DNA from: Vibrio artabrorum
Lineage (GTDB): Bacteria > Pseudomonadota > Gammaproteobacteria > Enterobacterales > Vibrionaceae
Direction of reading: 5' to 3'
Length of the DNA: 64,000 bases
NCBI RefSeq assembly: GCF_024347295.1
Contig: NZ_AP025459.1
Location: forward strand, 1,274,471 to 1,338,470
Part shown: in pieces, positions 1 through 64,000 of the stretch
How the letters are laid out: every line of letters begins with the position of its first letter
Numbering within the stretch: position 1 is the stretch's first letter
Notes under the pieces: generated by a model
The model's input: the letters and a program-made list of their open reading frames with translations, nothing else
The model's database searches: none
What the model was told of the DNA's origin: nothing
Made by a program: the position numbers and the translations under genes

Positions 1-474
1 TGGGTAACTAGAGAAGTTCTACCCGAGATTCGAAAGACGGGTCACTACGGAAAGGTAAAACTACCCGGTTTTGTAAACCGATTTAACTTGAACTATGGAC
101 GCGTTTCGAGAGGCTACTTTTCAGTAGTTAGTGAGTTATTCATTCGTCTATACGGTTCATTAGAAATGTTAGGCTATGAAATTCCAGACCAAGCTCAAGA
201 TGGCAAAGACATTCGACCAGATGTCAGCGTTGGTAGGCTATTTTCCAGTTACCTAACAGATAACCACCCTGAGCATGCTGATAGTTACCAAATGTATAGC
301 CACCTATTTGGCAATGGGCACACTCGTGATGCTCGCGAGTATCCAAACGAACTATTACCGTTATTTATTAAGTTTGTTGATGAAGTTTGGATACCAAGTA
401 AGGCAAAAGACTACTTTAAAGGACGAGACCCAGTAGCTCTTGAATACTTGCCTAAACTAATTGAAGTACACTAA
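1..474 (+). CDS. BRO-N domain protein (5' truncated by window edge)
   Basis: The frame is open from base 1. It begins with WVTREVLPEIRKTG followed by HYG, the hallmark end of the BRO-N (phage antirepressor-like, DNA-binding) domain. The remaining ~135 residues are mixed helical with no motif I can name. The start lies outside the window, so total length is unknown. The gene is on the + strand, opposite to most cassette genes, and ends in a strong intrinsic terminator, so it is probably an autonomously transcribed cassette gene of phage origin. BRO-N identity is seen; the antirepressor role is inferred from the family. Confidence 0.7.
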   Translation, partial: WVTREVLPEIRKTGHYGKVKLPGFVNRFNLNYGRVSRGYFSVVSELFIRLYGSLEMLGYEIPDQAQDGKDIRPDVSVGRLFSSYLTDNHPEHADSYQMYSHLFGNGHTRDAREYPNELLPLFIKFVDEVWIPSKAKDYFKGRDPVALEYLPKLIEVH

Positions 475-483
475 ACAGTGCAG

Positions 484-510
484 AAGAGGTCGAAAGACCT
501 CTTTTTTTTT
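484..510 (+). terminator. Rho-independent terminator after the BRO-N gene
   Basis: A perfect 8-bp stem AAGAGGTC/GACCTCTT with a GAAA loop is followed by a run of T, 9 bp after the stop codon. Confidence 0.9.
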
Positions 511-519
511 GAGAGCTTA

Positions 520-1082
520 TAACGCCGCAATAACACGTGCGAAAGACCGACTTACAAAACAAATTATACTCCAAACCGCGAATGCCGAATGTAAATAGCA
601 TCGTGTTGATTGCTTTGTTATACGAGCCTTGCTTTCGCTCCAATTAACTTGGTAAAGAACTGATTTACCAAGCTTTGCTGTAAATTGAGTTTAATTAGGC
701 TGGCTCAATTAAGCGAGCAAAATATCCAATCAACAGCAATAACTGTGAAACGAAGCAATCCCTTTTTCTTACACCATTTGTACGATTTGGTTTCAGCCAG
801 TTTGGAGCAGATAAACCAAATATCCCAACAACAATTGGGATTGAAAATGTTGAGGGAAAAACACTGATGCAGACTAAAATGAGGCATAACCAAAGAACAA
901 TTGAAGCGTAAACTAGCCGCTGAAACACCTGAATTTAGGGCAATAATAGTTCAATGCCGAACCTGATGAAACGAACACCAAAAGGCAACAAAGAAAAAGG
1001 AAAACCACCCTACTTTCACACCTAAAAAACTAATGGTTCAATCGCTGAACTGAACCAAAAAACTGCATTCTCAGAGTTCGTA
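520..1082. repeat. Noncoding cassette: attC (520-621) plus unique body
   Basis: The short attC (about 102 bp) runs from TAACGCCGCAATAACACG to GCTTTGTTAT. Body 622-1082 has no credible gene; short frames lack ribosome binding sites. It holds a perfect hairpin CTTGGTAAA/TTTACCAAG at 648-672. The cassette ends match as GTTATACGA/TCGTATAAC. Confidence 0.7.
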
Positions 1083-1598
1083 TAACGCTAAGCTAAGTGG
1101 CTAACAAACCTGCCACCTAACCCAATTTGAGCACCTTAATCACAAAACTAAACCAAACTGAAAATGCCGAGCGTTTGTTAGTCCGTCTTAAGCGTTTTGT
1201 TAGTTTGCTACCGCGATAAACCAAAGGTTTAGCGCCAAGGTGCTGAATTGACTACCAAACTACTGGCTTTGAACGGAGATGTAAAATTGAAAACTACGAA
1301 TATCAAATTCACACAACAAAACGAGCTTGGCTAAGAAGACTTTCATAGATGCCGACAACCGCAAATGCAATTTTCAATGCTCACACTTAACTTTCAAAAC
1401 CAAAGAAGCAGCGCGCAAGAACATTGAGAAATGAATCTTACTAACACGAAAGAAATGAGTAACACAGAAGCTAATTAACCGAAAAACAGGCTACGCGAGA
1501 TGCCTATTTCGATGAAAAGTCTTTGGGAAATAACAGGTGTATAGCTAGAACGAAGAACCAAGCTTTTAGACCAAAACGCTTTTCTGCCCTTTGCAAAC
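1083..1598. repeat. Noncoding cassette, family A; attC 1083-1203
   Basis: The attC is 121 bp of the TAACGCTAAGCTAAGTGGCT type. The ~395-bp body starts GTTAGTTTGC and ends GCAAACTAAC. It has the family A centre (gactttcatagatgccgac) and no open reading frame of note. Confidence 0.85.
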
Positions 1599-1720
1599 TA
1601 ACGCCCGGCTAAGGGGTTGACAACGCTCCGCCGGACTCAAAAAACACACTGTAAACACTGGGCTTCAATTTTGTACTAAAGTCGCCAAGCGTTGGCAATC
1701 CCTCTTGAGCCGTTTGTTAG
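1599..1720. repeat. attC of the toxin-antitoxin cassette
   Basis: Runs from TAACGCCCGGCTAAGGGG to CCGTTTGTTAG, very close to the V. cholerae VCR consensus. Cassette ends match as GTTAGTTGCCC/GGGCAACTAAC. Confidence 0.9.
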
Positions 1721-1779
1721 TTGCCCTCGTTCGACTCTAGTGCTAACATTTGTACACACGTAAACTTAGGGAGCTACTC

Positions 1780-2064
1780 ATGGACACTAGAATTCAATTT
1801 CGTGTTGATGACGAAATTAAACGTTTAGCCCAACAAATGGCTGAGAGCCAAGGTCGCACACTCAGCGATGCTTGCCGTGAACTTACTGAACAAATGGCTG
1901 AGCAACAAAGAAAAACATTATCTCATGACGCTTGGTTAACTGAACAAATAAACCTAGCATTTGAGAAGTTTGACTCAGGAAAATCTTCATTTGTTGAACA
2001 TAACTCTGCTAAAGCACGGATGGCTGAACGAAAGGCCAAAATTCGTAATCGAGGCCAGCAATGA
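1780..2064 (+). CDS. RelB/DinJ-family antitoxin
   Basis: A 94-residue antitoxin that would bind and neutralise the toxin encoded directly downstream and autorepress the operon. The N-terminal DTRIQFRVDDEIKRLAQQ is a ribbon-helix-helix DNA-binding segment. The C-terminal half (INLAFEKFDSGKSSFVEH, then a basic tail) is the toxin-wrapping part typical of this family. I chose the ATG at 1780, behind AGGGAGCT, over an upstream TTG at 1750. The stop overlaps the toxin start (ATGA). The gene is on the + strand, against the array, so it needs its own promoter; TGCTAACAT at about 1740-1748 could be an extended -10. Such modules are thought to stabilise superintegrons. Confidence 0.85.
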   Translation: MDTRIQFRVDDEIKRLAQQMAESQGRTLSDACRELTEQMAEQQRKTLSHDAWLTEQINLAFEKFDSGKSSFVEHNSAKARMAERKAKIRNRGQQ

Positions 2065-2339
2065 TTTTATGGGAAGAAGAATCGCTAAATGATCGTGAGA
2101 AGATCTTTGAGTTTCTTTATGACTTTAACCCTGATGCGGCTGAAAAAACTGATGAAATTATTGAGGCTAAAGTAGAAAACTTACTCGAACAACCATTGAT
2201 GGGTGTTCAACGGGATGGAATTCGAGGACGATTACTCATTATTCCCGAAATCTCAATGATCGTTTCGTACTGGGTAGAAGGTTCAATTATTCGCATAATG
2301 CGAGTTCTACACCAGAAGCAGAAATTCCCTACCGATTGA
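2061..2339 (+). CDS. RelE/ParE-family toxin
   Basis: A 92-residue toxin partner of the preceding antitoxin, with a 4-bp ATGA overlap indicating translational coupling. The layout LNDREKIFEFLYDFNPDAAEKTDEII, then LLEQPLMGVQRDGIRGRLL, then IVSYWVEGSIIRIMRVLHQKQ is the RelE/ParE fold, with the conserved GIRGR(L) strand and a C-terminal RVLHxxQ motif. The family either cleaves ribosome-bound mRNA or poisons gyrase; the sequence alone does not tell me which. Length is normal and intact. Confidence 0.85.
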   Translation: MILWEEESLNDREKIFEFLYDFNPDAAEKTDEIIEAKVENLLEQPLMGVQRDGIRGRLLIIPEISMIVSYWVEGSIIRIMRVLHQKQKFPTD

Positions 2340-2357
2340 TTGTAATCGGTGGGCAAC

Positions 2358-2481
2358 TAACGCCCAATTAAGGGGTGAACAACGCCTCCACCCAAACCTA
2401 AAGCATTGTGCCATAAACACTAAATTTGAAGTAGAAGCAAAAATGCCAAGCGTTGTGAATCCCTCTTAAATTGCTTGTTAT
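2358..2481. repeat. attC of the Mrr-like nuclease cassette
   Basis: Runs from TAACGCCCAATTAAGGGG to TTGCTTGTTAT. The nuclease stop codon lies inside the closing core. Cassette ends match over 11 bp: GTTATGCAAAA/TTTTGCATAAC. Confidence 0.9.
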
Positions 2482-3233
2482 GCAAAAATATTACCACCAA
2501 AGACAGAGTGGAATTTTTGAGAAATACTTTGGCTGTGCTGAGAGATTTCATCGATCAAATCTCGATAATAATTTGATTGATATTGAAACTCTTCACCAAG
2601 CGTCGCAGTTTTTCGCTTGAACTCTTCAATGTCAAATACGCCACTAGGTTCTGAGTCGTGAGCAAACTTATCACTACTTAGCATCGCCATAACCATCCCA
2701 AACATCTCGTATTGAGAACACAATGCATCATATTCTTTTCGTTGAGCTTTTGAAAGCTGCTCAACATGCCGAGAGCGTCTAGAGTTAATTGGTTCAATGT
2801 ACTGAAAAAATGTATCAATGGCTTCAAATATTTTTGGGCAAAAATATTTTATATACCAAAGTTTAAAATATCTTTGTTGAAACTCAGCGTAAGTAAAGGC
2901 AACTATATTTGTATTGTTTATGTAGCTAAGCGCACCTTCTTGAAACCCCTCCTTAGAAACTAAAATTCCAATATGACCACCAGTTTCCTGTAGAACTGTT
3001 GTGAATGAGTGAACTACATGCTGAGCTACGGGCTTACCCCAGTTTTTGCACTCTATAATGTACTTTATTTGCTCTACGCTATTTCGATCAACTCCATAGA
3101 CATCAATTTCCACACTTCCCCGAGGCGTTTTGATTTTTTTCTCAAGTTCAGCACTAATACCTACTTCATTGAGGATTTTGCAAACTCCAATCTGCAAGTC
3201 TTTCCAATTACTTGGTTTTGGGTCTTCGATCAT
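2478..3233 (-). CDS. Mrr-like restriction endonuclease-fold protein
   Basis: A 251-residue protein whose first ~110 residues fit the Mrr-type PD-(D/E)XK nuclease domain: E31 in a helix, D44 in GSVEIDVYG, and E61-C-K63 in IIECKNWG, followed by the VxxFxxVLQETGGHIGILVS region. The C-terminal ~140 residues are helical and unassigned. The family cleaves DNA, often modified DNA, so a host-defence role is plausible but inferred. It is a stand-alone cassette gene with no methyltransferase nearby. The stop codon sits in the attC closing core. Confidence 0.75.
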   Translation of the reverse strand: MIEDPKPSNWKDLQIGVCKILNEVGISAELEKKIKTPRGSVEIDVYGVDRNSVEQIKYIIECKNWGKPVAQHVVHSFTTVLQETGGHIGILVSKEGFQEGALSYINNTNIVAFTYAEFQQRYFKLWYIKYFCPKIFEAIDTFFQYIEPINSRRSRHVEQLSKAQRKEYDALCSQYEMFGMVMAMLSSDKFAHDSEPSGVFDIEEFKRKTATLGEEFQYQSNYYRDLIDEISQHSQSISQKFHSVFGGNIFA

Positions 3234-3252
3234 AACGAAATCCTATTTTGCA

Positions 3253-3375
3253 TAACGCCCAATTAAGGGGTGAGCAACGCTAGCACCCAACCTAAAGCAT
3301 TGTACCGTAACCACTAGATTTGAAGTAGAAGCAAAAATGCCAAGCGTTGGGAATCCCTCTTAAATTGTTTGTTAG
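3253..3375. repeat. attC of GNAT cassette 1
   Basis: Runs from TAACGCCCAATTAAGGGG to TTGTTTGTTAG. Cassette ends match as GTTAGGTTT/AAACCTAAC. Confidence 0.9.
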
Positions 3376-3797
3376 GTTTGTGCCTCGAAGCTCATTAGGT
3401 GATAACTTTCATGCCCTTTTTCGACTGTCTCTTGGATTGTGAATCCTTGAGAAATGTAAAAGTCGGTAGCATTGGCATTTTTAACAAGACTTTTGAGACT
3501 CAAGCTATTGCTTACTTTTTTTGCATGGTTCAATAATTTTAAACCGACACCTCGTTTAAGGTGTTGTGGACTAACAAACAGATGATGAATGAAGTTTTCA
3601 GAACTCCAAATGGAGATAAAACCAACAACTATGCCCTGCTCTACAGCAACCCAAATTTCTTCACCATCAGTATCTTTAGCAAAGTCTGTCAGACAATATG
3701 CAGTTGTATCAATGAAAGAAAAAGTAGTGACTCTGGATTCCAAGTAAATCCTTGCTGTAGCTTCATAATGATGAGGTTGAAACCTGATAATTTCCAT
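3372..3797 (-). CDS. GNAT-family N-acetyltransferase
   Basis: A 141-residue GNAT protein that would transfer an acetyl group from acetyl-CoA to an unknown amine. The core is visible: IWVAVEQGIVVGFISIWS (strands 2-4), HHLFVSPQHLKRGVGLKLLNHA (motif A, pyrophosphate-binding Q/RxxGxG/A variant RGVGLK) and NATDFYISQGFTIQE (motif B). It starts at ATG 3797 behind AAGGCAAG. The stop overlaps the attC core. Substrate unknown; GNATs are among the commonest cassette genes. Confidence 0.85.
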   Translation of the reverse strand: MEIIRFQPHHYEATARIYLESRVTTFSFIDTTAYCLTDFAKDTDGEEIWVAVEQGIVVGFISIWSSENFIHHLFVSPQHLKRGVGLKLLNHAKKVSNSLSLKSLVKNANATDFYISQGFTIQETVEKGHESYHLMSFEAQT

Positions 3798-3815
3798 GAA
3801 CTTGCCTTAAAAACC

Positions 3816-3936
3816 TAACGCTTTGCTAAGTGGCTAACAAACCTACCACCTAACCCAATTTGAGCACCTTAATCACAAAACTAAACCGAACCGAAAATGC
3901 CAAGCGTTTGTTAGTCCGTCTTAAGCGCTTTGTTAT
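3816..3936. repeat. attC of the VOC cassette
   Basis: Runs from TAACGCTTTGCTAAGTGGCT to GCGCTTTGTTAT. Cassette ends match over 11 bp: GTTATGTGAAT/ATTCACATAAC. Confidence 0.9.
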
Positions 3937-3946
3937 GTGAATTTTA

Positions 3947-4354
3947 TCAGCGTACATCCTGACAAAAACGAAACAAGTAACCATCAGGGGTTTGAGCTAT
4001 AAATTGCTTTTGAGTTACCACCGAATCTCCGCACTGATAAGACTTAGATTCCAGAGGCAAATATATCGAATCCAATGATTGCTCACGTACACGAGCATAA
4101 ATGCGCTCAATATCCGCGACATCCCATTGAAAGTTAACCCCTCTACCTAAAGGTGCTTCAAATTTACCAGGAACCCACTTGCGACTATTACCATCAATTC
4201 CCTCCAGCATGATATCTACGCCGTCGAGAGTTAAGTAAGCAAACTTTTCGTCAATACGTTCATACTTTAGAGCAAAGCCTAACACATTGATAAAGTAAGA
4301 TTTACTAACATCCATATCGAAGCAATATAATTCTGGCACTACTCGTAATGTCAT
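3947..4354 (-). CDS. VOC-superfamily (glyoxalase/bleomycin-resistance-like) protein
   Basis: A 135-residue vicinal-oxygen-chelate protein with a βαβββ pattern: LRVVPELYCFDMDVSKSYF, then NVLGFALKYERIDEKFAYLTLDGVDIMLEG, then a second half GVNFQWDVADIERIYARV ending QTPDGYLFRFCQD. The E near the end of the first module (MLEG) is a usual metal or substrate position. Small members of this family bind bleomycin-like drugs or isomerise small molecules; the substrate here is unknown. An upstream in-frame start would run into the next attC. I chose ATG 4354 because AGGGAAATT precedes it. Confidence 0.8.
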   Translation of the reverse strand: MTLRVVPELYCFDMDVSKSYFINVLGFALKYERIDEKFAYLTLDGVDIMLEGIDGNSRKWVPGKFEAPLGRGVNFQWDVADIERIYARVREQSLDSIYLPLESKSYQCGDSVVTQKQFIAQTPDGYLFRFCQDVR

Positions 4355-4370
4355 AATTTCCCTATTCACA

Positions 4371-4493
4371 TAACGCCGCGTTAAGTAGTGAGCAACGCCA
4401 CCACGAAACCTAACCATACCATCTTAAACACAAAACCTAACGATGGAATGAAAAATGCCAAGCGTTGGGAATCTGTCTTAAACGCCTTGTTAT
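4371..4493. repeat. attC of the GIY-YIG cassette
   Basis: Runs from TAACGCCGCGTTAAGTAGTG to GCCTTGTTAT. Cassette ends match as GTTATATTT/AAATATAAC. Confidence 0.9.
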
Positions 4494-4555
4494 ATTTATC
4501 TCAAGCCTCCCTAGGGAATTAAAAGGCACATTGTTATACTGAACGCCCTGTTGGA

Positions 4556-5467
4556 ATGCAGATTTTTCACATGAATAGATTGATTACGTTGACTGAAGAA
4601 CGCCTAACTAAAGCCAAAACACCCAAAGGGGGGTATAGCAAAGCCCAATTACAAGTGCTTGGCGTAAACTGGCCCCCAACTGGCGGGTGGAAGAAACGTT
4701 TGATTGGAAAGAAAGTTACGCTATATCGATTTATCGAATTTGTAAGGGCAAGCAGAAACAAGAGTTACCTTAACGAAATTGAAACGCTACTCCCAACATT
4801 GGTTCCGCCTGTTGACTACCTTGAACGGAATAAATCGGTAGCTAAAACTCAAATTACGCATAAGAAGAATCTAAGTAAGAAAGAGTTAAAACGTGAGCGC
4901 ACAGCTGAAAAGAAAGCAAACCTAGCGCTCGAACGAGAATCTAAAATCCGAACCTATGGCATACAATTATGCATAAACGCTTTATTCGAAAAGGCAGATA
5001 AGACACTACACTACGTTGAGAAGCAATTTCTACATTCTTTGTCGCAGCAAAATGGTAGTTTAATTCCAAGTAGTGAAGTTTCACGTCTTTATCGAACTAT
5101 GAAAAAACATGGCTTAGTACTGACTAGAGCCAATAGCGGAAACATCACACTATCTGGTTTCACGATGGCGAGTAAGATACAGCGAGCTCAATTGCTTTAC
5201 GTTATTAGGCAAAGCGGGACGAACTATTGCAAAATAGGTATAAGCAAAGACCCTAAGAAACGTCTGCGTGACATGCAAACCTCTAGCCCAACAAAGCTGA
5301 AACTATCACTAGTCTTCGAAACGAAGAAGAACGCCATCAAGTTGGAAAAGAGTTTACATAAAGCATTTCACAAACAGCGCGCAAACGGCGAGTGGTTTCT
5401 AGACATTTCGGACGAGAAAGTCATTGAAACTATCGCAGATAGAGGAACTGTGAAAAAAGTTTTATAA
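4556..5467 (+). CDS. T5orf172/GIY-YIG-superfamily nuclease-like protein
   Basis: A 303-residue protein. The C-terminal ~85 residues (LLYVIRQSGTNYCKIGISKD, then LRDMQTSSPTKLKL, then LEKSLHKAFHKQRANGEWF) match the T5orf172 branch of the GIY-YIG superfamily, which has putative nuclease activity. Residues ~10-60 contain a KTPKGGYSKAQLxxLGVNWPPxxGW module. A Lys/Arg-rich coiled segment (~100-130) and a winged-helix-like middle follow. The + strand position means it cannot use the integron promoter. Starts at 4556 and 4571 are both possible, with no strong ribosome binding site. Function is unknown; defence or mobile-DNA roles are inference. Confidence 0.7.
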   Translation: MQIFHMNRLITLTEERLTKAKTPKGGYSKAQLQVLGVNWPPTGGWKKRLIGKKVTLYRFIEFVRASRNKSYLNEIETLLPTLVPPVDYLERNKSVAKTQITHKKNLSKKELKRERTAEKKANLALERESKIRTYGIQLCINALFEKADKTLHYVEKQFLHSLSQQNGSLIPSSEVSRLYRTMKKHGLVLTRANSGNITLSGFTMASKIQRAQLLYVIRQSGTNYCKIGISKDPKKRLRDMQTSSPTKLKLSLVFETKKNAIKLEKSLHKAFHKQRANGEWFLDISDEKVIETIADRGTVKKVL

Positions 5468-5489
5468 ACCTGAAACCATGCGAGAAATA

Positions 5490-5581
5490 TAACGCCGCAT
5501 TAAGGTGTGAGCGGCGCTTGGCTATACTTGAGCGAAGCGAAACTGCCAAGCGTTGCGAATCACTCTTAAATGCTTTGTTAG
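5490..5581. repeat. attC at the left end of the IS3-bearing cassette
   Basis: A short attC (about 92 bp) from TAACGCCGCATTAAGGTG to GCTTTGTTAG, with the arm pair CGGCGCTTGGC/GCCAAGCG. Unlike other cassettes, its following bases (GTTAGTTGCC) are not complementary to the cassette's right end (ACACTTAAC). Confidence 0.85.
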
Positions 5582-5594
5582 TTGCCTGGCCCCA

Positions 5595-5882
5595 TTACTT
5601 TAAGATAGAAAGGCATCTATTCAATACAGGCTTATTAGCTATTATAACTAATTTCAAGCGCTTTCTAGTTCGTGTGATATTTTGAAATAGCATTTTAACA
5701 GAGTTATAGTATGTTCTTGATTGGTATATCAGCATACCGTTAGCATCGTATGTAAAAAATTCGTCAATAACAACTGCTACATTATCAAACTCTTGACCGA
5801 TAACTGTATGGGAGGTTTTACTTGCGACATTAGCATACGATTGGTGGTGTTCTGCGTTGTACTGCGATGGTGTCAACTTCAA
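5595..5882 (-). pseudogene. C-terminal fragment of an ATPase/helicase-like gene cut by the IS3 element
   Basis: About 90 residues survive: SHTVIGQEFDNVAVVIDEFF, then YYNSVKMLFQNITRTRKRLKLVII, then LNRCLSIL. This looks like the C-terminal motor region of DUF2075/superfamily-1-like ATP-binding proteins (GQEFDNV, ITRTRKxL); assignment is by resemblance only. The reading frame runs out of the left end of the IS, so the 5' part, including any Walker A motif, is missing. The fragment on the other side of the IS does not look like the start of this protein. Confidence 0.6.
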
Positions 5883-5947
5883 AACTGATCCGCACCAAAA
5901 GTTTTGGACACTGAGTTAAGTGAGTACAATCACTAACGAGGTGAACA

Positions 5948-6232
5948 ATGACAACTAAGAAAATACGAATCAAACATGCTCCTGAATTTAAAGCTGAAGC
6001 ACTTAAGTTAGCAGAGAAAGTGGGGGTCGCTGCGGCTGCACGGCAGCTATCGTTATATGAATCCCAGATCTATGGATGGCGTAAAGCCGTCAAAAAAGAC
6101 GCGAAAGTCAGTGATAGAGAAAGAGAGCTCGCCACCGAAAATGCCAAACTCAAACGATTATTGGCAGAGCAAGCTGAAGAGCTAGATATCGTAAAAAAGG
6201 CCGCCACCTACTTCGCGAAAAATCTAAAGTAG
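5948..6232 (+). CDS. IS3-family OrfA (helix-turn-helix subunit)
   Basis: A 94-residue OrfA. It contains KIRIKHAPEFKAEALKLAEK, VGVAAAARQLSLYESQIYGW (helix-turn-helix) and a C-terminal leucine-zipper-like coil (RERELATENAKLKRLLAEQAEELDIVKKAA). It binds the IS ends and, by -1 frameshifting at A6G (6193-6199), supplies the N-terminus of the OrfAB transposase. AGGTGAACA precedes the ATG. Confidence 0.92.
   Translation: MTTKKIRIKHAPEFKAEALKLAEKVGVAAAARQLSLYESQIYGWRKAVKKDAKVSDRERELATENAKLKRLLAEQAEELDIVKKAATYFAKNLK
6193..6199 (+). promoter_or_regulatory. Probable -1 ribosomal frameshift site (A AAA AAG)
   Basis: The heptamer AAAAAAG lies near the end of orfA. Reading in the -1 frame from here is open through KGRHLLREKSKVDCYEFML into orfB, giving the OrfAB fusion standard for IS3 elements. 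Confidence 0.75.
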
Positions 6233-6246
6233 ATTGCTATGAGTTT

Positions 6247-7098
6247 ATGCTCAAACACCTTATGCAATATAGGATTGTCCGTATGGCTAAGGTGTTTGGG
6301 GTTTCTCGAAGTGGGTTTTATTACTGGATTGATAATCGCAATAAAGTCACTCAACGAAACGAGCACCGCAAGCAACTTGATATCAAAGTTCGCGAAGTCT
6401 TTGATGATAAAAAGGAACGTGATGGTGCAAGGCGTATTCAAAAAGAACTTGAAGAAAATGGTAATAAGCACGATGTAAAAACCATCGCCGCGAGCATGAA
6501 GCGTCAGGGACTCGTTGCGAAGGCCGCCCGTAAGTTCAAAAGCACGACAGACAGTAAGCATAGGCTTCCCGTTGCCCCGAACTTGCTTGACCAAGACTTT
6601 AATGCGACAGCCCCAAATCAAAAATGGGCTGGAGATATCACCTATCTCGCGACTAGCGAAGGCTGGATGTATTTAGCTGTTATTATCGACCTGTATTCAC
6701 GGCAAGTCGTTGGTTGGTCAATGAGTACAAGAATGACCGCAACTCTTGTCTGTGATGCGCTATCAATGGCTTTGTTCCGCAGAGGCATGCCAGAAGGAAT
6801 GATTATCCATAGTGATAGAGGCAGCCAATATTGCTCAAAAGACTACCGAGACTTAATCGCAGCTCATAATTTAAAACAAAGTATGAGTAGGAAGGGAAAT
6901 TGCTGGGATAACGCCTGTGTTGAAAGCTTTTTCCACACAATGAAAGTAGAAGCCATCCAATACGAGCCGATAATGACGCGAGAAGAGATGCGCCAAGCGC
7001 TTTTTGAATATATCGAAGTTGATTATAATCGAACAAGAAGGCACAGTGCTCTTGGGTATCTAAGCCCAGTTAACTTTGAAAAACAATATGTCGCTTAA
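6247..7098 (+). CDS. IS3-family OrfB (DDE transposase)
   Basis: A 283-residue catalytic part with an rve integrase core. DDE residues are visible in WAGDITYLATSEGWMYLAV (D), MIIHSDRGSQYCSKDY (D) and NCWDNACVESFFHTMKVE (E), followed by the RRHSALGYLSPVNFE tail. An N-terminal HTH_21-like segment is RMAKVFGVSRSGFYYW. It is intact. The natural product is probably OrfAB made by frameshift; the internal ATG at 6247 may also be used. Confidence 0.93.
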   Translation: MLKHLMQYRIVRMAKVFGVSRSGFYYWIDNRNKVTQRNEHRKQLDIKVREVFDDKKERDGARRIQKELEENGNKHDVKTIAASMKRQGLVAKAARKFKSTTDSKHRLPVAPNLLDQDFNATAPNQKWAGDITYLATSEGWMYLAVIIDLYSRQVVGWSMSTRMTATLVCDALSMALFRRGMPEGMIIHSDRGSQYCSKDYRDLIAAHNLKQSMSRKGNCWDNACVESFFHTMKVEAIQYEPIMTREEMRQALFEYIEVDYNRTRRHSALGYLSPVNFEKQYVA

Positions 7099-7128
7099 TG
7101 CGGTGTCCAGTCTGACTGGAGCAGATCA

Positions 7129-7209
7129 ATCCTCTCTACAACATGGGTTTGAACAAAATCCACCACACAGACTCCACAACATTTTTATGTCTTTTGTACT
7201 TATTGCCAA
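7129..7209 (-). pseudogene. N-terminal fragment of a Cys-rich (zinc-finger/HNH-like) protein cut by the IS3 element
   Basis: A good ribosome binding site (AAGGAGTTTATT) precedes TTG at 7209, and the frame reads MAISTKDIKMLWSLCGG, then FCSNPCCRED, before entering the IS. KDIKxLW..CGG.C..P.C resembles the opening of zinc-ribbon/HNH-type cassette and defence proteins, but 27 codons are too few for a firm name. It appears unrelated to the ATPase fragment at 5595-5882. Confidence 0.5.
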
Positions 7210-7237
7210 AATAAACTCCTTTTTACATTGAAACACT

Positions 7238-7705
7238 TAACGCTTTGCTAAGTGGCTGGCAAAGCACTCAACCAGAAGCAACGCACCTTAATCATTAAAC
7301 TCATTGGAACTGAAAATGCCAAGCGTTGCCAGTCCATTTAAGCAATTTGTTATGAAAAGGCGCTAAACCGTGCCACTTAACTCAATGCCAACGCCCTAGC
7401 CTCTGAAATAAGCGCCGACTGCTGGCCCACAATGATTACCTGAAAGTCACTCCAAGCAAACGCAAAAAGTGAGGAAACAAAGAAGTGCCGAACGATAAAC
7501 TCACGGTGAAGATAATTGCCACAACTCGATCTAGTTTTAGAGCATAAAGTCACATGGCATATTATTCTTTCGACATATCCCAATAGGCTTAAAAGCAAAG
7601 GAAACAGCAAGATTTAAGCCTAAGAGGATTTTAATTAGATGGTAGAAAAGCACAGCCTTTGAAGAACAAAACCACCTACAAAAAGATACGTTAACAGCAG
7701 CTTCA
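7238..7705. repeat. Noncoding cassette, family B; attC 7238-7353
   Basis: The attC is 116 bp of the type TAACGCTTTGCTAAGTGGCT ending AGCAATTTGTTAT. The ~352-bp body has ends GTTATGAA/TTCATAAC. It appears identical to the copy at 16318-16785. The 77-codon minus-strand frame is not preserved in the other B copies. Confidence 0.85.
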
Positions 7706-7826
7706 TAACGCCCTGTTAAGGGGTGAGCAACGCAATACCGAAGCCGCCGCATACCACCTTAAACACTAAAGCCAACGCATAGTGAGAATGCCACGCGTTG
7801 CGAATCCCTCTTGAACAGTTTGTTAT
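7706..7826. repeat. attC of GNAT cassette 2
   Basis: Runs from TAACGCCCTGTTAAGGGG to CAGTTTGTTAT. Cassette ends match over 11 bp: GTTATAAGCAC/GTGCTTATAAC. Confidence 0.9.
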
Positions 7827-8284
7827 AAGCACATTTTTGCGTAAACAACTGTACTATCTAACTCGCCAGATGGTAAGCGTCTTGCGTTGGCTAAATGAGC
7901 TTCAAGCTTGTAGCCACAACGCTTGGCTACTAACTGACTCCTGAGATTTGAACCAGCCATTTTTATTTCGACTCGTTGAGCCGACTTATTGATAAAAGCA
8001 AATTGCTCTACCAACCCAATAGCTTCACTCACATAGCCCAAACCAGTTTTTGATGTTTTCAACCAATAGCCAATCTCAAAGTAAGGCACACTCTTGTCTC
8101 TGACAATAAAACCAATTGCACCTACAAACATTCCAGTTTCTTTTTCGATGATATTGAACCAGAACTCATCTGAAACCCAAGGCAAAAATTGAGAAAGTTC
8201 ACGCCTAGATTCATCTATCACTTGATACATTGCATCTGCATATTTTAATGATGGTGGAACCAATTCTAGCCTTTCACTTTCCAT
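7823..8284 (-). CDS. RimJ/RimL-type GNAT acetyltransferase
   Basis: A 153-residue GNAT of the ribosomal-protein-acetylase type. It opens ESERLELVPPSLKYADAMYQ and continues with FWFNIIEKETGMFVGAIGFIV, PYFEIGYWLKTSKTGLGYVSEAI (acetyl-CoA site) and EIKMAGSNLRSQLVAKRCGYKLE. The family acetylates N-termini of proteins or small molecules; the substrate is unknown here. I chose ATG 8284 because AGGAG lies five bases upstream; the longer frame has no such signal. The stop overlaps the attC core. Confidence 0.85.
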   Translation of the reverse strand: MESERLELVPPSLKYADAMYQVIDESRRELSQFLPWVSDEFWFNIIEKETGMFVGAIGFIVRDKSVPYFEIGYWLKTSKTGLGYVSEAIGLVEQFAFINKSAQRVEIKMAGSNLRSQLVAKRCGYKLEAHLANARRLPSGELDSTVVYAKMCL

Positions 8285-8312
8285 CTGGACTCCTGTTGAT
8301 TGCACGTGCTTA

Positions 8313-8828
8313 TAACGCTAAGCTAAGTGGCTAACAAACTTACCACTCACCTCAATTTGAGCACCTTAATCACAAAACTAAACCGAACCGAAAATGCCGA
8401 GCGTTTGTTAGTCCGTCTTAAGCGTTTTGTTAGTTTGCTACCGCGATAAACCCAAGGTTTAGCGCCAAGGTGCTGAATTGACAACCAAACTACTGGCTTT
8501 GAATGCAGATGTAAAATTGAAAACTACGAATATCAAATTCACACAACAAAACGGGCTTGGCTAAGAAGACTTTCATAGATGCCGATAACCGCAAATGCAA
8601 TTTTCAATGCTCACACTTAACTTTCAAAACCAAAGAAGCAGCGCGCAAGAACATTGAGAAATGAATCTTACTAACACGGAAGAAATGAGTAACACGGAAG
8701 CCAATTAACCGAAAAACGGGCTACGCGAGATACCTATTTCGATGAAAAGTCTTTGGGAAATAACAGGTGTATAGCTAGAACGCAGAACCCAGCTTTTAGA
8801 CCAAAACGCTTTTCTGCCCTTTGCAAAC
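8313..8828. repeat. Noncoding cassette, family A; attC 8313-8433
   Basis: 121-bp attC and ~395-bp body with ends GTTAGTTTGC/GCAAACTAAC, the 'actacgaatatcaaattc' left-module allele and the family A centre. Confidence 0.85.
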
Positions 8829-9376
8829 TAACGCTAAGCTAAGTGGCTAACAAACTTACCACCTAACCCAATTTGAACGCCTTAATCACAAAACCAAACC
8901 AAACTGAAAATGCCGAGCGTTTGTTAGTCCGTCTTAAGCGTTTTGTTAGTTTGCTACCGCGACAAATCCAAGGTTTAGCGCCAAGGTGCTGAATTGACCA
9001 CCAAACTACTGGCTTTGAACGCAGATGTAAAATTGAAAACGACAGAACTCAAAACCAACCAACAAAACGGGCTTGGCTAAGAAGCGACATGCGCCGACCA
9101 ACTACGGTTTGAAGGACTAGAACTGGCAAAGGATTCGTTCGATGAACTAAACAGCCAAGTGCGACAAAACCTGTTGAGAGCAATTTAGCCGCAACAAAAA
9201 AGAAACCACACCAAATAACGTGGCGAAACAGTTAGAACCCGTAAACGACTAACCCACCACAAACACTTCCCACATAGTGCCACCGGAAAGTTCGTGAGAT
9301 TAGAAAACGAACAGGTGTATAGCTAGAACGCAAAACCCAGCTTTTAGACCAAAACGCTTTTCTGCCCTTTGCAAAC
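8829..9376. repeat. Noncoding cassette, family A'; attC 8829-8949
   Basis: Shares its first ~135 and last ~65 body bases with family A but has the alternative centre (gcgacatgcgccgaccaact). It appears identical to 33410-33957. Confidence 0.85.
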
Positions 9377-9496
9377 TAACGCCCAATTAAGTAGTGAGCA
9401 ACGCTACCACGTAGCTAAACCATTGTGCCGTAAACACTAAAGCTGATTCAAACTGAAAATGCCGAGCGTTGCGAATCTGCTTGAATTGCTTGTTAT
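9377..9496. repeat. attC of a membrane-protein cassette
   Basis: Runs from TAACGCCCAATTAAGTAG to TTGCTTGTTAT. Cassette ends match over 11 bp: GTTATGACTCA/TGAGTCATAAC. Confidence 0.9.
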
Positions 9497-9969
9497 GACT
9501 CAATTCTTGATAGACGTTCTTCGACTTCTTCTTCATCAAACTCTTCGATTGCAAAGATTCCTTTCAGGCACTTCATACTGCCCAATAAGACAAATATTCC
9601 AGCTACCGAACCGAATAAGGAAAAGTAAGATATTAGACAAAATGTAGCAACAATTGATAACCAAACGCCTATACCCGCTACAAAGTTCAAACGTGACCGG
9701 AAAAGTACACGGTAAAGTGTTTTTGGGTATGCCTTGTAATTGACGATGGTCATCAGCGTAAACAGTGAAGCCCCCAAAGATAATGCATATGAGAAAATCG
9801 ACACTCTGATCCAATTCGACTGAAATAATTCCAAATTCGAGCTCGCGCTCAATAAAGCCAGAAAAAACGCAAAACACCCAGCACATATAGCTGAATAACA
9901 CCAAACCATATAGTTTAGATGTTCGATTGAGTAGAACTTCTTATCTGAGTTTTTCCTGTAAATATACAT
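9493..9969 (-). CDS. Hypothetical four-helix membrane protein
   Basis: 158 residues, family not recognised. Four hydrophobic segments are visible: YMVWCYSAICAGCFAFFLAL (~20-40), VSIFSYALSLGASLFTLMTI (~55-75), FVAGIGVWLSIVATFCLISY (~95-115) and LFGSVAGIFVLLGSM (~118-132). An acidic tail EEFDEEEVEERLSRIES follows. It is an inner-membrane protein by prediction. ATG 9969 is preceded by GAGGTAC. No function assigned. Confidence 0.65.
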   Translation of the reverse strand: MYIYRKNSDKKFYSIEHLNYMVWCYSAICAGCFAFFLALLSASSNLELFQSNWIRVSIFSYALSLGASLFTLMTIVNYKAYPKTLYRVLFRSRLNFVAGIGVWLSIVATFCLISYFSLFGSVAGIFVLLGSMKCLKGIFAIEEFDEEEVEERLSRIES

Positions 9970-9996
9970 TTAGTACCTCGAACTCTCTCTGAGTCA

Positions 9997-10089
9997 TAAC
10001 GCCCACTTAAACGGACGGAAATAGTTGGCTAAAATTGTGAGGAACGAACAATAGCCAGCTGTTGACGTTCCGTTTAAAGTGCTTGTTAT
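9997..10089. repeat. attC of the zinc-ribbon membrane-protein cassette
   Basis: A short site (~93 bp) whose arms are TAACGCCCACTTAAACGG and CCGTTTAAAGTGCTTGTTAT, a nearly perfect long inverted repeat. Cassette ends match as GTTATAAG/CTTATAAC. Confidence 0.88.
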
Positions 10090-10379
10090 AAGGCACTTTC
10101 GTCAATTATTTTGAACTGCTTCGATACTGAAAGTGCCAGTATGACTGCCAAAATTAGTATTATTATTACTCGTATACTCATTGAAGGAACCAACGATTCA
10201 AGTAAAGTGAAACTCAACGCTGATGAACCGCCAACAAACATACCTAAAAACGTTCGTCTTTGTGTCCATCCGATCAGAGCTGAACATTGTGTACAGCGAT
10301 ACCTTGTCCTGTTTGCACTAAATAAAAACCAACTAAGTGCAATCTTCTGCTGACAATTAGGGCACTCTCGATGCTTCAT
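10086..10379 (-). CDS. Hypothetical zinc-ribbon membrane protein
   Basis: 97 residues. The N-terminus has two CxxC pairs (CPNCQQKI and CTQCSALIG) forming a probable zinc ribbon. Two hydrophobic helices follow (FLGMFVGGSSALSFTLLESL and IRVIIILILAVILALSV) and a short cytoplasmic tail. It resembles small cassette proteins of unknown function in Vibrio. GGAGTTTG lies upstream of ATG 10379. Confidence 0.65.
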   Translation of the reverse strand: MKHRECPNCQQKIALSWFLFSANRTRYRCTQCSALIGWTQRRTFLGMFVGGSSALSFTLLESLVPSMSIRVIIILILAVILALSVSKQFKIIDESAL

Positions 10380-10404
10380 ACTAAATCAAACTCCATGTGA
10401 CTTA

Positions 10405-10921
10405 TAACGCTAAAGCTAAGTGGCTAACAAACCTGCCACCCACCTCAATTTGAACACCTTAATCACACAACTAAACCGAACCAAAAATGCCAAGCGTTTG
10501 TTAGTCCGTCTTAAGCGTTTTGTTAGTTTGCTACCGCGATAAACCCAAGGTTTAGCGCCAAGGTGCTGAATTGACCACCAAACTACTGGCTTTGAACGCA
10601 GATGTAAAATTGAAAACGACAGAACTCAAAACCAACCAACAAAACGAGCTTGGCTAAGAAGACTTTCATAGATGCCGACAACCGCAAATGCAATTTTCAA
10701 TGCTCACACTTAACTTTCAAAACCAAAGAAGCAGCGCGCAAGAACATTGAGAAATGAATCTTACTAACACGAAAGAAATGAGTAACACGGAAGCCAATTA
10801 ACCAAAAAACGGGCTACGCGAGATGCCTATTTCGCAGAAAAGTCTTTGGGAAATAACAGGTGTATAGCTAGAACGCAGAACCAAGCTTTTAGACCAAAAC
10901 GCTTTTCTGCCCTTTGCAAAC
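10405..10921. repeat. Noncoding cassette, family A; attC 10405-10526
   Basis: The attC has one extra A in its first arm (TAACGCTAAAGCTAAGTGG), shared with the site at 21883. The body has the 'gacagaactcaaaacc' left-module allele joined to the family A centre. Confidence 0.85.
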
Positions 10922-11045
10922 TAACGCCCAATTAAGGGGTGAACAACGCCTTCACCCAAACCTAAAGCATTGTGCCATAAACACTTAATTTGAAGTAGAA
11001 CCAAAAATGCCAAGCGTTGGGAATCCCTCTTAAATTGCTCGTTAT
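10922..11045. repeat. attC of GNAT cassette 3
   Basis: Runs from TAACGCCCAATTAAGGGG to TTGCTCGTTAT. Cassette ends match as GTTATAAATA/TATTTATAAC. Confidence 0.9.
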
Positions 11046-11515
11046 AAATATTTTTCGTAGCACTGTTCAAGCTGAACTTGCCCCCAAAGTTCGCACTCTT
11101 TCTCATGGATTAATTGAAATCCATTTTTGATATAGAGTGACTTTGAAACAGCTAAACCTGCAACTGTCCAAAGGACTACTTTGGAATAGTTTTCCTCAAG
11201 ACAAAAGCTAAGTGCCTGCTTAATTAGAGTTTTTCCTAAACCTTTTCCGCGAGCCTTTGGATCTACTGAGAACCACCGAAGTTGAGCTTCAGTATTTGAG
11301 TTTTCACAAATACAAATCGTGCCGACCAATTCACCATCCATACGGGCCAACCAAATCTTCTCTCGTTTACCATTACGTTTTGCAAACTGAGCTAGAGGCT
11401 CTGCAACGTATGCTTCAAAGGTAAAGTCATAGCCATACTCTTTCGAGTAAAGTAAGCCATGCTGCTTAACGATATGACCTAAGTCTCCTGGTTCTAATGT
11501 ATTGCTAATTATCAT
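11042..11515 (-). CDS. GNAT-family N-acetyltransferase
   Basis: 157 residues. GNAT core: KIWLARMDGELVGTICICEN, then AQLRWFSVDPKARGKGLGKT (motif A with R-GKGLG, acetyl-CoA binding), LIKQALSFCLEENYSKVVLWT, and SKSLYIKNGFQLIHEKE (motif B), with the final LWGQ typical of MarR-linked GNATs. A longer frame would start inside the next attC. ATG 11515 has GAGGGAGCAGTA just upstream and is preferred. Substrate unknown. Confidence 0.85.
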   Translation of the reverse strand: MIISNTLEPGDLGHIVKQHGLLYSKEYGYDFTFEAYVAEPLAQFAKRNGKREKIWLARMDGELVGTICICENSNTEAQLRWFSVDPKARGKGLGKTLIKQALSFCLEENYSKVVLWTVAGLAVSKSLYIKNGFQLIHEKECELWGQVQLEQCYEKYL

Positions 11516-11549
11516 TACTGCTCCCTCGCGATGATTTTGACTGTATTTA

Positions 11550-12017
11550 TAACGCTTTGCTAAGTGGCTGGCAAAGCACCTAACCAGAAGCAACGCACCT
11601 TAATCATTGAACTCATTGGAACTGAAAATGCCAAGCGTTGCCAGTCCATTTAAGCAATTTGTTATGAAAAAGCGCTAAACCGCGCCACTTAACTCAATGC
11701 CAACGCCCTAGCCTCTGAAATAAGCGCCGACTGCTGACCCACAATGATTACCTGAAAGTCACTTCAAGCGAACGCAAAAAGTGAGGTTGCAATGAAGTGC
11801 CGAACGATAAACTCACTGTGAAGATAATTGCCACAACTCGATCTAGTTTTAGAGCACAAAGCCTATTGGCATATTATTCTTTCGACATATCCCAATAGGC
11901 TTAAAAGCAAAGGAAACAGCAAGATTTAAGCCTAAGAAGATTTTAATTAGATGGTAGAAAAGCACAGCCTTTGATGAACAAAACTACCTACAAAAAGATA
12001 CGTTAACAGCAGCTTCA
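11550..12017. repeat. Noncoding cassette, family B; attC 11550-11665
   Basis: The body keeps an uninterrupted long stem AAGCCTATTGG/CCAATAGGCTT (about 11859-11903). In the 7238, 16318 and 29269 copies the left arm is altered. Confidence 0.85.
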
Positions 12018-12534
12018 TAACGCTAAGCTAAGTGGCTAACAAACTTACCACCCAACCCAATTTGAACACCTTAATCACACAACTAAACCGAACCAAAAAT
12101 GCCAAGCGTTTGTTAGTCCGTCTTAAGTGTTTTGTTAGTTTGCTACCGCGATAAACCCAAGGTTTAGCGCCAAGGTGCTGAATTGACAACCAAACTACTG
12201 GCTTTGAACGCAGATGTAAAATTGAAAACTACGAATATCAAATTCACACAACAAAACGGGCTTGGCTAAGAAGACTTTCATAGATGCCGACAACCGCAAA
12301 TGCAATTTTCAATGCTCACACTTAACTTTCAAAACCAAAGAAGCAGCGCGCAAGAACATTGAGAAATGAACCTTACTAACACGGAAGAAATGAGTAACAC
12401 AGAAGCTAATTAACCGAAAAACAGGCTACGCGAGATGCCTATTTCGATGAAAAGTCTTTGGGAAATAACAGGTGAATAGCTAGAACGCAGAACAAGGCTT
12501 TTAGACCACAAACGCTTTTCTGCCCTTTGCAAAC
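12018..12534. repeat. Noncoding cassette, family A; attC 12018-12138
   Basis: Ends GTTAGTTTGC/GCAAACTAAC. The attC has TTAAGTGTTTTG in place of the usual TTAAGCGTTTTG. Family A centre. Confidence 0.85.
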
Positions 12535-13082
12535 TAACGCTAAGCTAAGTGGCTAACAAACCTGCCACCTAACCCAATTTGAACGCCTTAATCACAAAAC
12601 CAAACCAAACTGAAAATGCCGAGCGTTTGTTAGTCCGTCTTAAGCGTTTTGTTAGTTTGCCACCGCGACAAACCAAAGGTTTAGCGCCAAGGTGCTGAAT
12701 TGACTACCAAACTACTGGCTTTGAACGGAGATGTAAAATTGAAAACTACGAATATCAAATTCATACAACAAAACGGGCTTGGCTAAGAAGCGACATGCGC
12801 CAGACAACTACGGTTTGAAGGACAATAACTGACAAAGGATTTGTTCGATGAACTTAACAGCCAAGTGCGACAAAGCCAGTTAAGAACAACTTAGCCGCAA
12901 CGAAAAAGAAGCCGCGCAAAAGAACGTAGCGAAAAAATTAGAACCCGTAAACGACTAACCCACAACAAACACTTCCCACATAGTGCCACCGGAAAGTTCG
13001 TGAGATTAGAAAACGAACAGGTGTATAGCTAGAACGCAAAACCCAGCTTTTAGACCAAAACGCTTTTCTGCCCTTTGCAAAC
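12535..13082. repeat. Noncoding cassette, family A'; attC 12535-12655
   Basis: Family A' centre beginning gcgacatgcgccagacaact, here joined to the 'actacgaatatcaaattc' left-module allele. Confidence 0.85.
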
Positions 13083-13630
13083 TAACGCTAAGCTAAGTGG
13101 CTAACAAACCTACCAGCCACCTCAATTTGAACACCTTAATCACAAAACCAAACCGAACCAAAAATGCCAAGCGTTTGTTAGTCCGTCTTAAGCGTTTTGT
13201 TAGTTTGCTACCGCGACAAACCAAAGGTTTAGCGCCAAGGTGCTGAATTGACTACTAAACTACTGGCTTTGAACGTAGATGTAAAATTGAAAACGACAGA
13301 ACTCAAAACCAACCAACAAAACGAGCTTGGCTAAGAAGCGACATGCGCGAGACAACCACAGTTTGAAGGATTAGAGCTGGCAAAGGATTCGTCCGATGAA
13401 CTTAACAGCCAAGTACGACAAAACCTGTTGAGAGCAACTTAGCCCCCACAAAAAAGAAGCCGCGCCAAAGAACGTAGCGAAAAAGTTAGAACCAGTAAAC
13501 GACTAACCCACCACAAACACTGCACACACAGTGCCACCGGAAAGTTCGTGAGATTAGAAAACGAATAGGTGTATAGCTAGAACGCAAAACCCAGCTTTTA
13601 GACCAACACGCTTTTCTGCCCTTTGCAAAC
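13083..13630. repeat. Noncoding cassette, family A'; attC 13083-13203
   Basis: Body variant with gcgagacaaccacagtttg and gattcgtccgatgaactt, shared with 17861, 32861 and 38221. Confidence 0.85.
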
Positions 13631-13751
13631 TAACGCCCAATTAAGGTGTGAGTAACGCAACACCGAAGCTACAGTATTGCACCCTAAACACATGACTCAA
13701 CGCATAGTAAAACCGCCAAGCGTTACGAATCACTCTTAAATTGTTTGTTAG
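13631..13751. repeat. attC of the frameshifted SnoaL-like cassette
   Basis: Runs from TAACGCCCAATTAAGGTG to TTGTTTGTTAG. It differs clearly from the attC (22400-22523) that carries the intact copy of the same gene. Cassette ends GTTAGGTGC/GCACCTAAC. Confidence 0.88.
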
Positions 13752-13760
13752 GTGCGTAGC

Positions 13761-14140
13761 TTATTCTTGTACAACCTTTACCCATTTTGAGCGCCATTCT
13801 TGTGCTTCCATAGGATCAGGCCAGAATTCTTTTTGCTTGATGATCAAACCGTTTTCAACGGTATGAAAAGTAATAGCACGGGCTTTTTGAACACTATCTG
13901 TAATCGAAACATCAGTTACGACCGTTGCTCCGTCACAAACTACCGAATGAACTTCAAACTCCCAAACACCATTTGCGGGGTAATAGGAATTAATAGCTGT
14001 GAAATTTTCTCTACCCAATGTAAGTTCATTTGATTGAGGCCAAAAGCCTTCGAAATTAGGACTAAGCCACTCACTCGCTTTGGCAAGTCATTAGTTTTCA
14101 TTGCATCCCAAAAAGCTAGGACAACTTCCTTTGAATTCAT
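13761..14140 (-). pseudogene. SnoaL-like protein, frameshifted copy
   Basis: The sequence appears identical to the intact gene at 22533-22913 except for one missing A in the run GGCAAAGTC (here GGCAAGTC, about 14083-14088). The reading frame therefore splits after MNSKEVVLAFWDAMKTNDL. The downstream part is readable in another frame from ENFTAINSYYP to the stop. Because the copies are otherwise the same, the duplication and the mutation look recent. The truncated product is unlikely to function. Confidence 0.88.
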
Positions 14141-14157
14141 TATTTCCTCCAAGCACC

Positions 14158-14705
14158 TAACGCTAAGCTAAGTGGCTAACAAACCTACCCCCCAACCCAA
14201 TTTGAGCACCTTAATCACAAAACTAAACCGAACTGAAAATGCCGAGCGTTTGTTAGTCCGTCTTAAGCGTTTTGTTAGTTTGCTACCGCGATAAACCCAA
14301 GGTTTAACGCCAAGGTGCTGAATTGACTACCAAACTACTGGCTTTGAACGGAGATGTAAAATTGAAAACTACGAATATCAAATTCATACAACAAAACGGG
14401 CTTGGCTAAGAAGCGACATGCGCCAGACAACCACAGTTTGAAGGATTAGAGCTGACAAAGGATTCGTTCGATGAACTTAACAGCCAAGTGCGACAAAGCC
14501 AGTTAAGAACAACTTAGCCGCAACGAAAAAGAAGCCGCGCAAAAGAACGTAGCGAAAAAGTTAGAACCCGTAAACGACTAACCCACAACAAACACTTCCC
14601 ACATAGTGCCACCGGAAAGTTCGTGAGATTAGAAAACGAACAGGTGTATAGCTAGAACGCAAAACCCAGCTTTTAGACCAAAACGCTTTTCTGCCCTTTG
14701 CAAAC
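14158..14705. repeat. Noncoding cassette, family A'; attC 14158-14278
   Basis: Left module has the 'actacgaatatcaaattc' allele and ggtttaacgcc in place of ggtttagcgcc. Family A' centre. Confidence 0.85.
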
Positions 14706-14828
14706 TAACGCCGCGTTAAGTGGTGAGCAACGCAAACCACCCTACCTAAACCATTGTGCCGTAAACACTAAATTCAAGGCAAACCGAAAATGCCAAGCGT
14801 TGGGAATCCGTCTTAAACGCTTTGTTAT
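14706..14828. repeat. attC of a hypothetical-protein cassette
   Basis: Runs from TAACGCCGCGTTAAGTGG to GCTTTGTTAT. Cassette ends match over 12 bp: GTTATATGTAAA/TTTACATATAAC. Confidence 0.9.
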
Positions 14829-14840
14829 ATGTAAATATGA

Positions 14841-15203
14841 CTATTGTTCATCACTTTGTATAATTGGTGCGTAACCTTTGAACTTAATGATACGTTTAGT
14901 TACTTTTCGCCCTTCCCCACCTAGACCGGCGGATATGCTAGAGCCATCAGTTGTAACACCCAAGTTTCCCTTACCGCTATTATCGTAATACTCTTCTATT
15001 TCAACTTCCTCTGCCGAATCTATACGCCGTGCAATAGCTAACTCTTGTTCAACCTTAGCACCGGATAATAGTATGCGAGATTCGATCTCAGCTTTCGTTG
15101 CTTCTTCGCTCAACTCGATAGATGTTTTTGAACTGGAGTCGTAGGAATAGCTTTCAACGAGCTTCTTTACTGCCAGCGAAATTAGATCTGTTGTAAATAA
15201 CAT
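14841..15203 (-). CDS. Hypothetical protein
   Basis: 120 residues, not recognised. It has a helical N-terminus (LISLAVKKLVESYSYDSS), an acidic middle rich in E (EEATKAEIESRILLSGAKVEQELAIARRIDSAEEVEIEEYY), a glycine-rich stretch GKGNLGVTTDGSSISAGLGGEGR, and a basic strand RKVTKRIIKFKGYAP. No signal peptide or membrane segment. The ribosome binding site is weak (AGAGAATCT). Soluble and probably cytoplasmic; no function proposed. Confidence 0.55.
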   Translation of the reverse strand: MLFTTDLISLAVKKLVESYSYDSSSKTSIELSEEATKAEIESRILLSGAKVEQELAIARRIDSAEEVEIEEYYDNSGKGNLGVTTDGSSISAGLGGEGRKVTKRIIKFKGYAPIIQSDEQ

Positions 15204-15251
15204 ATTTTAGATTCTCTACTTATTTAATATGACGAAACTGAGCTTTACATA

Positions 15252-15800
15252 TAACGCTAAGCTAAGTGGCTAACAAACCTGCCACCTAACCCAATTTGAG
15301 CACCTTAATCACGCAGCCAAACCGAACCAAAAATGCCGAGCGTTTGTTAGTCCGTCTTAAGCGTTTTGTTAGTTTGCTACCGCGATAAACCCAAGGTTTA
15401 GCGCCAAGGTGCTGAATTGACGACCAAACTACTGGCTTTGAACGCAGATGTAAAATTGAAAACGACAGAACTCAAAACCAACCAACAAAACGAGCTTGGC
15501 TAAGAAGCGACATGCGCCGACCAACCACGGTTTGAGATATTTCTACTGACAAAGGATTCGTTCGCTGAACTTTAACACCCAAGTGCGACAAAGCCAGTTA
15601 AGCTCAACTTAGCCACAACGAAAAAGAAACCGCGCCACAGAACGTAGCGAAAAAGTTAGAACCCGTAAACGACTAACCCACCACAAACACTGCTCACATA
15701 GTGCCACCGGAAAGTTCGTGAGATTAGAAAATGAACAGGTGTATAGCTAGAACGCAAAACCCAGCTTTTAGACCAAAACGCTTTTCTGCCCTTTGCAAAC
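15252..15800. repeat. Noncoding cassette, family A'; attC 15252-15372
   Basis: The most divergent A' centre (ccacggtttgagatatttct). Left module with 'gacagaactcaaaacc' allele. Same cassette ends as other A/A'. Confidence 0.85.
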
Positions 15801-16317
15801 TAACGCTAAGCTAAGTGGCTAACAAACCTGCCACCCAACCCAATTTGAACACCTTAATCACACAACTAAACCGAACCAAAAATGCCAAGCGTTTGTTAGT
15901 CCGTCTTAAGCGTTTTGTTAGTTTGCTACCGCGATAAACCCAAGGTTTAGCGCCAAGGTGCTGAATTGACAACCAAACTACTGGCTTTGAACGCAGATGT
16001 AAAATTGAAAACGACAGAACTCAAAACCAACCAACAAAACGAGCTTGGCTAAGAAGACTTTCATAGATGCCGACAACCGCAAATGCAATTTTCAATGCTC
16101 ACACTTAACTTTCAAAACCAAAGAAGCAGCGCGCAAGAACATTAAGAAATGAATCTTACTAACACGAAAGAAATGAGTAACACGGAAGCCAATTAACCGG
16201 AAAACAGGCTACGCGAGATGCCTATTTCGATGAAAAATCTTTGGGAAATAACAGGTGTATAGCTAGAACGAAGAACCAAGCTTTTAGACCAAAAATGCTT
16301 TTCTACCCTTTGCAAAC
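15801..16317. repeat. Noncoding cassette, family A; attC 15801-15921
   Basis: Left-module allele 'gacagaactcaaaacc' with family A centre; minor differences such as acattaagaaatgaatc. Confidence 0.85.
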
Positions 16318-16785
16318 TAACGCTTTGCTAAGTGGCTGGCAAAGCACTCAACCAGAAGCAACGCACCTTAATCATTAAACTCATTGGAACTGAAAATGCC
16401 AAGCGTTGCCAGTCCATTTAAGCAATTTGTTATGAAAAGGCGCTAAACCGTGCCACTTAACTCAATGCCAACGCCCTAGCCTCTGAAATAAGCGCCGACT
16501 GCTGGCCCACAATGATTACCTGAAAGTCACTCCAAGCAAACGCAAAAAGTGAGGAAACAAAGAAGTGCCGAACGATAAACTCACGGTGAAGATAATTGCC
16601 ACAACTCGATCTAGTTTTAGAGCATAAAGTCACATGGCATATTATTCTTTCGACATATCCCAATAGGCTTAAAAGCAAAGGAAACAGCAAGATTTAAGCC
16701 TAAGAGGATTTTAATTAGATGGTAGAAAAGCACAGCCTTTGAAGAACAAAACCACCTACAAAAAGATACGTTAACAGCAGCTTCA
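16318..16785. repeat. Noncoding cassette, family B; attC 16318-16433
   Basis: Appears identical to 7238-7705, 9 kb away, although the neighbours differ. No gene. Confidence 0.85.
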
Positions 16786-17301
16786 TAACGCTAAGCTAAG
16801 TGGCTAACAAACCTGCCACCTAACCCAATTTGAACGCCTTAATCACAAAACCAAACCAAACTGAAAATGCCGAGCGTTTGTTAGTCCGTCTTAAGCGTTT
16901 TGTTAGTTTGCCACCGCGACAAACCAAAGGTTTAGCACCAAGGTGCTGAATTGACTACCAAACTACTGGCTTTGAACGGAGATGTAAAATTGAAAACGAC
17001 GAATATCAAATTCATACAACAAAACGGGCTTGGCTAAGAAGACTTTCATAGATGCCGACAACCGCAAATGCAATTTTCAATGCTCACACTTAACTTTCAA
17101 AACCAAAGAAGCAGCGCGCAAGAACATTGAGAAATGAATCTTACTAACACGAAAGAAATGAGTAACACGGAAGCCAATTAGCCGAAAAACGGGCTACGCG
17201 AGATACCTATTTCGATGAAAAGTCTTTGGGAAATAACAGGTGTATAGCTAGAACGAAGAACCCAGCTTTTAGACCAAAACGCTTTTCTGCCCTTTGCAAA
17301 C
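16786..17301. repeat. Noncoding cassette, family A; attC 16786-16906
   Basis: Carries the private variants ggtttagcaccaagg and ccaattagccg, shared with 32345-32860, so the two are recent copies. Confidence 0.85.
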
Positions 17302-17393
17302 TAACGCCGCATTAAGGTGTGAGCGGCGCTTGGCTATACTTGAGCGAAGCGAAACTGCCAAGCGTTGCGAATCACTCTTAAATGCTTTGTTAT
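17302..17393. repeat. attC of GNAT cassette 4
   Basis: Short type (92 bp), nearly identical to 5490-5581 and 20061-20152. Cassette ends match as GTTATACGC/GCGTATAAC. Confidence 0.9.
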
Positions 17394-17406
17394 ACGCGTG
17401 CTGACA

Positions 17407-17835
17407 CTACAACGGAACCTTCATAACCTTATGATTTAGCTCACTTTCAATATCAACCGCTAACCAGCCTAAAGACTCGTACAGCGGTGGTACATTGGTG
17501 TAAGCATACAAGTTACTTTGAACTGTTGCTGATACTTGGCTAACACCTCGGTTAATCAGTTCACTAGCAATACCTTGACCACGCCACTCCGGTAAAACAT
17601 AAACAGCATTAAACCAAATAACTTCTGAGTCACCATGAGGTTCTTTGAAGCGCGAATATGAGAGACCACCAATAACTTGATTATCTCTGAGAGCAACAAT
17701 CACCGGTGGGAGGTTACTTTCGGGTTTATAGGTATTTACGAACAGAAAATCAGACCATTCAGTTTGAAACAACTTTTCTAGAGCAACCCAATACTCACTA
17801 TTTTCATCGCAATTTCTGAATACTACCTTGTTCAT
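17407..17835 (-). CDS. GNAT-family N-acetyltransferase
   Basis: 142 residues. The GNAT core is PPVIVALRDNQVIGGLSYSRF, then SEVIWFNAVYVLPEWRGQGIASELI (motif A, RGQGIA) and a short C-terminal half YAYTNVPPLYESLGWLAVD (motif B). GAGGAAATAATCC lies upstream of ATG 17835. Unknown substrate; expressed only if an upstream promoter reads through the array, or by its own unseen promoter. Confidence 0.85.
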   Translation of the reverse strand: MNKVVFRNCDENSEYWVALEKLFQTEWSDFLFVNTYKPESNLPPVIVALRDNQVIGGLSYSRFKEPHGDSEVIWFNAVYVLPEWRGQGIASELINRGVSQVSATVQSNLYAYTNVPPLYESLGWLAVDIESELNHKVMKVPL

Positions 17836-17860
17836 ATTGGATTATTTCCTCAAAAGCGTA

Positions 17861-18408
17861 TAACGCTAAGCTAAGTGGCTAACAAACCTGCCACCCAACC
17901 CAATTTGAACACCTTAATCACAAAACTAAACCGAACCGAAAATGCCGGGCGTTTGTTAGTCCGTCTTAAGCGTTTTGTTAGTTTGCTACCGCGACAAACC
18001 CAAGGTTTAGCGCCAAGGTGCTGAATTGACGACCAAACTACTGGCTTTGAACGTAGATATAAAATTGAAAACGACAGAACTCAAAACCAACCAACAAAAC
18101 GAGCTTGGCTAAGAAGCGACATGCGCGAGACAACCACAGTTTGAAGGATTAGAGCTGGCAAAGGATTCGTCCGATGAACTTAACAGCCAAGTACGACAAA
18201 ACCTGTTGAGAGCAACTTAGCCCCCACAAAAAAGAAGCCGCGCCAAAGAACGTAGCGAAAAAGTTAGAACCAGTAAACGACTAACCCACCACAAACACTG
18301 CACACACAGTGCCACCGGAAAGTTCGTTAGATTAGAAAACGAACAGGTGTATAGCTAGAACGAAGAACCGAGCTTTTAGACCAAAACGCTTTTCTGCCCG
18401 TTGCAAAC
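17861..18408. repeat. Noncoding cassette, family A'; attC 17861-17981
   Basis: The attC carries a GCCGGGCGTTTG variant. Body of the gattcgtccgatgaactt type, with cgtagatataaaattg. Confidence 0.85.
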
Positions 18409-18924
18409 TAACGCTAAGCTAAGTGGCTAACAAACTTACCACCTAACCCAATTTGAGCACCTTAATCACAAAACTAAACCGAACTGAAAATGCCGAGCGT
18501 TTGTTAGTCCGTCTTAAGCGTTTTGTTAGTTTGCTACCGCGATAAACCCAAGATTTAGCGCCAAGGTGCTGAATTGACGACCAAACTACTGGCTTTGAAC
18601 GCAGATGTAAAATTGAAAACTACGAATATCAAATTCACACAACAAAACGGGATTAGCTAAGAAGACTTTCATAGATGCCGACAACCGCAAATGCAATTTT
18701 CAATGCTCACACTTAACTTTCAAAACCAAAGAAGCAGCGCGCAAGAACATTGAGAAATGAACCTTACTAACACAGAAGAAATGAGTAACACGGAAGCCAA
18801 TTAAGTGAAAAACGGGCTACGCGAGATGCCTATTTCGATGAAAAGTCTTTGGGAAATAACAGGTGTATAGCTAGAACGCAAAACCCAGTTTTTAGACCAA
18901 AACGCTTTTCTGCCCTTTGCAAAC
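18409..18924. repeat. Noncoding cassette, family A; attC 18409-18529
   Basis: Private variants: ccaagatttagcgcc and acgggattagc. Ends GTTAGTTTGC/GCAAACTAAC. Confidence 0.85.
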
Positions 18925-19016
18925 TAACGCTGCGTTAAGGTGTGACAAGCGCTTGCCATACTGTGAGCGAAGCGAAACCGGCAAGCGTTTGGAATCACTC
19001 TTAAACGCTTTGTTAT
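18925..19016. repeat. attC of GNAT cassette 5
   Basis: Short type (92 bp), TAACGCTGCGTTAAGGTG to GCTTTGTTAT. Cassette ends match over 11 bp: GTTATGCGATT/AATCGCATAAC. Confidence 0.9.
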
Positions 19017-19483
19017 GCGATTTTTGCGCACATTATGTATTGAGGACCCGCTAGACCACCCAAATACTGTTCAAAACAGTTTTCAAAACCACCTTTTTCG
19101 TAACACACTTTTGCTCCTGGATTTTTGCAATTAACTGTCAGGTAAATCCAATTGAACGCTGAGTAGTGGGCTTTTAAGTAGGGAAAGAGAGCTTTGACCG
19201 CCTTCGTGCCTAACCCTTTACCTTGCTGACTAGTGTCGATAGCAAAAGCTCTTAATCCTAGCCCATCTGGCGGACAAAACTCATAGTTAGAAGAATAATC
19301 AACATCCAATTTGAAGAAACCGACTACTGAACCGTTGTTTTTTATGACATGTAAATGAGTTGTCTCACTTGCACTTGATATGAATTCATCAGCTGTACCA
19401 GCAAACTTAACTTGTTCATCAGCTAAACGAATAAGCTTAATTGCCCCAATATTTGATTCGTTAATCTTCTCTATTTCTACCAT
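19013..19483 (-). CDS. GNAT-family N-acetyltransferase
   Basis: 156 residues. Core: THLHVIKNNGSVVGFFKLDVDY, then GLGLRAFAIDTSQQGKGLGTKAV (motif A, QQGKGLG), WIYLTVNCKNPGAKVCYEKGGFE (motif B) and a final YIMCAKI strand. This pattern (acetyl-CoA site after LRAFxID) is common in small Vibrio cassette acetyltransferases. The upstream ribosome binding site is GGAAGC. Substrate unknown. Confidence 0.85.
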   Translation of the reverse strand: MVEIEKINESNIGAIKLIRLADEQVKFAGTADEFISSASETTHLHVIKNNGSVVGFFKLDVDYSSNYEFCPPDGLGLRAFAIDTSQQGKGLGTKAVKALFPYLKAHYSAFNWIYLTVNCKNPGAKVCYEKGGFENCFEQYLGGLAGPQYIMCAKIA

Positions 19484-19508
19484 TTTGCTTCCATACTATT
19501 GAATCGCA

Positions 19509-20060
19509 TAACGCCGCGTTAAGTGGTGAACAACGCCAACCACCAAACCTACCCCTTTGTACCTTAAACACTTAAGTTGACTTGAACCAAAACCGCCAAG
19601 CGTTGTGAATCCGCCTTAAACGCCTTGTTAGGCGAAGTTTTCCACCAATGTTTAAGTTGTTTTTAAAGCAGAGTACCCGAAACCAAATAAGCAACCAAAC
19701 ACCCACTGACTTTTTGTGATTCAAGAACCAGAAAAGCCACTATGTTTCAGCCGAAATTTCGACAACCACGAAATGCTGACCTTCAACAACAATGCAGGTT
19801 TTGAACCCGAAAATGCCAAAGCGACAAACTAGCAGCGAAATCGAAAGCCTCAATTGACTTGCCCTTGCCACATTTTGAGCAAGTCAAACTCACCACTATC
19901 CAACACTGAAAACCAATGAGGCAACCCACGAATTTTGGCATGTTTTACGGTTGGAGAGGTTCAATAATTTGAGCCGACAATACCAAATTGCCGACTTAGA
20001 TAAACGAATGGTCAAAGATAACCAAGAAGATGAGAATAAAGAACTTTCCTGCCCATCGCC
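19509..20060. repeat. Noncoding cassette with unique body; attC 19509-19631
   Basis: attC runs TAACGCCGCGTTAAGTGG to GCCTTGTTAG. Body 19632-20060 resembles neither A nor B families and has no frame with a start signal; two overlapping opposite-strand frames at its right end run through the next attC. Cassette ends GTTAGGCGA/TCGCCTAAC. Confidence 0.75.
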
Positions 20061-20152
20061 TAACGCCGCATTAAGGTGTGAGCGGCGCTTGGCTATACTT
20101 GAGCGAAGCGAAAACGCCAAGCGTTGCGAATCACTCTTAAATGCTTTGTTAA
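20061..20152. repeat. attC of GNAT cassette 6
   Basis: Short type (92 bp). Cassette ends match over 12 bp: GTTAACTGTATT/AATACAGTTAAC. Confidence 0.9.
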
Positions 20153-20613
20153 CTGTATTTTTCCATGACGAAGTTTCTTAGTTTTTGACCACGAACCTCC
20201 ATTTCTTGAGTTTGAACTACTTTAAACCCAAAATATTCATAAAATGGTCTGGCTGTAATACTTACTTCAGAATACAGACGCCTAATTCCACGTTGTTCTG
20301 CCATGCTAAGCACATGAGACATGAGTGCTTTGCCCACGCCCTGACCTTGATATTCATGATGACAAAAGAAGTGGTCAATTAACCCATTTGGTTGTAAATC
20401 AGTATAACCAACAATAGTGTTATCTACCTCAGCAACAAATGGTGACAAACCAGATATTCGCGTTTTCCAAACTGATAAATCAAGGCACTCTGGAGCCCAT
20501 GCCTCTACTTGCTCTTGAGAGTAATCACGAATATTCACGTTACGAATCGTGTAAAAGTGAATACCCCAGAGTGCTTGAGCATCCGATTCAACGTACTCTC
20601 GAATTGTAATCAT
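20149..20613 (-). CDS. GNAT-family N-acetyltransferase
   Basis: 154 residues. MITIREYVESDAQALWGIHF opening, then SPFVAEVDNTIVGYTDLQPN, LIDHFFCHHEYQGQGVGKAL (motif A, QGQGVG), MAEQRGIRRLYSEVSITARP and FYEYFGFKVVQTQEMEVRGQ (motif B). The IRNVNIRDYSxEQVEAWAP segment is characteristic of YafP-type acetyltransferases, a subgroup tied to genotoxin tolerance in E. coli; that link is inference. GGAGGCAG precedes ATG 20613. Confidence 0.87.
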   Translation of the reverse strand: MITIREYVESDAQALWGIHFYTIRNVNIRDYSQEQVEAWAPECLDLSVWKTRISGLSPFVAEVDNTIVGYTDLQPNGLIDHFFCHHEYQGQGVGKALMSHVLSMAEQRGIRRLYSEVSITARPFYEYFGFKVVQTQEMEVRGQKLRNFVMEKYS

Positions 20614-20635
20614 GCCACTGCCTCCGTAATACAGT

Positions 20636-20756
20636 TAACGCCGCATTAAGGTGTGAACAACGCGACCACCAAACTTAACCATACCACCTTAAACACTGAA
20701 GCCAACGCATAGTAAAAATGCCACGCGTTGCGAATCACTCTTAAACAGTTTGTTAG
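20636..20756. repeat. attC of the RidA cassette
   Basis: TAACGCCGCATTAAGGTG to CAGTTTGTTAG. Cassette ends match as GTTAGCAGT/ACTGCTAAC. Confidence 0.9.
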
Positions 20757-20763
20757 CAGTGTT

Positions 20764-21114
20764 TTAACGTCTTACCGCTGTTACTGTGACTTCAATAAGT
20801 ACGTCACCTTCTAACGCAACACCTAGGCACGCTCGTTGAGGCCAGTGTTCTGGAGTTTCACCCAGCCACTCGCACCAAACTTTATCCATTTTAGGTTTAT
20901 CTGGCATATTGGCGATAAACACCTGCGCACTTACTATTTGAGTTTTATCAGAACCCAATTCTTCGAGGTTTTGTTCTATCGTTTCTAGCGTCAGTTTAGT
21001 TTGGCCAACTATATCCAGAGAAGTGTCTGATGATGTTGCTACCGTCCATACCAAGTCTTTATATGCTGATGATTTATTTCGACCTTGATAGACACCCCGC
21101 TTCCTTTCAATCAT
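20764..21114 (-). CDS. RidA/YjgF/YER057c-family protein
   Basis: 116 residues, the normal length of the family, which hydrolyses reactive enamine/imine intermediates such as 2-aminoacrylate. Visible: NKSSAYKDLVWTVATSSDTS, QTKLTLETIEQNLEELGSDK, IVSAQVFIANMPDKPKMDKVW and the C-terminal RACLGVALEGDVLIEVTVTAV. The usual catalytic arginine of the RxxxxxxxLP motif is represented by R in PQRACLGVAL, as in RidA relatives lacking the P. Strong ribosome binding site AAGGAGAACAAA. Confidence 0.85.
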   Translation of the reverse strand: MIERKRGVYQGRNKSSAYKDLVWTVATSSDTSLDIVGQTKLTLETIEQNLEELGSDKTQIVSAQVFIANMPDKPKMDKVWCEWLGETPEHWPQRACLGVALEGDVLIEVTVTAVRR

Positions 21115-21133
21115 TTTGTTCTCCTTGAACTGC

Positions 21134-21252
21134 TAACGCCTGCATAACACGTTTGCTACCATGCAGATTAAGCCTAAATTTACCACTTAACACGGTAAAA
21201 CCAAAGAAACCTAGAACGCCGAATGTAGCAAATCGTGTTGATGCATTTGTTA
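21134..21252. repeat. attC of the GST cassette
   Basis: An unusual subtype with arms ACACGTTTGCTACCATGC and GTAGCAAATCGTGTTGATG, related to the site at 520. Cassette ends match over 12 bp: GTTAAATGTAAT/ATTACATTTAAC. Confidence 0.88.
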
Positions 21253-21260
21253 AATGTAAT

Positions 21261-21857
21261 TTACGCCATACCTACGTATCCTGGTGTTGATTGAATACGA
21301 TAACACCAATTTTGAATTGCTGGATATTGAGTCAAATCGAAACCACCTTCATCTGCAACATGACTATAAGCATAAAGAGAAATATCAGCAATTGTCATTT
21401 CATCACCAACTAGATACCTAGTTTTACTCAATTGGCTTTCCATTAATTGTAGAGCTTTATGACCACCCTCTTGAAGTGAAACATATTCAGCTTTTCTTTC
21501 TTTTGGCATACCTAAATATTTTTGAATAAAACGAGCTACAGCAATGAATGGCTCATGACTGTATTGTTCGAAGAATAACCATTCATATACCTTTGCTTTT
21601 AAGTACGTATCTTTTGGTAGAAATGCTGTATTTTCAGAAAAGTACCCTAAAATTGCATTTGATTCGCACAGATAACGCCCATCATCTAATTCAACCGCAG
21701 GAATTTTTCCATTCGGGTATTTAGATAGAAATTCAGTTGTTTTTGTTTCACCATCTAAAATGTTCACATGAATCCACTCATGCTTAATATTTAAAAACGA
21801 TAGTAACATCTTAACTTTTAAACAGTTTCCTGATTGTAGGTCACCATATACTTTCAT
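21261..21857 (-). CDS. Glutathione S-transferase
   Basis: A 198-residue GST. The thioredoxin-like N-domain (KVYGDLQSGNCLKVKMLLSF, EFLSKYPNGKIPAVELDDG, LCESNAILGYFSE with the glutathione-binding ES) is followed by an all-helical C-domain including YLVGDEMTIADISLYAYSH (N-capping box) and YPAIQNWCYRIQSTPGY. It conjugates glutathione to electrophiles or reduces peroxides; substrate unknown. SGNC offers Ser or Cys as the catalytic residue. AAGGAGGGCGTAA precedes ATG 21857. Confidence 0.9.
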   Translation of the reverse strand: MKVYGDLQSGNCLKVKMLLSFLNIKHEWIHVNILDGETKTTEFLSKYPNGKIPAVELDDGRYLCESNAILGYFSENTAFLPKDTYLKAKVYEWLFFEQYSHEPFIAVARFIQKYLGMPKERKAEYVSLQEGGHKALQLMESQLSKTRYLVGDEMTIADISLYAYSHVADEGGFDLTQYPAIQNWCYRIQSTPGYVGMA

Positions 21858-21882
21858 TTACGCCCTCCTTGACGATTACATT

Positions 21883-22399
21883 TAACGCTAAAGCTAAGTG
21901 GCTAACAAACCTGCCACCCAACCCAATTTGAGCACCTTAATCACAAAACTAAACCGAACCAAAAATGCCGAGCGTTTGTTAGTCCGTCTTAAGCGTTTTG
22001 TTAGTTTGCTACCGCGATAAACCCAAGGTTTAGCGTCAAGGTGCTGAATTGACAACCAAACTACTGGCTTTGAACGCAGATGTAAAATTGAAAACGACAG
22101 AACTCAAAACCAACCAACAAAACGAGCTTGGCTAAGAAGACTTTCATAGATGCCGACAACAGCAAATGCAATTTTCAATGCTCACACTTAACTTTCAAAA
22201 CCAAAGAAGCAGCGCGCAAGAACATTGAGAAATGAATCTTACTAACACGAAAGAAATGAATAACACAGAAGCTAATTAACTGAAAAACAGGCTACGTGAG
22301 ATGCCTATTTCGATGAAAAGTCTTTGGGAAATAACAGGTGTATAGCTAGAACGCAGAACCAAGCTTTTAGACCAAAACGCTTTTCTGCCCTTTGCAAAC
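21883..22399. repeat. Noncoding cassette, family A; attC 21883-22004
   Basis: The attC has the extra-A arm of 10405. The right half of the body (gaaatgaataacacagaagc, gctacgtgag) matches 34476-34991, while the left half carries the other allele, which is evidence of mosaicism. Confidence 0.85.
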
Positions 22400-22523
22400 T
22401 AACGCCCAATTAAGGGGTGAACAACGCCTCCACCCAAACCTAAAGCATTGTGCCATAGCCACTAAATTTGAAGTAGAAGCAAAAATGCCAAGCGTTGTGA
22501 ATCCCTCTTAAATTGCTTGTTAG
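22400..22523. repeat. attC of the intact SnoaL-like cassette
   Basis: TAACGCCCAATTAAGGGG to TTGCTTGTTAG, of the same subtype as 2358, 10922 and 27232. Cassette ends GTTAGGTGC/GCACCTAAC. Confidence 0.9.
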
Positions 22524-22532
22524 GTGCGTAGC

Positions 22533-22913
22533 TTATTCTTGTACAACCTTTACCCATTTTGAGCGCCATTCTTGTGCTTCCATAGGATCAGGCCAGAATT
22601 CTTTTTGCTTGATGATCAAACCGTTTTCAACGGTATGAAAAGTAATAGCACGGGCTTTTTGAACACTATCTGTAATCGAAACATCAGTTACGACCGTTGC
22701 TCCGTCACAAACTACCGAATGAACTTCAAACTCCCAAACACCATTTGCGGGGTAATAGGAATTAATAGCTGTGAAATTTTCTCTACCCAATGTAAGTTCA
22801 TTTGATTGAGGCCAAAAGCCTTCGAAATTAGGACTAAGCCACTCACTCGCTTTGGCAAAGTCATTAGTTTTCATTGCATCCCAAAAAGCTAGGACAACTT
22901 CCTTTGAATTCAT
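22533..22913 (-). CDS. SnoaL-like (NTF2-fold) protein
   Basis: 126 residues. KEVVLAFWDAMKTNDFAKASEWLSPNFEGFW, then GRENFTAINSYYP, VWEFEVHSVVCDGATVVTDVSITDS, ARAITFHTVENGLIIKQKEFWPD is the NTF2-like cone fold of SnoaL-like proteins, a family of small binding proteins and isomerases with no fixed substrate. I chose ATG 22913 (TTGGAGGAAATA upstream) over a longer frame that would reach into the next attC. A copy with a one-base deletion sits at 13761-14140 behind a different attC. Confidence 0.82.
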   Translation of the reverse strand: MNSKEVVLAFWDAMKTNDFAKASEWLSPNFEGFWPQSNELTLGRENFTAINSYYPANGVWEFEVHSVVCDGATVVTDVSITDSVQKARAITFHTVENGLIIKQKEFWPDPMEAQEWRSKWVKVVQE

Positions 22914-23003
22914 TATTTCCTCCAAGCACCTAACGAATGACATGGATTCCCCCTACCGAGGATATGCCACACTTATGTGGTACTTAATTGCACCGGAGGC
23001 ACT

Positions 23004-24029
23004 ATGTCTGATTATTCTTATTTCTGCGGTATCGACCTAGCTAAAAACCACTTCAGTCTTCATGCCGTAGACCAAAATGGTAAGGTCATACTTCATAAGT
23101 CGGTAACTCGCTCTAAACTACTGACTACAATAGCAAATATGCCACTCATGCGTATAGGCGTTGAAGCGTGTGGTGGTGCACATTATTGGGCAAGAACACT
23201 CAATAAACTTGGGCACGACGCCCGCATTATGGCCGTTAAATACGTAATTCCTTATCGAACTAAAGGAAAGAACGACCTTAATGATGCTGTTGCCATATGC
23301 GAAGCTGTTCAGCGTCCATCAACTCGCTTTGTACCCGTAAAATCCCCCGAGCAACAAGCCATCTTATCGGTACATAGAATGAGAGAGCATTGGGTTCGTG
23401 AACGCACCGCCCTTATGAATCGCATGCGCGCCCTACTCTCTGAGTTCGGGTTAATCATTCCTGTTGGCCGCTCTTCATTAATGAAACACGTTCCCTTAAT
23501 CCTTGAAGATGCAGAAAATGAACTGCCACATCTCGCAAGAACGGTGATTGCCGATGCTTATCACCACCTTGGAGAGTTGAATCAACGTATCGCCGATACT
23601 GAACAAGTCTTCGAGTCTTTTGCTAAGGTCAGCGCTAATGTTCAACGAGTGATGAAGGTTCGTGGCATTGGACCGCAAACCGCTACTGCGATACTTGCTT
23701 CGATAGGCAATGGTTCTCAATTTGATAAAAGCCGTGATTTCTCTGCTTGGCTAGGACTCGTACCAAAGCAATATTCGACGGGAGGAAAGCCTCGCTTAGG
23801 TCGGATAACCAAACACGGCGACAAATACTTGCGAACACTATTAGTTCACGGGGCAAGGACAGTCATTGCTAACCTTGGCGACAAGCAAGATAAGCTAAGT
23901 CAGTGGTGTCGAGGCGTTCTAGAACGAAGAGGAATGAACCGAGCGATAGTGGCACTTGCCGCGAAGAACGCACGAATTATATGGTCGCTTTTACACAATC
24001 AAACCGAATATGAAAACTATGCTGCTTAA
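23004..24029 (+). CDS. IS110/IS1111-family transposase (DEDD recombinase)
   Basis: 341 residues. The N-terminal RuvC-like DEDD domain shows FCGIDLAKNHFSLHAVD (D), IGVEACGGAHYWARTL (E) and KGKNDLNDAVAICEA (D..D). The C-terminal Transposase_20 domain shows VRGIGPQTATAILASIG, FSAWLGLVPKQYSTGGK and HGDKYLRTLLVHGAR, with the usual conserved serine near STGG. ATG 23004 has GGAGGCACT upstream. Intact. A perfect 14-bp hairpin (24018-24049) covers its stop codon. Confidence 0.93.
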   Translation: MSDYSYFCGIDLAKNHFSLHAVDQNGKVILHKSVTRSKLLTTIANMPLMRIGVEACGGAHYWARTLNKLGHDARIMAVKYVIPYRTKGKNDLNDAVAICEAVQRPSTRFVPVKSPEQQAILSVHRMREHWVRERTALMNRMRALLSEFGLIIPVGRSSLMKHVPLILEDAENELPHLARTVIADAYHHLGELNQRIADTEQVFESFAKVSANVQRVMKVRGIGPQTATAILASIGNGSQFDKSRDFSAWLGLVPKQYSTGGKPRLGRITKHGDKYLRTLLVHGARTVIANLGDKQDKLSQWCRGVLERRGMNRAIVALAAKNARIIWSLLHNQTEYENYAA

Positions 24030-24280
24030 GTAGAAACTTAAGCAGCATAAAGAGTTAAAACCACCGGGTCATTGCAGACGCTAATGATGGAGATAGGTTA
24101 AGACCACTTGCGGAGAGCCTGTTAATGCGGCGGACACACTAGATGTCATCTAACGAATAAGGCACCGCAGTCGCGCAAGTCATCAGGGCCACGACGTATG
24201 CGAATCGTCGATAAGTAGGCCGAATGTAGAGCGGCAGTCCAAAACCCATCAACATAAGTTTAGCGGATGTTTGACAACCG
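24030..24280 (+). ncRNA. Putative bridge/seekRNA of the IS1111-type element
   Basis: This noncoding right end is where IS1111-group elements encode their guide RNA. GTTAATGCGGCG (24121-24132) is the complement of CGCCGCATTAA, the first arm of several attC sites (for example 5490, 17302, 20061). TCTAACG (24149-24155) repeats the left-flank CTAACG. Together they cover both sides of the insertion point on opposite strands, as target guides should. Exact RNA ends and folding are not determined. Confidence 0.55.
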
Positions 24281-24412
24281 GGGGAATCCATGTAGCCGTG
24301 TTAAGTGGTGAGCAACGCCCACCGAACTCAAGACAACATACCATAATCACCACACTAAAACTTGAAGCCAGAACTCGCAAGCGTTGGGAATCCGTCTTTA
24401 ACACTTTGTTAG

Positions 24413-24807
24413 TTTGCCAACACGATGAAGCCAAAGTTTAGCGACAAGATGCTGAATTAATTACAAAACTACTGGCTTTGAACACCGAAATAAAATCGAA
24501 GACTACGAAACTCAGATTGAGCCACAAAACGAACTTGGCAAAGGAGACTTTCGCAGAACTTAACGACCACAAGTACCGTACTTCAATATTCAAATTCAAG
24601 CGGAAACACCAAAGAAACAGAGCCAAAGAACTTTGAGAAATGAACCTTACTGACACGAAAGAAATGAATAACACGGTAGCTAATTAACCGTGAAACTGGC
24701 TACGTGCGATGAGAGTTTCGATGACAAGTATTTGGGAACTACTAGGTGAATAGCAAGAACGTAGAACTAAGCTTTAGACCAAAAATGCTTTTCTGCCCTT
24801 TGCAAAC
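24413..24807. repeat. Noncoding cassette body, divergent family A member
   Basis: Recognisably related to family A throughout (gtttagcgacaagatgctgaattaattacaaaactactgg and other stretches) but with many substitutions. It still ends GTTAGTTTGC/GCAAACTAAC. It is the oldest-looking copy and follows the IS-split attC. Confidence 0.8.
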
Positions 24808-25323
24808 TAACGCTAAGCTAAGTGGCTAACAAACCTGCCACCTAACCCAATTTGAACGCCTTAATCACAAAACCAAACCAAACTGAAAATGCCGAGCGTT
24901 TGTTAGTCCGTCTTAAGCGTTTTGTTAGTTTGCCACCGCGACAAACCAAAGGTTTAGCGCCAAGGTGCTGAATTGACTACCAAACTACTGGCTTTGAACG
25001 GAGATGTAAAATTGAAAACTACGAATATCAAATTCACACAACAAAACGGGCTTGGCTAAGAAGACTTTCATAGATGCCGACAACCGCAAATGCAATTTTC
25101 AATGCTCACACTTAACTTTCAAAACCAAAGAAGCAGCGCGCAAGAACATTGAGAAATGAACCTTACTAACACGGAAGAAATGAGTAACACAGAAGCTAAT
25201 TAACCGAAAAACAGGCTACGCGAGATGCCTATTTCGATGAAAAGTCTTTGGGAAATAACAGGTGTATAGCTAGAACGAAGAACCAAGCTTTTAGACCAAA
25301 ACGCTTTTCTGCCCTTTGCAAAC
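24808..25323. repeat. Noncoding cassette, family A; attC 24808-24928
   Basis: attC subtype AATTTGAACGCCTTAATC. Family A centre with the 'actacgaatatcaaattc' allele. Confidence 0.85.
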
Positions 25324-25446
25324 TAACGCCGCATTAAGGTGTGAGCAACGCTACCACGAAACCCAACCATACCACCGTAAACACTGAGCCCAACGATGGA
25401 ATGAAAAATGCCAAGCGTTGGGAATCACTCTTAAATGCTTTGTTAG
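25324..25446. repeat. attC of the zincin cassette
   Basis: TAACGCCGCATTAAGGTG to GCTTTGTTAG. Cassette ends match over 10 bp: GTTAGAACTA/TAGTTCTAAC. Confidence 0.9.
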
Positions 25447-25448
25447 AA

Positions 25449-26030
25449 CTATTCACGCACAAAGCTTGCAACTAGCTTGGTTATCTTACCTTTAGTGTAA
25501 TCAAGCCCAGCTTCTGCAAATGTATCCAAAGACATTTTTTTAAATGACGGCTCTATATCCCTTAATTTTCGTATTGCATCGGGATCAAATGCTAGCAACT
25601 CTCGTACAAGCCTTGCAGCCTCAATATATGAATCTAGATTGGTAAACTTGGAATAATCTGTTATTCCATAGTTGGCTGATAGGTAATTTTCTGAATACAT
25701 AGTTGCTAACCCCTCCTCTATTACTGGAGCCCCTCTTGCACCACTCGGAGCAAGAAGATGTACAACTTCATGTGCAAGCTGATAATGAGCTAATACTTCA
25801 TCATTAATAGCATTTGTATTTAGTTGAATAGCTATATTGCCACAATTGCCAGGAAACCAATTTTGAGGTCCATTTTCTTCAAATTCTAGCCCTACAAATG
25901 TCCATGACTTATCACGTTCACCATACAAAGCCTCAACTTCAGTTAACATACTCCCCAAACGACTAGCTAAAGTCCATGTGTAACCATCTTTGCTTGGTAA
26001 TTCTTGAGTTATAAAATGTTTTTTGAGCAC
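25449..26030 (-). CDS. Putative zinc metallopeptidase (HExxH)
   Basis: 193 residues. QLAHEVVHLLAP contains H87-E88-x-x-H91, and APVIEEGLATMYSENY supplies E105/E106 as a third zinc ligand 14-15 residues later, a gluzincin arrangement. No signal peptide, so probably cytoplasmic. The start is GTG 26030, behind AGGAG. Family not named with certainty; substrate unknown. The remainder (EAARLVRELLAFDPDAIRKLR) is helical. Confidence 0.72.
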   Translation of the reverse strand: MLKKHFITQELPSKDGYTWTLASRLGSMLTEVEALYGERDKSWTFVGLEFEENGPQNWFPGNCGNIAIQLNTNAINDEVLAHYQLAHEVVHLLAPSGARGAPVIEEGLATMYSENYLSANYGITDYSKFTNLDSYIEAARLVRELLAFDPDAIRKLRDIEPSFKKMSLDTFAEAGLDYTKGKITKLVASFVRE

Positions 26031-26050
26031 TCAAAATCTCCTTTTAGTTC

Positions 26051-26566
26051 TAACGCTAAGCTCAGTGGCTAACAAACCTACCACCTAACCCAATTTGAAC
26101 ACCTTAATCACTAAACTAAACCGAACCGAAAATGCCGAGCGTTTGTTAGTCCGTCTTAAGCGTTTTGTTAGTTTGCTACCGCGATAAACCAAAGGTTTAG
26201 CGCCAAGGTGCTGAATTGACTAACAAACTACTGGCTTTGAACGGAGATGTAAAATTGAAAACTACGAATATCAAATTCATACAACAAAACGGGCTTGGCT
26301 AAGAAGACTTTCATAGATGCCGACAACCGCAAATGCAATTTTCAATGCTCACACTTAACTTTCAAAACCAAAGAAGCAGCGCGCAAGAAAATTGAGAAAT
26401 GAATCTTACTAACACGAAAGAAATGAGTAACACGGAAGTCAATTAACCGAAAAACGGGCTACGCGAGATGCCTATTTCGCTGAAAAGTCTTTGGGAAATA
26501 ACAGGTGTATAGCTAGAACGCAGAACCAAGCTTTTAGACCAAAACGCTTTTCTGCCCTTTGCAAAC
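26051..26566. repeat. Noncoding cassette, family A; attC 26051-26171
   Basis: Private variants: attC arm GCTCAGTGGCT and body tgactaacaaactactgg. Family A centre. Confidence 0.85.
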
Positions 26567-26687
26567 TAACGCCCAATTAAGGTGTGAAGCACGCGACCCC
26601 AACACTCAATTTGACCACCATAAACACTGAGTTCAACTCAAACCAAAAATGCCAAGCGTGCTGAATCACTCTTAAATTGTTTGTTAT
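26567..26687. repeat. attC of a hypothetical-protein cassette
   Basis: Runs TAACGCCCAATTAAGGTG to TTGTTTGTTAT, with inner arms AGCACGCG and CAAGCGTGCT. Cassette ends match as GTTATAGCTC/GAGCTATAAC. Confidence 0.9.
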
Positions 26688-27214
26688 AGCTCTGCTATTT
26701 TTTGCGCCATGAGCTCTCTAAATAATTTTGTTTGTGCTTCAAAGTTTTCTTGAGCTGTATAGAATTTCTTTAAATCTGCACGCTTGAATTCACCACCAGG
26801 TTTGCAATATGCGAGTGCCTTGCCGCGCTCTTCAAAAACAAAGTTGTATTCTATTTCAAGATCAGGAAAGTATAGCTGCATGAGAGTTTGAAATCGTTGT
26901 TGGTCACCCTTTTCTTGAAGACGATTTTTCTGCGAAAGTTCCATCGCCTCTTCAGCTGAATATTCACCCTTATACACAGGTATATAAATTAAATATAGCC
27001 CCGAAACATCAAGCTCCCATTTCTGAAAAAGAGTGTGCATTTCCTCAAGCTTTTCTCTCTTAAGTACTCGTTCTTGAAGCATTACTTTATTTCGAAAATC
27101 AGCCTTTGCTCGTCTCTCCTGAGCAAGATTTGTAATGTAAACACCTAACAATGCAGCTGCTGCAGTCACGATAGGCATCAAATCTGATGCTTTAAATGCC
27201 AACTCTTGTTCCAA
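26684..27214 (-). CDS. Hypothetical protein with N-terminal membrane helix
   Basis: 176 residues from TTG 27214, chosen because AGGAG lies six bases upstream; the longer frame would start inside the neighbouring attC. One hydrophobic helix (LMPIVTAAAALLGVYIT, ~12-30) is followed by a charged coiled segment (ERRAKADFRNKVMLQERVLKREKLEEMHTLF) and a helical cytoplasmic part ending QTKLFRELMAQKIAEL. The layout is like the membrane-anchored protein at 39457. Function unknown. Confidence 0.65.
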   Translation of the reverse strand: MEQELAFKASDLMPIVTAAAALLGVYITNLAQERRAKADFRNKVMLQERVLKREKLEEMHTLFQKWELDVSGLYLIYIPVYKGEYSAEEAMELSQKNRLQEKGDQQRFQTLMQLYFPDLEIEYNFVFEERGKALAYCKPGGEFKRADLKKFYTAQENFEAQTKLFRELMAQKIAEL

Positions 27215-27231
27215 TTTTATCTCCTGAGCTA

Positions 27232-27355
27232 TAACGCCCAATTAAGGGGTGAACAACGCCTCCACCCAAACCTAAAGCATTGTGCCATATACACTAAATT
27301 TGAAGTAGAAGCAAAAATGCCAAGCGTTGAGAATCCCTCTTAAATTGCTTGTTAT
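27232..27355. repeat. attC of a small-ORF cassette
   Basis: TAACGCCCAATTAAGGGG to TTGCTTGTTAT. Cassette ends match as GTTATATTTC/GAAATATAAC. Confidence 0.9.
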
Positions 27356-27420
27356 ATTTCAGTACGCTATAGGTGATTTAGGCTATACGTACCTACTAAT
27401 TCGTTCTTTTCACTGGAGTT

Positions 27421-27537
27421 TCACCAGATCATCAGTAAGTTAAACTTAAAAGAGCGGTGGTTCTCCCAAAACATGGCAACACATTTTGAAAGTTGCTTAA
27501 ATTTACTACTAATTTTGTTGATAATTTTCATACCCAT
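27421..27537 (-). CDS. Possible 38-residue basic peptide
   Basis: The frame MGMKIINKISSKFKQLSKC, then VAMFWENHRSFKFNLLMIW, follows AAGGAGGGAGAGCTT, a strong ribosome binding site. It is basic and amphipathic. The upstream in-frame extension lacks a start signal. It is the only candidate gene in cassette 27356-27739. Similarity unknown; could be a small toxin or nothing. Confidence 0.4.
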   Translation of the reverse strand: MGMKIINKISSKFKQLSKCVAMFWENHRSFKFNLLMIW

Positions 27538-27739
27538 AAGCTCTCCCTCCTTAGTCTGACTAGTTAAAAACCCCACAATTTCCGCTAAGAGAAACTGCAC
27601 CATAAAAACAGGTGGATTTGACGCAAAGTAAATCGAGGCTGCCATCATCAGTCTCAGGAGACCACCACTGAGAGACGCATTCACGTTTCGGCTTTCGACT
27701 TAGTTTTAGCATTATAACGTATTGAACTGAAAAGAAATA

Positions 27740-27861
27740 TAACGCCAAATTAAGGTGTGAACAACGCTAACACCTTACCTAACGCATTGTGCCATAAACA
27801 CTAAACTTGCTTGAAGTGAGAGCGCCGAGCGTTGTGAATCACTCTTAAATTTATTGTTAAG
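27740..27861. repeat. attC of the 288-residue protein cassette
   Basis: TAACGCCAAATTAAGGTG to TTTATTGTTAAG. The closing core is TTGTTAAG. Cassette ends match over 11 bp: GTTAAGCGTAT/ATACGCTTAAC. Confidence 0.88.
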
Positions 27862-27869
27862 CGTATTCT

Positions 27870-28736
27870 TTAACTGTGCTGCAATTCATATGTTTCTTGA
27901 TCAATTTTGGTCGCTACATACTCTCGATGGCACGAAACTAATTTTTGGGGCAACGGGTTAGTTGCTAAAGGATTATGAATAACGATCCAGTCGTTACCAT
28001 CAGTCACGCGGTTACAGCAATCGGAGCAAGAAAACAAGATTGCGCTTATACCAGCATATTTAGGTTGAAGAAAATAATCGATTGACACATCAGCACCTTT
28101 TGCTTTTTTGACGGCAGCTTTGAAATTAAAGCCACTATCCACAACACCACCAGTTTTTCTGTCAAATGTTACAAACTGACCACCTATAGGAAAAACGCTG
28201 CGAATTATTCTAGGTGGGTCAAAGTCAGCTCTTGCACTGGGCAGTTGGCAACCATTGATAGCTATAACGTAAGGTTCGGTTTTAGATATAATTCCCTTTC
28301 CAACATACTCATTGTATTTTCGGAATTTCTCTTCTATTGCGGATGTGTAACGTAATACAATCTGTTCGTCAGGAACGTCTTGTGCAATACCGGGCACTAT
28401 TTCAGGAACCTTATCAGCTCCTTTTCCCGGCTGAGGTGCAATTGCCTCAAACCATATATTTCCATCAACGCTGCCAACGCAAACATCAGGCCCCGGTTTA
28501 GGGCAAGACACACCATGACCTTGCTCTATTAAACCTACAGTTAGGTCCATTTCCCAAAATCGTGCATCAAAATCTATAGCAAGCTGCTCAACAAAATGTA
28601 AGTCGCTTAATGGTTCGAATTTTAACCACAAAAACTCGGTCAATTCCCTACCGAAGAGCTCCATACGATGCTTACCATCACGGATATTTCTATATGCTGG
28701 ATCTTCTATTTTTATATTGGTCCGAAATACGCTCAT
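27870..28736 (-). CDS. Hypothetical protein (possible nuclease-like fold)
   Basis: 288 residues. The centre KPGPDVCVGSVDGNIWFEAIAP has a D..E-A-xAP strand arrangement seen in uncharacterised proteins suspected of a PD-(D/E)XK-like fold; the catalytic K is not evident. Later segments include YVIAINGCQLPSARADFDPP (strand, loop), AGISAILFSCSDCCNRVTDG (two adjacent cysteines) and NDWIVIHNPLATNPLPQKL. No membrane segment. I do not recognise a named family; the nuclease idea is weak. Confidence 0.6.
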   Translation of the reverse strand: MSVFRTNIKIEDPAYRNIRDGKHRMELFGRELTEFLWLKFEPLSDLHFVEQLAIDFDARFWEMDLTVGLIEQGHGVSCPKPGPDVCVGSVDGNIWFEAIAPQPGKGADKVPEIVPGIAQDVPDEQIVLRYTSAIEEKFRKYNEYVGKGIISKTEPYVIAINGCQLPSARADFDPPRIIRSVFPIGGQFVTFDRKTGGVVDSGFNFKAAVKKAKGADVSIDYFLQPKYAGISAILFSCSDCCNRVTDGNDWIVIHNPLATNPLPQKLVSCHREYVATKIDQETYELQHS

Positions 28737-28752
28737 TTACACTCCATACGCT

Positions 28753-29268
28753 TAACGCTAAGCTAAGTGGCTAACAAACTTACCACCCACCTCAATCTGA
28801 GCACCTTAATCACGCAGCCAAACCGAACTGAAAATGCCAAGCGTTTGTTAGTCCGTCTTAAGCGTTTTGTTAGTTTGCTACCGCGATAAACCAAAGGTTT
28901 AGCGCCAAGGTGCTGAATTGACTACCAAACTACTGGCTTTGAACGGAGATGTAAAATTGAAAACTACGAATATCAAATTCACACAACAAAACGGGCTTGG
29001 CTAAGAAGACTTTCATAGATGCCGACAACCGCAAATGCAATTTTCAATGCCCACACTTAACTTTCAAAACCAAAGAAGCAGCGCGCAAGAACATTGAGAA
29101 ATGAACCTTACTAACACGGAAGAAATGAGTAACACGGAAGCTAATTAACCGAGAAACGGGCTACGCGAGATGCCTATTTCGATGAAAAATCTTTGGGAAA
29201 TAACAGGTGTATAGCTAGAACGAAGAACCAAGCTTTTAGACCAAAATGCTTTTCTGCCCTTTGCAAAC
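28753..29268. repeat. Noncoding cassette, family A; attC 28753-28873
   Basis: attC variant CCACCTCAATCTGAGCACC with ACGCAGCCAAACC. Family A centre with a single change in ccaatgcccacact. Confidence 0.85.
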
Positions 29269-29736
29269 TAACGCTTTGCTAAGTGGCTGGCAAAGCACTC
29301 AACCAGAAGCAACGCACTTTAATCATTAAACTCATTGGAACTGAAAATGCCAAGCGTTGCCAGTCCATTTAAGCAATTTGTTATGAAAAGGCGCTAAACC
29401 GTGCCACATAACTCAATGCCAACGCCCTAGCCTCTGAAATAAGCGCCGACTGCTGACACACAATGATTACCTGAAAGTCACTTCAAGCGAACGCAAAAAG
29501 TGAGGTTGCAAAGAAGAGCCGAACGATAAACTCATGGTGAAGATAATTGCCACAACTCGATCTAGTTTTAGAGCATAAAGTCAGATGGCATATTATTCTT
29601 TCGACATATCCCAATAGGCTTAAAAGCAAAGGAAACAGCAAGATTTAAGCCTAAGAAGATTTTAATTAGATGGTAGAAAAGCACAGCCTTTGAAGAACAA
29701 AACCACCTACAAAAAGATACGTTAACAGCAGCTTCA
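29269..29736. repeat. Noncoding cassette, family B; attC 29269-29384
   Basis: About 116-bp attC. The body has scattered differences from the other B copies that break the frame seen at 7377-7610. Confidence 0.85.
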
Positions 29737-29859
29737 TAACGCCCAATTAAGGGGTGAGCAACGCTACCACCCAACCTAAAACACTGTTCCGTAACCACTA
29801 AAAATGAAGTAGAAGCAAAAATGCCAAGCGTTGGGAATCCCTCTTAAATTGTTTGTTAT
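29737..29859. repeat. attC of the ASCH cassette
   Basis: TAACGCCCAATTAAGGGG to TTGTTTGTTAT. Cassette ends match over at least 12 bp: GTTATATTTTTA/TAAAAATATAAC (with one slip). Confidence 0.9.
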
Positions 29860-29863
29860 ATTT

Positions 29864-30328
29864 TTATTTATAGACGACCTTAAAGCGTTCTAAAACCAAC
29901 AACATACCTTCTGTTGGATTAATCCCTAGTTCGTCGCACTCTAAGCTAAAAAACTTCCAATGAGCTTCGCGCCACCAACTCAATGACTTGTTACCCTCGC
30001 CCTCTTCTGCCGCAAACTCTGCTGCGACATCGCAGTATTTACATGTAGTGACTGAGGTGAGTTCGATGATACAGATTGGCTTTCCATCCCAGTCAGTAAC
30101 AACTTGGAGGTGACCAACTTCTGGCATGAGTTCACCTTTTTGACTATACCAATACTCCAAGCTACACGAAGCTCGCTTTTCTCCGCGCAGTATAAGATCA
30201 GCACATAAATTGGCGTTGTACTCATCTGCGCAAAAATAGTCTGAACTGAAAGACCTATAACTTTTCGCAATTTCGCTAGGTAATGAGCTTAAATATTGGT
30301 TCAGATACGTCTGACTTCTTTCATCCAT
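29864..30328 (-). CDS. ASCH-domain protein
   Basis: 154 residues. ADLILRGEKRASCSLEYWYSQKGELMPEVGHLQVVTDWDGKPICIIELTSV is the ASCH β-barrel signature (GxKxxT/S, then xGxxxxV, then IELT). WWREAHWKFFSLECDELG, then MLLVLERFKVVY closes the fold. ASCH proteins are RNA-binding; one group (YqfB) is an amidohydrolase of N4-acetylcytidine, but this length is nearer the DUF984 type. ATG 30328 is preferred over an upstream TTG. Confidence 0.82.
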   Translation of the reverse strand: MDERSQTYLNQYLSSLPSEIAKSYRSFSSDYFCADEYNANLCADLILRGEKRASCSLEYWYSQKGELMPEVGHLQVVTDWDGKPICIIELTSVTTCKYCDVAAEFAAEEGEGNKSLSWWREAHWKFFSLECDELGINPTEGMLLVLERFKVVYK

Positions 30329-30352
30329 GTTCTTGAATCTCAATTAAAAATA

Positions 30353-30476
30353 TAACGCCCAATTAAGGGGTGAACAACGCTGCCACCCACACCTAAATCA
30401 TTGTGCCATAAACACTACAACTGAAGTAGAAGCAAAAATGCCAAGCGTTGGGAATCCCTCTTAAATTGTTTGTTAT
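30353..30476. repeat. attC of the PhzF cassette
   Basis: TAACGCCCAATTAAGGGG to TTGTTTGTTAT. Cassette ends match over 11 bp: GTTATACGACT/AGTCGTATAAC. Confidence 0.9.
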
Positions 30477-31282
30477 ACGACTGGTACCTGCAGAGTCCCT
30501 TTAATGACGGTCACTGCTGAGCCTATTAACTTCGTACGCCCATTAGATAAAAGCTCGGTAGCAACATAACCACCTCGTTCAGAGGCCTGATAGCCTTGTA
30601 GTTTTAACTTACCCAGCTTTCCTGACCAATAAACAGTTAAAGCACAATGCGCAGAACCTGTAACGGGGTCTTCGTTTACACCTACCCAAGGTGCAAAGTA
30701 CCTCGAAACAAAATCTAACTCGTTACTATTTGAACGTGTAGTAACTAGAACTCCACGCCCCTTGGTTTGTTTCATTGCCTCAAAATTTGGCTGGACGCTC
30801 AGTAATGTTTCCTCACTATCAATTTCAATGAAAACCTTCGAATCAAAGCTACCAAAGGTAACTATTTTACATGCCTCTATGCCTAAATTATCCAAAAGCA
30901 CCTGACAGGGAGAAATGTCGAATTCAAGGATTGGTGACGGAAAATCCAGTTCAATTGTAGATTCGTTGACCAGTGCAGTTAAGGTGCCAGACAAGGTTTC
31001 AAAATTAACAGTATCGTGCGTACTTACTTGCCCCCTTTCTTTCAGGACATGAGCAACAGCAAGAGTTCCGTGACCGCATAGCTTTACCTCCGCTTTTGGA
31101 GTAAACCACTTTAGCGTCATATCAGAAAGCGATAAAAAAGCCGTTTCGGACACAGCCATTTCTTCAGCAATTGATAGCATTAAGCTATCACTTAAGCCAT
31201 TGTTTGTTATACAGACTCCAGCAGGATTACCTTTGAATGCTTCACTTGTAAATGAATCAACCTGATAGATATCTAAGTCCAT
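30473..31282 (-). CDS. PhzF-family isomerase/epimerase
   Basis: 269 residues of the PhzF/diaminopimelate-epimerase-like fold. DIYQVDSFTSEAFKGNPAGVC at the start, EMAVSETAFL with the catalytic glutamate (E46), WFTPKAEVKLCGHGTLAVAHV, and the second-domain RYFAPWVGVNEDPVTGSAHCALTVYW with the GSAH motif are all present. Family members isomerise small metabolites; only PhzF itself makes phenazine and no other phz genes are here. TTAGGAGAACTAA precedes ATG 31282. Confidence 0.92.
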   Translation of the reverse strand: MDLDIYQVDSFTSEAFKGNPAGVCITNNGLSDSLMLSIAEEMAVSETAFLSLSDMTLKWFTPKAEVKLCGHGTLAVAHVLKERGQVSTHDTVNFETLSGTLTALVNESTIELDFPSPILEFDISPCQVLLDNLGIEACKIVTFGSFDSKVFIEIDSEETLLSVQPNFEAMKQTKGRGVLVTTRSNSNELDFVSRYFAPWVGVNEDPVTGSAHCALTVYWSGKLGKLKLQGYQASERGGYVATELLSNGRTKLIGSAVTVIKGTLQVPVV

Positions 31283-31310
31283 TTAGTTCTCCTAATTTAA
31301 TAAAGTCGTA

Positions 31311-31828
31311 TAACGCTAAGCTAAGTGGCTAACAAACCTGCCACCTAACCCAATTTGAGCACCTTAATCACAAAACTAAACCAAACTAAAAATGCCGAGC
31401 GTTTGTTAGTCCGTCTTAAGCGTTTTGTTAGTTTGCTACCGCGATAAACCCAAGGTTTAGCGCCAAGGTGCTGAATTGACGACCAAACTACTGGCTTTAA
31501 ACGCAGATGTAAAATTGAAAACTACGAATATCAAATTCACACAACAAAACGGGCTTGGCTAAGAAGACTTTCATAGATGCCGACAACCGCAAATGCAATT
31601 TTCTCAATGCTCACACTTAACTTTCAAAACCAAAGAAGCAGCGCGCAAGAACATTAAGAAATGAACCTTACTAACACAGAAGAAATGAGTAACACGGAAG
31701 CCAATTAAGTGAAAAACGGGCTACGCGAGATGCCTATTTCGATGAAAAGTCTTTGGGAAATAACAGGTGTATAGCTAGAACGCAAAACCCAGCTTTTAGA
31801 CCAAAACGCTTTTCTGCCCTTTGCAAAC
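31311..31828. repeat. Noncoding cassette, family A; attC 31311-31431
   Basis: Private variants: attC CCAAACTAAAAATGCC and body gcaattttctcaatgctc, both shared with 33958-34475, so these are recent copies. Confidence 0.85.
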
Positions 31829-32344
31829 TAACGCTAGGCTAAGTGGCTAACAAACCTGCCACCTAACCCAATTTGAGCACCTTAATCACAAAACTAAACC
31901 GAACCAAAAATGCCGAGCGTTTGTTAGTCCGTCTTAAGCGTTTTGTTAGTTTGCTACCGCGATAAACCCAAGGTTTAGCGCCAAGGTGCTGAATTGACAA
32001 TCAAACTACTGGCTTTGAACGAAGATGTAAAATTGAAAACTACGAATATCAAATTCACACAACAAAACGAGCTTGGCTAAGAAGACTTTCATAGATGCCG
32101 ACAACCGCAAATGCAATTTTCAATGCTCACACTTAACTTTCAAAACCAAAGAAGCAGCGCGCAAGAACATTGAGAAATGAACCTTACTAACACGGAAGAA
32201 ATGAGTAACACAGAAGCTAATTAACCGAAAAACAGGCTACGCGAGATGCCTATTTCGATGAAAAGTCTTTGGGAAATAACAGGTGTATAGCTAGAACGAA
32301 GAACCCAGCTTTTAGACCAAAACGCTTTTCTGCCCTTTGCAAAC
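31829..32344. repeat. Noncoding cassette, family A; attC 31829-31949
   Basis: attC arm variant TAACGCTAGGCTAAGTGG. Body with 'tgacaatcaaactactgg'. Confidence 0.85.
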
Positions 32345-32860
32345 TAACGCTAAGCTAAGTGGCTAACAAACCTGCCACCTAACCCAATTTGAACGCCTTA
32401 ATCACAAAACCAAACCAAACTGAAAATGCCGAGCGTTTGTTAGTCCGTCTTAAGCGTTTTGTTAGTTTGCCACCGCGACAAACCAAAGGTTTAGCACCAA
32501 GGTGCTGAATTGACTACCAAACTACTGGCTTTGAACGGAGATGTAAAATTGAAAACGACGAATATCAAATTCATACAACAAAACGGGCTTGGCTAAGAAG
32601 ACTTTCATAGATGCCGACAACCGCAAATGCAATTTTCAATGCTCACACTTAACTTTCAAAACCAAAGAAGCAGCGCGCAAGAACATTGAGAAATGAATCT
32701 TACTAACACGAAAGAAATGAGTAACACGGAAGCCAATTAGCCGAAAAACGGGCTACGCGAGATACCTATTTCGATGAAAAGTCTTTGGGAAATAACAGGT
32801 GTATAGCTAGAACGAAGAACCCAGCTTTTAGACCAAAACGCTTTTCTGCCCTTTGCAAAC
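32345..32860. repeat. Noncoding cassette, family A; attC 32345-32465
   Basis: Same private variants as 16786-17301 (ggtttagcaccaagg, ccaattagccg). Confidence 0.85.
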
Positions 32861-33409
32861 TAACGCTAAGCTAAGTGGCTAACAAACCTGCCACCCCACC
32901 CAATTTGAACACCTTAATCACACAACTAAACCGAATCAAAAATGCCAAGCGTTTGTTAGTCCGTCTTAAGCGCTTTGTTAGTTTGCCACCGCGATAAAGC
33001 CAAAGGTTTAGCGCCAAGGTGCTGAATTAACTATAAAACTACTTGTTTTGAACGCAGATGTAAAATTGAAAACGACAGAACTCAAAACCAACCAACAAAA
33101 CGAGCTTGGCTAAGAAGCGACATGCGCGAGACAACCACAGTTTGAAGGATTAGAGCTGGCAAAGGATTCGTCCGATGAACTTAACAGCCAAGTACGACAA
33201 AACCTGTTGAGAGCAACTTAGCCCCCACAAAAAAGAAGCCGCGCCAAAGAACGTAGCGAAAAAGTTAGAACCAGTAAACGACTAACCCACCACAAACACT
33301 GCACACACAGTGCCCCCGGAAAGTTCGTGAGATTAGAAAACGAACAGGTGTATAGCTAGAACGCAAAAACCAGCTTTTAGACCAAAACGCTTTTCTGCCC
33401 TTTGCAAAC
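32861..33409. repeat. Noncoding cassette, family A'; attC 32861-32981
   Basis: The left module is partly of the divergent kind (ataaagccaaaggttt, gaattaactataaaactact) joined to the gattcgtccgatgaactt centre; a clear mosaic. Confidence 0.85.
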
Positions 33410-33957
33410 TAACGCTAAGCTAAGTGGCTAACAAACTTACCACCTAACCCAATTTGAACGCCTTAATCACAAAACCAAACCAAACTGAAAATGCCGAGCG
33501 TTTGTTAGTCCGTCTTAAGCGTTTTGTTAGTTTGCTACCGCGACAAATCCAAGGTTTAGCGCCAAGGTGCTGAATTGACCACCAAACTACTGGCTTTGAA
33601 CGCAGATGTAAAATTGAAAACGACAGAACTCAAAACCAACCAACAAAACGGGCTTGGCTAAGAAGCGACATGCGCCGACCAACTACGGTTTGAAGGACTA
33701 GAACTGGCAAAGGATTCGTTCGATGAACTAAACAGCCAAGTGCGACAAAACCTGTTGAGAGCAATTTAGCCGCAACAAAAAAGAAACCACACCAAATAAC
33801 GTGGCGAAACAGTTAGAACCCGTAAACGACTAACCCACCACAAACACTTCCCACATAGTGCCACCGGAAAGTTCGTGAGATTAGAAAACGAACAGGTGTA
33901 TAGCTAGAACGCAAAACCCAGCTTTTAGACCAAAACGCTTTTCTGCCCTTTGCAAAC
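33410..33957. repeat. Noncoding cassette, family A'; attC 33410-33530
   Basis: Appears identical to 8829-9376, about 24.6 kb away. Confidence 0.85.
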
Positions 33958-34475
33958 TAACGCTAAGCTAAGTGGCTAACAAACCTGCCACCTAACCCAA
34001 TTTGAGCACCTTAATCACAAAACTAAACCAAACTAAAAATGCCGAGCGTTTGTTAGTCCGTCTTAAGCGTTTTGTTAGTTTGCTACCGCGATAAACCCAA
34101 GGTTTAGCGCCAAGGTGCTGAATTGACGACCAAACTACTGGCTTTAAACGCAGATGTAAAATTGAAAACTACGAATATCAAATTCACACAACAAAACGGG
34201 CTTGGCTAAGAAGACTTTCATAGATGCCGACAACCGCAAATGCAATTTTCTCAATGCTCACACTTAACTTTCAAAACCAAAGAAGCAGCGCGCAAGAACA
34301 TTAAGAAATGAACCTTACTAACACAGAAGAAATGAGTAACACGGAAGCCAATTAAGTGAAAAACGGGCTACGCGAGATGCCTATTTCGATGAAAAGTCTT
34401 TGGGAAATAACAGGTGTATAGCTAGAACGCAAAACCCAGCTTTTAGACCAAAACGCTTTTCTGCCCTTTGCAAAC
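33958..34475. repeat. Noncoding cassette, family A; attC 33958-34078
   Basis: Copy of 31311-31828, sharing its CT insertion (ttttctcaatg). Confidence 0.85.
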
Positions 34476-34991
34476 TAACGCTAAGCTAAGTGGCTAACAA
34501 ACCTACCACCTAACCCAATTTGAGCACCTTAATCACGCAGCCAAACCGAATCAAAAATGCCGAGCGTTTGTTAGTCCGTCTTAAGCGTTTTGTTAGTTTG
34601 CTACCGCGACAAACCCAAAGTTTAGCGCCAAGGTGCTGAATTGACTACCAAACTACTGGCTTTGAACGCAGATGTAAAATTGAAAACTACGAATATCAAA
34701 TTCACACAACAAAACGGGCTTGGCTAAGAAGACTTTCATAGATGCCGACAACCGCAAATGCAATTTTCAATGCTCACACTTAACTTTCAAAACCAAAGAA
34801 GCAGCGCGCAAGAACATTGAGAAATGAATCTTACTAACACGAAAGAAATGAATAACACAGAAGCTAATTAACTGAAAAACAGGCTACGTGAGATGCCTAT
34901 TTCGATGAAAAGTCTTTGGGAAATAACAGGTGTATAGCTAGAACGCAGAACCAAGCTTTTAGACCAAAACGCTTTTCTGCCCTTTGCAAAC
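34476..34991. repeat. Noncoding cassette, family A; attC 34476-34596
   Basis: Next to a near-identical attC at 34992. The right half matches 21883-22399 (gaaatgaataacacagaagc). Confidence 0.85.
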
Positions 34992-35507
34992 TAACGCTAA
35001 GCTAAGTGGCTAACAAACCTACCACCTAACCCAATTTGAGCACCTTAATCACGCAGCCAAACCGAATCAAAAATGCCGAGCGTTTGTTAGTCCGTCTTAA
35101 GCGTTTTGTTAGTTTGCTACCGCGACAAACCCAAAGTTTAGCGCCAAGGTGCTGAATTGACTACCAAACTACTGGCTTTGAACGCAGATGTAAAATTGAA
35201 AACTACGAATATCAAATTCACACAACAAAACGGGCTTGGCTAAGAAGACTTTCATAGATGCCGACAACCGCAAATGCAATTTTCAATGCTCACACTTAAC
35301 TTTCAAAACCAAAGAAGCAGCGCGCAAGAACATTGAGAAATGAACCTTACTAACACGGAAGAAATGAGTAACACAGAAGCTAATTAACCGAAAAACGGGC
35401 TACGCGAGATGCCTATTTCGCTGAAAAGTCTTTGGGAAATAACAGGTGTATAGCTAGAACGAAGAACCCAGCTTTTAGACCAAAACGCTTTTCTGCCCTT
35501 TGCAAAC
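34992..35507. repeat. Noncoding cassette, family A; attC 34992-35112
   Basis: attC and left module as in 34476, but the right half is of the gaaatgagtaacac type with tatttcgctgaaaag. Confidence 0.85.
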
Positions 35508-35975
35508 TAACGCTTTGCTAAGTGGCTGGCAAAGCACCTAACCAGAAGCAACCCACCTTAATCATGAAACTCATTGGAACTGAAAATGCCAAGCGTTGCC
35601 AGTCCATTTAAGCAATTTGTTATGAAAAGGCGCTAAACCGTGCCACTTAACTCAATGCCAACGCCCTAGCCTCTGAAATAAGCGCCGACTGCTGACCCAC
35701 AATGATTACCTGAAAGTCACTCCAAGCGAACGCAAAAAGTGAGGTTGCAAAGAAGAGCCGAACGATAAACTCACGGTGAAGATAATTGCCACAACTCGGT
35801 CTAGTTTTAGAGCACAAAGCCTATTGGCATATTATTCTTTCGACATATCCCAATAGGCTTAAAAGCAAAGGAAACAGCAAGATTTAAGCCTAAGAAGATT
35901 TTAATTAGATGGTAGAAAAGCACAGCCTTTGAAGAACGAAACCACCTACAAAAAGATACATTAACAGCAGCTTCA
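35508..35975. repeat. Noncoding cassette, family B; attC 35508-35623
   Basis: Retains the AAGCCTATTGG/CCAATAGGCTT stem, as in 11550-12017. Confidence 0.85.
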
Positions 35976-36585
35976 TAACGCCCTGCTAAGGGGTGAGCAA
36001 CGCAATACCGAAGCCGCCGCATACCACCTTAACCACTAAATTCAACGCATAGTAAAAATGCCACGCGTTGCGAATCCCTCTTGAGCAGTTTGTTAGTTTG
36101 CAAACCCAAAGCGTTGATTTTACGTTATTTTAAATTTTGAAAACAATAAACTCTATGTGTTTTGATGCACTCAAGTCAGGCGTAGTTTCAAAGCGGCTAC
36201 TCAATGAAACCACGTGGAACAAACAACGCCGCAGAAAACGAACTGACAACACCAAAAAGCACTTTTGGAAAACCAATCTCACAATGCGGACTTTCAACAA
36301 AGCCACCGAAACCACATGAACATACCACACCAGAGAAAACGCCATCTCAGCGAGTAAATCAGCTTTTGTACCAACAAACTCAACGAGCAGAGTTTCAGCA
36401 AAAAAGTTCGACTCAGTTAACCCCAAAGTCACCGTACCAAAGAACAAACCAAACGTTGAAACGATGCCAATTTTGGATTTTCACCACTCTAGTTAACACT
36501 AAAATTGAAAGCCAATACGACAACTTAAACCTTGAGCTTTTACCACTAGATCTTGCGATATAGCTGCGTTTTTCCTCTTGCAAAC
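35976..36585. repeat. Noncoding cassette with unique body; attC 35976-36096
   Basis: attC TAACGCCCTGCTAAGGGG to CAGTTTGTTAG. The ~490-bp body shares only its ends with family A (GTTAGTTTGCAA/TTGCAAACTAAC, 12 bp). A 119-codon + strand frame (36204-36563) is rich in T, Q, K and P with no ribosome binding site, so I do not accept it. Confidence 0.72.
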
Positions 36586-37101
36586 TAACGCTAAGCTAAG
36601 TGGCTAACAAACCTGCCACCCAACCCAATTTGAACACCTTAATCACAAAACTAAACCGAACCAAAAATGCCGAGCGTTTGTTAGTCCGTCTTAAGCGTTT
36701 TGTTAGTTTGCCACCGCGACAAACCAAAGGTTTAGCGCCAAGGTGCTGAATTGACAACCAAACTACTGGCTTTGAACGCAGATGTAAAATTGAAAACTAC
36801 GAATATCAAATTCACACAACAAAACGGGCTTGGCTAAGAAGACTTTCATAGATGCCGACAACCGCAAATGCAATCTTCAATGCTCAAACTTAACCTTCAA
36901 AACCAAAGAAGCAGCGCGCAAGAACATTGAGAAATGAACCTTACTAACACAGAAGAAATGAGTAACACGGAAGCTAATTAACCGAAAAACGGGCTACGCG
37001 AGATGCCTATTTCGATGAAAAGTCTTTGGGAAATAACAGGTGTATAGCTAGAACGAAGAACCCAGCTTTTAGACCAAAACGCTTTTCTGCCCTTTGCAAA
37101 C
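36586..37101. repeat. Noncoding cassette, family A; attC 36586-36706
   Basis: Family A centre with caatcttcaatgctcaaac. Ends GTTAGTTTGC/GCAAACTAAC. Confidence 0.85.
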
Positions 37102-37222
37102 TAACGCCCTGTTAAGGTGTGAGTAACGCAATACCGATGCTTCCGCATACCACATTAAACACTAAACGCAACGCATAGTTAAAATGCCAAGCGTTGCGAA
37201 TCACTCTTAAACAGTTTGTTAA
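37102..37222. repeat. attC of the 324-residue protein cassette
   Basis: TAACGCCCTGTTAAGGTG to CAGTTTGTTAA. Cassette ends match over 10 bp: GTTAAATAAC/GTTATTTAAC. Confidence 0.9.
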
Positions 37223-37228
37223 ATAACA

Positions 37229-38203
37229 TTAATCAGCGATCCTTGCACCTATACTTAAGCCTCCAAACTCTTCCATGCTCATCAGATATGGTCGGTCAGT
37301 AAGAACTTGCCCACTACCTAGCGTGACATGCTCAGGCACCCACATTTTGTCGTCATTGTGGTAAACATAAACCAACCGTTTTGGACTCTCATCGACTAAG
37401 TTGTCAATGAGTTTTTTTGCATTATTGCTAGCATCTGTAATTTGACTAATAGAGTCTTTAATTAATACTGGACTGTTTGTCTCGATGATAAATTCCACCA
37501 AACATCCACGATAAGGAGTATTGAAATTATAGAGAACTCGTTTGTTAACCTTTTTCACAATTGAGTTTACCAGCCAACTAGCAAACCTTTCTTGATGGTT
37601 AGCAGTTTGTTCACCTAACTTATTAAAGTAACCAGTTAAAAATGGGAGGGCTATGCTTGCGGGTATGGCAATACTTAATATCGTTACCGGATCAGCAGCC
37701 TTTCGAACCGCTATATATGGTTTTGTCGCAACGAATTCAGGTGCGTTAGCTAATGCACTTGTGATTATGTCTTCATCAAGCTCAATATTGCTGTATTCAA
37801 TCTCAACATCTCCAAATGAAACATCAGTTTCAGTGGGAATGTAGGCTGAGTTTAAGGCACTCATTTCTGTTGGAAACGGTCGATAAAATGACTTTGAGTA
37901 CGTTGCAATAACAGCAAAAACATAGGTTTTTTCACCATCACGGCTAGTGAGCATTTTTGCCGCTAGAGTACGACCAAAAGTTGCTATTCTTGGATCATGA
38001 TGAGCGTTCAAGGGTAAGCCATGTTTATTGATGGCAATCTCTGTACTTTTTAGAGCCTCTAAACTCATTTGATCACCATGTATATCAACCTTATTCGTCG
38101 ACACTACTCCTAATACAAATTCTTCATAAATATCAGATTTTAGTTTTCTTAACGTACCTTTGTAGAACTCTTCTACTCCGTCAAAGTCATCAAAATCACT
38201 CAC
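37229..38203 (-). CDS. Hypothetical protein with prohead-protease-like N-terminus and membrane segment
   Basis: 324 residues. Residues ~25-125 (EEFVLGVVSTNKVDIHGDQM, then LEALKSTEIAINKHGLPLNAHHDPRIATFGRTL) resemble the HK97 prohead-protease/XkdF fold: a strand, D-xHGD, and a histidine in the HHDP segment. A hydrophobic helix (VTILSIAIPASIALPFLTGYF, ~172-193) follows, then an α/β region that might be a second domain. The start is GTG 38203, behind CAGGAG. There are no other phage morphogenesis genes here, so a capsid role is unlikely. Family assignment is by resemblance only. Confidence 0.6.
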   Translation of the reverse strand: MSDFDDFDGVEEFYKGTLRKLKSDIYEEFVLGVVSTNKVDIHGDQMSLEALKSTEIAINKHGLPLNAHHDPRIATFGRTLAAKMLTSRDGEKTYVFAVIATYSKSFYRPFPTEMSALNSAYIPTETDVSFGDVEIEYSNIELDEDIITSALANAPEFVATKPYIAVRKAADPVTILSIAIPASIALPFLTGYFNKLGEQTANHQERFASWLVNSIVKKVNKRVLYNFNTPYRGCLVEFIIETNSPVLIKDSISQITDASNNAKKLIDNLVDESPKRLVYVYHNDDKMWVPEHVTLGSGQVLTDRPYLMSMEEFGGLSIGARIAD

Positions 38204-38220
38204 TTTAAGCTCCTGTTATT

Positions 38221-38768
38221 TAACGCTAAGCTAAGTGGCTAACAAACTTACCACCTAACCCAATTTGAGCACCTTAATCACAAAACTAAACCGAACTGAA
38301 AATGCCGAGCGTTTGTTAGTCCGTCTTAAGCGTTTTGTTAGTTTGCTACCGCGACAAACCAAAGGTTTAGCGCCAAGGTGCTGAATTGACTACTAAACTA
38401 CTGGCTTTGAACGTAGATGTAAAATTGAAAACGACAGAACTCAAAACCAACCAACAAAACGAGCTTGGCTAAGAAGCGACATGCGCGAGACAACCACAGT
38501 TTGAAGGATTAGAGCTGGCAAAGGATTCGTCCGATGAACTTAACAGCCAAGTACGACAAAACCTGTTGAGAGCAACTTAGCCCCCACAAAAAAGAAGCCG
38601 CGCCAAAGAACGTAGCGAAAAAGTTAGAACCAGTAAACGACTAACCCACCACAAACACTGCACACACAGTGCCACCGGAAAGTTCGTGAGATTAGAAAAC
38701 GAACAGGTGTATAGCTAGAACGCAAAAACCAGCTTTTAGACCAAAACGCTTTTCTGCCCTTTGCAAAC
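38221..38768. repeat. Noncoding cassette, family A'; attC 38221-38341
   Basis: Body nearly the same as 13083-13630 (tactaaactactgg, gattcgtccgatgaactt). Confidence 0.85.
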
Positions 38769-38890
38769 TAACGCCGCGTTAAGTGGTGAGCAACGCTACC
38801 ACCTGACCTAAACCATTGTGCCGTAAACACTAAAGCCGAATCAAACCGAAAATGCCAAGCGTTGGGAATCCGTCTTAAACGCTTTGTTAT
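38769..38890. repeat. attC of DUF6404 cassette, copy 1
   Basis: TAACGCCGCGTTAAGTGG to GCTTTGTTAT. Appears identical to 40913-41034. Cassette ends match over 11 bp: GTTATATTTAT/ATAAATATAAC. Confidence 0.9.
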
Positions 38891-38903
38891 ATTTATGATA
38901 CCT

Positions 38904-39251
38904 CTATACCTTTTCCCACTTTATAAGAGATTTTCTTCTAGCCACGATGAGATAGTAAATACTGATTGCAATAGAGAATGCTGAGCTTGCTATGAGAGCA
39001 TTTGTTAAGGTATCCATGAACATAGAATTCTCTTGGGCTAGGCTAAACAGATACGTTATAAGCAGGTATACGAAGAAGAATTCAATGAATTTCAAGACTA
39101 TGTTTGTCGGAAGAGACTCCCAATATACCGGTTTTAACTGGATGCCTCGATTTCGCAAAAATCTATATACAATTGTCTTGTCTGTATTACAAGAAAGCCC
39201 CAAAACCTTTAGGTGATTGTCAGCTCTTTCTAACTTATCTTGATAACTCAT
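38904..39251 (-). CDS. DUF6404-like small membrane protein, copy 1
   Basis: 115 residues. The N-terminal ADNHLKVLGLS, then VYRFLRNRGIQLKPVYWESL, resembles the DUF6404 pattern (HLkxxGi, LLxrxGixxpPxxfxS). Two membrane helices follow: FIEFFFVYLLITYLFSLA and ALIASSAFSIAISIYYLIVA, then a basic cytoplasmic tail (ARRKSLIKWEKV, inside-positive). TTAGGGGAGATTT precedes ATG 39251. The whole cassette is repeated 2.1 kb to the right. Function unknown. Confidence 0.7.
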   Translation of the reverse strand: MSYQDKLERADNHLKVLGLSCNTDKTIVYRFLRNRGIQLKPVYWESLPTNIVLKFIEFFFVYLLITYLFSLAQENSMFMDTLTNALIASSAFSIAISIYYLIVARRKSLIKWEKV

Positions 39252-39329
39252 AAATCTCCCCTAAATGGAAGACGATACCAAAATTTGGAAGATTGGATTT
39301 AGAGTAGCTTCATGATTTGAAAATAAATA

Positions 39330-39450
39330 TAACGCCCTGTTAAGGGGTGAGCAACGCAATACCAAAGCCGCTGCATACCACCTTAAACACCAAAACCAAC
39401 GCATAGTAAAAATGCCACGCGTTGCGAATCCCTCTTGAACAGTTTGTTAG
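39330..39450. repeat. attC of a membrane-anchored protein cassette
   Basis: TAACGCCCTGTTAAGGGG to CAGTTTGTTAG. Cassette ends match over 13 bp (GTTAGCAGTATTT/AAATACTGCTAAC), the longest in the array. Confidence 0.9.
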
Positions 39451-39456
39451 CAGTAT

Positions 39457-40071
39457 TTATTTCACCTGAACTTCATTCAAGCGGAACCTCATTGCCTCAC
39501 AAGCTAAATCAACTAATTTTCCGATATTTCTATTGTTTTCCACTGCCTTTTCGTAATAATCCCGATCAGCAGATTTACCATACTTATAATCAACACTCTC
39601 GTCATAACAAGCATTACGCACAGCGCTCAGAGCGGTGTAGACTGATTCAGAGAAAAATGGTTTGTTCTTTTCTAATGTTGTGGAAAAAGCATTAAAAGGG
39701 TTTATGAATTGGTTATACCTTTCGGCTTTCCTTTCTTCTTCACTTTGAGAAGGATCAATATGATCAAAAATTGGACGCAACTGTGAAGTAACAATTTTTA
39801 ATTCAACTAGAAGTTCCCAAGCATCACCATAAATTCTGTACTCTTTGTCAAACTGGACTTGAGAAACAAACACAGAGTGCTGTAGTTGCGCATCTAAACG
39901 TTGGTTTGCCGACGTTAAATCTTGTTCAAGTTTCTTTAGCTCAATAGCTAAATCACTTTTGTTTCGCTCAATGATTCTACTGAGCCAAATTTTGCTGATA
40001 AACGCAAACAATCCACCAAGCACCAACGTTACGCCACCGAGTAACTCAACAACTTCTCGATAATATTCCAA
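39457..40071 (-). CDS. Hypothetical membrane-anchored coiled-coil protein
   Basis: 204 residues from TTG 40071, with GGAG six bases upstream; the longer frame enters the next attC. One N-terminal membrane helix (LLGGVTLVLGGLFAFISKIWL) is followed by a coiled coil (IERNKSDLAIELKKLEQDLTSANQRLDAQLQHSVFV) and a helical domain with FDKEYRIYGDAWELLVELK. The F-EY-xYxxxWxxL pattern recurs in uncharacterised bacterial membrane proteins, some near defence genes. Function unknown. Confidence 0.65.
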   Translation of the reverse strand: MEYYREVVELLGGVTLVLGGLFAFISKIWLSRIIERNKSDLAIELKKLEQDLTSANQRLDAQLQHSVFVSQVQFDKEYRIYGDAWELLVELKIVTSQLRPIFDHIDPSQSEEERKAERYNQFINPFNAFSTTLEKNKPFFSESVYTALSAVRNACYDESVDYKYGKSADRDYYEKAVENNRNIGKLVDLACEAMRFRLNEVQVK

Positions 40072-40093
40072 CTGAAACTCCAAAAATACTGCT

Positions 40094-40213
40094 AACGCCC
40101 AATTAAGGTGTGAGGCACGCAATACCAATGTTACCGCATATCACCCTAATCACTTAAACCGATGCATAGCAAAAATGCCACGCGTGCCGAATCACTCTTA
40201 AATTGTTTGGTAG
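40094..40213. repeat. attC with a mutated closing core
   Basis: Opens TAACGCCCAATTAAGGTG but closes TTGTTTGGTAG, not TTGTTTGTTAG: the core GTT is GGT. Cassette ends otherwise still pair (AGCAG/CTGCT). Confidence 0.85.
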
Positions 40214-40220
40214 CAGACAA

Positions 40221-40886
40221 TTAGTACGCCCAAACGATCCTTTTAGGAGCTTTACTTAATTGAAAGTATTTCACGAACTTTTGGGCTTGAATAATGCTAC
40301 TTTCATTCACAAGGCTCTGAAATGCATATACGAACAGAGCTAACGCAATGAAGATCAAAGCCGAAAACCATACTATGTTATATGTCCCTACATTTATATC
40401 AAACAAGCCTGGAATGAAAAACTTTTGATACGCTATAACCGCTGCAAAGCAACCCAATAAAGCAGACAGATAATATTTAAGTGCAGCTATGGTTTGAGAT
40501 CTATATTTTTCATATCGAATTGCTTTAGGGGAAGAAAACTTCGGTAATAAAGAAAACTGCCTTTCTTTAAAGTCTAGATACTTTTCTGATGATTTATAAA
40601 GAGCAAACAATGTCTGCCTTTTCTCATGCTCCATAATGACTAGTGTTTGCTCATAGGGTATATGCACCTTATATGAACTCTCTATCAATTTTTCAATCGT
40701 ATATGCCTTGCCACCACTTTCAGGATCTTTTAAACAACAGTTTAAGAACTCCAGTTGCTTGATTTTATAAACTCTACCTGAGTCCAGTACTGAGTGGAAA
40801 AACTTAAGCACAGCTAAAAGCCCTAGAATTGCAGAGCTAGGCTTCAAAAACTGAAGGATATGGGTTAGAACCTCTGAGCTTTCCAT
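40221..40886 (-). CDS. Hypothetical three-helix membrane protein
   Basis: 221 residues. Hydrophobic segments at ~17-32 (SSAILGLLAVLKFFHSVL), ~138-155 (YLSALLGCFAAVIAYQKFF) and ~168-190 (IVWFSALIFIALALFVYAFQSL). A cytoplasmic helical region between the first and second contains YTIEKLIESSY and EHEKRQTLFALYKSS. TTAGGAGTAAA precedes ATG 40886. Not recognised. Confidence 0.65.
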   Translation of the reverse strand: MESSEVLTHILQFLKPSSAILGLLAVLKFFHSVLDSGRVYKIKQLEFLNCCLKDPESGGKAYTIEKLIESSYKVHIPYEQTLVIMEHEKRQTLFALYKSSEKYLDFKERQFSLLPKFSSPKAIRYEKYRSQTIAALKYYLSALLGCFAAVIAYQKFFIPGLFDINVGTYNIVWFSALIFIALALFVYAFQSLVNESSIIQAQKFVKYFQLSKAPKRIVWAY

Positions 40887-40912
40887 TTTACTCCTAACTA
40901 AATTTTGACTGC

Positions 40913-41034
40913 TAACGCCGCGTTAAGTGGTGAGCAACGCTACCACCTGACCTAAACCATTGTGCCGTAAACACTAAAGCCGAATCAAACCGAAAATGCC
41001 AAGCGTTGGGAATCCGTCTTAAACGCTTTGTTAT
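40913..41034. repeat. attC of DUF6404 cassette, copy 2
   Basis: Same sequence as 38769-38890. Confidence 0.9.
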
Positions 41035-41047
41035 ATTTATGATACCT

Positions 41048-41395
41048 CTATACCTTTTCCCACTTTATAAGAGATTTTCTTCTAGCCACGATGAGATAGT
41101 AAATACTGATTGCAATAGAGAATGCTGAGCTTGCTATGAGAGCATTTGTTAAGGTATCCATGAACATAGAATTCTCTTGGGCTAGGCTAAACAGATACGT
41201 TATAAGCAGGTATACGAAGAAGAATTCAATGAATTTCAAGACTATGTTTGTCGGAAGAGACTCCCAATATACCGGTTTTAACTGGATGCCTCGATTTCGC
41301 AAAAATCTATATACAATTGTCTTGTCTGTATTACAAGAAAGCCCCAAAACCTTTAGGTGATTGTCAGCTCTTTCTAACTTATCTTGATAACTCAT
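41048..41395 (-). CDS. DUF6404-like small membrane protein, copy 2
   Basis: The predicted 115-residue protein is identical to that at 38904-39251. The surrounding DNA (40913 to about 41473) also appears identical to 38769-39329, so a complete ~561-bp cassette including attC was copied. Two cassettes (39330-40912) separate the copies. Same two membrane helices and basic tail; expression of both would double the dose of an uncharacterised protein. Confidence 0.7.
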   Translation of the reverse strand: MSYQDKLERADNHLKVLGLSCNTDKTIVYRFLRNRGIQLKPVYWESLPTNIVLKFIEFFFVYLLITYLFSLAQENSMFMDTLTNALIASSAFSIAISIYYLIVARRKSLIKWEKV

Positions 41396-41473
41396 AAATC
41401 TCCCCTAAATGGAAGACGATACCAAAATTTGGAAGATTGGATTTAGAGTAGCTTCATGATTTGAAAATAAATA

Positions 41474-41594
41474 TAACGCCCTGTTAAGGTGTGAGCAACG
41501 CAATACAAAAGCCTCCGCAAACCACCTTAAACACTAAGCACAACGCATAGTAAAAATGCCACGCGTTGCGAATCACTCTTAAACAGTTTGTTAT
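41474..41594. repeat. attC of the DUF6602 cassette
   Basis: TAACGCCCTGTTAAGGTG to CAGTTTGTTAT. Cassette ends match as GTTATGTGT/ACACATAAC. Confidence 0.9.
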
Positions 41595-42364
41595 GTGTGT
41601 TGTTTTTTCAATGACCCTGGCGATTTTTCCCCTAACTTCTCAGCTATACCCGTAACATCAACACCTTCATAATCCAACTTTTTAACTATGCGGCTTCTTA
41701 CACTTTTTAAATATTCAAGAAGATGCAATACATGTGAAGTATTTACCTTAATTTTACCATTTACATCGATTTCCTGAAGGACAACAGCGCGACCGGCTTC
41801 AATTAACGAATCTAGAGTTTTGTCTTTTTGTTTGCTCTCTTTAACACAAACAATTCCCAGAGCAATATGGTTTTCATCGATATCGAAGACTTCATGAGGT
41901 AACTTGCCTACCAACATATTAAGATCTCCGCCTTCTTGAACAAACTTCAACACCTCGGGTTTTAACTGGCGATAACCTTCTACATTTTTCTCGACCCAGT
42001 CCAGTGTATCCTTCATATTTTTTCCAACAGAGCTATAGGCTGACCTCTTAATTTCAATAACTCCATGCACACTCTGTTGCGGAACTAACGCAAAGCCTGC
42101 AGTATCAAATATCGCAGGTAAAGGTGTAGGACTCCAAATCATAAGATCCAACTGCTTTAACTTCTCTCCTACTTGAGCTGTACCGATAAGACTTCCTGTA
42201 GAGCATATATGTGGTGTCATAAAATTTCGAATTAGCTCAGTCACCGCAGATTCTGCATATGCACCAATAACAGCTGGATTGCTAGTAAACTTTATAATTT
42301 CATTATTAGCGGTAAGCGAATTTACCAGCTGTTCAGTATATGTTTTCCAAAAATAATCGCTCAT
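41591..42364 (-). CDS. DUF6602-like protein with PD-(D/E)XK nuclease signature
   Basis: 257 residues. The nuclease-like core is visible: E38 in GAYAESAVTELIRNF, then STGSLIGTAQVGEKLKQLDLMIW with D73, then VHGVIEIKRS with E104-I-K106. This is the pattern of the DUF6602 family, whose members occur widely in integrons and islands. Catalysis has not been shown to my knowledge. The C-terminal half (TLDSLIEAGRAVVLQEID, HVLHLLEYLKSVRSR) is helical. It is the first gene-bearing cassette after attI, behind two noncoding cassettes. GAGGTTTAAA precedes ATG 42364. Confidence 0.75.
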   Translation of the reverse strand: MSDYFWKTYTEQLVNSLTANNEIIKFTSNPAVIGAYAESAVTELIRNFMTPHICSTGSLIGTAQVGEKLKQLDLMIWSPTPLPAIFDTAGFALVPQQSVHGVIEIKRSAYSSVGKNMKDTLDWVEKNVEGYRQLKPEVLKFVQEGGDLNMLVGKLPHEVFDIDENHIALGIVCVKESKQKDKTLDSLIEAGRAVVLQEIDVNGKIKVNTSHVLHLLEYLKSVRSRIVKKLDYEGVDVTGIAEKLGEKSPGSLKKQHT

Positions 42365-42382
42365 TTTAAACCTCGAAACACA

Positions 42383-42929
42383 TAACGCTAAGCTAAGTGG
42401 CTAACAAACTTACCACCCAACCCAATTTGAGCACCTTAATCACTAAACTAAACCGAACCGAAAATGCCGAGCGTTTGTTAGTCCGTCTTAAGCGTTTTGT
42501 TAGTTTGCTACCGCGATAAACCAAAGGTTTAGCGCCAAGGTGCTGAATTGACGACCAAACTACTGGCTTTAAACGAAGATGTAAAATTGAAAACTACGAA
42601 TCTCAAACCCACACGCCAAACGTCCTTGGCTAAGAAGCGACATGCGCCAGACAACTACGGTTTGAAGGACAATAACTGGCAAAGGATTCGTTCGATGAAC
42701 TTAACAGCCAAGTGCGACAAAGCCAGTTGAGAGCAACTTAGCCGCAACAAAAAAGAAACCACACCAAATAACGTGGCGAAAAAATTAGAGCCCGTAAACG
42801 ACTAACCCACCACAAACACTGCACACATAGTGCCACCGGAAAGTTCATGAAATTAGAAAACGAACAGGTGTATAGCTAGAACGCAAAACCCAGCTTTTAA
42901 ACCAAAACGCTTTTCTGCCCTTTGCAAAC
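42383..42929. repeat. Noncoding cassette, family A'; attC 42383-42503
   Basis: Second cassette from attI. The left module is altered (gaatctcaaacccacacgccaaacgtcc). A' centre with gcgacatgcgccagacaac. Confidence 0.85.
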
Positions 42930-43445
42930 TAACGCTAAGCTAAGTGGCTAACAAACCTACCACCCAACCCAATTTGAACACCTTAATCACAAAACCAAAC
43001 CGAACCAAAAATGCCAAGCGTTTGTTAGTCCGTCTTAAGCGTTTTGTTAGTTTGCTACCGCGATAAACCCAAGGTTTAGCGCCAAGGTGCTGAATTGACA
43101 ACCAAACTACTGGCTTTGAACGCAGATGTAAAATTGAAAACTACGAATATCAAATTCACACAACAAAACGAGCTTGGCTAAGAAGACTTTCATAGATGCC
43201 GACAACCGCAAATGCAATTTTCAATGCTCACACTTAACTTTCAAAACCAAAGAAGCAGCGCGCAAGAACATTGAGAAATGAACCTTACTAACACGGAAGA
43301 AATGAGTAACACAGAAGCTAATTAACCGAAAAACAGGCTACGCGAGATGCCTATTTCGATGAAAAGTCTTTGGGAAATAACAGGTGTATAGCTAGAACGA
43401 AGAACCCAGCTTTTAGACCAAAACGCTTTTCTGCCCTTTGCAAAC
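42930..43445. repeat. Noncoding cassette, family A; attC 42930-43050; first cassette of the array
   Basis: The most recently inserted position, adjoining attI. Body 43051-43448 ends GCAAACTAA joined to CAGCTATTAGACGG of attI. No gene, so the position nearest the integron promoter holds noncoding DNA. Confidence 0.88.
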
Positions 43446-43520
43446 TAACAGCTATTAGACGGTAAATTTCTATATTTAAATATAGAATTCATCTATCTAG
43501 TATCTTAATTACGTTAACCA
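43446..43520. other. attI recombination site (approximate extent)
   Basis: The cassette array stops at GCAAACTAA and unique DNA begins with CAGCTATTAGACGGTAAA. The crossover point is AA^C at 43448/43449. The right limit is approximate. A 20-bp perfect palindrome (43468-43487) lies inside. The integron promoter Pc should be here or inside intI, but I could not pick a convincing -35/-10 pair on the minus strand. Confidence 0.75.
43468..43487. promoter_or_regulatory. Perfect 20-bp AT-rich palindrome in attI
   Basis: TTCTATATTTAAATATAGAA, 20 of 20 positions symmetric, ~20 bp from the crossover point. Possible binding site or cruciform; no known factor assigned. Confidence 0.6.
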
Positions 43521-43632
43521 TACCCCGTATTTATGTAAAATAACAGTAACTTAAGTGCTAAGTCTCACTGCCTTCATCCCAAAATGATGAATTTTTCCAT
43601 ATAGCCTGAATCAATGTGCCAAACTGCAAACC

Positions 43633-43648
43633 ATGTATGTATAAACAG
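43633..43648. promoter_or_regulatory. LexA-like box before intI
   Basis: ATGTATGTATAAACAG matches CTG-N10-CAG except for the first base (A for C), with the TGTATx..xACAG core, 11 bp before the intI start. SOS control of intI through LexA is established in Vibrio; here it is inferred from this site. Confidence 0.6.
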
Positions 43649-43659
43649 TTAAGGCCGAA

Positions 43660-44637
43660 ATGAAAAATTCACCTTTTTTATCTTATATACAAGAGTATAT
43701 GCTTGGTAGGCACTATGCTCTTCGTACAACAAAATCTTATATATATTGGATTCATCAATATATTTTGTATCATGATAAAAAGCACCCCAAAAGCTTAACA
43801 TCGAGACATGTTGAAGACTTCTTGACACACTTGGTTGTTAATAAAAAGTCAGCAAAGAAAACACAAAGCCTTGCGCTCAATGCGTTGGTTTTTCTATACA
43901 AAGAGATCATCCAAGAACCGGTCGATCTCGACATGCAATTTCGGCGTTCAGACAAGTCTCGAAAATTGCCAACAGTGATGACTCAAGAAGAAATAAGCCG
44001 ACTCTTTAGCCACTGTTCGATCAACTACAAGCTGCCGTATCAATTAATGTATGGATCAGGTCTGCGTTTAATGGAGTGTGTACGCTTGCGAATACAAGAT
44101 ATCGACTTTGAATATAAATCTGTACGTGTATGGCAAGGAAAGGGGGGCAAAAACCGCTTGGTAACCATCGCTCCGGAGCTTTTTTCCAGCATTAAACAGC
44201 AGCAACAGAGGTCCGTAAACTATTACCAGCAAGATATACATGATGACGCATTTTCAGGTGTGCACATGCCCGACGCACTCGCAAAAAAATATCCAAACGC
44301 AGAAAAAAGCTCAAATTGGCAATTTCTCTTTCCATCCCCTCGTTTGTCTATCGATGTAAAAACAGGTGAATTACGTAGACATCATATTCATCCGACGGCG
44401 CTACAAAAGCACATTAAGATAGCGGCTCAAAAAGCGAATATTGAAAAAAATATCTCATGCCACACTTTAAGGCATTCATTTGCGACACATCTTCTTCAAA
44501 GCGGCGCTGATATTAGAACGGTTCAAGAACAACTTGGACACTCTGATTTAAAAACGACACAAATTTATACTCACATCATTGATCGAGGGGCTAATGGCGT
44601 TGTTAGCCCCCTATCAAGAATATTTCAAAGTAAATGA
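43660..44637 (+). CDS. intI: Integron integrase IntIA
   Basis: A 325-residue tyrosine recombinase that inserts and excises cassettes at attI and single-stranded attC hairpins. The core-binding N-domain includes MLGRHYALRTTKSYIYWIHQYI. The catalytic residues are all present: R136 (YGSGLRLMECVRLR), K160 region (WQGKGGKNR), H268 and R271 (CHTLRHSFATHLL), H294 (QLGHSDLKTT) and Y303 (QIYTHI). The integron-specific extra helix (about 190-220, DDAFSGVHMPDALAKKYPN) separates it from XerC/D. It appears intact, with no frameshift, and is divergent from the array. The ribosome binding site AAGG is 5 bp upstream. Confidence 0.97.
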   Translation: MKNSPFLSYIQEYMLGRHYALRTTKSYIYWIHQYILYHDKKHPKSLTSRHVEDFLTHLVVNKKSAKKTQSLALNALVFLYKEIIQEPVDLDMQFRRSDKSRKLPTVMTQEEISRLFSHCSINYKLPYQLMYGSGLRLMECVRLRIQDIDFEYKSVRVWQGKGGKNRLVTIAPELFSSIKQQQQRSVNYYQQDIHDDAFSGVHMPDALAKKYPNAEKSSNWQFLFPSPRLSIDVKTGELRRHHIHPTALQKHIKIAAQKANIEKNISCHTLRHSFATHLLQSGADIRTVQEQLGHSDLKTTQIYTHIIDRGANGVVSPLSRIFQSK

Positions 44638-44693
44638 GTGTTCCCCTTGTATGCTGTGAGTGACAATTTCATTTTAAATAAGCCGTCTTACCA

Positions 44694-46769
44694 TTACTTT
44701 TTACGGACCACTGGATAATCAGAGCCATGAAGCTCTTGTACAAAACCCGAGCCATCGCCGCTATGTGTAACCCATACTTTCTCTTTCGCGCGTGTCATAG
44801 CGACATAGAATAAACGTCGTTCTTCAGCATAAGGAAACTCATCTGACGATTCTGTTAATGCACCATCGATGTGCAGTTGCTTCTTCTTCGCAGGGAACTG
44901 ACCTTCATCCACACAAAGAATAATCACAAAATCGGCTTCTTTGCCCTTACTGGCGTGACAAGTCATGAAATTGATATCGATTGAGGTATAGATTTTTTTC
45001 CATTCTTCCAGTAATTCTGGTTTGTGGTAATGATTACGGCCCAGCAGCAATACAGACTTATTGGTTTTGCCTTTGGATTGTCGGTTTAATTGATCAAGGA
45101 TTTTTTCGACTTCTTTGCTTGGCGCACTGTAGACGGCCTTTTGTTTCTGTTGCTTAAAGCTGTTTAGTTCTTTGGGCAATTGAATTGGGTTTTCCTGTAC
45201 AAATCGGTTCGCAACAGCACCTAACTGATTATTAAATCGGTAAGTCGTATCCAAGTGGTGAATTGTTGAACTCTTAAAACGCGATTTAAACCCCGTGGTT
45301 AAATCAACATCTGCCCCTGCAAACTGGTAGATAGATTGCCAATCATCACCTACTGCAAAGATAGAGGCTTGGTGGTCGGCTTTCGACTGGTTACACAATG
45401 CTTCAACCAGAGCAAGGCGATCAGGAGAGATATCTTGGTATTCATCGATCATGATAAATTTCCAAGGAGAGATAAACTTGCCCTTTTCAACGTATTGAGT
45501 CGCTCGACTGATCATGATAGAGAAGTCGATATGATTCTCTTCTTTTAGTGCTTTTTGCCAAGCGGTAACACATGGCCAACACAGTGAAAGTTCACTATTC
45601 AAACGTGTGTAGTCTTTATGGTCGATGAGCCGTTCTTGTACTTCTTTTTTTGATAAGCCCGATGCATTCAACTGCTCAAGTTGTTTTTCTAGCCAACCTA
45701 TCAATTTAAGGTTAGAGACGTGGCTGCCAAGCTCGTCATCACCGGTTAAATAGGCGATTGGCCATTTGGACAGGTGCTTTTGCCAGCGCTTGAAGTTGGT
45801 TGGTGTCATCCAGTGCTTTTTCAACCAATCAATACACCATGCTTGGCGTTGATTGTCATCTAAAGCGAGGGGGGAGATAACAACCCGTTCACTTTCGACT
45901 TGATTCAGTATTTTTAAACCTAACTGATGAAAAGTACTGACTTCGACTTTGTCGGCTGATAAACCAATTTTGCTGTCGAGACGTTGCTTCATTTCGATAG
46001 CGGCTTCACGTCCAAATGCGAGCAATAACAGTTCTTCAGCTTGGGCCTGATGACTTTGCAATAAATAAGAGACGCGAGCCGTCAATACGCTTGTTTTTCC
46101 AGAACCCGCCCCCGCAAGGATCAGGTTATGGTCGTCGTTCATCAAAACGGCGTATTGCTGAGACAAATTCAATGGGGACGACTCACATTGCGCAAACAAT
46201 ACCGCCCAGTTTTGTCTTTCTGTCTCTAACCATTGCAGGTTGCGTTCCGCTTGCTTGATTTCGGTTTCCGATAACCATTGCTGCATTGTCGCGACACGCT
46301 TTGGCATGCGTTGAACGGCTTCTTCTAAGCTCATGTTCATGCTTTCCAAACCAAAGTTAACCATGTCAACCCAAGCGTTGACCTTAGAATGCGGTAAGAA
46401 GGCAGGAAGTTGCTCTAGACGTGTCAGTTCGGCTTCCCACTGAGGGACATGTTCAGCCAGCTGTTGACACTGTGTGTCATGCCATTTTTGGTATGCTGCA
46501 ACCGCTGAGCGAGCAAACTGACGACACTGAGCCCAAGGAAGGCCTTGAACTAACCAACAGCGTTGCTTCCCATCTTGTTGATGAGCAAAGAACTGCAACG
46601 ATCCCCAAAACAAGCCACGTTTTATCGCGATCTTGCCACTCCAAATAGTAAACGGGATGCGTTCTTCACTTCCCACCGAAGATAACCGTAGACGTGGACC
46701 ATCAAGCTCAACCTGATGATACTCATTTTGAATAAAAAACTGTGCAGTCTTATTAGCGCTTAGCTGCAT
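44694..46769 (-). CDS. helD: DNA helicase IV
   Basis: 691 residues, close to E. coli HelD (684). This superfamily-1A 3'-5' helicase has a ~200-residue N-terminal domain (IPFTIWSGKIAIKRGLFWGSLQFF), Walker A LILAGAGSGKTSVLTARV, Walker B FIMIDEYQDISPDRLALVEAL, motif III VGDDWQSIYQFAGAD, motif IV/V YRFNNQLGAVANRF and FMTCHASKGKEADFVIIL, and motif VI YVAMTRAKEKVWVTH. A longer frame begins 16 codons earlier, but the alignable start MQLSANKTAQFF matches HelD. It marks the edge of conserved chromosome beyond the integron. Confidence 0.92.
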   Translation of the reverse strand: MQLSANKTAQFFIQNEYHQVELDGPRLRLSSVGSEERIPFTIWSGKIAIKRGLFWGSLQFFAHQQDGKQRCWLVQGLPWAQCRQFARSAVAAYQKWHDTQCQQLAEHVPQWEAELTRLEQLPAFLPHSKVNAWVDMVNFGLESMNMSLEEAVQRMPKRVATMQQWLSETEIKQAERNLQWLETERQNWAVLFAQCESSPLNLSQQYAVLMNDDHNLILAGAGSGKTSVLTARVSYLLQSHQAQAEELLLLAFGREAAIEMKQRLDSKIGLSADKVEVSTFHQLGLKILNQVESERVVISPLALDDNQRQAWCIDWLKKHWMTPTNFKRWQKHLSKWPIAYLTGDDELGSHVSNLKLIGWLEKQLEQLNASGLSKKEVQERLIDHKDYTRLNSELSLCWPCVTAWQKALKEENHIDFSIMISRATQYVEKGKFISPWKFIMIDEYQDISPDRLALVEALCNQSKADHQASIFAVGDDWQSIYQFAGADVDLTTGFKSRFKSSTIHHLDTTYRFNNQLGAVANRFVQENPIQLPKELNSFKQQKQKAVYSAPSKEVEKILDQLNRQSKGKTNKSVLLLGRNHYHKPELLEEWKKIYTSIDINFMTCHASKGKEADFVIILCVDEGQFPAKKKQLHIDGALTESSDEFPYAEERRLFYVAMTRAKEKVWVTHSGDGSGFVQELHGSDYPVVRKK

Positions 46770-46946
46770 TGGAGCATGCTCTTTAATTAGGAATAGTGAA
46801 TTTATATCATGATGCAATGATAATTAATAATATCTCATCTCTTATCGACGCTTTCATGACCACTTAAGGGCAATTATGGATAAGTATCAAATTGTTGTGC
46901 TTGATTTCTGTTAGGATTATGGTTTTAGTGTGTTAAGTGAGCAACT

Positions 46947-49133
46947 GTGGACTTCTCTGCCAAATTACGTCTTTATTGGGCGAATAAAACCATAAATTAC
47001 AGTGTATTAATCCTCATAACTCTGCTCGGTGTTGTGGTGCCTACTTGGTACTATGGACAAAACACACTCATCACACCTCTCATTTTAGGTATCATCGCAG
47101 CCGCGCTAGCAGAAAGCGACGATAGCTTCACTGGTCGCTTGAAAGCTCTCAGTCTTACGTTTATCTGCTTTGCGATCGCGGCCTTTTCTATTGAATTACT
47201 TTTCAATACACCTTGGTTGTTCGCACTAGGGCTTTTTGTCTCAACATTTTCGTTCATTATACTTGGTGCGATTGGGCCTAAATACGCGAGTATTGCATTC
47301 GGCTCTCTGCTGGTCGCCATCTATACCATGCTCGGTGCTCATGAAAGCACCAACCTATGGTTTCAGCCATTGCTATTACTGACAGGGGCCGCTTGGTACT
47401 ACTTTATGTCAATGATTTGGCAAATTGTATGGCCAATGCAACCTGTCCAGCAAAACCTTGCTACGGTATTTGATCAGATCGGCACTTACATGGAATCCAA
47501 GGCCGAGCTATTCTACCCAGTATCAGACCTTATTCCTCAACCTCACCGTATTATTGAGTCTAAATTAAACGCAAGTACTGTGAATGCACTCAACATGTGT
47601 AAAGCAACACTGCTTAACCGCTCTAAACGAGGGCATATTGACGGCCCTAGTGATAGATTCCTAAATACCTACTTTATTGCCCAAGACATTCATGAACGAG
47701 TGAGCTCAACCCACTATCGCTATCAAGAACTGGCCAAGCACTTCGAACGTTCAGATGTGCTATTCCGCTTTAAATACCTACTAGAGGCACAAGCCACAGC
47801 GTGTAAAGAAGTCGCGAGTTCACTTAAAGTCGGCGCAGAGTATCAACACGGTGACAAATCTGTTTTAGCTCTTGATGAACTGATGTCCTCCCTCACTCAC
47901 CTTCATCAGAAGAATAAACCTGAATGGAAACCGTTGTTGAACCAGTTAGATTACCTTTTCAATAACTTAGCCACTGTTGAAAAGCAGCTATCAAACATCA
48001 GCAACCCAGACGTCATAAAGTTAGAAGAAGGTGTATTAAACGATACCAATCCACATACGTTAACAGCCATGTGGCAAAAGATCAGAGCGAACCTGAATAC
48101 CGATTCTATGTTGTTTCGCCACGCCGCTCGGATGGCAATCACACTGACGCTTGGCTACGGGATAATTCAAGGTTTTGATATCGAACGTGGCTATTGGATC
48201 CTATTGACGACCTTATTCGTGTGCCAACCCAATTACAGTGCCACTCGACAAAAGCTGACCGCTCGAGTCATTGGCACAGTCGCTGGCTTGTTGATTGGGG
48301 TTCTGCTATTAACATTCTTCCCTTCTCAAGAGAGCCAACTGGTATTCATCGTTGTCAGTGGCGTGATGTTCTTCGCGTTACGCATTAACAACTATGGTTT
48401 CGCTACTGGTTTTATCACCTTATTGGTCTTATTTTGCTTTAATCAACTTGGTGAGGGTTATGCGGTCGTTCTACCGAGATTGGCCGATACCTTTATTGGC
48501 TGCGCCCTTGCTGTTTTAGCGGTGATTTACATATTACCTGACTGGCAATCGAAACGACTTCACAAAGTCATGGCTGATGCCCTCGATGCCAATAAAAATT
48601 ATTTGGATCAAATCATTGGCCAATATCGCATCGGGAAAAAGGACACCTTAAATTATCGTATTGCCCGCCGTAACGCACACAATAACGACGCTAATCTCAC
48701 CCTCGCTATCAGCAGCATGTTAGTTGAACCCGGCAAATATCGAACCTCTGAAGATGAAAGTTTTCGATTTTTGACGCTTAACCACGCTATGCTCAGCTAC
48801 ATTTCGGCCTTGGGAGCGCATAGAACTCGCATTGACGATGAAGCGACACATAAACTCGTTCTAGACGCACACAGCGTCATACACGAGCACTTAGATGCGC
48901 TCAATGAGCAACTGTTCTCTCATCAAGAGCAATGCGAAGTGAAAAATGCTTACGACCCTGAACTGGACCAGCGCTTGAATGAGTGGCGAGAAGAAGATGA
49001 AAGCTCGGTCAGAATGGTTTTACAACAACTCCATTTGATTTATCGGATGCTTCCCGAGTTACATACGCTAGCAACCAAATTCGCGGTCAAGGTAAAAATA
49101 GACAAACCGCTTGAAAGCGATCACTCTGAGTAG
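46947..49133 (+). CDS. yccS: YccS/YhfK-type FUSC-family inner-membrane protein
   Basis: 728 residues. The family repeats a membrane block, soluble block, membrane block, soluble block plan: about six helices at ~20-150 (NYSVLILITLLGVVVPTWYY, TPLILGIIAAALAES, FALGLFVSTFSFIILGAIG), a cytoplasmic region, and a second set at ~395-530 (GYWILLTTLFVCQPNYSATRQKLTARVIGTVAGLLIGVLLL, a fusaric-acid-resistance signature). It is related to aromatic-acid and drug efflux pumps; substrate unknown. The start is GTG 46947. Divergent from helD. Confidence 0.88.
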   Translation: MDFSAKLRLYWANKTINYSVLILITLLGVVVPTWYYGQNTLITPLILGIIAAALAESDDSFTGRLKALSLTFICFAIAAFSIELLFNTPWLFALGLFVSTFSFIILGAIGPKYASIAFGSLLVAIYTMLGAHESTNLWFQPLLLLTGAAWYYFMSMIWQIVWPMQPVQQNLATVFDQIGTYMESKAELFYPVSDLIPQPHRIIESKLNASTVNALNMCKATLLNRSKRGHIDGPSDRFLNTYFIAQDIHERVSSTHYRYQELAKHFERSDVLFRFKYLLEAQATACKEVASSLKVGAEYQHGDKSVLALDELMSSLTHLHQKNKPEWKPLLNQLDYLFNNLATVEKQLSNISNPDVIKLEEGVLNDTNPHTLTAMWQKIRANLNTDSMLFRHAARMAITLTLGYGIIQGFDIERGYWILLTTLFVCQPNYSATRQKLTARVIGTVAGLLIGVLLLTFFPSQESQLVFIVVSGVMFFALRINNYGFATGFITLLVLFCFNQLGEGYAVVLPRLADTFIGCALAVLAVIYILPDWQSKRLHKVMADALDANKNYLDQIIGQYRIGKKDTLNYRIARRNAHNNDANLTLAISSMLVEPGKYRTSEDESFRFLTLNHAMLSYISALGAHRTRIDDEATHKLVLDAHSVIHEHLDALNEQLFSHQEQCEVKNAYDPELDQRLNEWREEDESSVRMVLQQLHLIYRMLPELHTLATKFAVKVKIDKPLESDHSE

Positions 49134-49245
49134 AAAACAAATGAATTAAAAACAAAAAGATAGCGAACGATGGTTAAATATTGAACACCGCATATCTTCA
49201 CACTTCCACCTAACCACACGACGTAACCAGTGGCACTACCGTCAT

Positions 49246-49277
49246 AACCCCCATATCGCAATAGCTTGGGGGTTTTT
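49246..49277 (+). terminator. Terminator after yccS
   Basis: AACCCCC, then a 15-base loop, then GGGGGTTTTT, about 110 bp after the stop. Confidence 0.75.
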
Positions 49278-49482
49278 ACATTATAATAATATTCCTGACA
49301 TGGATTGACCTCCCCATAACATCGCCTAACACTTTTCGGACAATAAACAAGCAAGGCGATTTATAGTGTATTAGTTCTCGGAAGTAACAAATTGCAATGA
49401 ATTATTCATTGAATATTGTTTGATTTCACGCACCAATAGTCTATGCTCAATTGAGCATATGGATTTGCACCAAGGTCACATT

Positions 49483-49644
49483 ATGAATACACAACAATTT
49501 GAAGAGTTTAAACAACAGTTACAACATCTTAATTCGCAGCAACTGAAAGTGTTACAAGGCGAAATAGATGGTAACCTTGAGAGCGACAAACGTACCGTGC
49601 TTACTGATGAAGAGTTAAACGCGCTAAATGACCTGTTCAGTTAA
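49483..49644 (+). CDS. Small conserved-looking protein of 53 residues
   Basis: MNTQQFEEFKQQLQHLNSQQ, then LKVLQGEIDGNLESDKRTVLTDEELNALNDLFS. It is amphipathic-helical and acidic, with no cysteines or membrane segment. The end (LTDEELNALNDLF) and the N-terminal FxQLxxLxxxQLxxLQGEI pattern look like a small Vibrio protein of unknown function. AAGGTCACATT precedes the ATG. The 74-codon frame upstream has no start signal. Standing alone between yccS and the next gene. Confidence 0.6.
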   Translation: MNTQQFEEFKQQLQHLNSQQLKVLQGEIDGNLESDKRTVLTDEELNALNDLFS

Positions 49645-49663
49645 TAGGCAGATCACTATTTTT

Positions 49664-49699
49664 GCTTAAGTTCACATTTTCGCTTAAGTTCACATTTTC
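49664..49699 (+). repeat. Tandem 18-bp repeat (two copies)
   Basis: GCTTAAGTTCACATTTTC twice in direct succession, in the gap between two small genes. Confidence 0.9.
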
Positions 49700-49781
49700 A
49701 ACGTAGACTTCATCTGTTCACCATCGCGCTCAAAATATCGCCCGCCTAGACTCATTTCATACGTCAATAAAAGGTTCTGCT

Positions 49782-50102
49782 ATGTCGATATCTGGTATTC
49801 AACCTGGTTACGCCATTATCCAGCAGTCAGCAAACATGGCTGAAGAAGCCGCAATCGAGCTCAACCAAGCCTCCCAACATTCTCTAGAATCCGACGATAC
49901 TTTCCAAGCTAGCGATCTCAGTTTTAATCAAATTGCACCTGAAAAATCTCTTTCTTCAAAAGACAAACAACCTGAACTTATTCCATCCTCAAGTGAAGCC
50001 TTGCTAAAACTGACACAAAGTGCAAATTATAATCGTATTGGTGCGAGTGTCGTTAATCGTCAAAACGATGCCATTGGTCGTATTCTCGATATCCATATCT
50101 AA
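49782..50102 (+). CDS. Hypothetical protein, 106 residues
   Basis: MSISGIQPGYAIIQQSANMAEEAAIELN opens a protein with a polar, serine-rich middle and a C-terminus RIGASVVNRQNDAIGRILDIHI. The start and end resemble flagellar rod/hook-associated short proteins (helical ends, disordered middle), but no named family is certain. AAAAGGTTCTGCT precedes the ATG. No signal peptide. Confidence 0.55.
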   Translation: MSISGIQPGYAIIQQSANMAEEAAIELNQASQHSLESDDTFQASDLSFNQIAPEKSLSSKDKQPELIPSSSEALLKLTQSANYNRIGASVVNRQNDAIGRILDIHI

Positions 50103-50285
50103 TCTAGACACGATCTTACGTCTTTTCTATGTCCTTAACCTGATAGTTTCAATCACTCTCGATGCTTTTTGTCGCGATAAGTCCACAAACTGTAACTCAT
50201 TATATCTGATGCTTGTTTCTGGTTTATTACTCGGTAGAATCAGCGCAAACTATTCTTGCCGCACAAATTTGACTTCGTAGTAATT

Positions 50286-51545
50286 ATGCCAAAACTCAAC
50301 CTGCATCGCCGTGACTATGTTTCTATTTTAGGAGGTGCCATCTCCGCAGACGAATTAGAAAATAAGCTGCAACCTCATTTTGAGAAGCCAGTCAATAAAC
50401 TGACTCCAAGCCCGTACCTGACAGAAAAAAATCTATCGCGCCGTTGGGCTTCTCTCGACAATTCAGAATCACAGCAACAGTTGCTTGATCCCCATACTCA
50501 AAGTCAGATGCAAGCCTATGAAAAAAACATCGAGCATTTTATTGGCACCGTTAAAGTTCCTGTTGGCATATCCGGTCCTTTAAGAGTTAATGGCCTATTT
50601 GCAAAAGGCGATTACCTCGTTCCGTTAGCAACCACAGAAGCGGCGCTTGTTGCGTCTTATAACCGCGGATCAACATTGATCACCGCTTGTGGCGGCGCAA
50701 GTGCGATGTTACTCAATGAAGGCGTGACACGTACACCAGGTTTCGCATTTCGGGGCTTAGTTGAAGCAGGACAATTTGTGGCTTGGGCGGTTACCCAATA
50801 CGACCAGTTTAAAACATTGGCAGAGTCTACCACTTCACACGGTAAACTGACTGACATCAATATCAACATCGAAGGCAATCATGTCTATTTGGTGTTCGAA
50901 TTTCTAACCGGAGACGCGTCCGGTCAGAATATGGTGACGATTGCGACCAACGCTGTTTTTGAGTACATCATTGAAAATACGCCGGTCAAACCCGATCACG
51001 CGTTCCTTGATGGCAACTTGTCAGGCGACAAAAAAGCCAATACTCAAACCTTGCGTAGCGTTCGTGGTAAAAAGGTCACAGCCGAGGTGAATATCTCTGC
51101 AGAGCTTGTCGCTAAGTACCTACATACCACGCCAGAAAAGATGGTCCAGTTTGGTCAAATGACCACCGTCGGTGGCGCTTTGAGTGGTACTATCGGTATC
51201 AACGCTCATTATGCAAATGCGCTTGCGGCACTTTACATTGCTTGTGGCCAAGACGCAGCGTGTGTGGCTGAATCTGCAATTGGTATGACACGAATGGAAC
51301 TGAACAAAGAAGGCGGCTTATACGCGAGCGTAACACTGCCGAACTTGATGTTAGGGACAGTCGGAGGCGGTACCAGCCTACCAAGCCAAAAGGCGTGTCT
51401 AGACTTGCTAGGACTGCACGGCAACGGTAAATCACAAGCCCTAGCTGAAGTCTGTGCTGCATTATGTTTAGCCGGTGAACTATCAATTGTTGGCGCGTTT
51501 TGTGCTGGTCATTTTTCGCGAGCTCATCACAAGTTAGCGCGCTAA
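50286..51545 (+). CDS. Hydroxymethylglutaryl-CoA reductase
   Basis: 419 residues from ATG 50286. It reduces HMG-CoA to mevalonate. Family motifs: EHFIGTVKVPVGISGPL (substrate binding, E), VPLATTEAALVASYNRG (TTEGALVAS equivalent, with A for G), FEFLTGDASGQNMVTIATNA (DAMGMN cofactor motif as DASGQN), LDGNLSGDKKANTQTLR (catalytic K), and LMLGTVGGGTSLPSQKACL. The C-terminal GHFSRAHHKLAR supplies the catalytic H. HMG-CoA reductase genes are known in other Vibrio. No other mevalonate genes are in the window. A LysR gene follows 53 bp downstream on the same strand. Confidence 0.93.
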   Translation: MPKLNLHRRDYVSILGGAISADELENKLQPHFEKPVNKLTPSPYLTEKNLSRRWASLDNSESQQQLLDPHTQSQMQAYEKNIEHFIGTVKVPVGISGPLRVNGLFAKGDYLVPLATTEAALVASYNRGSTLITACGGASAMLLNEGVTRTPGFAFRGLVEAGQFVAWAVTQYDQFKTLAESTTSHGKLTDININIEGNHVYLVFEFLTGDASGQNMVTIATNAVFEYIIENTPVKPDHAFLDGNLSGDKKANTQTLRSVRGKKVTAEVNISAELVAKYLHTTPEKMVQFGQMTTVGGALSGTIGINAHYANALAALYIACGQDAACVAESAIGMTRMELNKEGGLYASVTLPNLMLGTVGGGTSLPSQKACLDLLGLHGNGKSQALAEVCAALCLAGELSIVGAFCAGHFSRAHHKLAR

Positions 51546-51598
51546 TTTCTGTTATAAGATCTTAAACCTACCGTTGTCACGCATTGAGTGAGTTGTGA

Positions 51599-52519
51599 AT
51601 GGATTACTTACATTTATCAAGAGTGAGTCTTAAACACCTCACTGCGCTGCATATTATGCTGAACACACACAGCGTCACTCAAACCTCAGAACAACTCTTT
51701 GTCAGCCCTTCAAGTATAAGCAAAACATTATCTCAGCTACGTGACATCCTCAACGACGAGCTTTTCTATCGAGACGGCACCCAACTTATCCCGACTCCCT
51801 TTGCTCTGAAGATAGCTCCAACCGTTCACGCGATCCTTTCCAGCATGAATGGGTTGCTTCATCAGAAAAGTTTTACCCCTCAAGAATACCAAGGCAGCTT
51901 TTCTCTTTCGATGCGTGAAAGTACCTTTGAGGTGTTCGCGTCGAAGATAAGTAAAATCACGACTAGACTGGCACCAAAAGCGAAGTTCAACATCTATTCG
52001 AAACAGCAGCTCGGCTTCGATGCTTTACTCAGTGGCCAGGTCAATTTAATCTTGCTGCCCCATGATATTTCGCAGCCACCAACGGACGATAAAGAGTTGG
52101 TTTGGGAAACCATTCTTACCGATGAAATGGTTTGTTTAATGAACGCGCATCACCCTCTTGCGCAGCAAGAACTGTCGGTGGAAGGCTATTTAGATTATAA
52201 ACACATTGGGATTTTAGATAACGAACTGTCTCAGCCTTACTTTGAGCAAAACTTAGTTCAATATCATAAGCCAAGAGAGATGGCGATATCGGTCGCGGAC
52301 TTTGGCGCTGCGGCTGTGTTGTGCCACCATACGCCTTTCCTGTTCACTTGCTCTAAACAGTGGGCTGAGCATGCTAAGCAAGCACAAGGGTTGGTCAGTA
52401 AACCACTGCCTTTTGATTACGGTAAGGTGGCGTATAGCTTGGTGTGGAACAAGCCCAATATGAATGACCAAGCGATCAAATGGTTGTGTGACTTGTTTTT
52501 AGAAGCTGAGTGTTTTTAG
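51599..52519 (+). CDS. LysR-family transcriptional regulator
   Basis: 306 residues. The N-terminal winged helix is SLKHLTALHIMLNTHSVTQTSEQLFVSPSSISKTLSQLRDIL, then NDELFYRDGTQLIPTPFAL. An effector-binding domain follows (FSLSMRESTFEVFASKISKI, ADFGAAAVLCHHTPFLFTC). It lies directly downstream of and co-oriented with HMG-CoA reductase, 53 bp apart, so the two may be cotranscribed; a regulatory link is inference. Confidence 0.9.
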   Translation: MDYLHLSRVSLKHLTALHIMLNTHSVTQTSEQLFVSPSSISKTLSQLRDILNDELFYRDGTQLIPTPFALKIAPTVHAILSSMNGLLHQKSFTPQEYQGSFSLSMRESTFEVFASKISKITTRLAPKAKFNIYSKQQLGFDALLSGQVNLILLPHDISQPPTDDKELVWETILTDEMVCLMNAHHPLAQQELSVEGYLDYKHIGILDNELSQPYFEQNLVQYHKPREMAISVADFGAAAVLCHHTPFLFTCSKQWAEHAKQAQGLVSKPLPFDYGKVAYSLVWNKPNMNDQAIKWLCDLFLEAECF

Positions 52520-52610
52520 AGGCTGAATGTTTTTAGACGCCTCGACTTTGTTGCAGCAGAGTTAGCGAACGAGGCGAGTTTTAGAAAGGCTCTATTTTGA
52601 AAAGAAATTA

Positions 52611-53528
52611 TTAGATATAGACCTCCGGAGTTTGCATCGGCCTTTGTACAATAGCGTAGAGCTTATCGTAAAAGCTCTGCACCTGTTGTTCTGTGCATTT
52701 CGGCCACTCTAAAGCCTCTCCAATCACACCATGGTGTTGAAATGCATTCAGCCGAATTCGAACATCACGTGGTAGCGCCTTCAAGTAACGCCCCACCTGT
52801 TCAATTTCGTCCTCAAGGTCGCTTTTATTGGGGATATGCAGCAACCTAACTTCGTGCAGTTTTCCTTTATCTGCAAGGTAGTCAATGGTTTTAAACACCC
52901 GATGGTTGCCTCTGCCCACTAACCATTGATGCGTTTCCGATTGCCATGATTTTAAGTCAATCATCGCACCATCGAGATAAGGCAACACCTTGTCCCACCC
53001 TTGCAGTGACAGCGAACCATTACTATCGATAAAGCACGTTAAGTGCGACAACTGAACATCGCTTTTTATCGCTTTGAATAACTCGATGATAAACGGCAGT
53101 TGCATCGTCGCTTCACCGCCAGAAACGGTAATACCACTCAAGAAAAACTGATTATGCCTGACGAGTTCAAGCACCTCCGAGACCGTCATTGAGGTCATTT
53201 TCGGGCTCGACTTATGGTCGCAGATATCAATGCAATGGTCGCAGTGGGTGCAGGCTACTGGGGCCCACTTCACGTTGCCATCAACCATGCTTAAAGCACG
53301 GCTCGGACAGACGCTAACACAGTCACCACAATGGTTACAGTGGTTGATGGTGTGGGGGTTGTGACAGGTAATACAGTCAAAATTGCAGCCCTGAAGAAAC
53401 AGCACCAAGCGGTTTCCCGGGCCATCAACACAAGAAAAGGTCAGCACACGGCTGACCTTCGCTTGTTTTTCTGTCTTATTATTTTTAACCCTAGCCATTT
53501 GAGTTGTTAGATCAGAAATTTTCATCAT
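52611..53528 (-). CDS. yjjW: YjjW-family glycyl-radical-enzyme activase
   Basis: 305 residues. Radical-SAM motif CNFDCITC (CxxxCxxC) follows VLTFSCVDGPGNRLVLFLQG. Two ferredoxin-like clusters come next: CNHCGDCVSVCPSRAL and CTHCDHCIDICDH. GITVSGGEATMQLPF (SAM binding, GGE) and MIDLKSWQSETHQWLVGRGN follow, as in pyruvate formate-lyase activases. It would install the glycyl radical on YjjI, encoded 39 bp upstream in the same operon. Oxygen-sensitive, so probably anaerobic. Confidence 0.92.
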   Translation of the reverse strand: MMKISDLTTQMARVKNNKTEKQAKVSRVLTFSCVDGPGNRLVLFLQGCNFDCITCHNPHTINHCNHCGDCVSVCPSRALSMVDGNVKWAPVACTHCDHCIDICDHKSSPKMTSMTVSEVLELVRHNQFFLSGITVSGGEATMQLPFIIELFKAIKSDVQLSHLTCFIDSNGSLSLQGWDKVLPYLDGAMIDLKSWQSETHQWLVGRGNHRVFKTIDYLADKGKLHEVRLLHIPNKSDLEDEIEQVGRYLKALPRDVRIRLNAFQHHGVIGEALEWPKCTEQQVQSFYDKLYAIVQRPMQTPEVYI

Positions 53529-53567
53529 TCGTATTGTTTGGTTATGGGGATCCGTTAGATCAGGGTG

Positions 53568-55133
53568 CTATTGGTACGTCGGTGACATCTCTAAGCTCGC
53601 CACACGTGGTTTACGCTCTAATATGCCCGTATTCTTCGCAGCTTCAGCACCTAAAAAGGTGGTATTGGTGCGTGAGCCTTGCTCGTCATACTTGGCAATA
53701 TCAGACAGCTTAATCATGTAACCCGTCACACGAACCAAATCGTTTGATGCCACGTTAGCCGTGAACTCTCGATAACCCGCTTGAATCGCACCTTTACACA
53801 AGTTGAACATCGCTTCTGGATTTGATTTCACTGTCTCGTCGATGGTTAGAATGTCACTGATACCCGAGGTGTAGAACTTATGGTGACCCGCAGTCGCACG
53901 AACATAAGAGACAGGATCCGGTTCGGTGCCATAAGGAATACGGACACCTGGAGTCACATCTTCATCTAAACTAATACCGCCTTGAGCGTGCAACAGAGCT
54001 TTACCTTCCAGCCCATATTTCACTTCAGAGCTTTCCACGATCTCCGCCAGCTTTTCAGAGATACGGTGACCGAGTTGATTCGCCTGTTCATCGTGACCAT
54101 AGCGCCCTGCTAGGCCCTCTTTCTCCATCAAGATGTTGACTGCTTCCGCCATGCCATAAATGCCAAACATTGGTGCGAACCGATCTTCTTGAATCAGCCC
54201 TTCTTTGGTTAAGAAGCCTTCAAAAAAGTGAGACTTTTCATGTAAAAAACGACTACGTGCGTTCATTAATTCGATCATGATAGCACTGTAGTTCGGCAAC
54301 ACATGCTGTAAGAAATCCGCACTACTCTCTGATTTCAACGCCACTTGCTTGAGATTCATACGCACTAAGGTGTTTGAACCACCGGCTAACGGCAGAGAGT
54401 TATAGCAGCTCACAATACCAAAACGCTTGTCGCCGTATGCCTTGGCATGTGCCGGATAGTTCGCGATATGTGGTTTACTGCATTCGCAGATGTTGCTCGC
54501 CGCATGACGAAGTAGATCATCAGGGGTCACGGTTGGGTCGTACATAAAGGTTAAGTTTGGCGCGATCTGTTTCAGTTCCGCATCGACACGCAAAATCGTA
54601 CGACAGACAATGTTGTCTGTCGGCCCGATGTTTACGTGCATGAACGCATCTGGCAGTGTGCGATCCAACATGATCCAGAACAGCTTAATCTTTTGGTATA
54701 CCTGATCTTCCGTTAAGTCGCCCACGAAAGGCATCAACACATCATCCAACTGACCTAGGTAAACTGGAATGGAAGTGACAGAAGGAACATGGTGGTAAAG
54801 GATGGTGAGCATGTTCAATGCTTCATCGAAGTTGGTTGCCGCGCTAAGCTCTAAATACTCTGAGCCTTGATGTAAGTATTTAGAATAATCTGGAAGTACA
54901 TAGCGCGGCTTAAATGGGGCATGCCCTTCAAACATGTCACACAACACACCTTGTTGTAAGGCTTGCTCGACTTCTTTGCTTACCGGCATATACGGCAGGC
55001 TGGCTTCAGCTTCTAAGGCAAGATAGCTCGACTTCTGCTTTGGAGACAGTTTGCTATCTGAAATGATATGGCGAAAACGTTGTTGTTGCTCTGAAAGAGG
55101 TACTGGCGTAGATGACACAGACTGGTGGCTCAT
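53568..55133 (-). CDS. yjjI: YjjI-family glycine radical enzyme
   Basis: 521 residues (E. coli YjjI 516). The C-terminal glycyl-radical loop is SNDLVRVTGYMIKL, with G as the radical site. Other family-like segments include FVDDVLMPFVGDLTEDQVYQ-type text (PVYLGQLDDVLMPFVGDL), NIGPTDNIVCRTILRVDAEL and SNICECSKPHIANYP with candidate active-site cysteines. The in vivo substrate is not known. It is upstream of its activase yjjW. Two palindromic operator-like elements lie 49 and 80 bp upstream of the start. Confidence 0.92.
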   Translation of the reverse strand: MSHQSVSSTPVPLSEQQQRFRHIISDSKLSPKQKSSYLALEAEASLPYMPVSKEVEQALQQGVLCDMFEGHAPFKPRYVLPDYSKYLHQGSEYLELSAATNFDEALNMLTILYHHVPSVTSIPVYLGQLDDVLMPFVGDLTEDQVYQKIKLFWIMLDRTLPDAFMHVNIGPTDNIVCRTILRVDAELKQIAPNLTFMYDPTVTPDDLLRHAASNICECSKPHIANYPAHAKAYGDKRFGIVSCYNSLPLAGGSNTLVRMNLKQVALKSESSADFLQHVLPNYSAIMIELMNARSRFLHEKSHFFEGFLTKEGLIQEDRFAPMFGIYGMAEAVNILMEKEGLAGRYGHDEQANQLGHRISEKLAEIVESSEVKYGLEGKALLHAQGGISLDEDVTPGVRIPYGTEPDPVSYVRATAGHHKFYTSGISDILTIDETVKSNPEAMFNLCKGAIQAGYREFTANVASNDLVRVTGYMIKLSDIAKYDEQGSRTNTTFLGAEAAKNTGILERKPRVASLEMSPTYQ

Positions 55134-55181
55134 GATAAAACCCTTAATATTATTATGGATTTATTTTATCGCTCACACTTA

Positions 55182-55231
55182 CATTTCCACTAATGAAATG
55201 TATTCAAGACTGTATTTCCCAAATGGAAATA
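55182..55231 (-). promoter_or_regulatory. Two related dyads upstream of yjjI
   Basis: CATTTC-CACTAAT-GAAATG (55182-55200) and TATTTCC-CAAAT-GGAAATA (55213-55231). Both are 19 bp, share ATTTCC/GAAAT arms, and their centres are 31 bp apart, about three helical turns. They look like tandem operators; the regulator is not known. Not an FNR consensus. Confidence 0.6.
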
Positions 55232-55365
55232 ACCTGTAAATCCACTCGTGATTATTGGCTTATCGAAAGCTGACGTTAAGCAATAGAAAATTAAAAACGT
55301 AAGGATAGATGAACTGAGACAACACAGACCAAGCCGCCCTATATGCAGCACAAACCGGTAAGAAT

Positions 55366-55408
55366 AAAAAACCCACATCACTGGCTCTAAACCGTTGATG
55401 TGGGTTTT
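55366..55408. terminator. Bidirectional terminator between yjjI region and methyltransferase gene
   Basis: AAAAACCCACATCA and TGATGTGGGTTTT form a 13-bp stem with A- and T-tracts on both sides. Confidence 0.85.
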
Positions 55409-55454
55409 ATTGTCTGTATTGGTATCAGCAAAGAGTGAGAAACCCTCGAGTCGC

Positions 55455-56054
55455 CTACAGATCAGGAAGCACTTGTTTACGACCGACACCCATTAATACC
55501 TTTAACGCACCTTGTGGCGTGTCAATCGAAAACGGTGTCGAGACTTCAACAATCGAGAAACCGGCTGCACTCAATACATTTTCAGAGCGCTGTAGACTAA
55601 TGCCATAATCTTCACCGTCACTGTCTAGGTACCAATCCCAGTGCACAAAAATACCATCGTTTTCCAGCAAGGTGTAAATCAGACTGACGGTGTCTTGTAG
55701 GTTAGGGATGAAACCACACACCGAAGAGGCGACAACTAAATCAAACTGGTTTCTGAATGCTGGATGCTGCGCTGCGAGCCCGCGCGATAGAATATCAACA
55801 ACCGGTTCAACGTTCGCTAACTCTTTCTTATCCAACTCTTCAATCATCCCTTCTGAGATATCAAGAGCAATGATCTCTTTTGCTAAGGGAGCGATTTTCT
55901 GGCTGAGTAACCCTGTACCACAACCAAAATCAAGGACACGGGTTCCATTCAAATCAACGAGCTGTGTTAACTGGTCAAATGTGGACTGTGCAAATACTGC
56001 GGTCGCGGGATCTTTATCCCAATCCGGTGCGTACTCGTCCCATTGTTTCGCCAT
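55455..56054 (-). CDS. Class I SAM-dependent methyltransferase
   Basis: About 199 residues. MAKQWDEYAPDWDKDPATAVFAQ at the N-terminus is followed by motif I RVLDFGCGTGLLSQKIAP, motif II region IIALDISEGMIEELD, and FDLVVASSVCGFIPN, then LLENDGIFVHWDWYLD. Small-molecule or unknown substrate. GGAGGCC lies just upstream; two adjacent ATGs (56057, 56054) are both possible. Divergent from a LysR gene (149-bp gap), which may control it. Confidence 0.87.
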   Translation of the reverse strand: MAKQWDEYAPDWDKDPATAVFAQSTFDQLTQLVDLNGTRVLDFGCGTGLLSQKIAPLAKEIIALDISEGMIEELDKKELANVEPVVDILSRGLAAQHPAFRNQFDLVVASSVCGFIPNLQDTVSLIYTLLENDGIFVHWDWYLDSDGEDYGISLQRSENVLSAAGFSIVEVSTPFSIDTPQGALKVLMGVGRKQVLPDL

Positions 56055-56215
56055 CATGGCCTCCATCTTTACTTCTTGTAGGTTCGGAACTGTCCCCAGA
56101 GTAAACCAAATTCGTCAATTCGTCATAGAGTTATCATGCAAAGATGGACTATTTCTAAGATAGTCAGCACAATATTCAGATAATATGTTCCACTCCTGTT
56201 CAATATGGAAATGAA

Positions 56216-57094
56216 ATGAACCTTTCTCAAGTCCAAGCCTTTTGTTCTGTTGCTGATTTAGGATCTGTCTCTGAAGCCGCTCGACAACTTGAATGCAACC
56301 GAACCAAACTGAGCATGTCGATCAAAGCTTTGGAAAAGGAGTTGAATGTCGAGTTGTTTGTTCGCAGTGGCAACCATGTTGAACTGTCTGAGGCGGGAAA
56401 AGCCATTTACAAGGACTGTGAAGGCATGTTGGTGACGGCAGCGCGCATTAAGCAAACCTGTTTACATGTTTCGGGTGAGTTCAACGCCGAGATTTGGATT
56501 GCACGCGATGACTCACTCCCCGATGAAATGTGGCAAAGTTTATCTCACGCCCTAAACAACAAATACCCTTCAACTTCTTTCAACTTTGTCTTAGCGTCCA
56601 GTGGCGATCTCGCCAACTTGGTTGAAACTCAACAAGTCGATTTCGCCTTTGGCGTCGATTACGAACGTGTCGATGACCCAAGAATTATCTATAACCCACT
56701 TGGTAAGATTCGAATGATGTCGGTATGTAAAAAAGGGCATGATTTGAGTGCGATGCGACGAGTGTCGGATGAAGTACTGCGAAATTCGATGCAAGCAACT
56801 ATGGTTTATCTTAATGAAAAAGATAATCCAGAACTTGAGCCCTTCTCTCGCCGATACATCGGCTTCTCTAGCTTCGATTTTATGTTGGATACTATCCTAC
56901 GAGAAGATGCATGGGGCGTAATGCCTGAGCCATTGATTCGCCACTTACTGCGCGAGCAGGAATTGGCAGTGATTAAGCACACATACGGTCTAACACAAGA
57001 AGATTACTGTATGTTTACCGCAGCAGGTATGGCAGAACACCCAGGTATGAATTGGTTAGCGGATCAAATCAGCGATTACTTGTTTGATTTCTAA
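56216..57094 (+). CDS. LysR-family transcriptional regulator
   Basis: 292 residues. MNLSQVQAFCSVADLGSVSEAARQLECNRTKLSMSIKALEKELNVELFVRSGNHVELSEAG is the LysR winged helix. The remainder is a periplasmic-binding-like sensor domain (EIWIARDDSLPDEMWQ, FDFMLDTILREDAWGVMPEPLI). Divergent from the methyltransferase gene. Effector unknown. Confidence 0.9.
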   Translation: MNLSQVQAFCSVADLGSVSEAARQLECNRTKLSMSIKALEKELNVELFVRSGNHVELSEAGKAIYKDCEGMLVTAARIKQTCLHVSGEFNAEIWIARDDSLPDEMWQSLSHALNNKYPSTSFNFVLASSGDLANLVETQQVDFAFGVDYERVDDPRIIYNPLGKIRMMSVCKKGHDLSAMRRVSDEVLRNSMQATMVYLNEKDNPELEPFSRRYIGFSSFDFMLDTILREDAWGVMPEPLIRHLLREQELAVIKHTYGLTQEDYCMFTAAGMAEHPGMNWLADQISDYLFDF

Positions 57095-57326
57095 AATGTT
57101 TTTTTGACCCCGATTTGTCCTTCCACACCAATAGATCAAACAGGCGGCCTCCTCTTGAAAACACTCATCGTCAACTATATTGACACCTAAATTTAATCTT
57201 AACTAATTGAATTTCATTAGATTAATAACAAGTCATCTTTATAACCCGTAAAACCATTCAGATAAAGTTTGTAAAATCCGTTCAATATTAGAACAATGAA
57301 GTTATCAAAAACATCTGGAAAATTTT

Positions 57327-58223
57327 ATGTGTGACAGGAAAAGCCAAAACGAAAACCGAGTATTATTATTCTCAGCCCTTTTAGCATCAGGCTTCGCTAT
57401 TGGCGGATTGGTATTGGGTCTGCTCGTTGGCTCTCTGGTCATTGTATTTGACGGTGTTTACTCTCTTATCAGCTTACTGTTAACTTTATTGTCACTCGCA
57501 GCCTCTAAGTACATTAACCGCCCTTCAGATACGGCATTCCCGTTTGGTCGAGCAATCATTGAACCGATTGTTATTGCCATTAAAGCCGTTGTGATTTTGC
57601 TTGTAGTCGGTTACTCGCTTTACTCAGCCATTGGGGCTCTAATGACGGGTGGCCGTGAAGTTGATGCTTCGGTCGCGACTCTATTTGGCCTTTTCAACGT
57701 ATTGGGGTGTGGTTACGCTTGGTGGTACATCACCAATAAAAGTAAACGTATTTCTTCTGGTTTGATTCAAGCTGAATCTAAACAGTGGCAGATGGACACT
57801 CTATTAAGTGTGGCGGTAACAGCAGGTTTTGTTGTGGCTTGGGTGGTGACTTACTCTCCGTTTGCTGAATACGCGGTGTATGCTGATCCAATGATGATGT
57901 TGTTAATGTCTTTCTACTTCATCAAAGTGCCTGTCGACATGTTACGTGAAGCAATGCGCGAATTGCTGATGATGTCGGCGACCAAAGATATTTGTGATGC
58001 GGTAGATAAGAACGTTATCGCCGTAGACAAAGAAGCGGATCAAGATTTGGAGTTAATGGGGGTAACTAAGGTTGGCCCTGAGCTAAGAATCAACGTTGAT
58101 ATTCATACCAACGACCAAGATGCGATTGCGGTCGATGATATTGAACGTACGCGCCGCCAACTTAAGCGACGCCTATCGAAGATGCCGTATGATCTTCAAT
58201 TGAATCTTAATGTCGCAAGCTAG
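57327..58223 (+). CDS. Cation-diffusion-facilitator-family transporter, diverged metal site
   Basis: 298 residues with about six membrane helices (~10-35, 35-58, 78-105, 115-135, 157-175, 188-205) and a cytoplasmic C-terminal domain ending LSKMPYDLQLNLNVAS. VIVFDGVYSLISLLLTLLSL and FPFGRAIIEP are CDF landmarks. In typical zinc CDFs helix 2 has DxxxD and helix 5 HxxxD; here these read D42-x-x-x-S46 and Q153-x-x-x-D157, so zinc transport is doubtful. A terminator for this gene overlaps the 3' end of the convergent gene. Confidence 0.82.
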   Translation: MCDRKSQNENRVLLFSALLASGFAIGGLVLGLLVGSLVIVFDGVYSLISLLLTLLSLAASKYINRPSDTAFPFGRAIIEPIVIAIKAVVILLVVGYSLYSAIGALMTGGREVDASVATLFGLFNVLGCGYAWWYITNKSKRISSGLIQAESKQWQMDTLLSVAVTAGFVVAWVVTYSPFAEYAVYADPMMMLLMSFYFIKVPVDMLREAMRELLMMSATKDICDAVDKNVIAVDKEADQDLELMGVTKVGPELRINVDIHTNDQDAIAVDDIERTRRQLKRRLSKMPYDLQLNLNVAS

Positions 58224-58271
58224 CTTTACGTCTGAACTGGCGCTCTAAAATAAGCGTAACCTAAAACCAGA

Positions 58272-59201
58272 TTAAGTTTGAGATAACACCTCTTCAGAAG
58301 CCGACACCTTTGCTGTCGGCTTTTCTCTTGTTACCCACCAGCAAGCCAGCGAGCCAACGGTTACCATACATACGCCCTGCCAAAAAGCGATGTTCAATGT
58401 TAAACCCAAAATTAAAGAAGAGAGCACAGTCGAAAAGATTGGTGTGAAATACGACATGGTTGCCAAAAACACCATGTTGCCACCAAGAATCGCCGTGTTC
58501 CAAAGTGCATAACCAGCCCCCATACAGGCCCCAGCCAACGCTAAGTCAATCGCCGCACTCGTTGTCATCACCATGCCGGTTTCATCACTCAATGCGTATT
58601 TAATCCACAGAGTGATCGCCGTAGCGATAAAGAAAAGCACAATCGCATTCTGCCCTTTAGCAACGCGCTGGGTGTAGTTACAGTAAACAGCCCAAATAAT
58701 CGAACCAAAAAACGCCATCGAATAGGTTTTAGGGTTCGTCGCAATGTTGGCAGCAATTTGATCAACAGATAGACCTTGATCACCACTGATGCTCCAAGCC
58801 ACACCAAAGAATGCCAAAAAGATACTTGGATAAACCAACCAGTTAATCTTCTTGTCGCTCAGCAACACCGCAAACAACACCGTCAGTGCCGGCCATAGAT
58901 AGTTGATTACTGCCATCTCTATGGCTTGATGTCGGCTGTTCGCCATTCCCAAAGCCAGAGCCAGGAAAATCTCATAACAAACGAACAAGGCGCCGCCAAT
59001 CAGCAAGTAAGACTTAGAAAAGCGTGAAAGCTTAGGTAGCCCCATAACACAAACCAACAACAACGAACTCACCGTGTAAAGGCTGGCAGCCCCACCAATT
59101 GGACCTAGCTGTTCTGAGACACTACGAGACAGAGCAATCAAGCAGCTCCAGAGTAAAATGGCGATAATACCGTAGCAGCTATAACGATGAGATTTCAGCA
59201 C
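58272..59201 (-). CDS. YddG-type EamA/DMT aromatic amino acid exporter
   Basis: 309 residues with ten hydrophobic helices in two EamA repeats. SCYGIIAILLWSCLIALSRSVSEQLGPIGGAAS at the start matches the YddG opening, followed by YEIFLALALGMANSRHQAIE and NYLWPALTVLFAVLL. The start is GTG 59201 (AAAGGA upstream), which gives a length near YddG; a longer frame adds 35 residues with no signal. Exports aromatic amino acids or related compounds, by family. Confidence 0.85.
   Translation of the reverse strand: MLKSHRYSCYGIIAILLWSCLIALSRSVSEQLGPIGGAASLYTVSSLLLVCVMGLPKLSRFSKSYLLIGGALFVCYEIFLALALGMANSRHQAIEMAVINYLWPALTVLFAVLLSDKKINWLVYPSIFLAFFGVAWSISGDQGLSVDQIAANIATNPKTYSMAFFGSIIWAVYCNYTQRVAKGQNAIVLFFIATAITLWIKYALSDETGMVMTTSAAIDLALAGACMGAGYALWNTAILGGNMVFLATMSYFTPIFSTVLSSLILGLTLNIAFWQGVCMVTVGSLACWWVTREKPTAKVSASEEVLSQT
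58298..58324 (+). terminator. Terminator for the CDF gene inside the convergent coding end
   Basis: AAGCCGACA, 7-base loop, TGTCGGCTTTT lies within the last ~50 bp of the exporter coding sequence. Confidence 0.75.
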
Positions 59202-59353
59202 GTCTTTTCCTTTATCTGTTTTGATGATCACTCTATGGTTAAACCAAGTTAAAAATAATTGGCCGAGTACATTTTCGTACTCGGCCATCAATAGCAAACG
59301 GGCCAAATCAACCGTTTGCTATTACGTATTCGCTAGTGACACTTAACTATTAA

Positions 59354-60028
59354 CTAAGCCAGTAGCAGCGCTTGCAAGTCAGCCAAAGACTTTACTTGAT
59401 AGTGAGGAGAGATCCCCTCTGGCGTTGCCTTTTCTTGACTGTTTAACCAGCAAGTTTCGATGCCAAAATCGAGTCCGCCTAAAATATCGGAATGTGGGTT
59501 GTCCCCGACCATCAATATTCTTTGTTTCGATGGCAATCCAACCAGCTTATGCGCATATTCAAAAATCTGGGCATCAGGCTTAGCGACCCCAACCTCTTCA
59601 GAAATGATCACATGATCAAAGTAATCGGTCATTCCTGTGCGCTCTAACCGGATTGACTGCAGCTCTGTAAAACCGTTCGTGATGATGCCCATGTTCACTT
59701 TGCCTTTTAAAGACTCCATCAACTCTTGTGCCCCCGGTAATAAAGAACAGATATCCGCCATCGCCATTAAAAATGCACTGTTTAAAGCCGTCGTCGTTGT
59801 CTCTAACTTTTCAGCCCAATTTTCAAAGCGCGTGTGCTTCAGTTGGTCTGCGGTAATACGACCATCTTGATAATCAACCCAAAGTGGTAAGTTCACCTTC
59901 TGATAAGCTGAATAATCCTGTTCGCTGAAGTCCACACCAAAACGAGAAAACATCAACTTCATTCCCTGATAAGCATCAAAATGGAACAAGGTTTCATCTG
60001 CATCAAAGAATATCCAATCGTACTTCAT
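59354..60028 (-). CDS. yjjG: Pyrimidine 5'-nucleotidase
   Basis: 224 residues; E. coli YjjG is 225. HAD-fold phosphatase: motif I FFDADETLF (D9, D11), cap helices with VNLPLWVDYQDGRITADQLKHTRFENWAEKL nearly as in YjjG, motif II GIITNGFTELQ, motif III VGVAKPDAQIFEYA and motif IV VGDNPHSDILGG. It dephosphorylates nucleoside monophosphates (dUMP, dTMP, UMP) and noncanonical ones as house-cleaning. ATG 60028 has AGGACATAAA upstream. Confidence 0.93.
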   Translation of the reverse strand: MKYDWIFFDADETLFHFDAYQGMKLMFSRFGVDFSEQDYSAYQKVNLPLWVDYQDGRITADQLKHTRFENWAEKLETTTTALNSAFLMAMADICSLLPGAQELMESLKGKVNMGIITNGFTELQSIRLERTGMTDYFDHVIISEEVGVAKPDAQIFEYAHKLVGLPSKQRILMVGDNPHSDILGGLDFGIETCWLNSQEKATPEGISPHYQVKSLADLQALLLA

Positions 60029-60253
60029 TTTATGTCCTATTATTCGCACTGTTGAGCCGTGCCTACACTATTTTTTTCGTTGTTTTTATCGCGGCCTAAA
60101 AGGCCGTGGCATCACTTTACCCTCAATTTTGTGAGCTTGTATATAAATCTAATCATTTATAGAAAACAAGTAGCAAGTCATGATATATCGCAAATGTTGC
60201 CACATATTAAACCAATACCATACAAGAAATACACTTAGGTACCAGGAGGTACT

Positions 60254-60421
60254 ATGAAGCACTTTTTACCCTCGTCAGTCATGCTTACCCCTTTTCTTGT
60301 CAAATACTATGACGATGAACCAGAGGACACGCTTGATAATGAAGAGCCACAAATTGAATGCAGTGAGGACTCAGAGAAAAATGCACCACAAGCTGACATT
60401 GAACACGTTGTCAGTAAATAA
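60254..60421 (+). CDS. Small acidic protein, 55 residues
   Basis: MKHFLPSSVMLTPFLVKYYD, then DEPEDTLDNEEPQIECSEDS, then EKNAPQADIEHVVSK. AGGAGGTACT, a near-perfect ribosome binding site, precedes the ATG. The C-terminal 35 residues are strongly acidic with one cysteine; the first 18 are hydrophobic. No family recognised. A real short gene is likely from the start signal, but it is not supported by homology that I know. Confidence 0.65.
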   Translation: MKHFLPSSVMLTPFLVKYYDDEPEDTLDNEEPQIECSEDSEKNAPQADIEHVVSK

Positions 60422-60656
60422 GCTTATTTTTCATTGTTATCGTTCACCATTATTCTTCTGATTGAGTCTATTTATCATTATTTATTGATGACAAAAATAC
60501 ACTAAAAACTAGGGAAACGATTGCTATATGAGCCTTATCACAACGACTCGCGACAAAGTATCCGTTCAGAATCAAAGTTGTTCTAGATCAATAGTCAACC
60601 CCTTGAGTATCGACACCATGTAGCAAATAAAAAATCATTACTAACGGAGCTCTCCA

Positions 60657-61805
60657 ATGTCTACTGCATTTTACATCCCTACAATCAACTTCATGGGCAC
60701 TGGCTGTCTGAAAGATGCGGCTGATAGCATCCAATCTCAAGGATTCAAAAAAGGTTTGATCGTTACCGATAAGATCCTGAATCAAATTGGCGTAGTTAAG
60801 CAGGTACAAGATCTTCTTAGTCAGCGAGGCGTAGACGCCGTTGTCTTCGACGGTACCCAACCAAACCCAACCATCACTAATGTGAACGATGGCCTTGAAT
60901 TGCTGACCGACAACGATTGTGATTTTGTTGTTTCTCTTGGTGGCGGTTCTCCACATGACTGTGCGAAAGGCATTGCTCTGGTTGCTTCTAACGGCGGAAA
61001 GATTGCTGATTACGAAGGCGTCGATCAGTCTGAGAAACCAATGATGCCTTTGATTGCTATCAACACCACAGCAGGCACCGCATCGGAAATGACACGTTTC
61101 TGCATCATCACTGACGAAGCTCGCCACATCAAAATGGCAATTGTTGATAAGCACACAACACCGCTTATCTCTGTCAACGATCCTGAGTTAATGCTGGCTA
61201 AACCGGCATCATTAACAGCCGCTACAGGTATGGACGCATTAACGCATGCAATCGAAGCTTACGTTTCTATCGCAGCAACGCCAATTACAGACGCAGTGGC
61301 AATTAAAGCCATCGAGCTTGTACAAGCGCACCTAAGAACTGCGGTAGCGCACGGAGAAGACATTGAAGCTCGTGAGCAAATGGCTTACGCACAATTCATG
61401 GCGGGTATGGCGTTCAATAATGCTTCACTAGGCTACGTTCACGCAATGGCACACCAACTAGGTGGCTTCTACGACCTCCCACACGGTGTATGTAACGCTA
61501 TCTTGCTACCACACGTTCAACGTTACAACGCGCAAGTTTGCCCAGAGCGTCTACGTGATGTAGCAAAAGCAATGGGGGTGAATGTGGAAGGCATGACAGC
61601 AGAGCAAGGCGCGGAAGCAGCGATCAACGCGATTGTTCAACTTGCAAACGATGTCAACATCCCAACAGGCATTGCACAGCTTGGGGCAAAACTTGAAGAC
61701 ATCCCAACGCTGTCTGATAACGCACTGAAAGATGCGTGTGGGTTCACTAACCCTAAACAAGCGACACACGAAGAAATTTCAGCGATCTTCGAAGCGGCAA
61801 TGTAA
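60657..61805 (+). CDS. yiaY: Iron-containing alcohol dehydrogenase (YiaY-like)
   Basis: 382 residues, the normal family length. NAD(P)-binding segment [24 protein letters not shown] and metal-site segments [12 protein letters not shown] and [29 protein letters not shown] (D and three H ligands) are intact. It resembles E. coli YiaY and AdhB enzymes that oxidise primary alcohols or L-threonine. AACGGAGCTCTCC precedes ATG 60657. A terminator follows at 61874. Confidence 0.92.
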
Positions 61806-61873
61806 TCTAGAGACGGGGCTCTATTAGCCTCTCTTGGTTAAAGGCTGTTCTAGAAACAAATCAACCTAAATAC

Positions 61874-61904
61874 AAACGGGCTCATTTTCTGAGTCCGTTT
61901 TTTT
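61874..61904 (+). terminator. Terminator after the alcohol dehydrogenase
   Basis: AAACGGGCTCA/TGAGTCCGTTT stem (one G-T pair), 5-base loop and a T run. Confidence 0.85.
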
Positions 61905-61936
61905 GGCCGTCCCATCCTTTCCAAACCTTTCCCTCG

Positions 61937-61964
61937 TCACTAATCACTAATCACTAATCACTAA
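61937..61964. repeat. Four tandem TCACTAA heptamers
   Basis: TCACTAA repeated four times without interruption, in the gap before the outer-membrane-like gene. Confidence 0.92.
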
Positions 61965-62034
61965 AAAAGTCGCATTATTGCAATCGCTTGATTATAGTTA
62001 ACCTATTGATATATAAAATGACAAACAGGTTCCA

Positions 62035-62958
62035 TTGAGTCTTAGGATAGCGAACTACTCATTATTAACGTCACTCCTTTCATACTCCGTTCAGGCAGAG
62101 GAAAAAAATGCGTGTCACAGCCAAGCGTTAGAAGACGCCCCTATCGAAAAAGCCTACCACTTCCTAAACCGTAAGTTTTGCCAGCCCGCATTGTGGTTTG
62201 ATAGCTTCTTTGTGGATGAACGCATTACTGAAGATGCCAGAGCAGGAACGTCTGTGCGTTGGTATAACGATTTTACGTATTCTGAAGGTGGTGAGATTGA
62301 CTACTCGACCAAGCTCAATGCTCGTTTGCATCTTCCTTTTGTCAGCAAACGGCTTAAGTTAATCTACGAATCTGTCAGCGATGAAGAGTTCTTGGATTTC
62401 TTTCCACAAGATTCAGAAGAACTAGAGAGTGCACTTGGCCTACGTTACGACGCCTATGCTAAAGGCTACAGCAGCTTCAATATTAAGGTGACATTGCGTC
62501 CACGCATCGAAGCTCGCTATCGTTTTACCTACCCTCTCACAACCGATGCGGTATTCAGGCTTACCCAACGCATATATCAAGAGAAACAAGAGACTGGAGA
62601 AATCACCGATATCGACTTTGACCTATCACTCAGTGATGATTTCTTAGTTCGTTGGTCAAGTTTTGCCGGGTACAATGACGATCTTGATGGCTGGAGCTAT
62701 GGTACGGGATTCACCTTATATCATTATCTTGCTCAAGACCAAGCGCTTCAATATAGCGCCACGATCAATGCAACGGATAAGCCTTATAATCATTACGAAT
62801 ACGCTCAGGTTTCGGTGACCTACCGACAAAACGTCTGGAAAGAGTGGCTGTTCTACGAGCTCATTCCTCGTTATCAATGGGAACGAGAACCGAATAAAAA
62901 ACATACTGAAGAAGCCAACATCACCTTTCGGCTTGAAGTCCTGTTCAATAATGTGTAA
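62035..62958 (+). CDS. Putative outer-membrane β-barrel protein
   Basis: 307 residues starting at TTG 62035 (CAGGTTCCA upstream). Signal peptide: SLRIANYSLLTSLLSYSVQA with cleavage near VQA-EE. The mature part alternates hydrophobic and polar residues with aromatic girdle ends (RWYNDFTYSEGG, LRPRIEARYRFTYPL, YEYAQVSVTYRQNVWKEWLFYELIPRYQWERE) and ends FRLEVLFNNV, a terminal strand with a hydrophobic residue near the C-terminus. No named family recognised. Location inferred. Confidence 0.7.
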   Translation: MSLRIANYSLLTSLLSYSVQAEEKNACHSQALEDAPIEKAYHFLNRKFCQPALWFDSFFVDERITEDARAGTSVRWYNDFTYSEGGEIDYSTKLNARLHLPFVSKRLKLIYESVSDEEFLDFFPQDSEELESALGLRYDAYAKGYSSFNIKVTLRPRIEARYRFTYPLTTDAVFRLTQRIYQEKQETGEITDIDFDLSLSDDFLVRWSSFAGYNDDLDGWSYGTGFTLYHYLAQDQALQYSATINATDKPYNHYEYAQVSVTYRQNVWKEWLFYELIPRYQWEREPNKKHTEEANITFRLEVLFNNV

Positions 62959-63023
62959 CTCAACGATGTCACTCAACAACGTTTAGTTCGCTTTCTAAAA
63001 TGAGCATCATAAGATAGGAACAC

Positions 63024-63052
63024 AAAAAAGCACATCATACGATGTGCTTTTT
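63024..63052. terminator. Bidirectional terminator between the barrel gene and yccF
   Basis: AAAAAGCACATC, ATAC loop, GATGTGCTTTTT: a 12-bp perfect stem serving both convergent genes. Confidence 0.9.
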
Positions 63053-63080
63053 CAGTTTAATCTAAGCTGAGAGTGTCATC

Positions 63081-63515
63081 TTAGCCTTTGTAATTTCTTA
63101 CTCGTGCTGCTTCTGCTTCACGTTTGTCGACAACCGTTTTACCGATTGGCGCCAACGAGATAAGCGCTAATTTAAGATGTTGAATCGCAAACGGAATACC
63201 GATGATAGTAATGAAACACGCCACGGCTGACATGATATGACCAATCGCAAGCCAGATCCCCGCCAAAAAGAACCAAATAACATTACCAATCATACCCAGC
63301 GGGCCTGTGCCGATATCCATTTCATTGGTCAGCTCGTCACGCGAAATCGCTTCCTGACCAAATGGGAAGAATGAGAAGCTACCCATAACAAAACACGCTC
63401 GCCCCCATGGGATACCCACGATGGTTAGGAATGCGATCAATCCGAAAAACCACCACGCCAGTCCCATAAATACGCCACCGAACAGAAACCAAATGATGTT
63501 TCCGATTGTTTTCAT
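63081..63515 (-). CDS. yccF: YccF-family inner-membrane protein
   Basis: 144 residues (E. coli YccF 148). Two copies of the YccF/DUF307 module: IIWFLFGGVFMGLAWWFFGLIAFLTIVGIPWGRACF and VIWFFLAGIWLAIGHIMSAVACFITIIGIPFAIQHLKL. The motif GIPxG/A-x-A/Q is typical. Four membrane helices in total. Function unknown. Confidence 0.92.
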   Translation of the reverse strand: MKTIGNIIWFLFGGVFMGLAWWFFGLIAFLTIVGIPWGRACFVMGSFSFFPFGQEAISRDELTNEMDIGTGPLGMIGNVIWFFLAGIWLAIGHIMSAVACFITIIGIPFAIQHLKLALISLAPIGKTVVDKREAEAARVRNYKG

Positions 63516-63762
63516 TCTGTATTCTCCAACTCATTGAGTGCTGTTTATTTGATATGCCGAATAAAGCAATGCTTGTTCATAAAGGTCCATTATTGTTGAA
63601 CCTTTATGAACCGTTTATGAATCACTTACACTTTATGTGATTGATACACGCCACGGTTCTCTATATCTGCATAGGGCTCAACCCATTTATTTGATACCAT
63701 ACAATTAGGTTTTTAACACCACAAAGCTAAACAGACACAATCACTTATTTAAGGCCGAATTT

Positions 63763-63888
63763 ATGAACAACACCGAGCAACCTAAAAAGACAATGAAAAA
63801 CTGGGTGCCAATCGTCTTCTTCGGCCTTATCAGTACGGTACCGGTATTCATGTTTTTAGTTGACGTCTACATCAACCAATATATGTAA
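63763..63888 (+). CDS. Small membrane protein, 41 residues
   Basis: MNNTEQPKKTMKNWVPIVFF, then GLISTVPVFMFLVDVYINQYM. Basic N-terminus then one membrane helix (~14-36), so a single-span, N-in protein. TTAAGGCCGAATTT precedes the ATG. No family recognised. Confidence 0.6.
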   Translation: MNNTEQPKKTMKNWVPIVFFGLISTVPVFMFLVDVYINQYM

Positions 63889-64000
63889 CAGAGCCTGTTA
63901 CATAGATTGGTCTAAAGTGGATACCGGACCTATTTCCTGTATCCATTGCCATTAGATCCGCTTTTCTGCAGTTAACTATTCTTTAATCAACTCAACTCTT

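Follow-up and report, generated by a model that had tools for sequence, protein, structure and literature searches.

How does an insertion sequence come to lie at one particular position inside an integron attC site? The question is raised by a stretch of 64,000 nucleotides of the Vibrio artabrorum genome (here called the window), where an insertion sequence interrupts an attC of the Vibrio chromosomal integron. We put a probability of about 93% on the following answer, drawn from sequence and from analogy to characterized relatives: this is an IS1111-type element for which we predict a seekRNA (bridge RNA) from the noncoding right end. Such an RNA would direct the transposase to one fixed attC position, and the segments expected to do so change together with the site and with the element's ends. 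Two stretches of this tail change with the insertion site across relatives, so the tail is likely to be transcribed into a guide RNA. The insertion position, the repeats, the transposase family, a conserved fold, and the covariation of four segments with both flanks and both ends were read from the sequence itself (Table 1).

Table 1. Features of the window element and its surroundings, with right guides and flanks of related elements
Feature	Position	Strand	Basis or remark
IS1111-type insertion sequence, 1,360 bp	22936..24295	+	ends set from the flanks of many copies and the intact attC sites
Left flank CTAACG, the attC core on the left side of the junction	22930..22935	+	sequence; TAACG precedes 55/58 same-guide copies
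Left subterminal inverted repeat ACATGGATTCCCCC	22940..22953	+	
DEDD transposase gene, 341 aa	23004..24029	+	PF01548 and PF02371; NCBIfam NF033542
Predicted seekRNA/bridge RNA core (target loop and donor loop)	24109..24235	+	conserved fold
Stem GCCT, paired with AGGC (24160-24163), closing the target loop	24117..24120	+	fold
Right target guide GTTAATGCGGCG (effective part probably TTAATGCGGCG, 24122-24132)	24121..24132	+	predicted pairing with top strand of CGCCGCRTTAA; covariation z 14.0, 0/2000
Apical hairpin GACA...TGTC between the target guides	24133..24147	+	two-sided changes in 4/4 pairs
Left target guide TCTAACG	24149..24155	+	matches left flank (would pair with bottom strand); covariation z 9.0, 0/2000 over all 110
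First donor-end segment GTCAT	24179..24183	+	complementary to left-end ATGAC (22937-22941); covariation z 8.5, 0/2000
Second donor-end segment ATGTAGA	24224..24230	+	covariation z 9.4, 0/2000 over all 110
Right subterminal inverted repeat GGGGGAATCCATGT	24280..24293	+	
Remainder of the interrupted attC, second arm CTTTAACACTTTGTTAG at its end	24296..24412	+	complementary second arm found
Integron integrase gene of the array	43660..44637	+	TIGR02249, 457.6 bits
Right guide GTTAATGCGG			flank CCGCRTTAAG (window group)
Right guide TTTAATTGGG			flank CCCAATTAAG
Right guide GTCTATAAAG			flank CTTTATAGAC
Right guide TTGTGCTCAG			flank CTGAGCACAG
Right guide TTTAGCAAGA			flank CCTTGCTAAG
Right guide ATTAGCTTGG			flank CCAAGCTAAG
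Right guide TGATTTGATC			flank GATCAAATCA
Right guide AGTTAATACC			flank GGTATTAGCT
Right guide GAATTTGCGT			flank ACGCAAATGA
Right guide ATAACGCAAC			flank GTTGCGTAAT
Natural attC arms			CCGCATTAAG, CCCAATTAAG, CTTTATAGAC, CTGAGCACAG

By its sequence, the window element belongs to the IS1111 family; repeats, transposase, and downstream noncoding region all fit. The transposase scored 345.8 bits (cut-off, 140) against NCBIfam NF033542, "IS110 family RNA-guided transposase." GLVPKQYSTG in its translation corresponds to the IS1111 motif GL-P----S(t)G, and its length lies within the 330 to 350 aa of the family. The solved IS621 and ISCro4 transposases matched it only at residues 217 to 289 (E values of 8e-06 and 9.2e-06). 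The two subterminal repeats agree at 14 of 14 positions, and the 4 and 2 bp outside them are the short outer extensions of the IS1111 family. The region 3' of the transposase gene (24030-24295, 266 nt) is a long noncoding one, as is usual for this family.

The host site reads TAACG followed by CC, with a G that can be assigned to either side of the junction, and the right flank starts CCGTGTTAAG (24296-24305). An earlier note on this DNA had placed the insertion after TAACG of an interrupted attC, and the flanks of many copies confirm both the site and the ends. The match that it gave between the element's tail and the first arm of the attC sites at 5490, 17302, and 20061 was also confirmed: the arm TAACGCCGCATTAAG is exact at all three. 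Allowing up to three mismatches, this arm occurs at 31 sites in the window (1.72 expected). With no more than one mismatch it occurs at 16 sites in the whole genome (10 exact), and all are inside C2:1253290-1315397, the integron stretch.

The array also contains a match to the type II hammerhead ribozyme (window 27633-27693, minus strand; 43.3 bits, gathering threshold 37), in a stretch of about 380 nt that separates two attC sites and has no open reading frame of at least 100 aa. This stretch looks like a mobile ribozyme cassette because it is 95 to 96% identical in four other Vibrio genomes (L212 to L215), where the adjoining attC-type arms are partly different. Type II hammerhead matches occurred in 13 of 227 genomes of the genus. 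A literature search, judged by titles and the beginnings of abstracts, found no paper on a hammerhead ribozyme in an integron cassette.

We collected relatives of the element. Its own genome holds three intact copies, one of them (L001) at a non-attC site, together with a truncated copy (L004) and a distant fragment (L005). In a scan of genome contigs we found 73 loci, and 75 of the 227 genomes of the genus had a match at an E value of 1e-80 or better. The whole collection of 177 loci was reduced to 128 elements with both repeats by excluding 48 in which the transposase match was short or the repeat pair was missing, and L005, which had no match at the cut-off. Removal of repeats of the same insertion left 110 unique insertions, covering 40 to 100% transposase identity. 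Ten plasmid elements had been included; L168, L170, L171, and L173 were dropped, and L169 was kept despite doubtful ends. The names ISKpn4, ISPst6, and ISPa25 were absent among the 120 matches listed of at least 5,000 plasmid records.

Most insertions (87 of 110) have the same end frame, with a site that reads TAACG or a near variant, then mostly CC. Uninterrupted attC sites in the window read TAACGCC, so that insertion leaves neither a gap nor a duplication relative to them. By a second complementary arm or an attC body motif, 70 of the 87 sites were recognizable as attC; insertion at one fixed attC position is a feature shared with the attC-targeting IS1111 group. The arm test by itself recognized 52 of 87, compared with 6.3 in shuffled flanks, a control that covers the arm test. 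We had also tried local alignment of whole arms, which recognized just 25 of 87 and was replaced because the spacer and additional bases vary among attC arms. Among the 17 sites that neither the arm test nor the body motif recognized, L109 and L110 are closely similar over about 90 bp on the right and differ beyond it on both sides, like cassette junctions; L001, L009, L080, L158, and L162 resemble non-attC sites. In L080 the sequence on the right resembles an internal part of the transposase gene of another copy, so its two ends may not be those of one simple insertion. L001 (C1:699645-700667) is an off-target copy between AACAACG and CCGTATAAAT, adjoining sequence like the target of another IS1111 lineage (L134, L135, and L140; GTTGTT...GATCAAATC). 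L050, from a Thiobacillus metagenome-assembled genome and 60% identical, is inserted between TTAACG and TAGAGGTAAGG, possibly an attC of another type, with a guide fit of 7.5/10.

The two target guides lie where the earlier note had put them. Covariation between flanks and guides, whose absence that note had named as a refuting observation, was present across related elements. When flanks were permuted among the 110 insertions in 2000 trials, a procedure that removes relatedness only in part, the right guide paired with its own right flank at 7.93 of 10 positions versus 6.84 (z = 14.0, reached in 0 of 2000 trials), and the left guide also exceeded every permutation (Table 1). Both results held in 23 cluster representatives (z = 9.1 for the right guide and 6.5 for the left, each 0 of 2000). 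Among 84 elements that share the left side TAACGAATGA, which includes TAACG, the right guide still followed its flank (z = 10.0, 0 of 2000), and the left guide had no significant excess (226 of 2000). We also searched without regard to position. The best 10-mer of the scanned noncoding region lay 140 to 179 nt before the right end, which is the place of 24121-24132, in 71 of 98 distinct guide/flank combinations and elsewhere in the other 27.

Ten right-guide types are listed with their flanks in Table 1, and further elements fit less well. The weak fits among the representatives were L146 and L157 (5.5/10), L028 and L177 (6.0), and L169 (6.5; doubtful ends). IS4321 (L174, named from its annotation) matched at 7 of 10 positions of the right guide and 8 of 8 of the right-end segment. 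Insertions outside attC match the guide too: the L001 site CGCCGTATAAAT and the L009 site CGCCCTATTAAT each give 9 Watson-Crick and 2 wobble pairs of 12. The left-guide match in the window runs over the junction into the element (AAT), with 24150-24158 and 22930-22938 identical (CTAACGAAT). The candidate segments match both target strands, and the top-strand match comes first, as in the attC-targeting IS1111 group. The layout that the earlier note had invoked, a noncoding region downstream of the transposase gene with the top-strand match 5' of the bottom-strand match, agrees with the description in PMC11187229.

We found 59 unique insertions by elements with 67% or more transposase identity to the window element, and 58 of these carry the exact window guide. 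This natural series indicates which guide positions matter. The left-flank CG and the CC after it were paired in 56 to 58 of the 58, and the TTAA was Watson-Crick paired in 54 to 57. Position 5 of the guide was mismatched in 22 of 58 insertions, and position 7 was most commonly a wobble (36 of 58). The 5' G of the 12-mer lies opposite a nonpairing base in 51 of 58, so the effective guide is probably the 11-mer TTAATGCGGCG; the match of the 12-nt segment that the earlier note had described stands, but its first base probably does not belong to the guide. The same note had counted two mismatches to the arm actually hit. The positions were right, but both are wobbles (rG-dT and rU-dG), the second at the position where wobble prevails, and the window insertion has 9 Watson-Crick pairs, 2 wobbles, and 1 mismatch of 12. 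Judged by the pairing pattern across the 58, it is ordinary for its guide.

A donor pair, which the earlier note did not contain, co-changes with the element's own ends. It consists of the segments at 24179-24183 and 24224-24230. The second, ATGTAGA, equals the right end ATGTAG (24290-24295) followed by the left end's first base, the order in which the two ends would be joined in a circle. In the 23 representatives, the left-end and right-end segments gave z values of 5.9 and 6.9, each with 0 of 2000 permutations. Among the 84 TAACGAATGA elements, the left-end segment was above all permutations (z = 5.7), and the right-end segment had no significant excess (140 of 2000). That segment and the left target guide hardly vary there, which accounts for the missing excess of both.

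A predicted fold, backed by compensatory changes, places most of the two target segments in an internal loop. In the single-sequence centroid, they flank one internal loop between the GCCT/AGGC stem and the GACA/TGTC hairpin. A 2-bp contact between the guides (24129-24130 with 24150-24151) is present in addition in both the minimum-free-energy structure and the consensus, and a pair of 24123 with 24157 in the consensus alone. Closure of both guides in stems, which the earlier note had named as another refuting observation, is thus not predicted, apart from these two or three pairs between the guides themselves. One helix between the two donor segments is predicted in the free RNA. The single sequence was not unusually stable (z = 0.70; 150 of 200 shuffles equalled or exceeded its stability), and at the gathering threshold Rfam had no family over the predicted RNA. 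RNAalifold on 22 aligned relatives predicted 30 pairs, 10 of them with two-sided changes. We counted 19 of the 30, leaving out the outer six-pair helix, three target-loop pairs, and two pairs near the right end. In the same 22 selected sequences from which the structure was derived, 98.1% of cells of the 19 pairs were paired, compared with 30 to 47% in slid versions, and 8 of the 19 had two-sided changes. Two-sided changes numbered 51 (16.0 in shuffles), and the covariation score was 0.360 (0.165 in shuffles). A contrary measure was the number of further standard pair types, 15 compared with 18.2 in shuffles (500 of 500 at least as high).

Elements of group B, whose transposases are 50 to 56% identical to the window transposase, carry several right guides. 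Nine selected group-B elements include pairs with different guides, each fitting its own flank at 8 to 10 of 10 positions, 76 to 94% identical transposases, and noncoding regions 81 to 94% identical outside the guide; the same comparison also holds pairs with equal, near-equal, or offset guides. In a Vibrionaceae clade, the left segment is kept on the attC core TAACG, and the right one is swapped to suit attC arm types.

These results bear on other ways to explain the insertions. Protein contacts alone might let the transposase read attC or the attC hairpin, the tail segments being relics or structural. Sites of this kind are palindromic and structured, and the same-frame copies lie mostly in them. 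However, the right segment follows the flank even among transposases as alike as those of group B, distant relatives obey the same rule at other targets, and the non-attC insertions L001 and L009 match the guide. We therefore regard recognition by protein alone as very improbable. Somewhat less improbable, but still unlikely, is that the RNA guides insertion into the folded single-stranded attC hairpin and not into double-stranded DNA. Recombination at attC uses a folded strand, and most targets are attC arms. Against a hairpin target, relatives use other targets, and the sites of L001 and L009 were not recognized as attC. On either side of the junction the segments also match both strands, as for the linear target of ISEc11 by the published description (PMC11187229).

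Finally, both matches could be chance resemblances in a short tail beside attC-rich DNA. The segments are just 7 to 12 nt long, and the window has many attC motifs (31 sites), but for each of the four segments 0 of 2000 permutations paired as well as the actual arrangement, whether all 110 insertions or the representatives were used. We give chance almost no weight. The reading that we prefer remains an RNA-guided element, for which ISKpn4, ISPst6, and ISEc11 (PMC11187229) and IS621 (PMC11208160) suggest the course of events. RNA would be made from the noncoding tail and bound by the transposase, and the element would leave as a circle. The target loop (24121-24132 and 24149-24155) would pair with both target strands around the junction of TAACG and CCGCRTTAA, and the donor loop would pair with the joined element ends. 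The transposase would then exchange strands without target duplication. In the Vibrionaceae, the left guide would stay on the TAACG core while the right guide is rewritten for different attC arm types.

A second, distant IS1111 lineage (L058 and L180 to L202), also predicted to be RNA-guided, likewise interrupts attC. At an E value of 1e-170 it has 23 copies in 15 of the 227 genomes, and a single genome carries nine of these copies. It inserts between TTAAGGTG and TGAGCA, 12 to 13 bp further into attC than the first register. Among 21 copies with both ends, the left flank is exactly TTAAGGTG in 19 (the exceptions are L190 and L193), and the right flank starts with GTGA of the attC body in all 21. 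The predicted RNA has a TGCTCAC segment (TACTCAC in one element) and a ATAAGGTG segment, which in L058 are at the two guide places. In L191, a second-lineage element adjoins the right end of a first-lineage element in the same attC remnant; two elements share one attC site. In a tree of 34 selected transposases with a midpoint root, several long branches, and just two second-lineage members, those two fell in another clade, beside elements with other targets (96/88 for the five-row clade), and groups A and B fell with Thiobacillus L050 (88/82, drawn open).

We think it fairly probable that at least two separate RNA-guided lineages hunt Vibrio integron attC sites in different registers, the first with a repeatedly rewritten right guide and a left guide locked on the attC core and the second with a guide pair of its own. 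With two registers, and a right guide rewritten along with arm types, guide evolution would then track the host's repertoire of cassette sites. If this is true, these elements are RNA-guided parasites of a gene-capture system. A literature search, with most subscription papers outside its reach, turned up no work on how guides vary in Vibrio or on a second attC register.

Targeting of attC by IS1111 elements is already known. The earlier note's reading of a natural RNA-guided element adapted to attC is supported by covariation, but its novelty was overstated, since ISKpn4 and ISPst6 are attC-targeting IS1111 elements with mapped seekRNAs, and ISPa25 is predicted to be alike (PMC11187229). The experimental RNA data are those of ISKpn4 and ISPst6, whereas the window element is of a Vibrionaceae lineage with a predicted RNA, likened to them by published description. 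PMC11616780 and PMC11089894 cite Tetu and Holmes 2008 and Post and Hall 2009 for attC targeting, and through these citing papers the window element shares insertion in cassette attC with that IS1111-attC group (ISPa21, ISPa25, and others). PMC11187229 also describes a natural redirection: ISEc11 and ISXne4 have 72% identical transposases, the target-matching part of the RNA is exchanged, and the target is changed, as appears to be the case here. Unlike that pair, within one clade here the right guide comes in several types, the left guide is constant, and the targets are mostly attC arms. The IS621 bridge RNA likewise has a target loop and a donor loop with two guide segments each, but IS621 is of the IS110 type, with its RNA at the left end and without long subterminal repeats, by the description in PMC11208160.

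What this analysis adds is natural covariation for four guide segments and a second attC register. Dozens of wild insertions reveal which guide letters matter and where a G-U wobble is tolerated, so IS1111 guide rules can be tested without designed sequences. Within a single clade, target guides have been exchanged and the remainder of the element has stayed alike. The case also suggests that RNA-guided elements repeatedly interrupt attC sites of large chromosomal integrons, in two registers.
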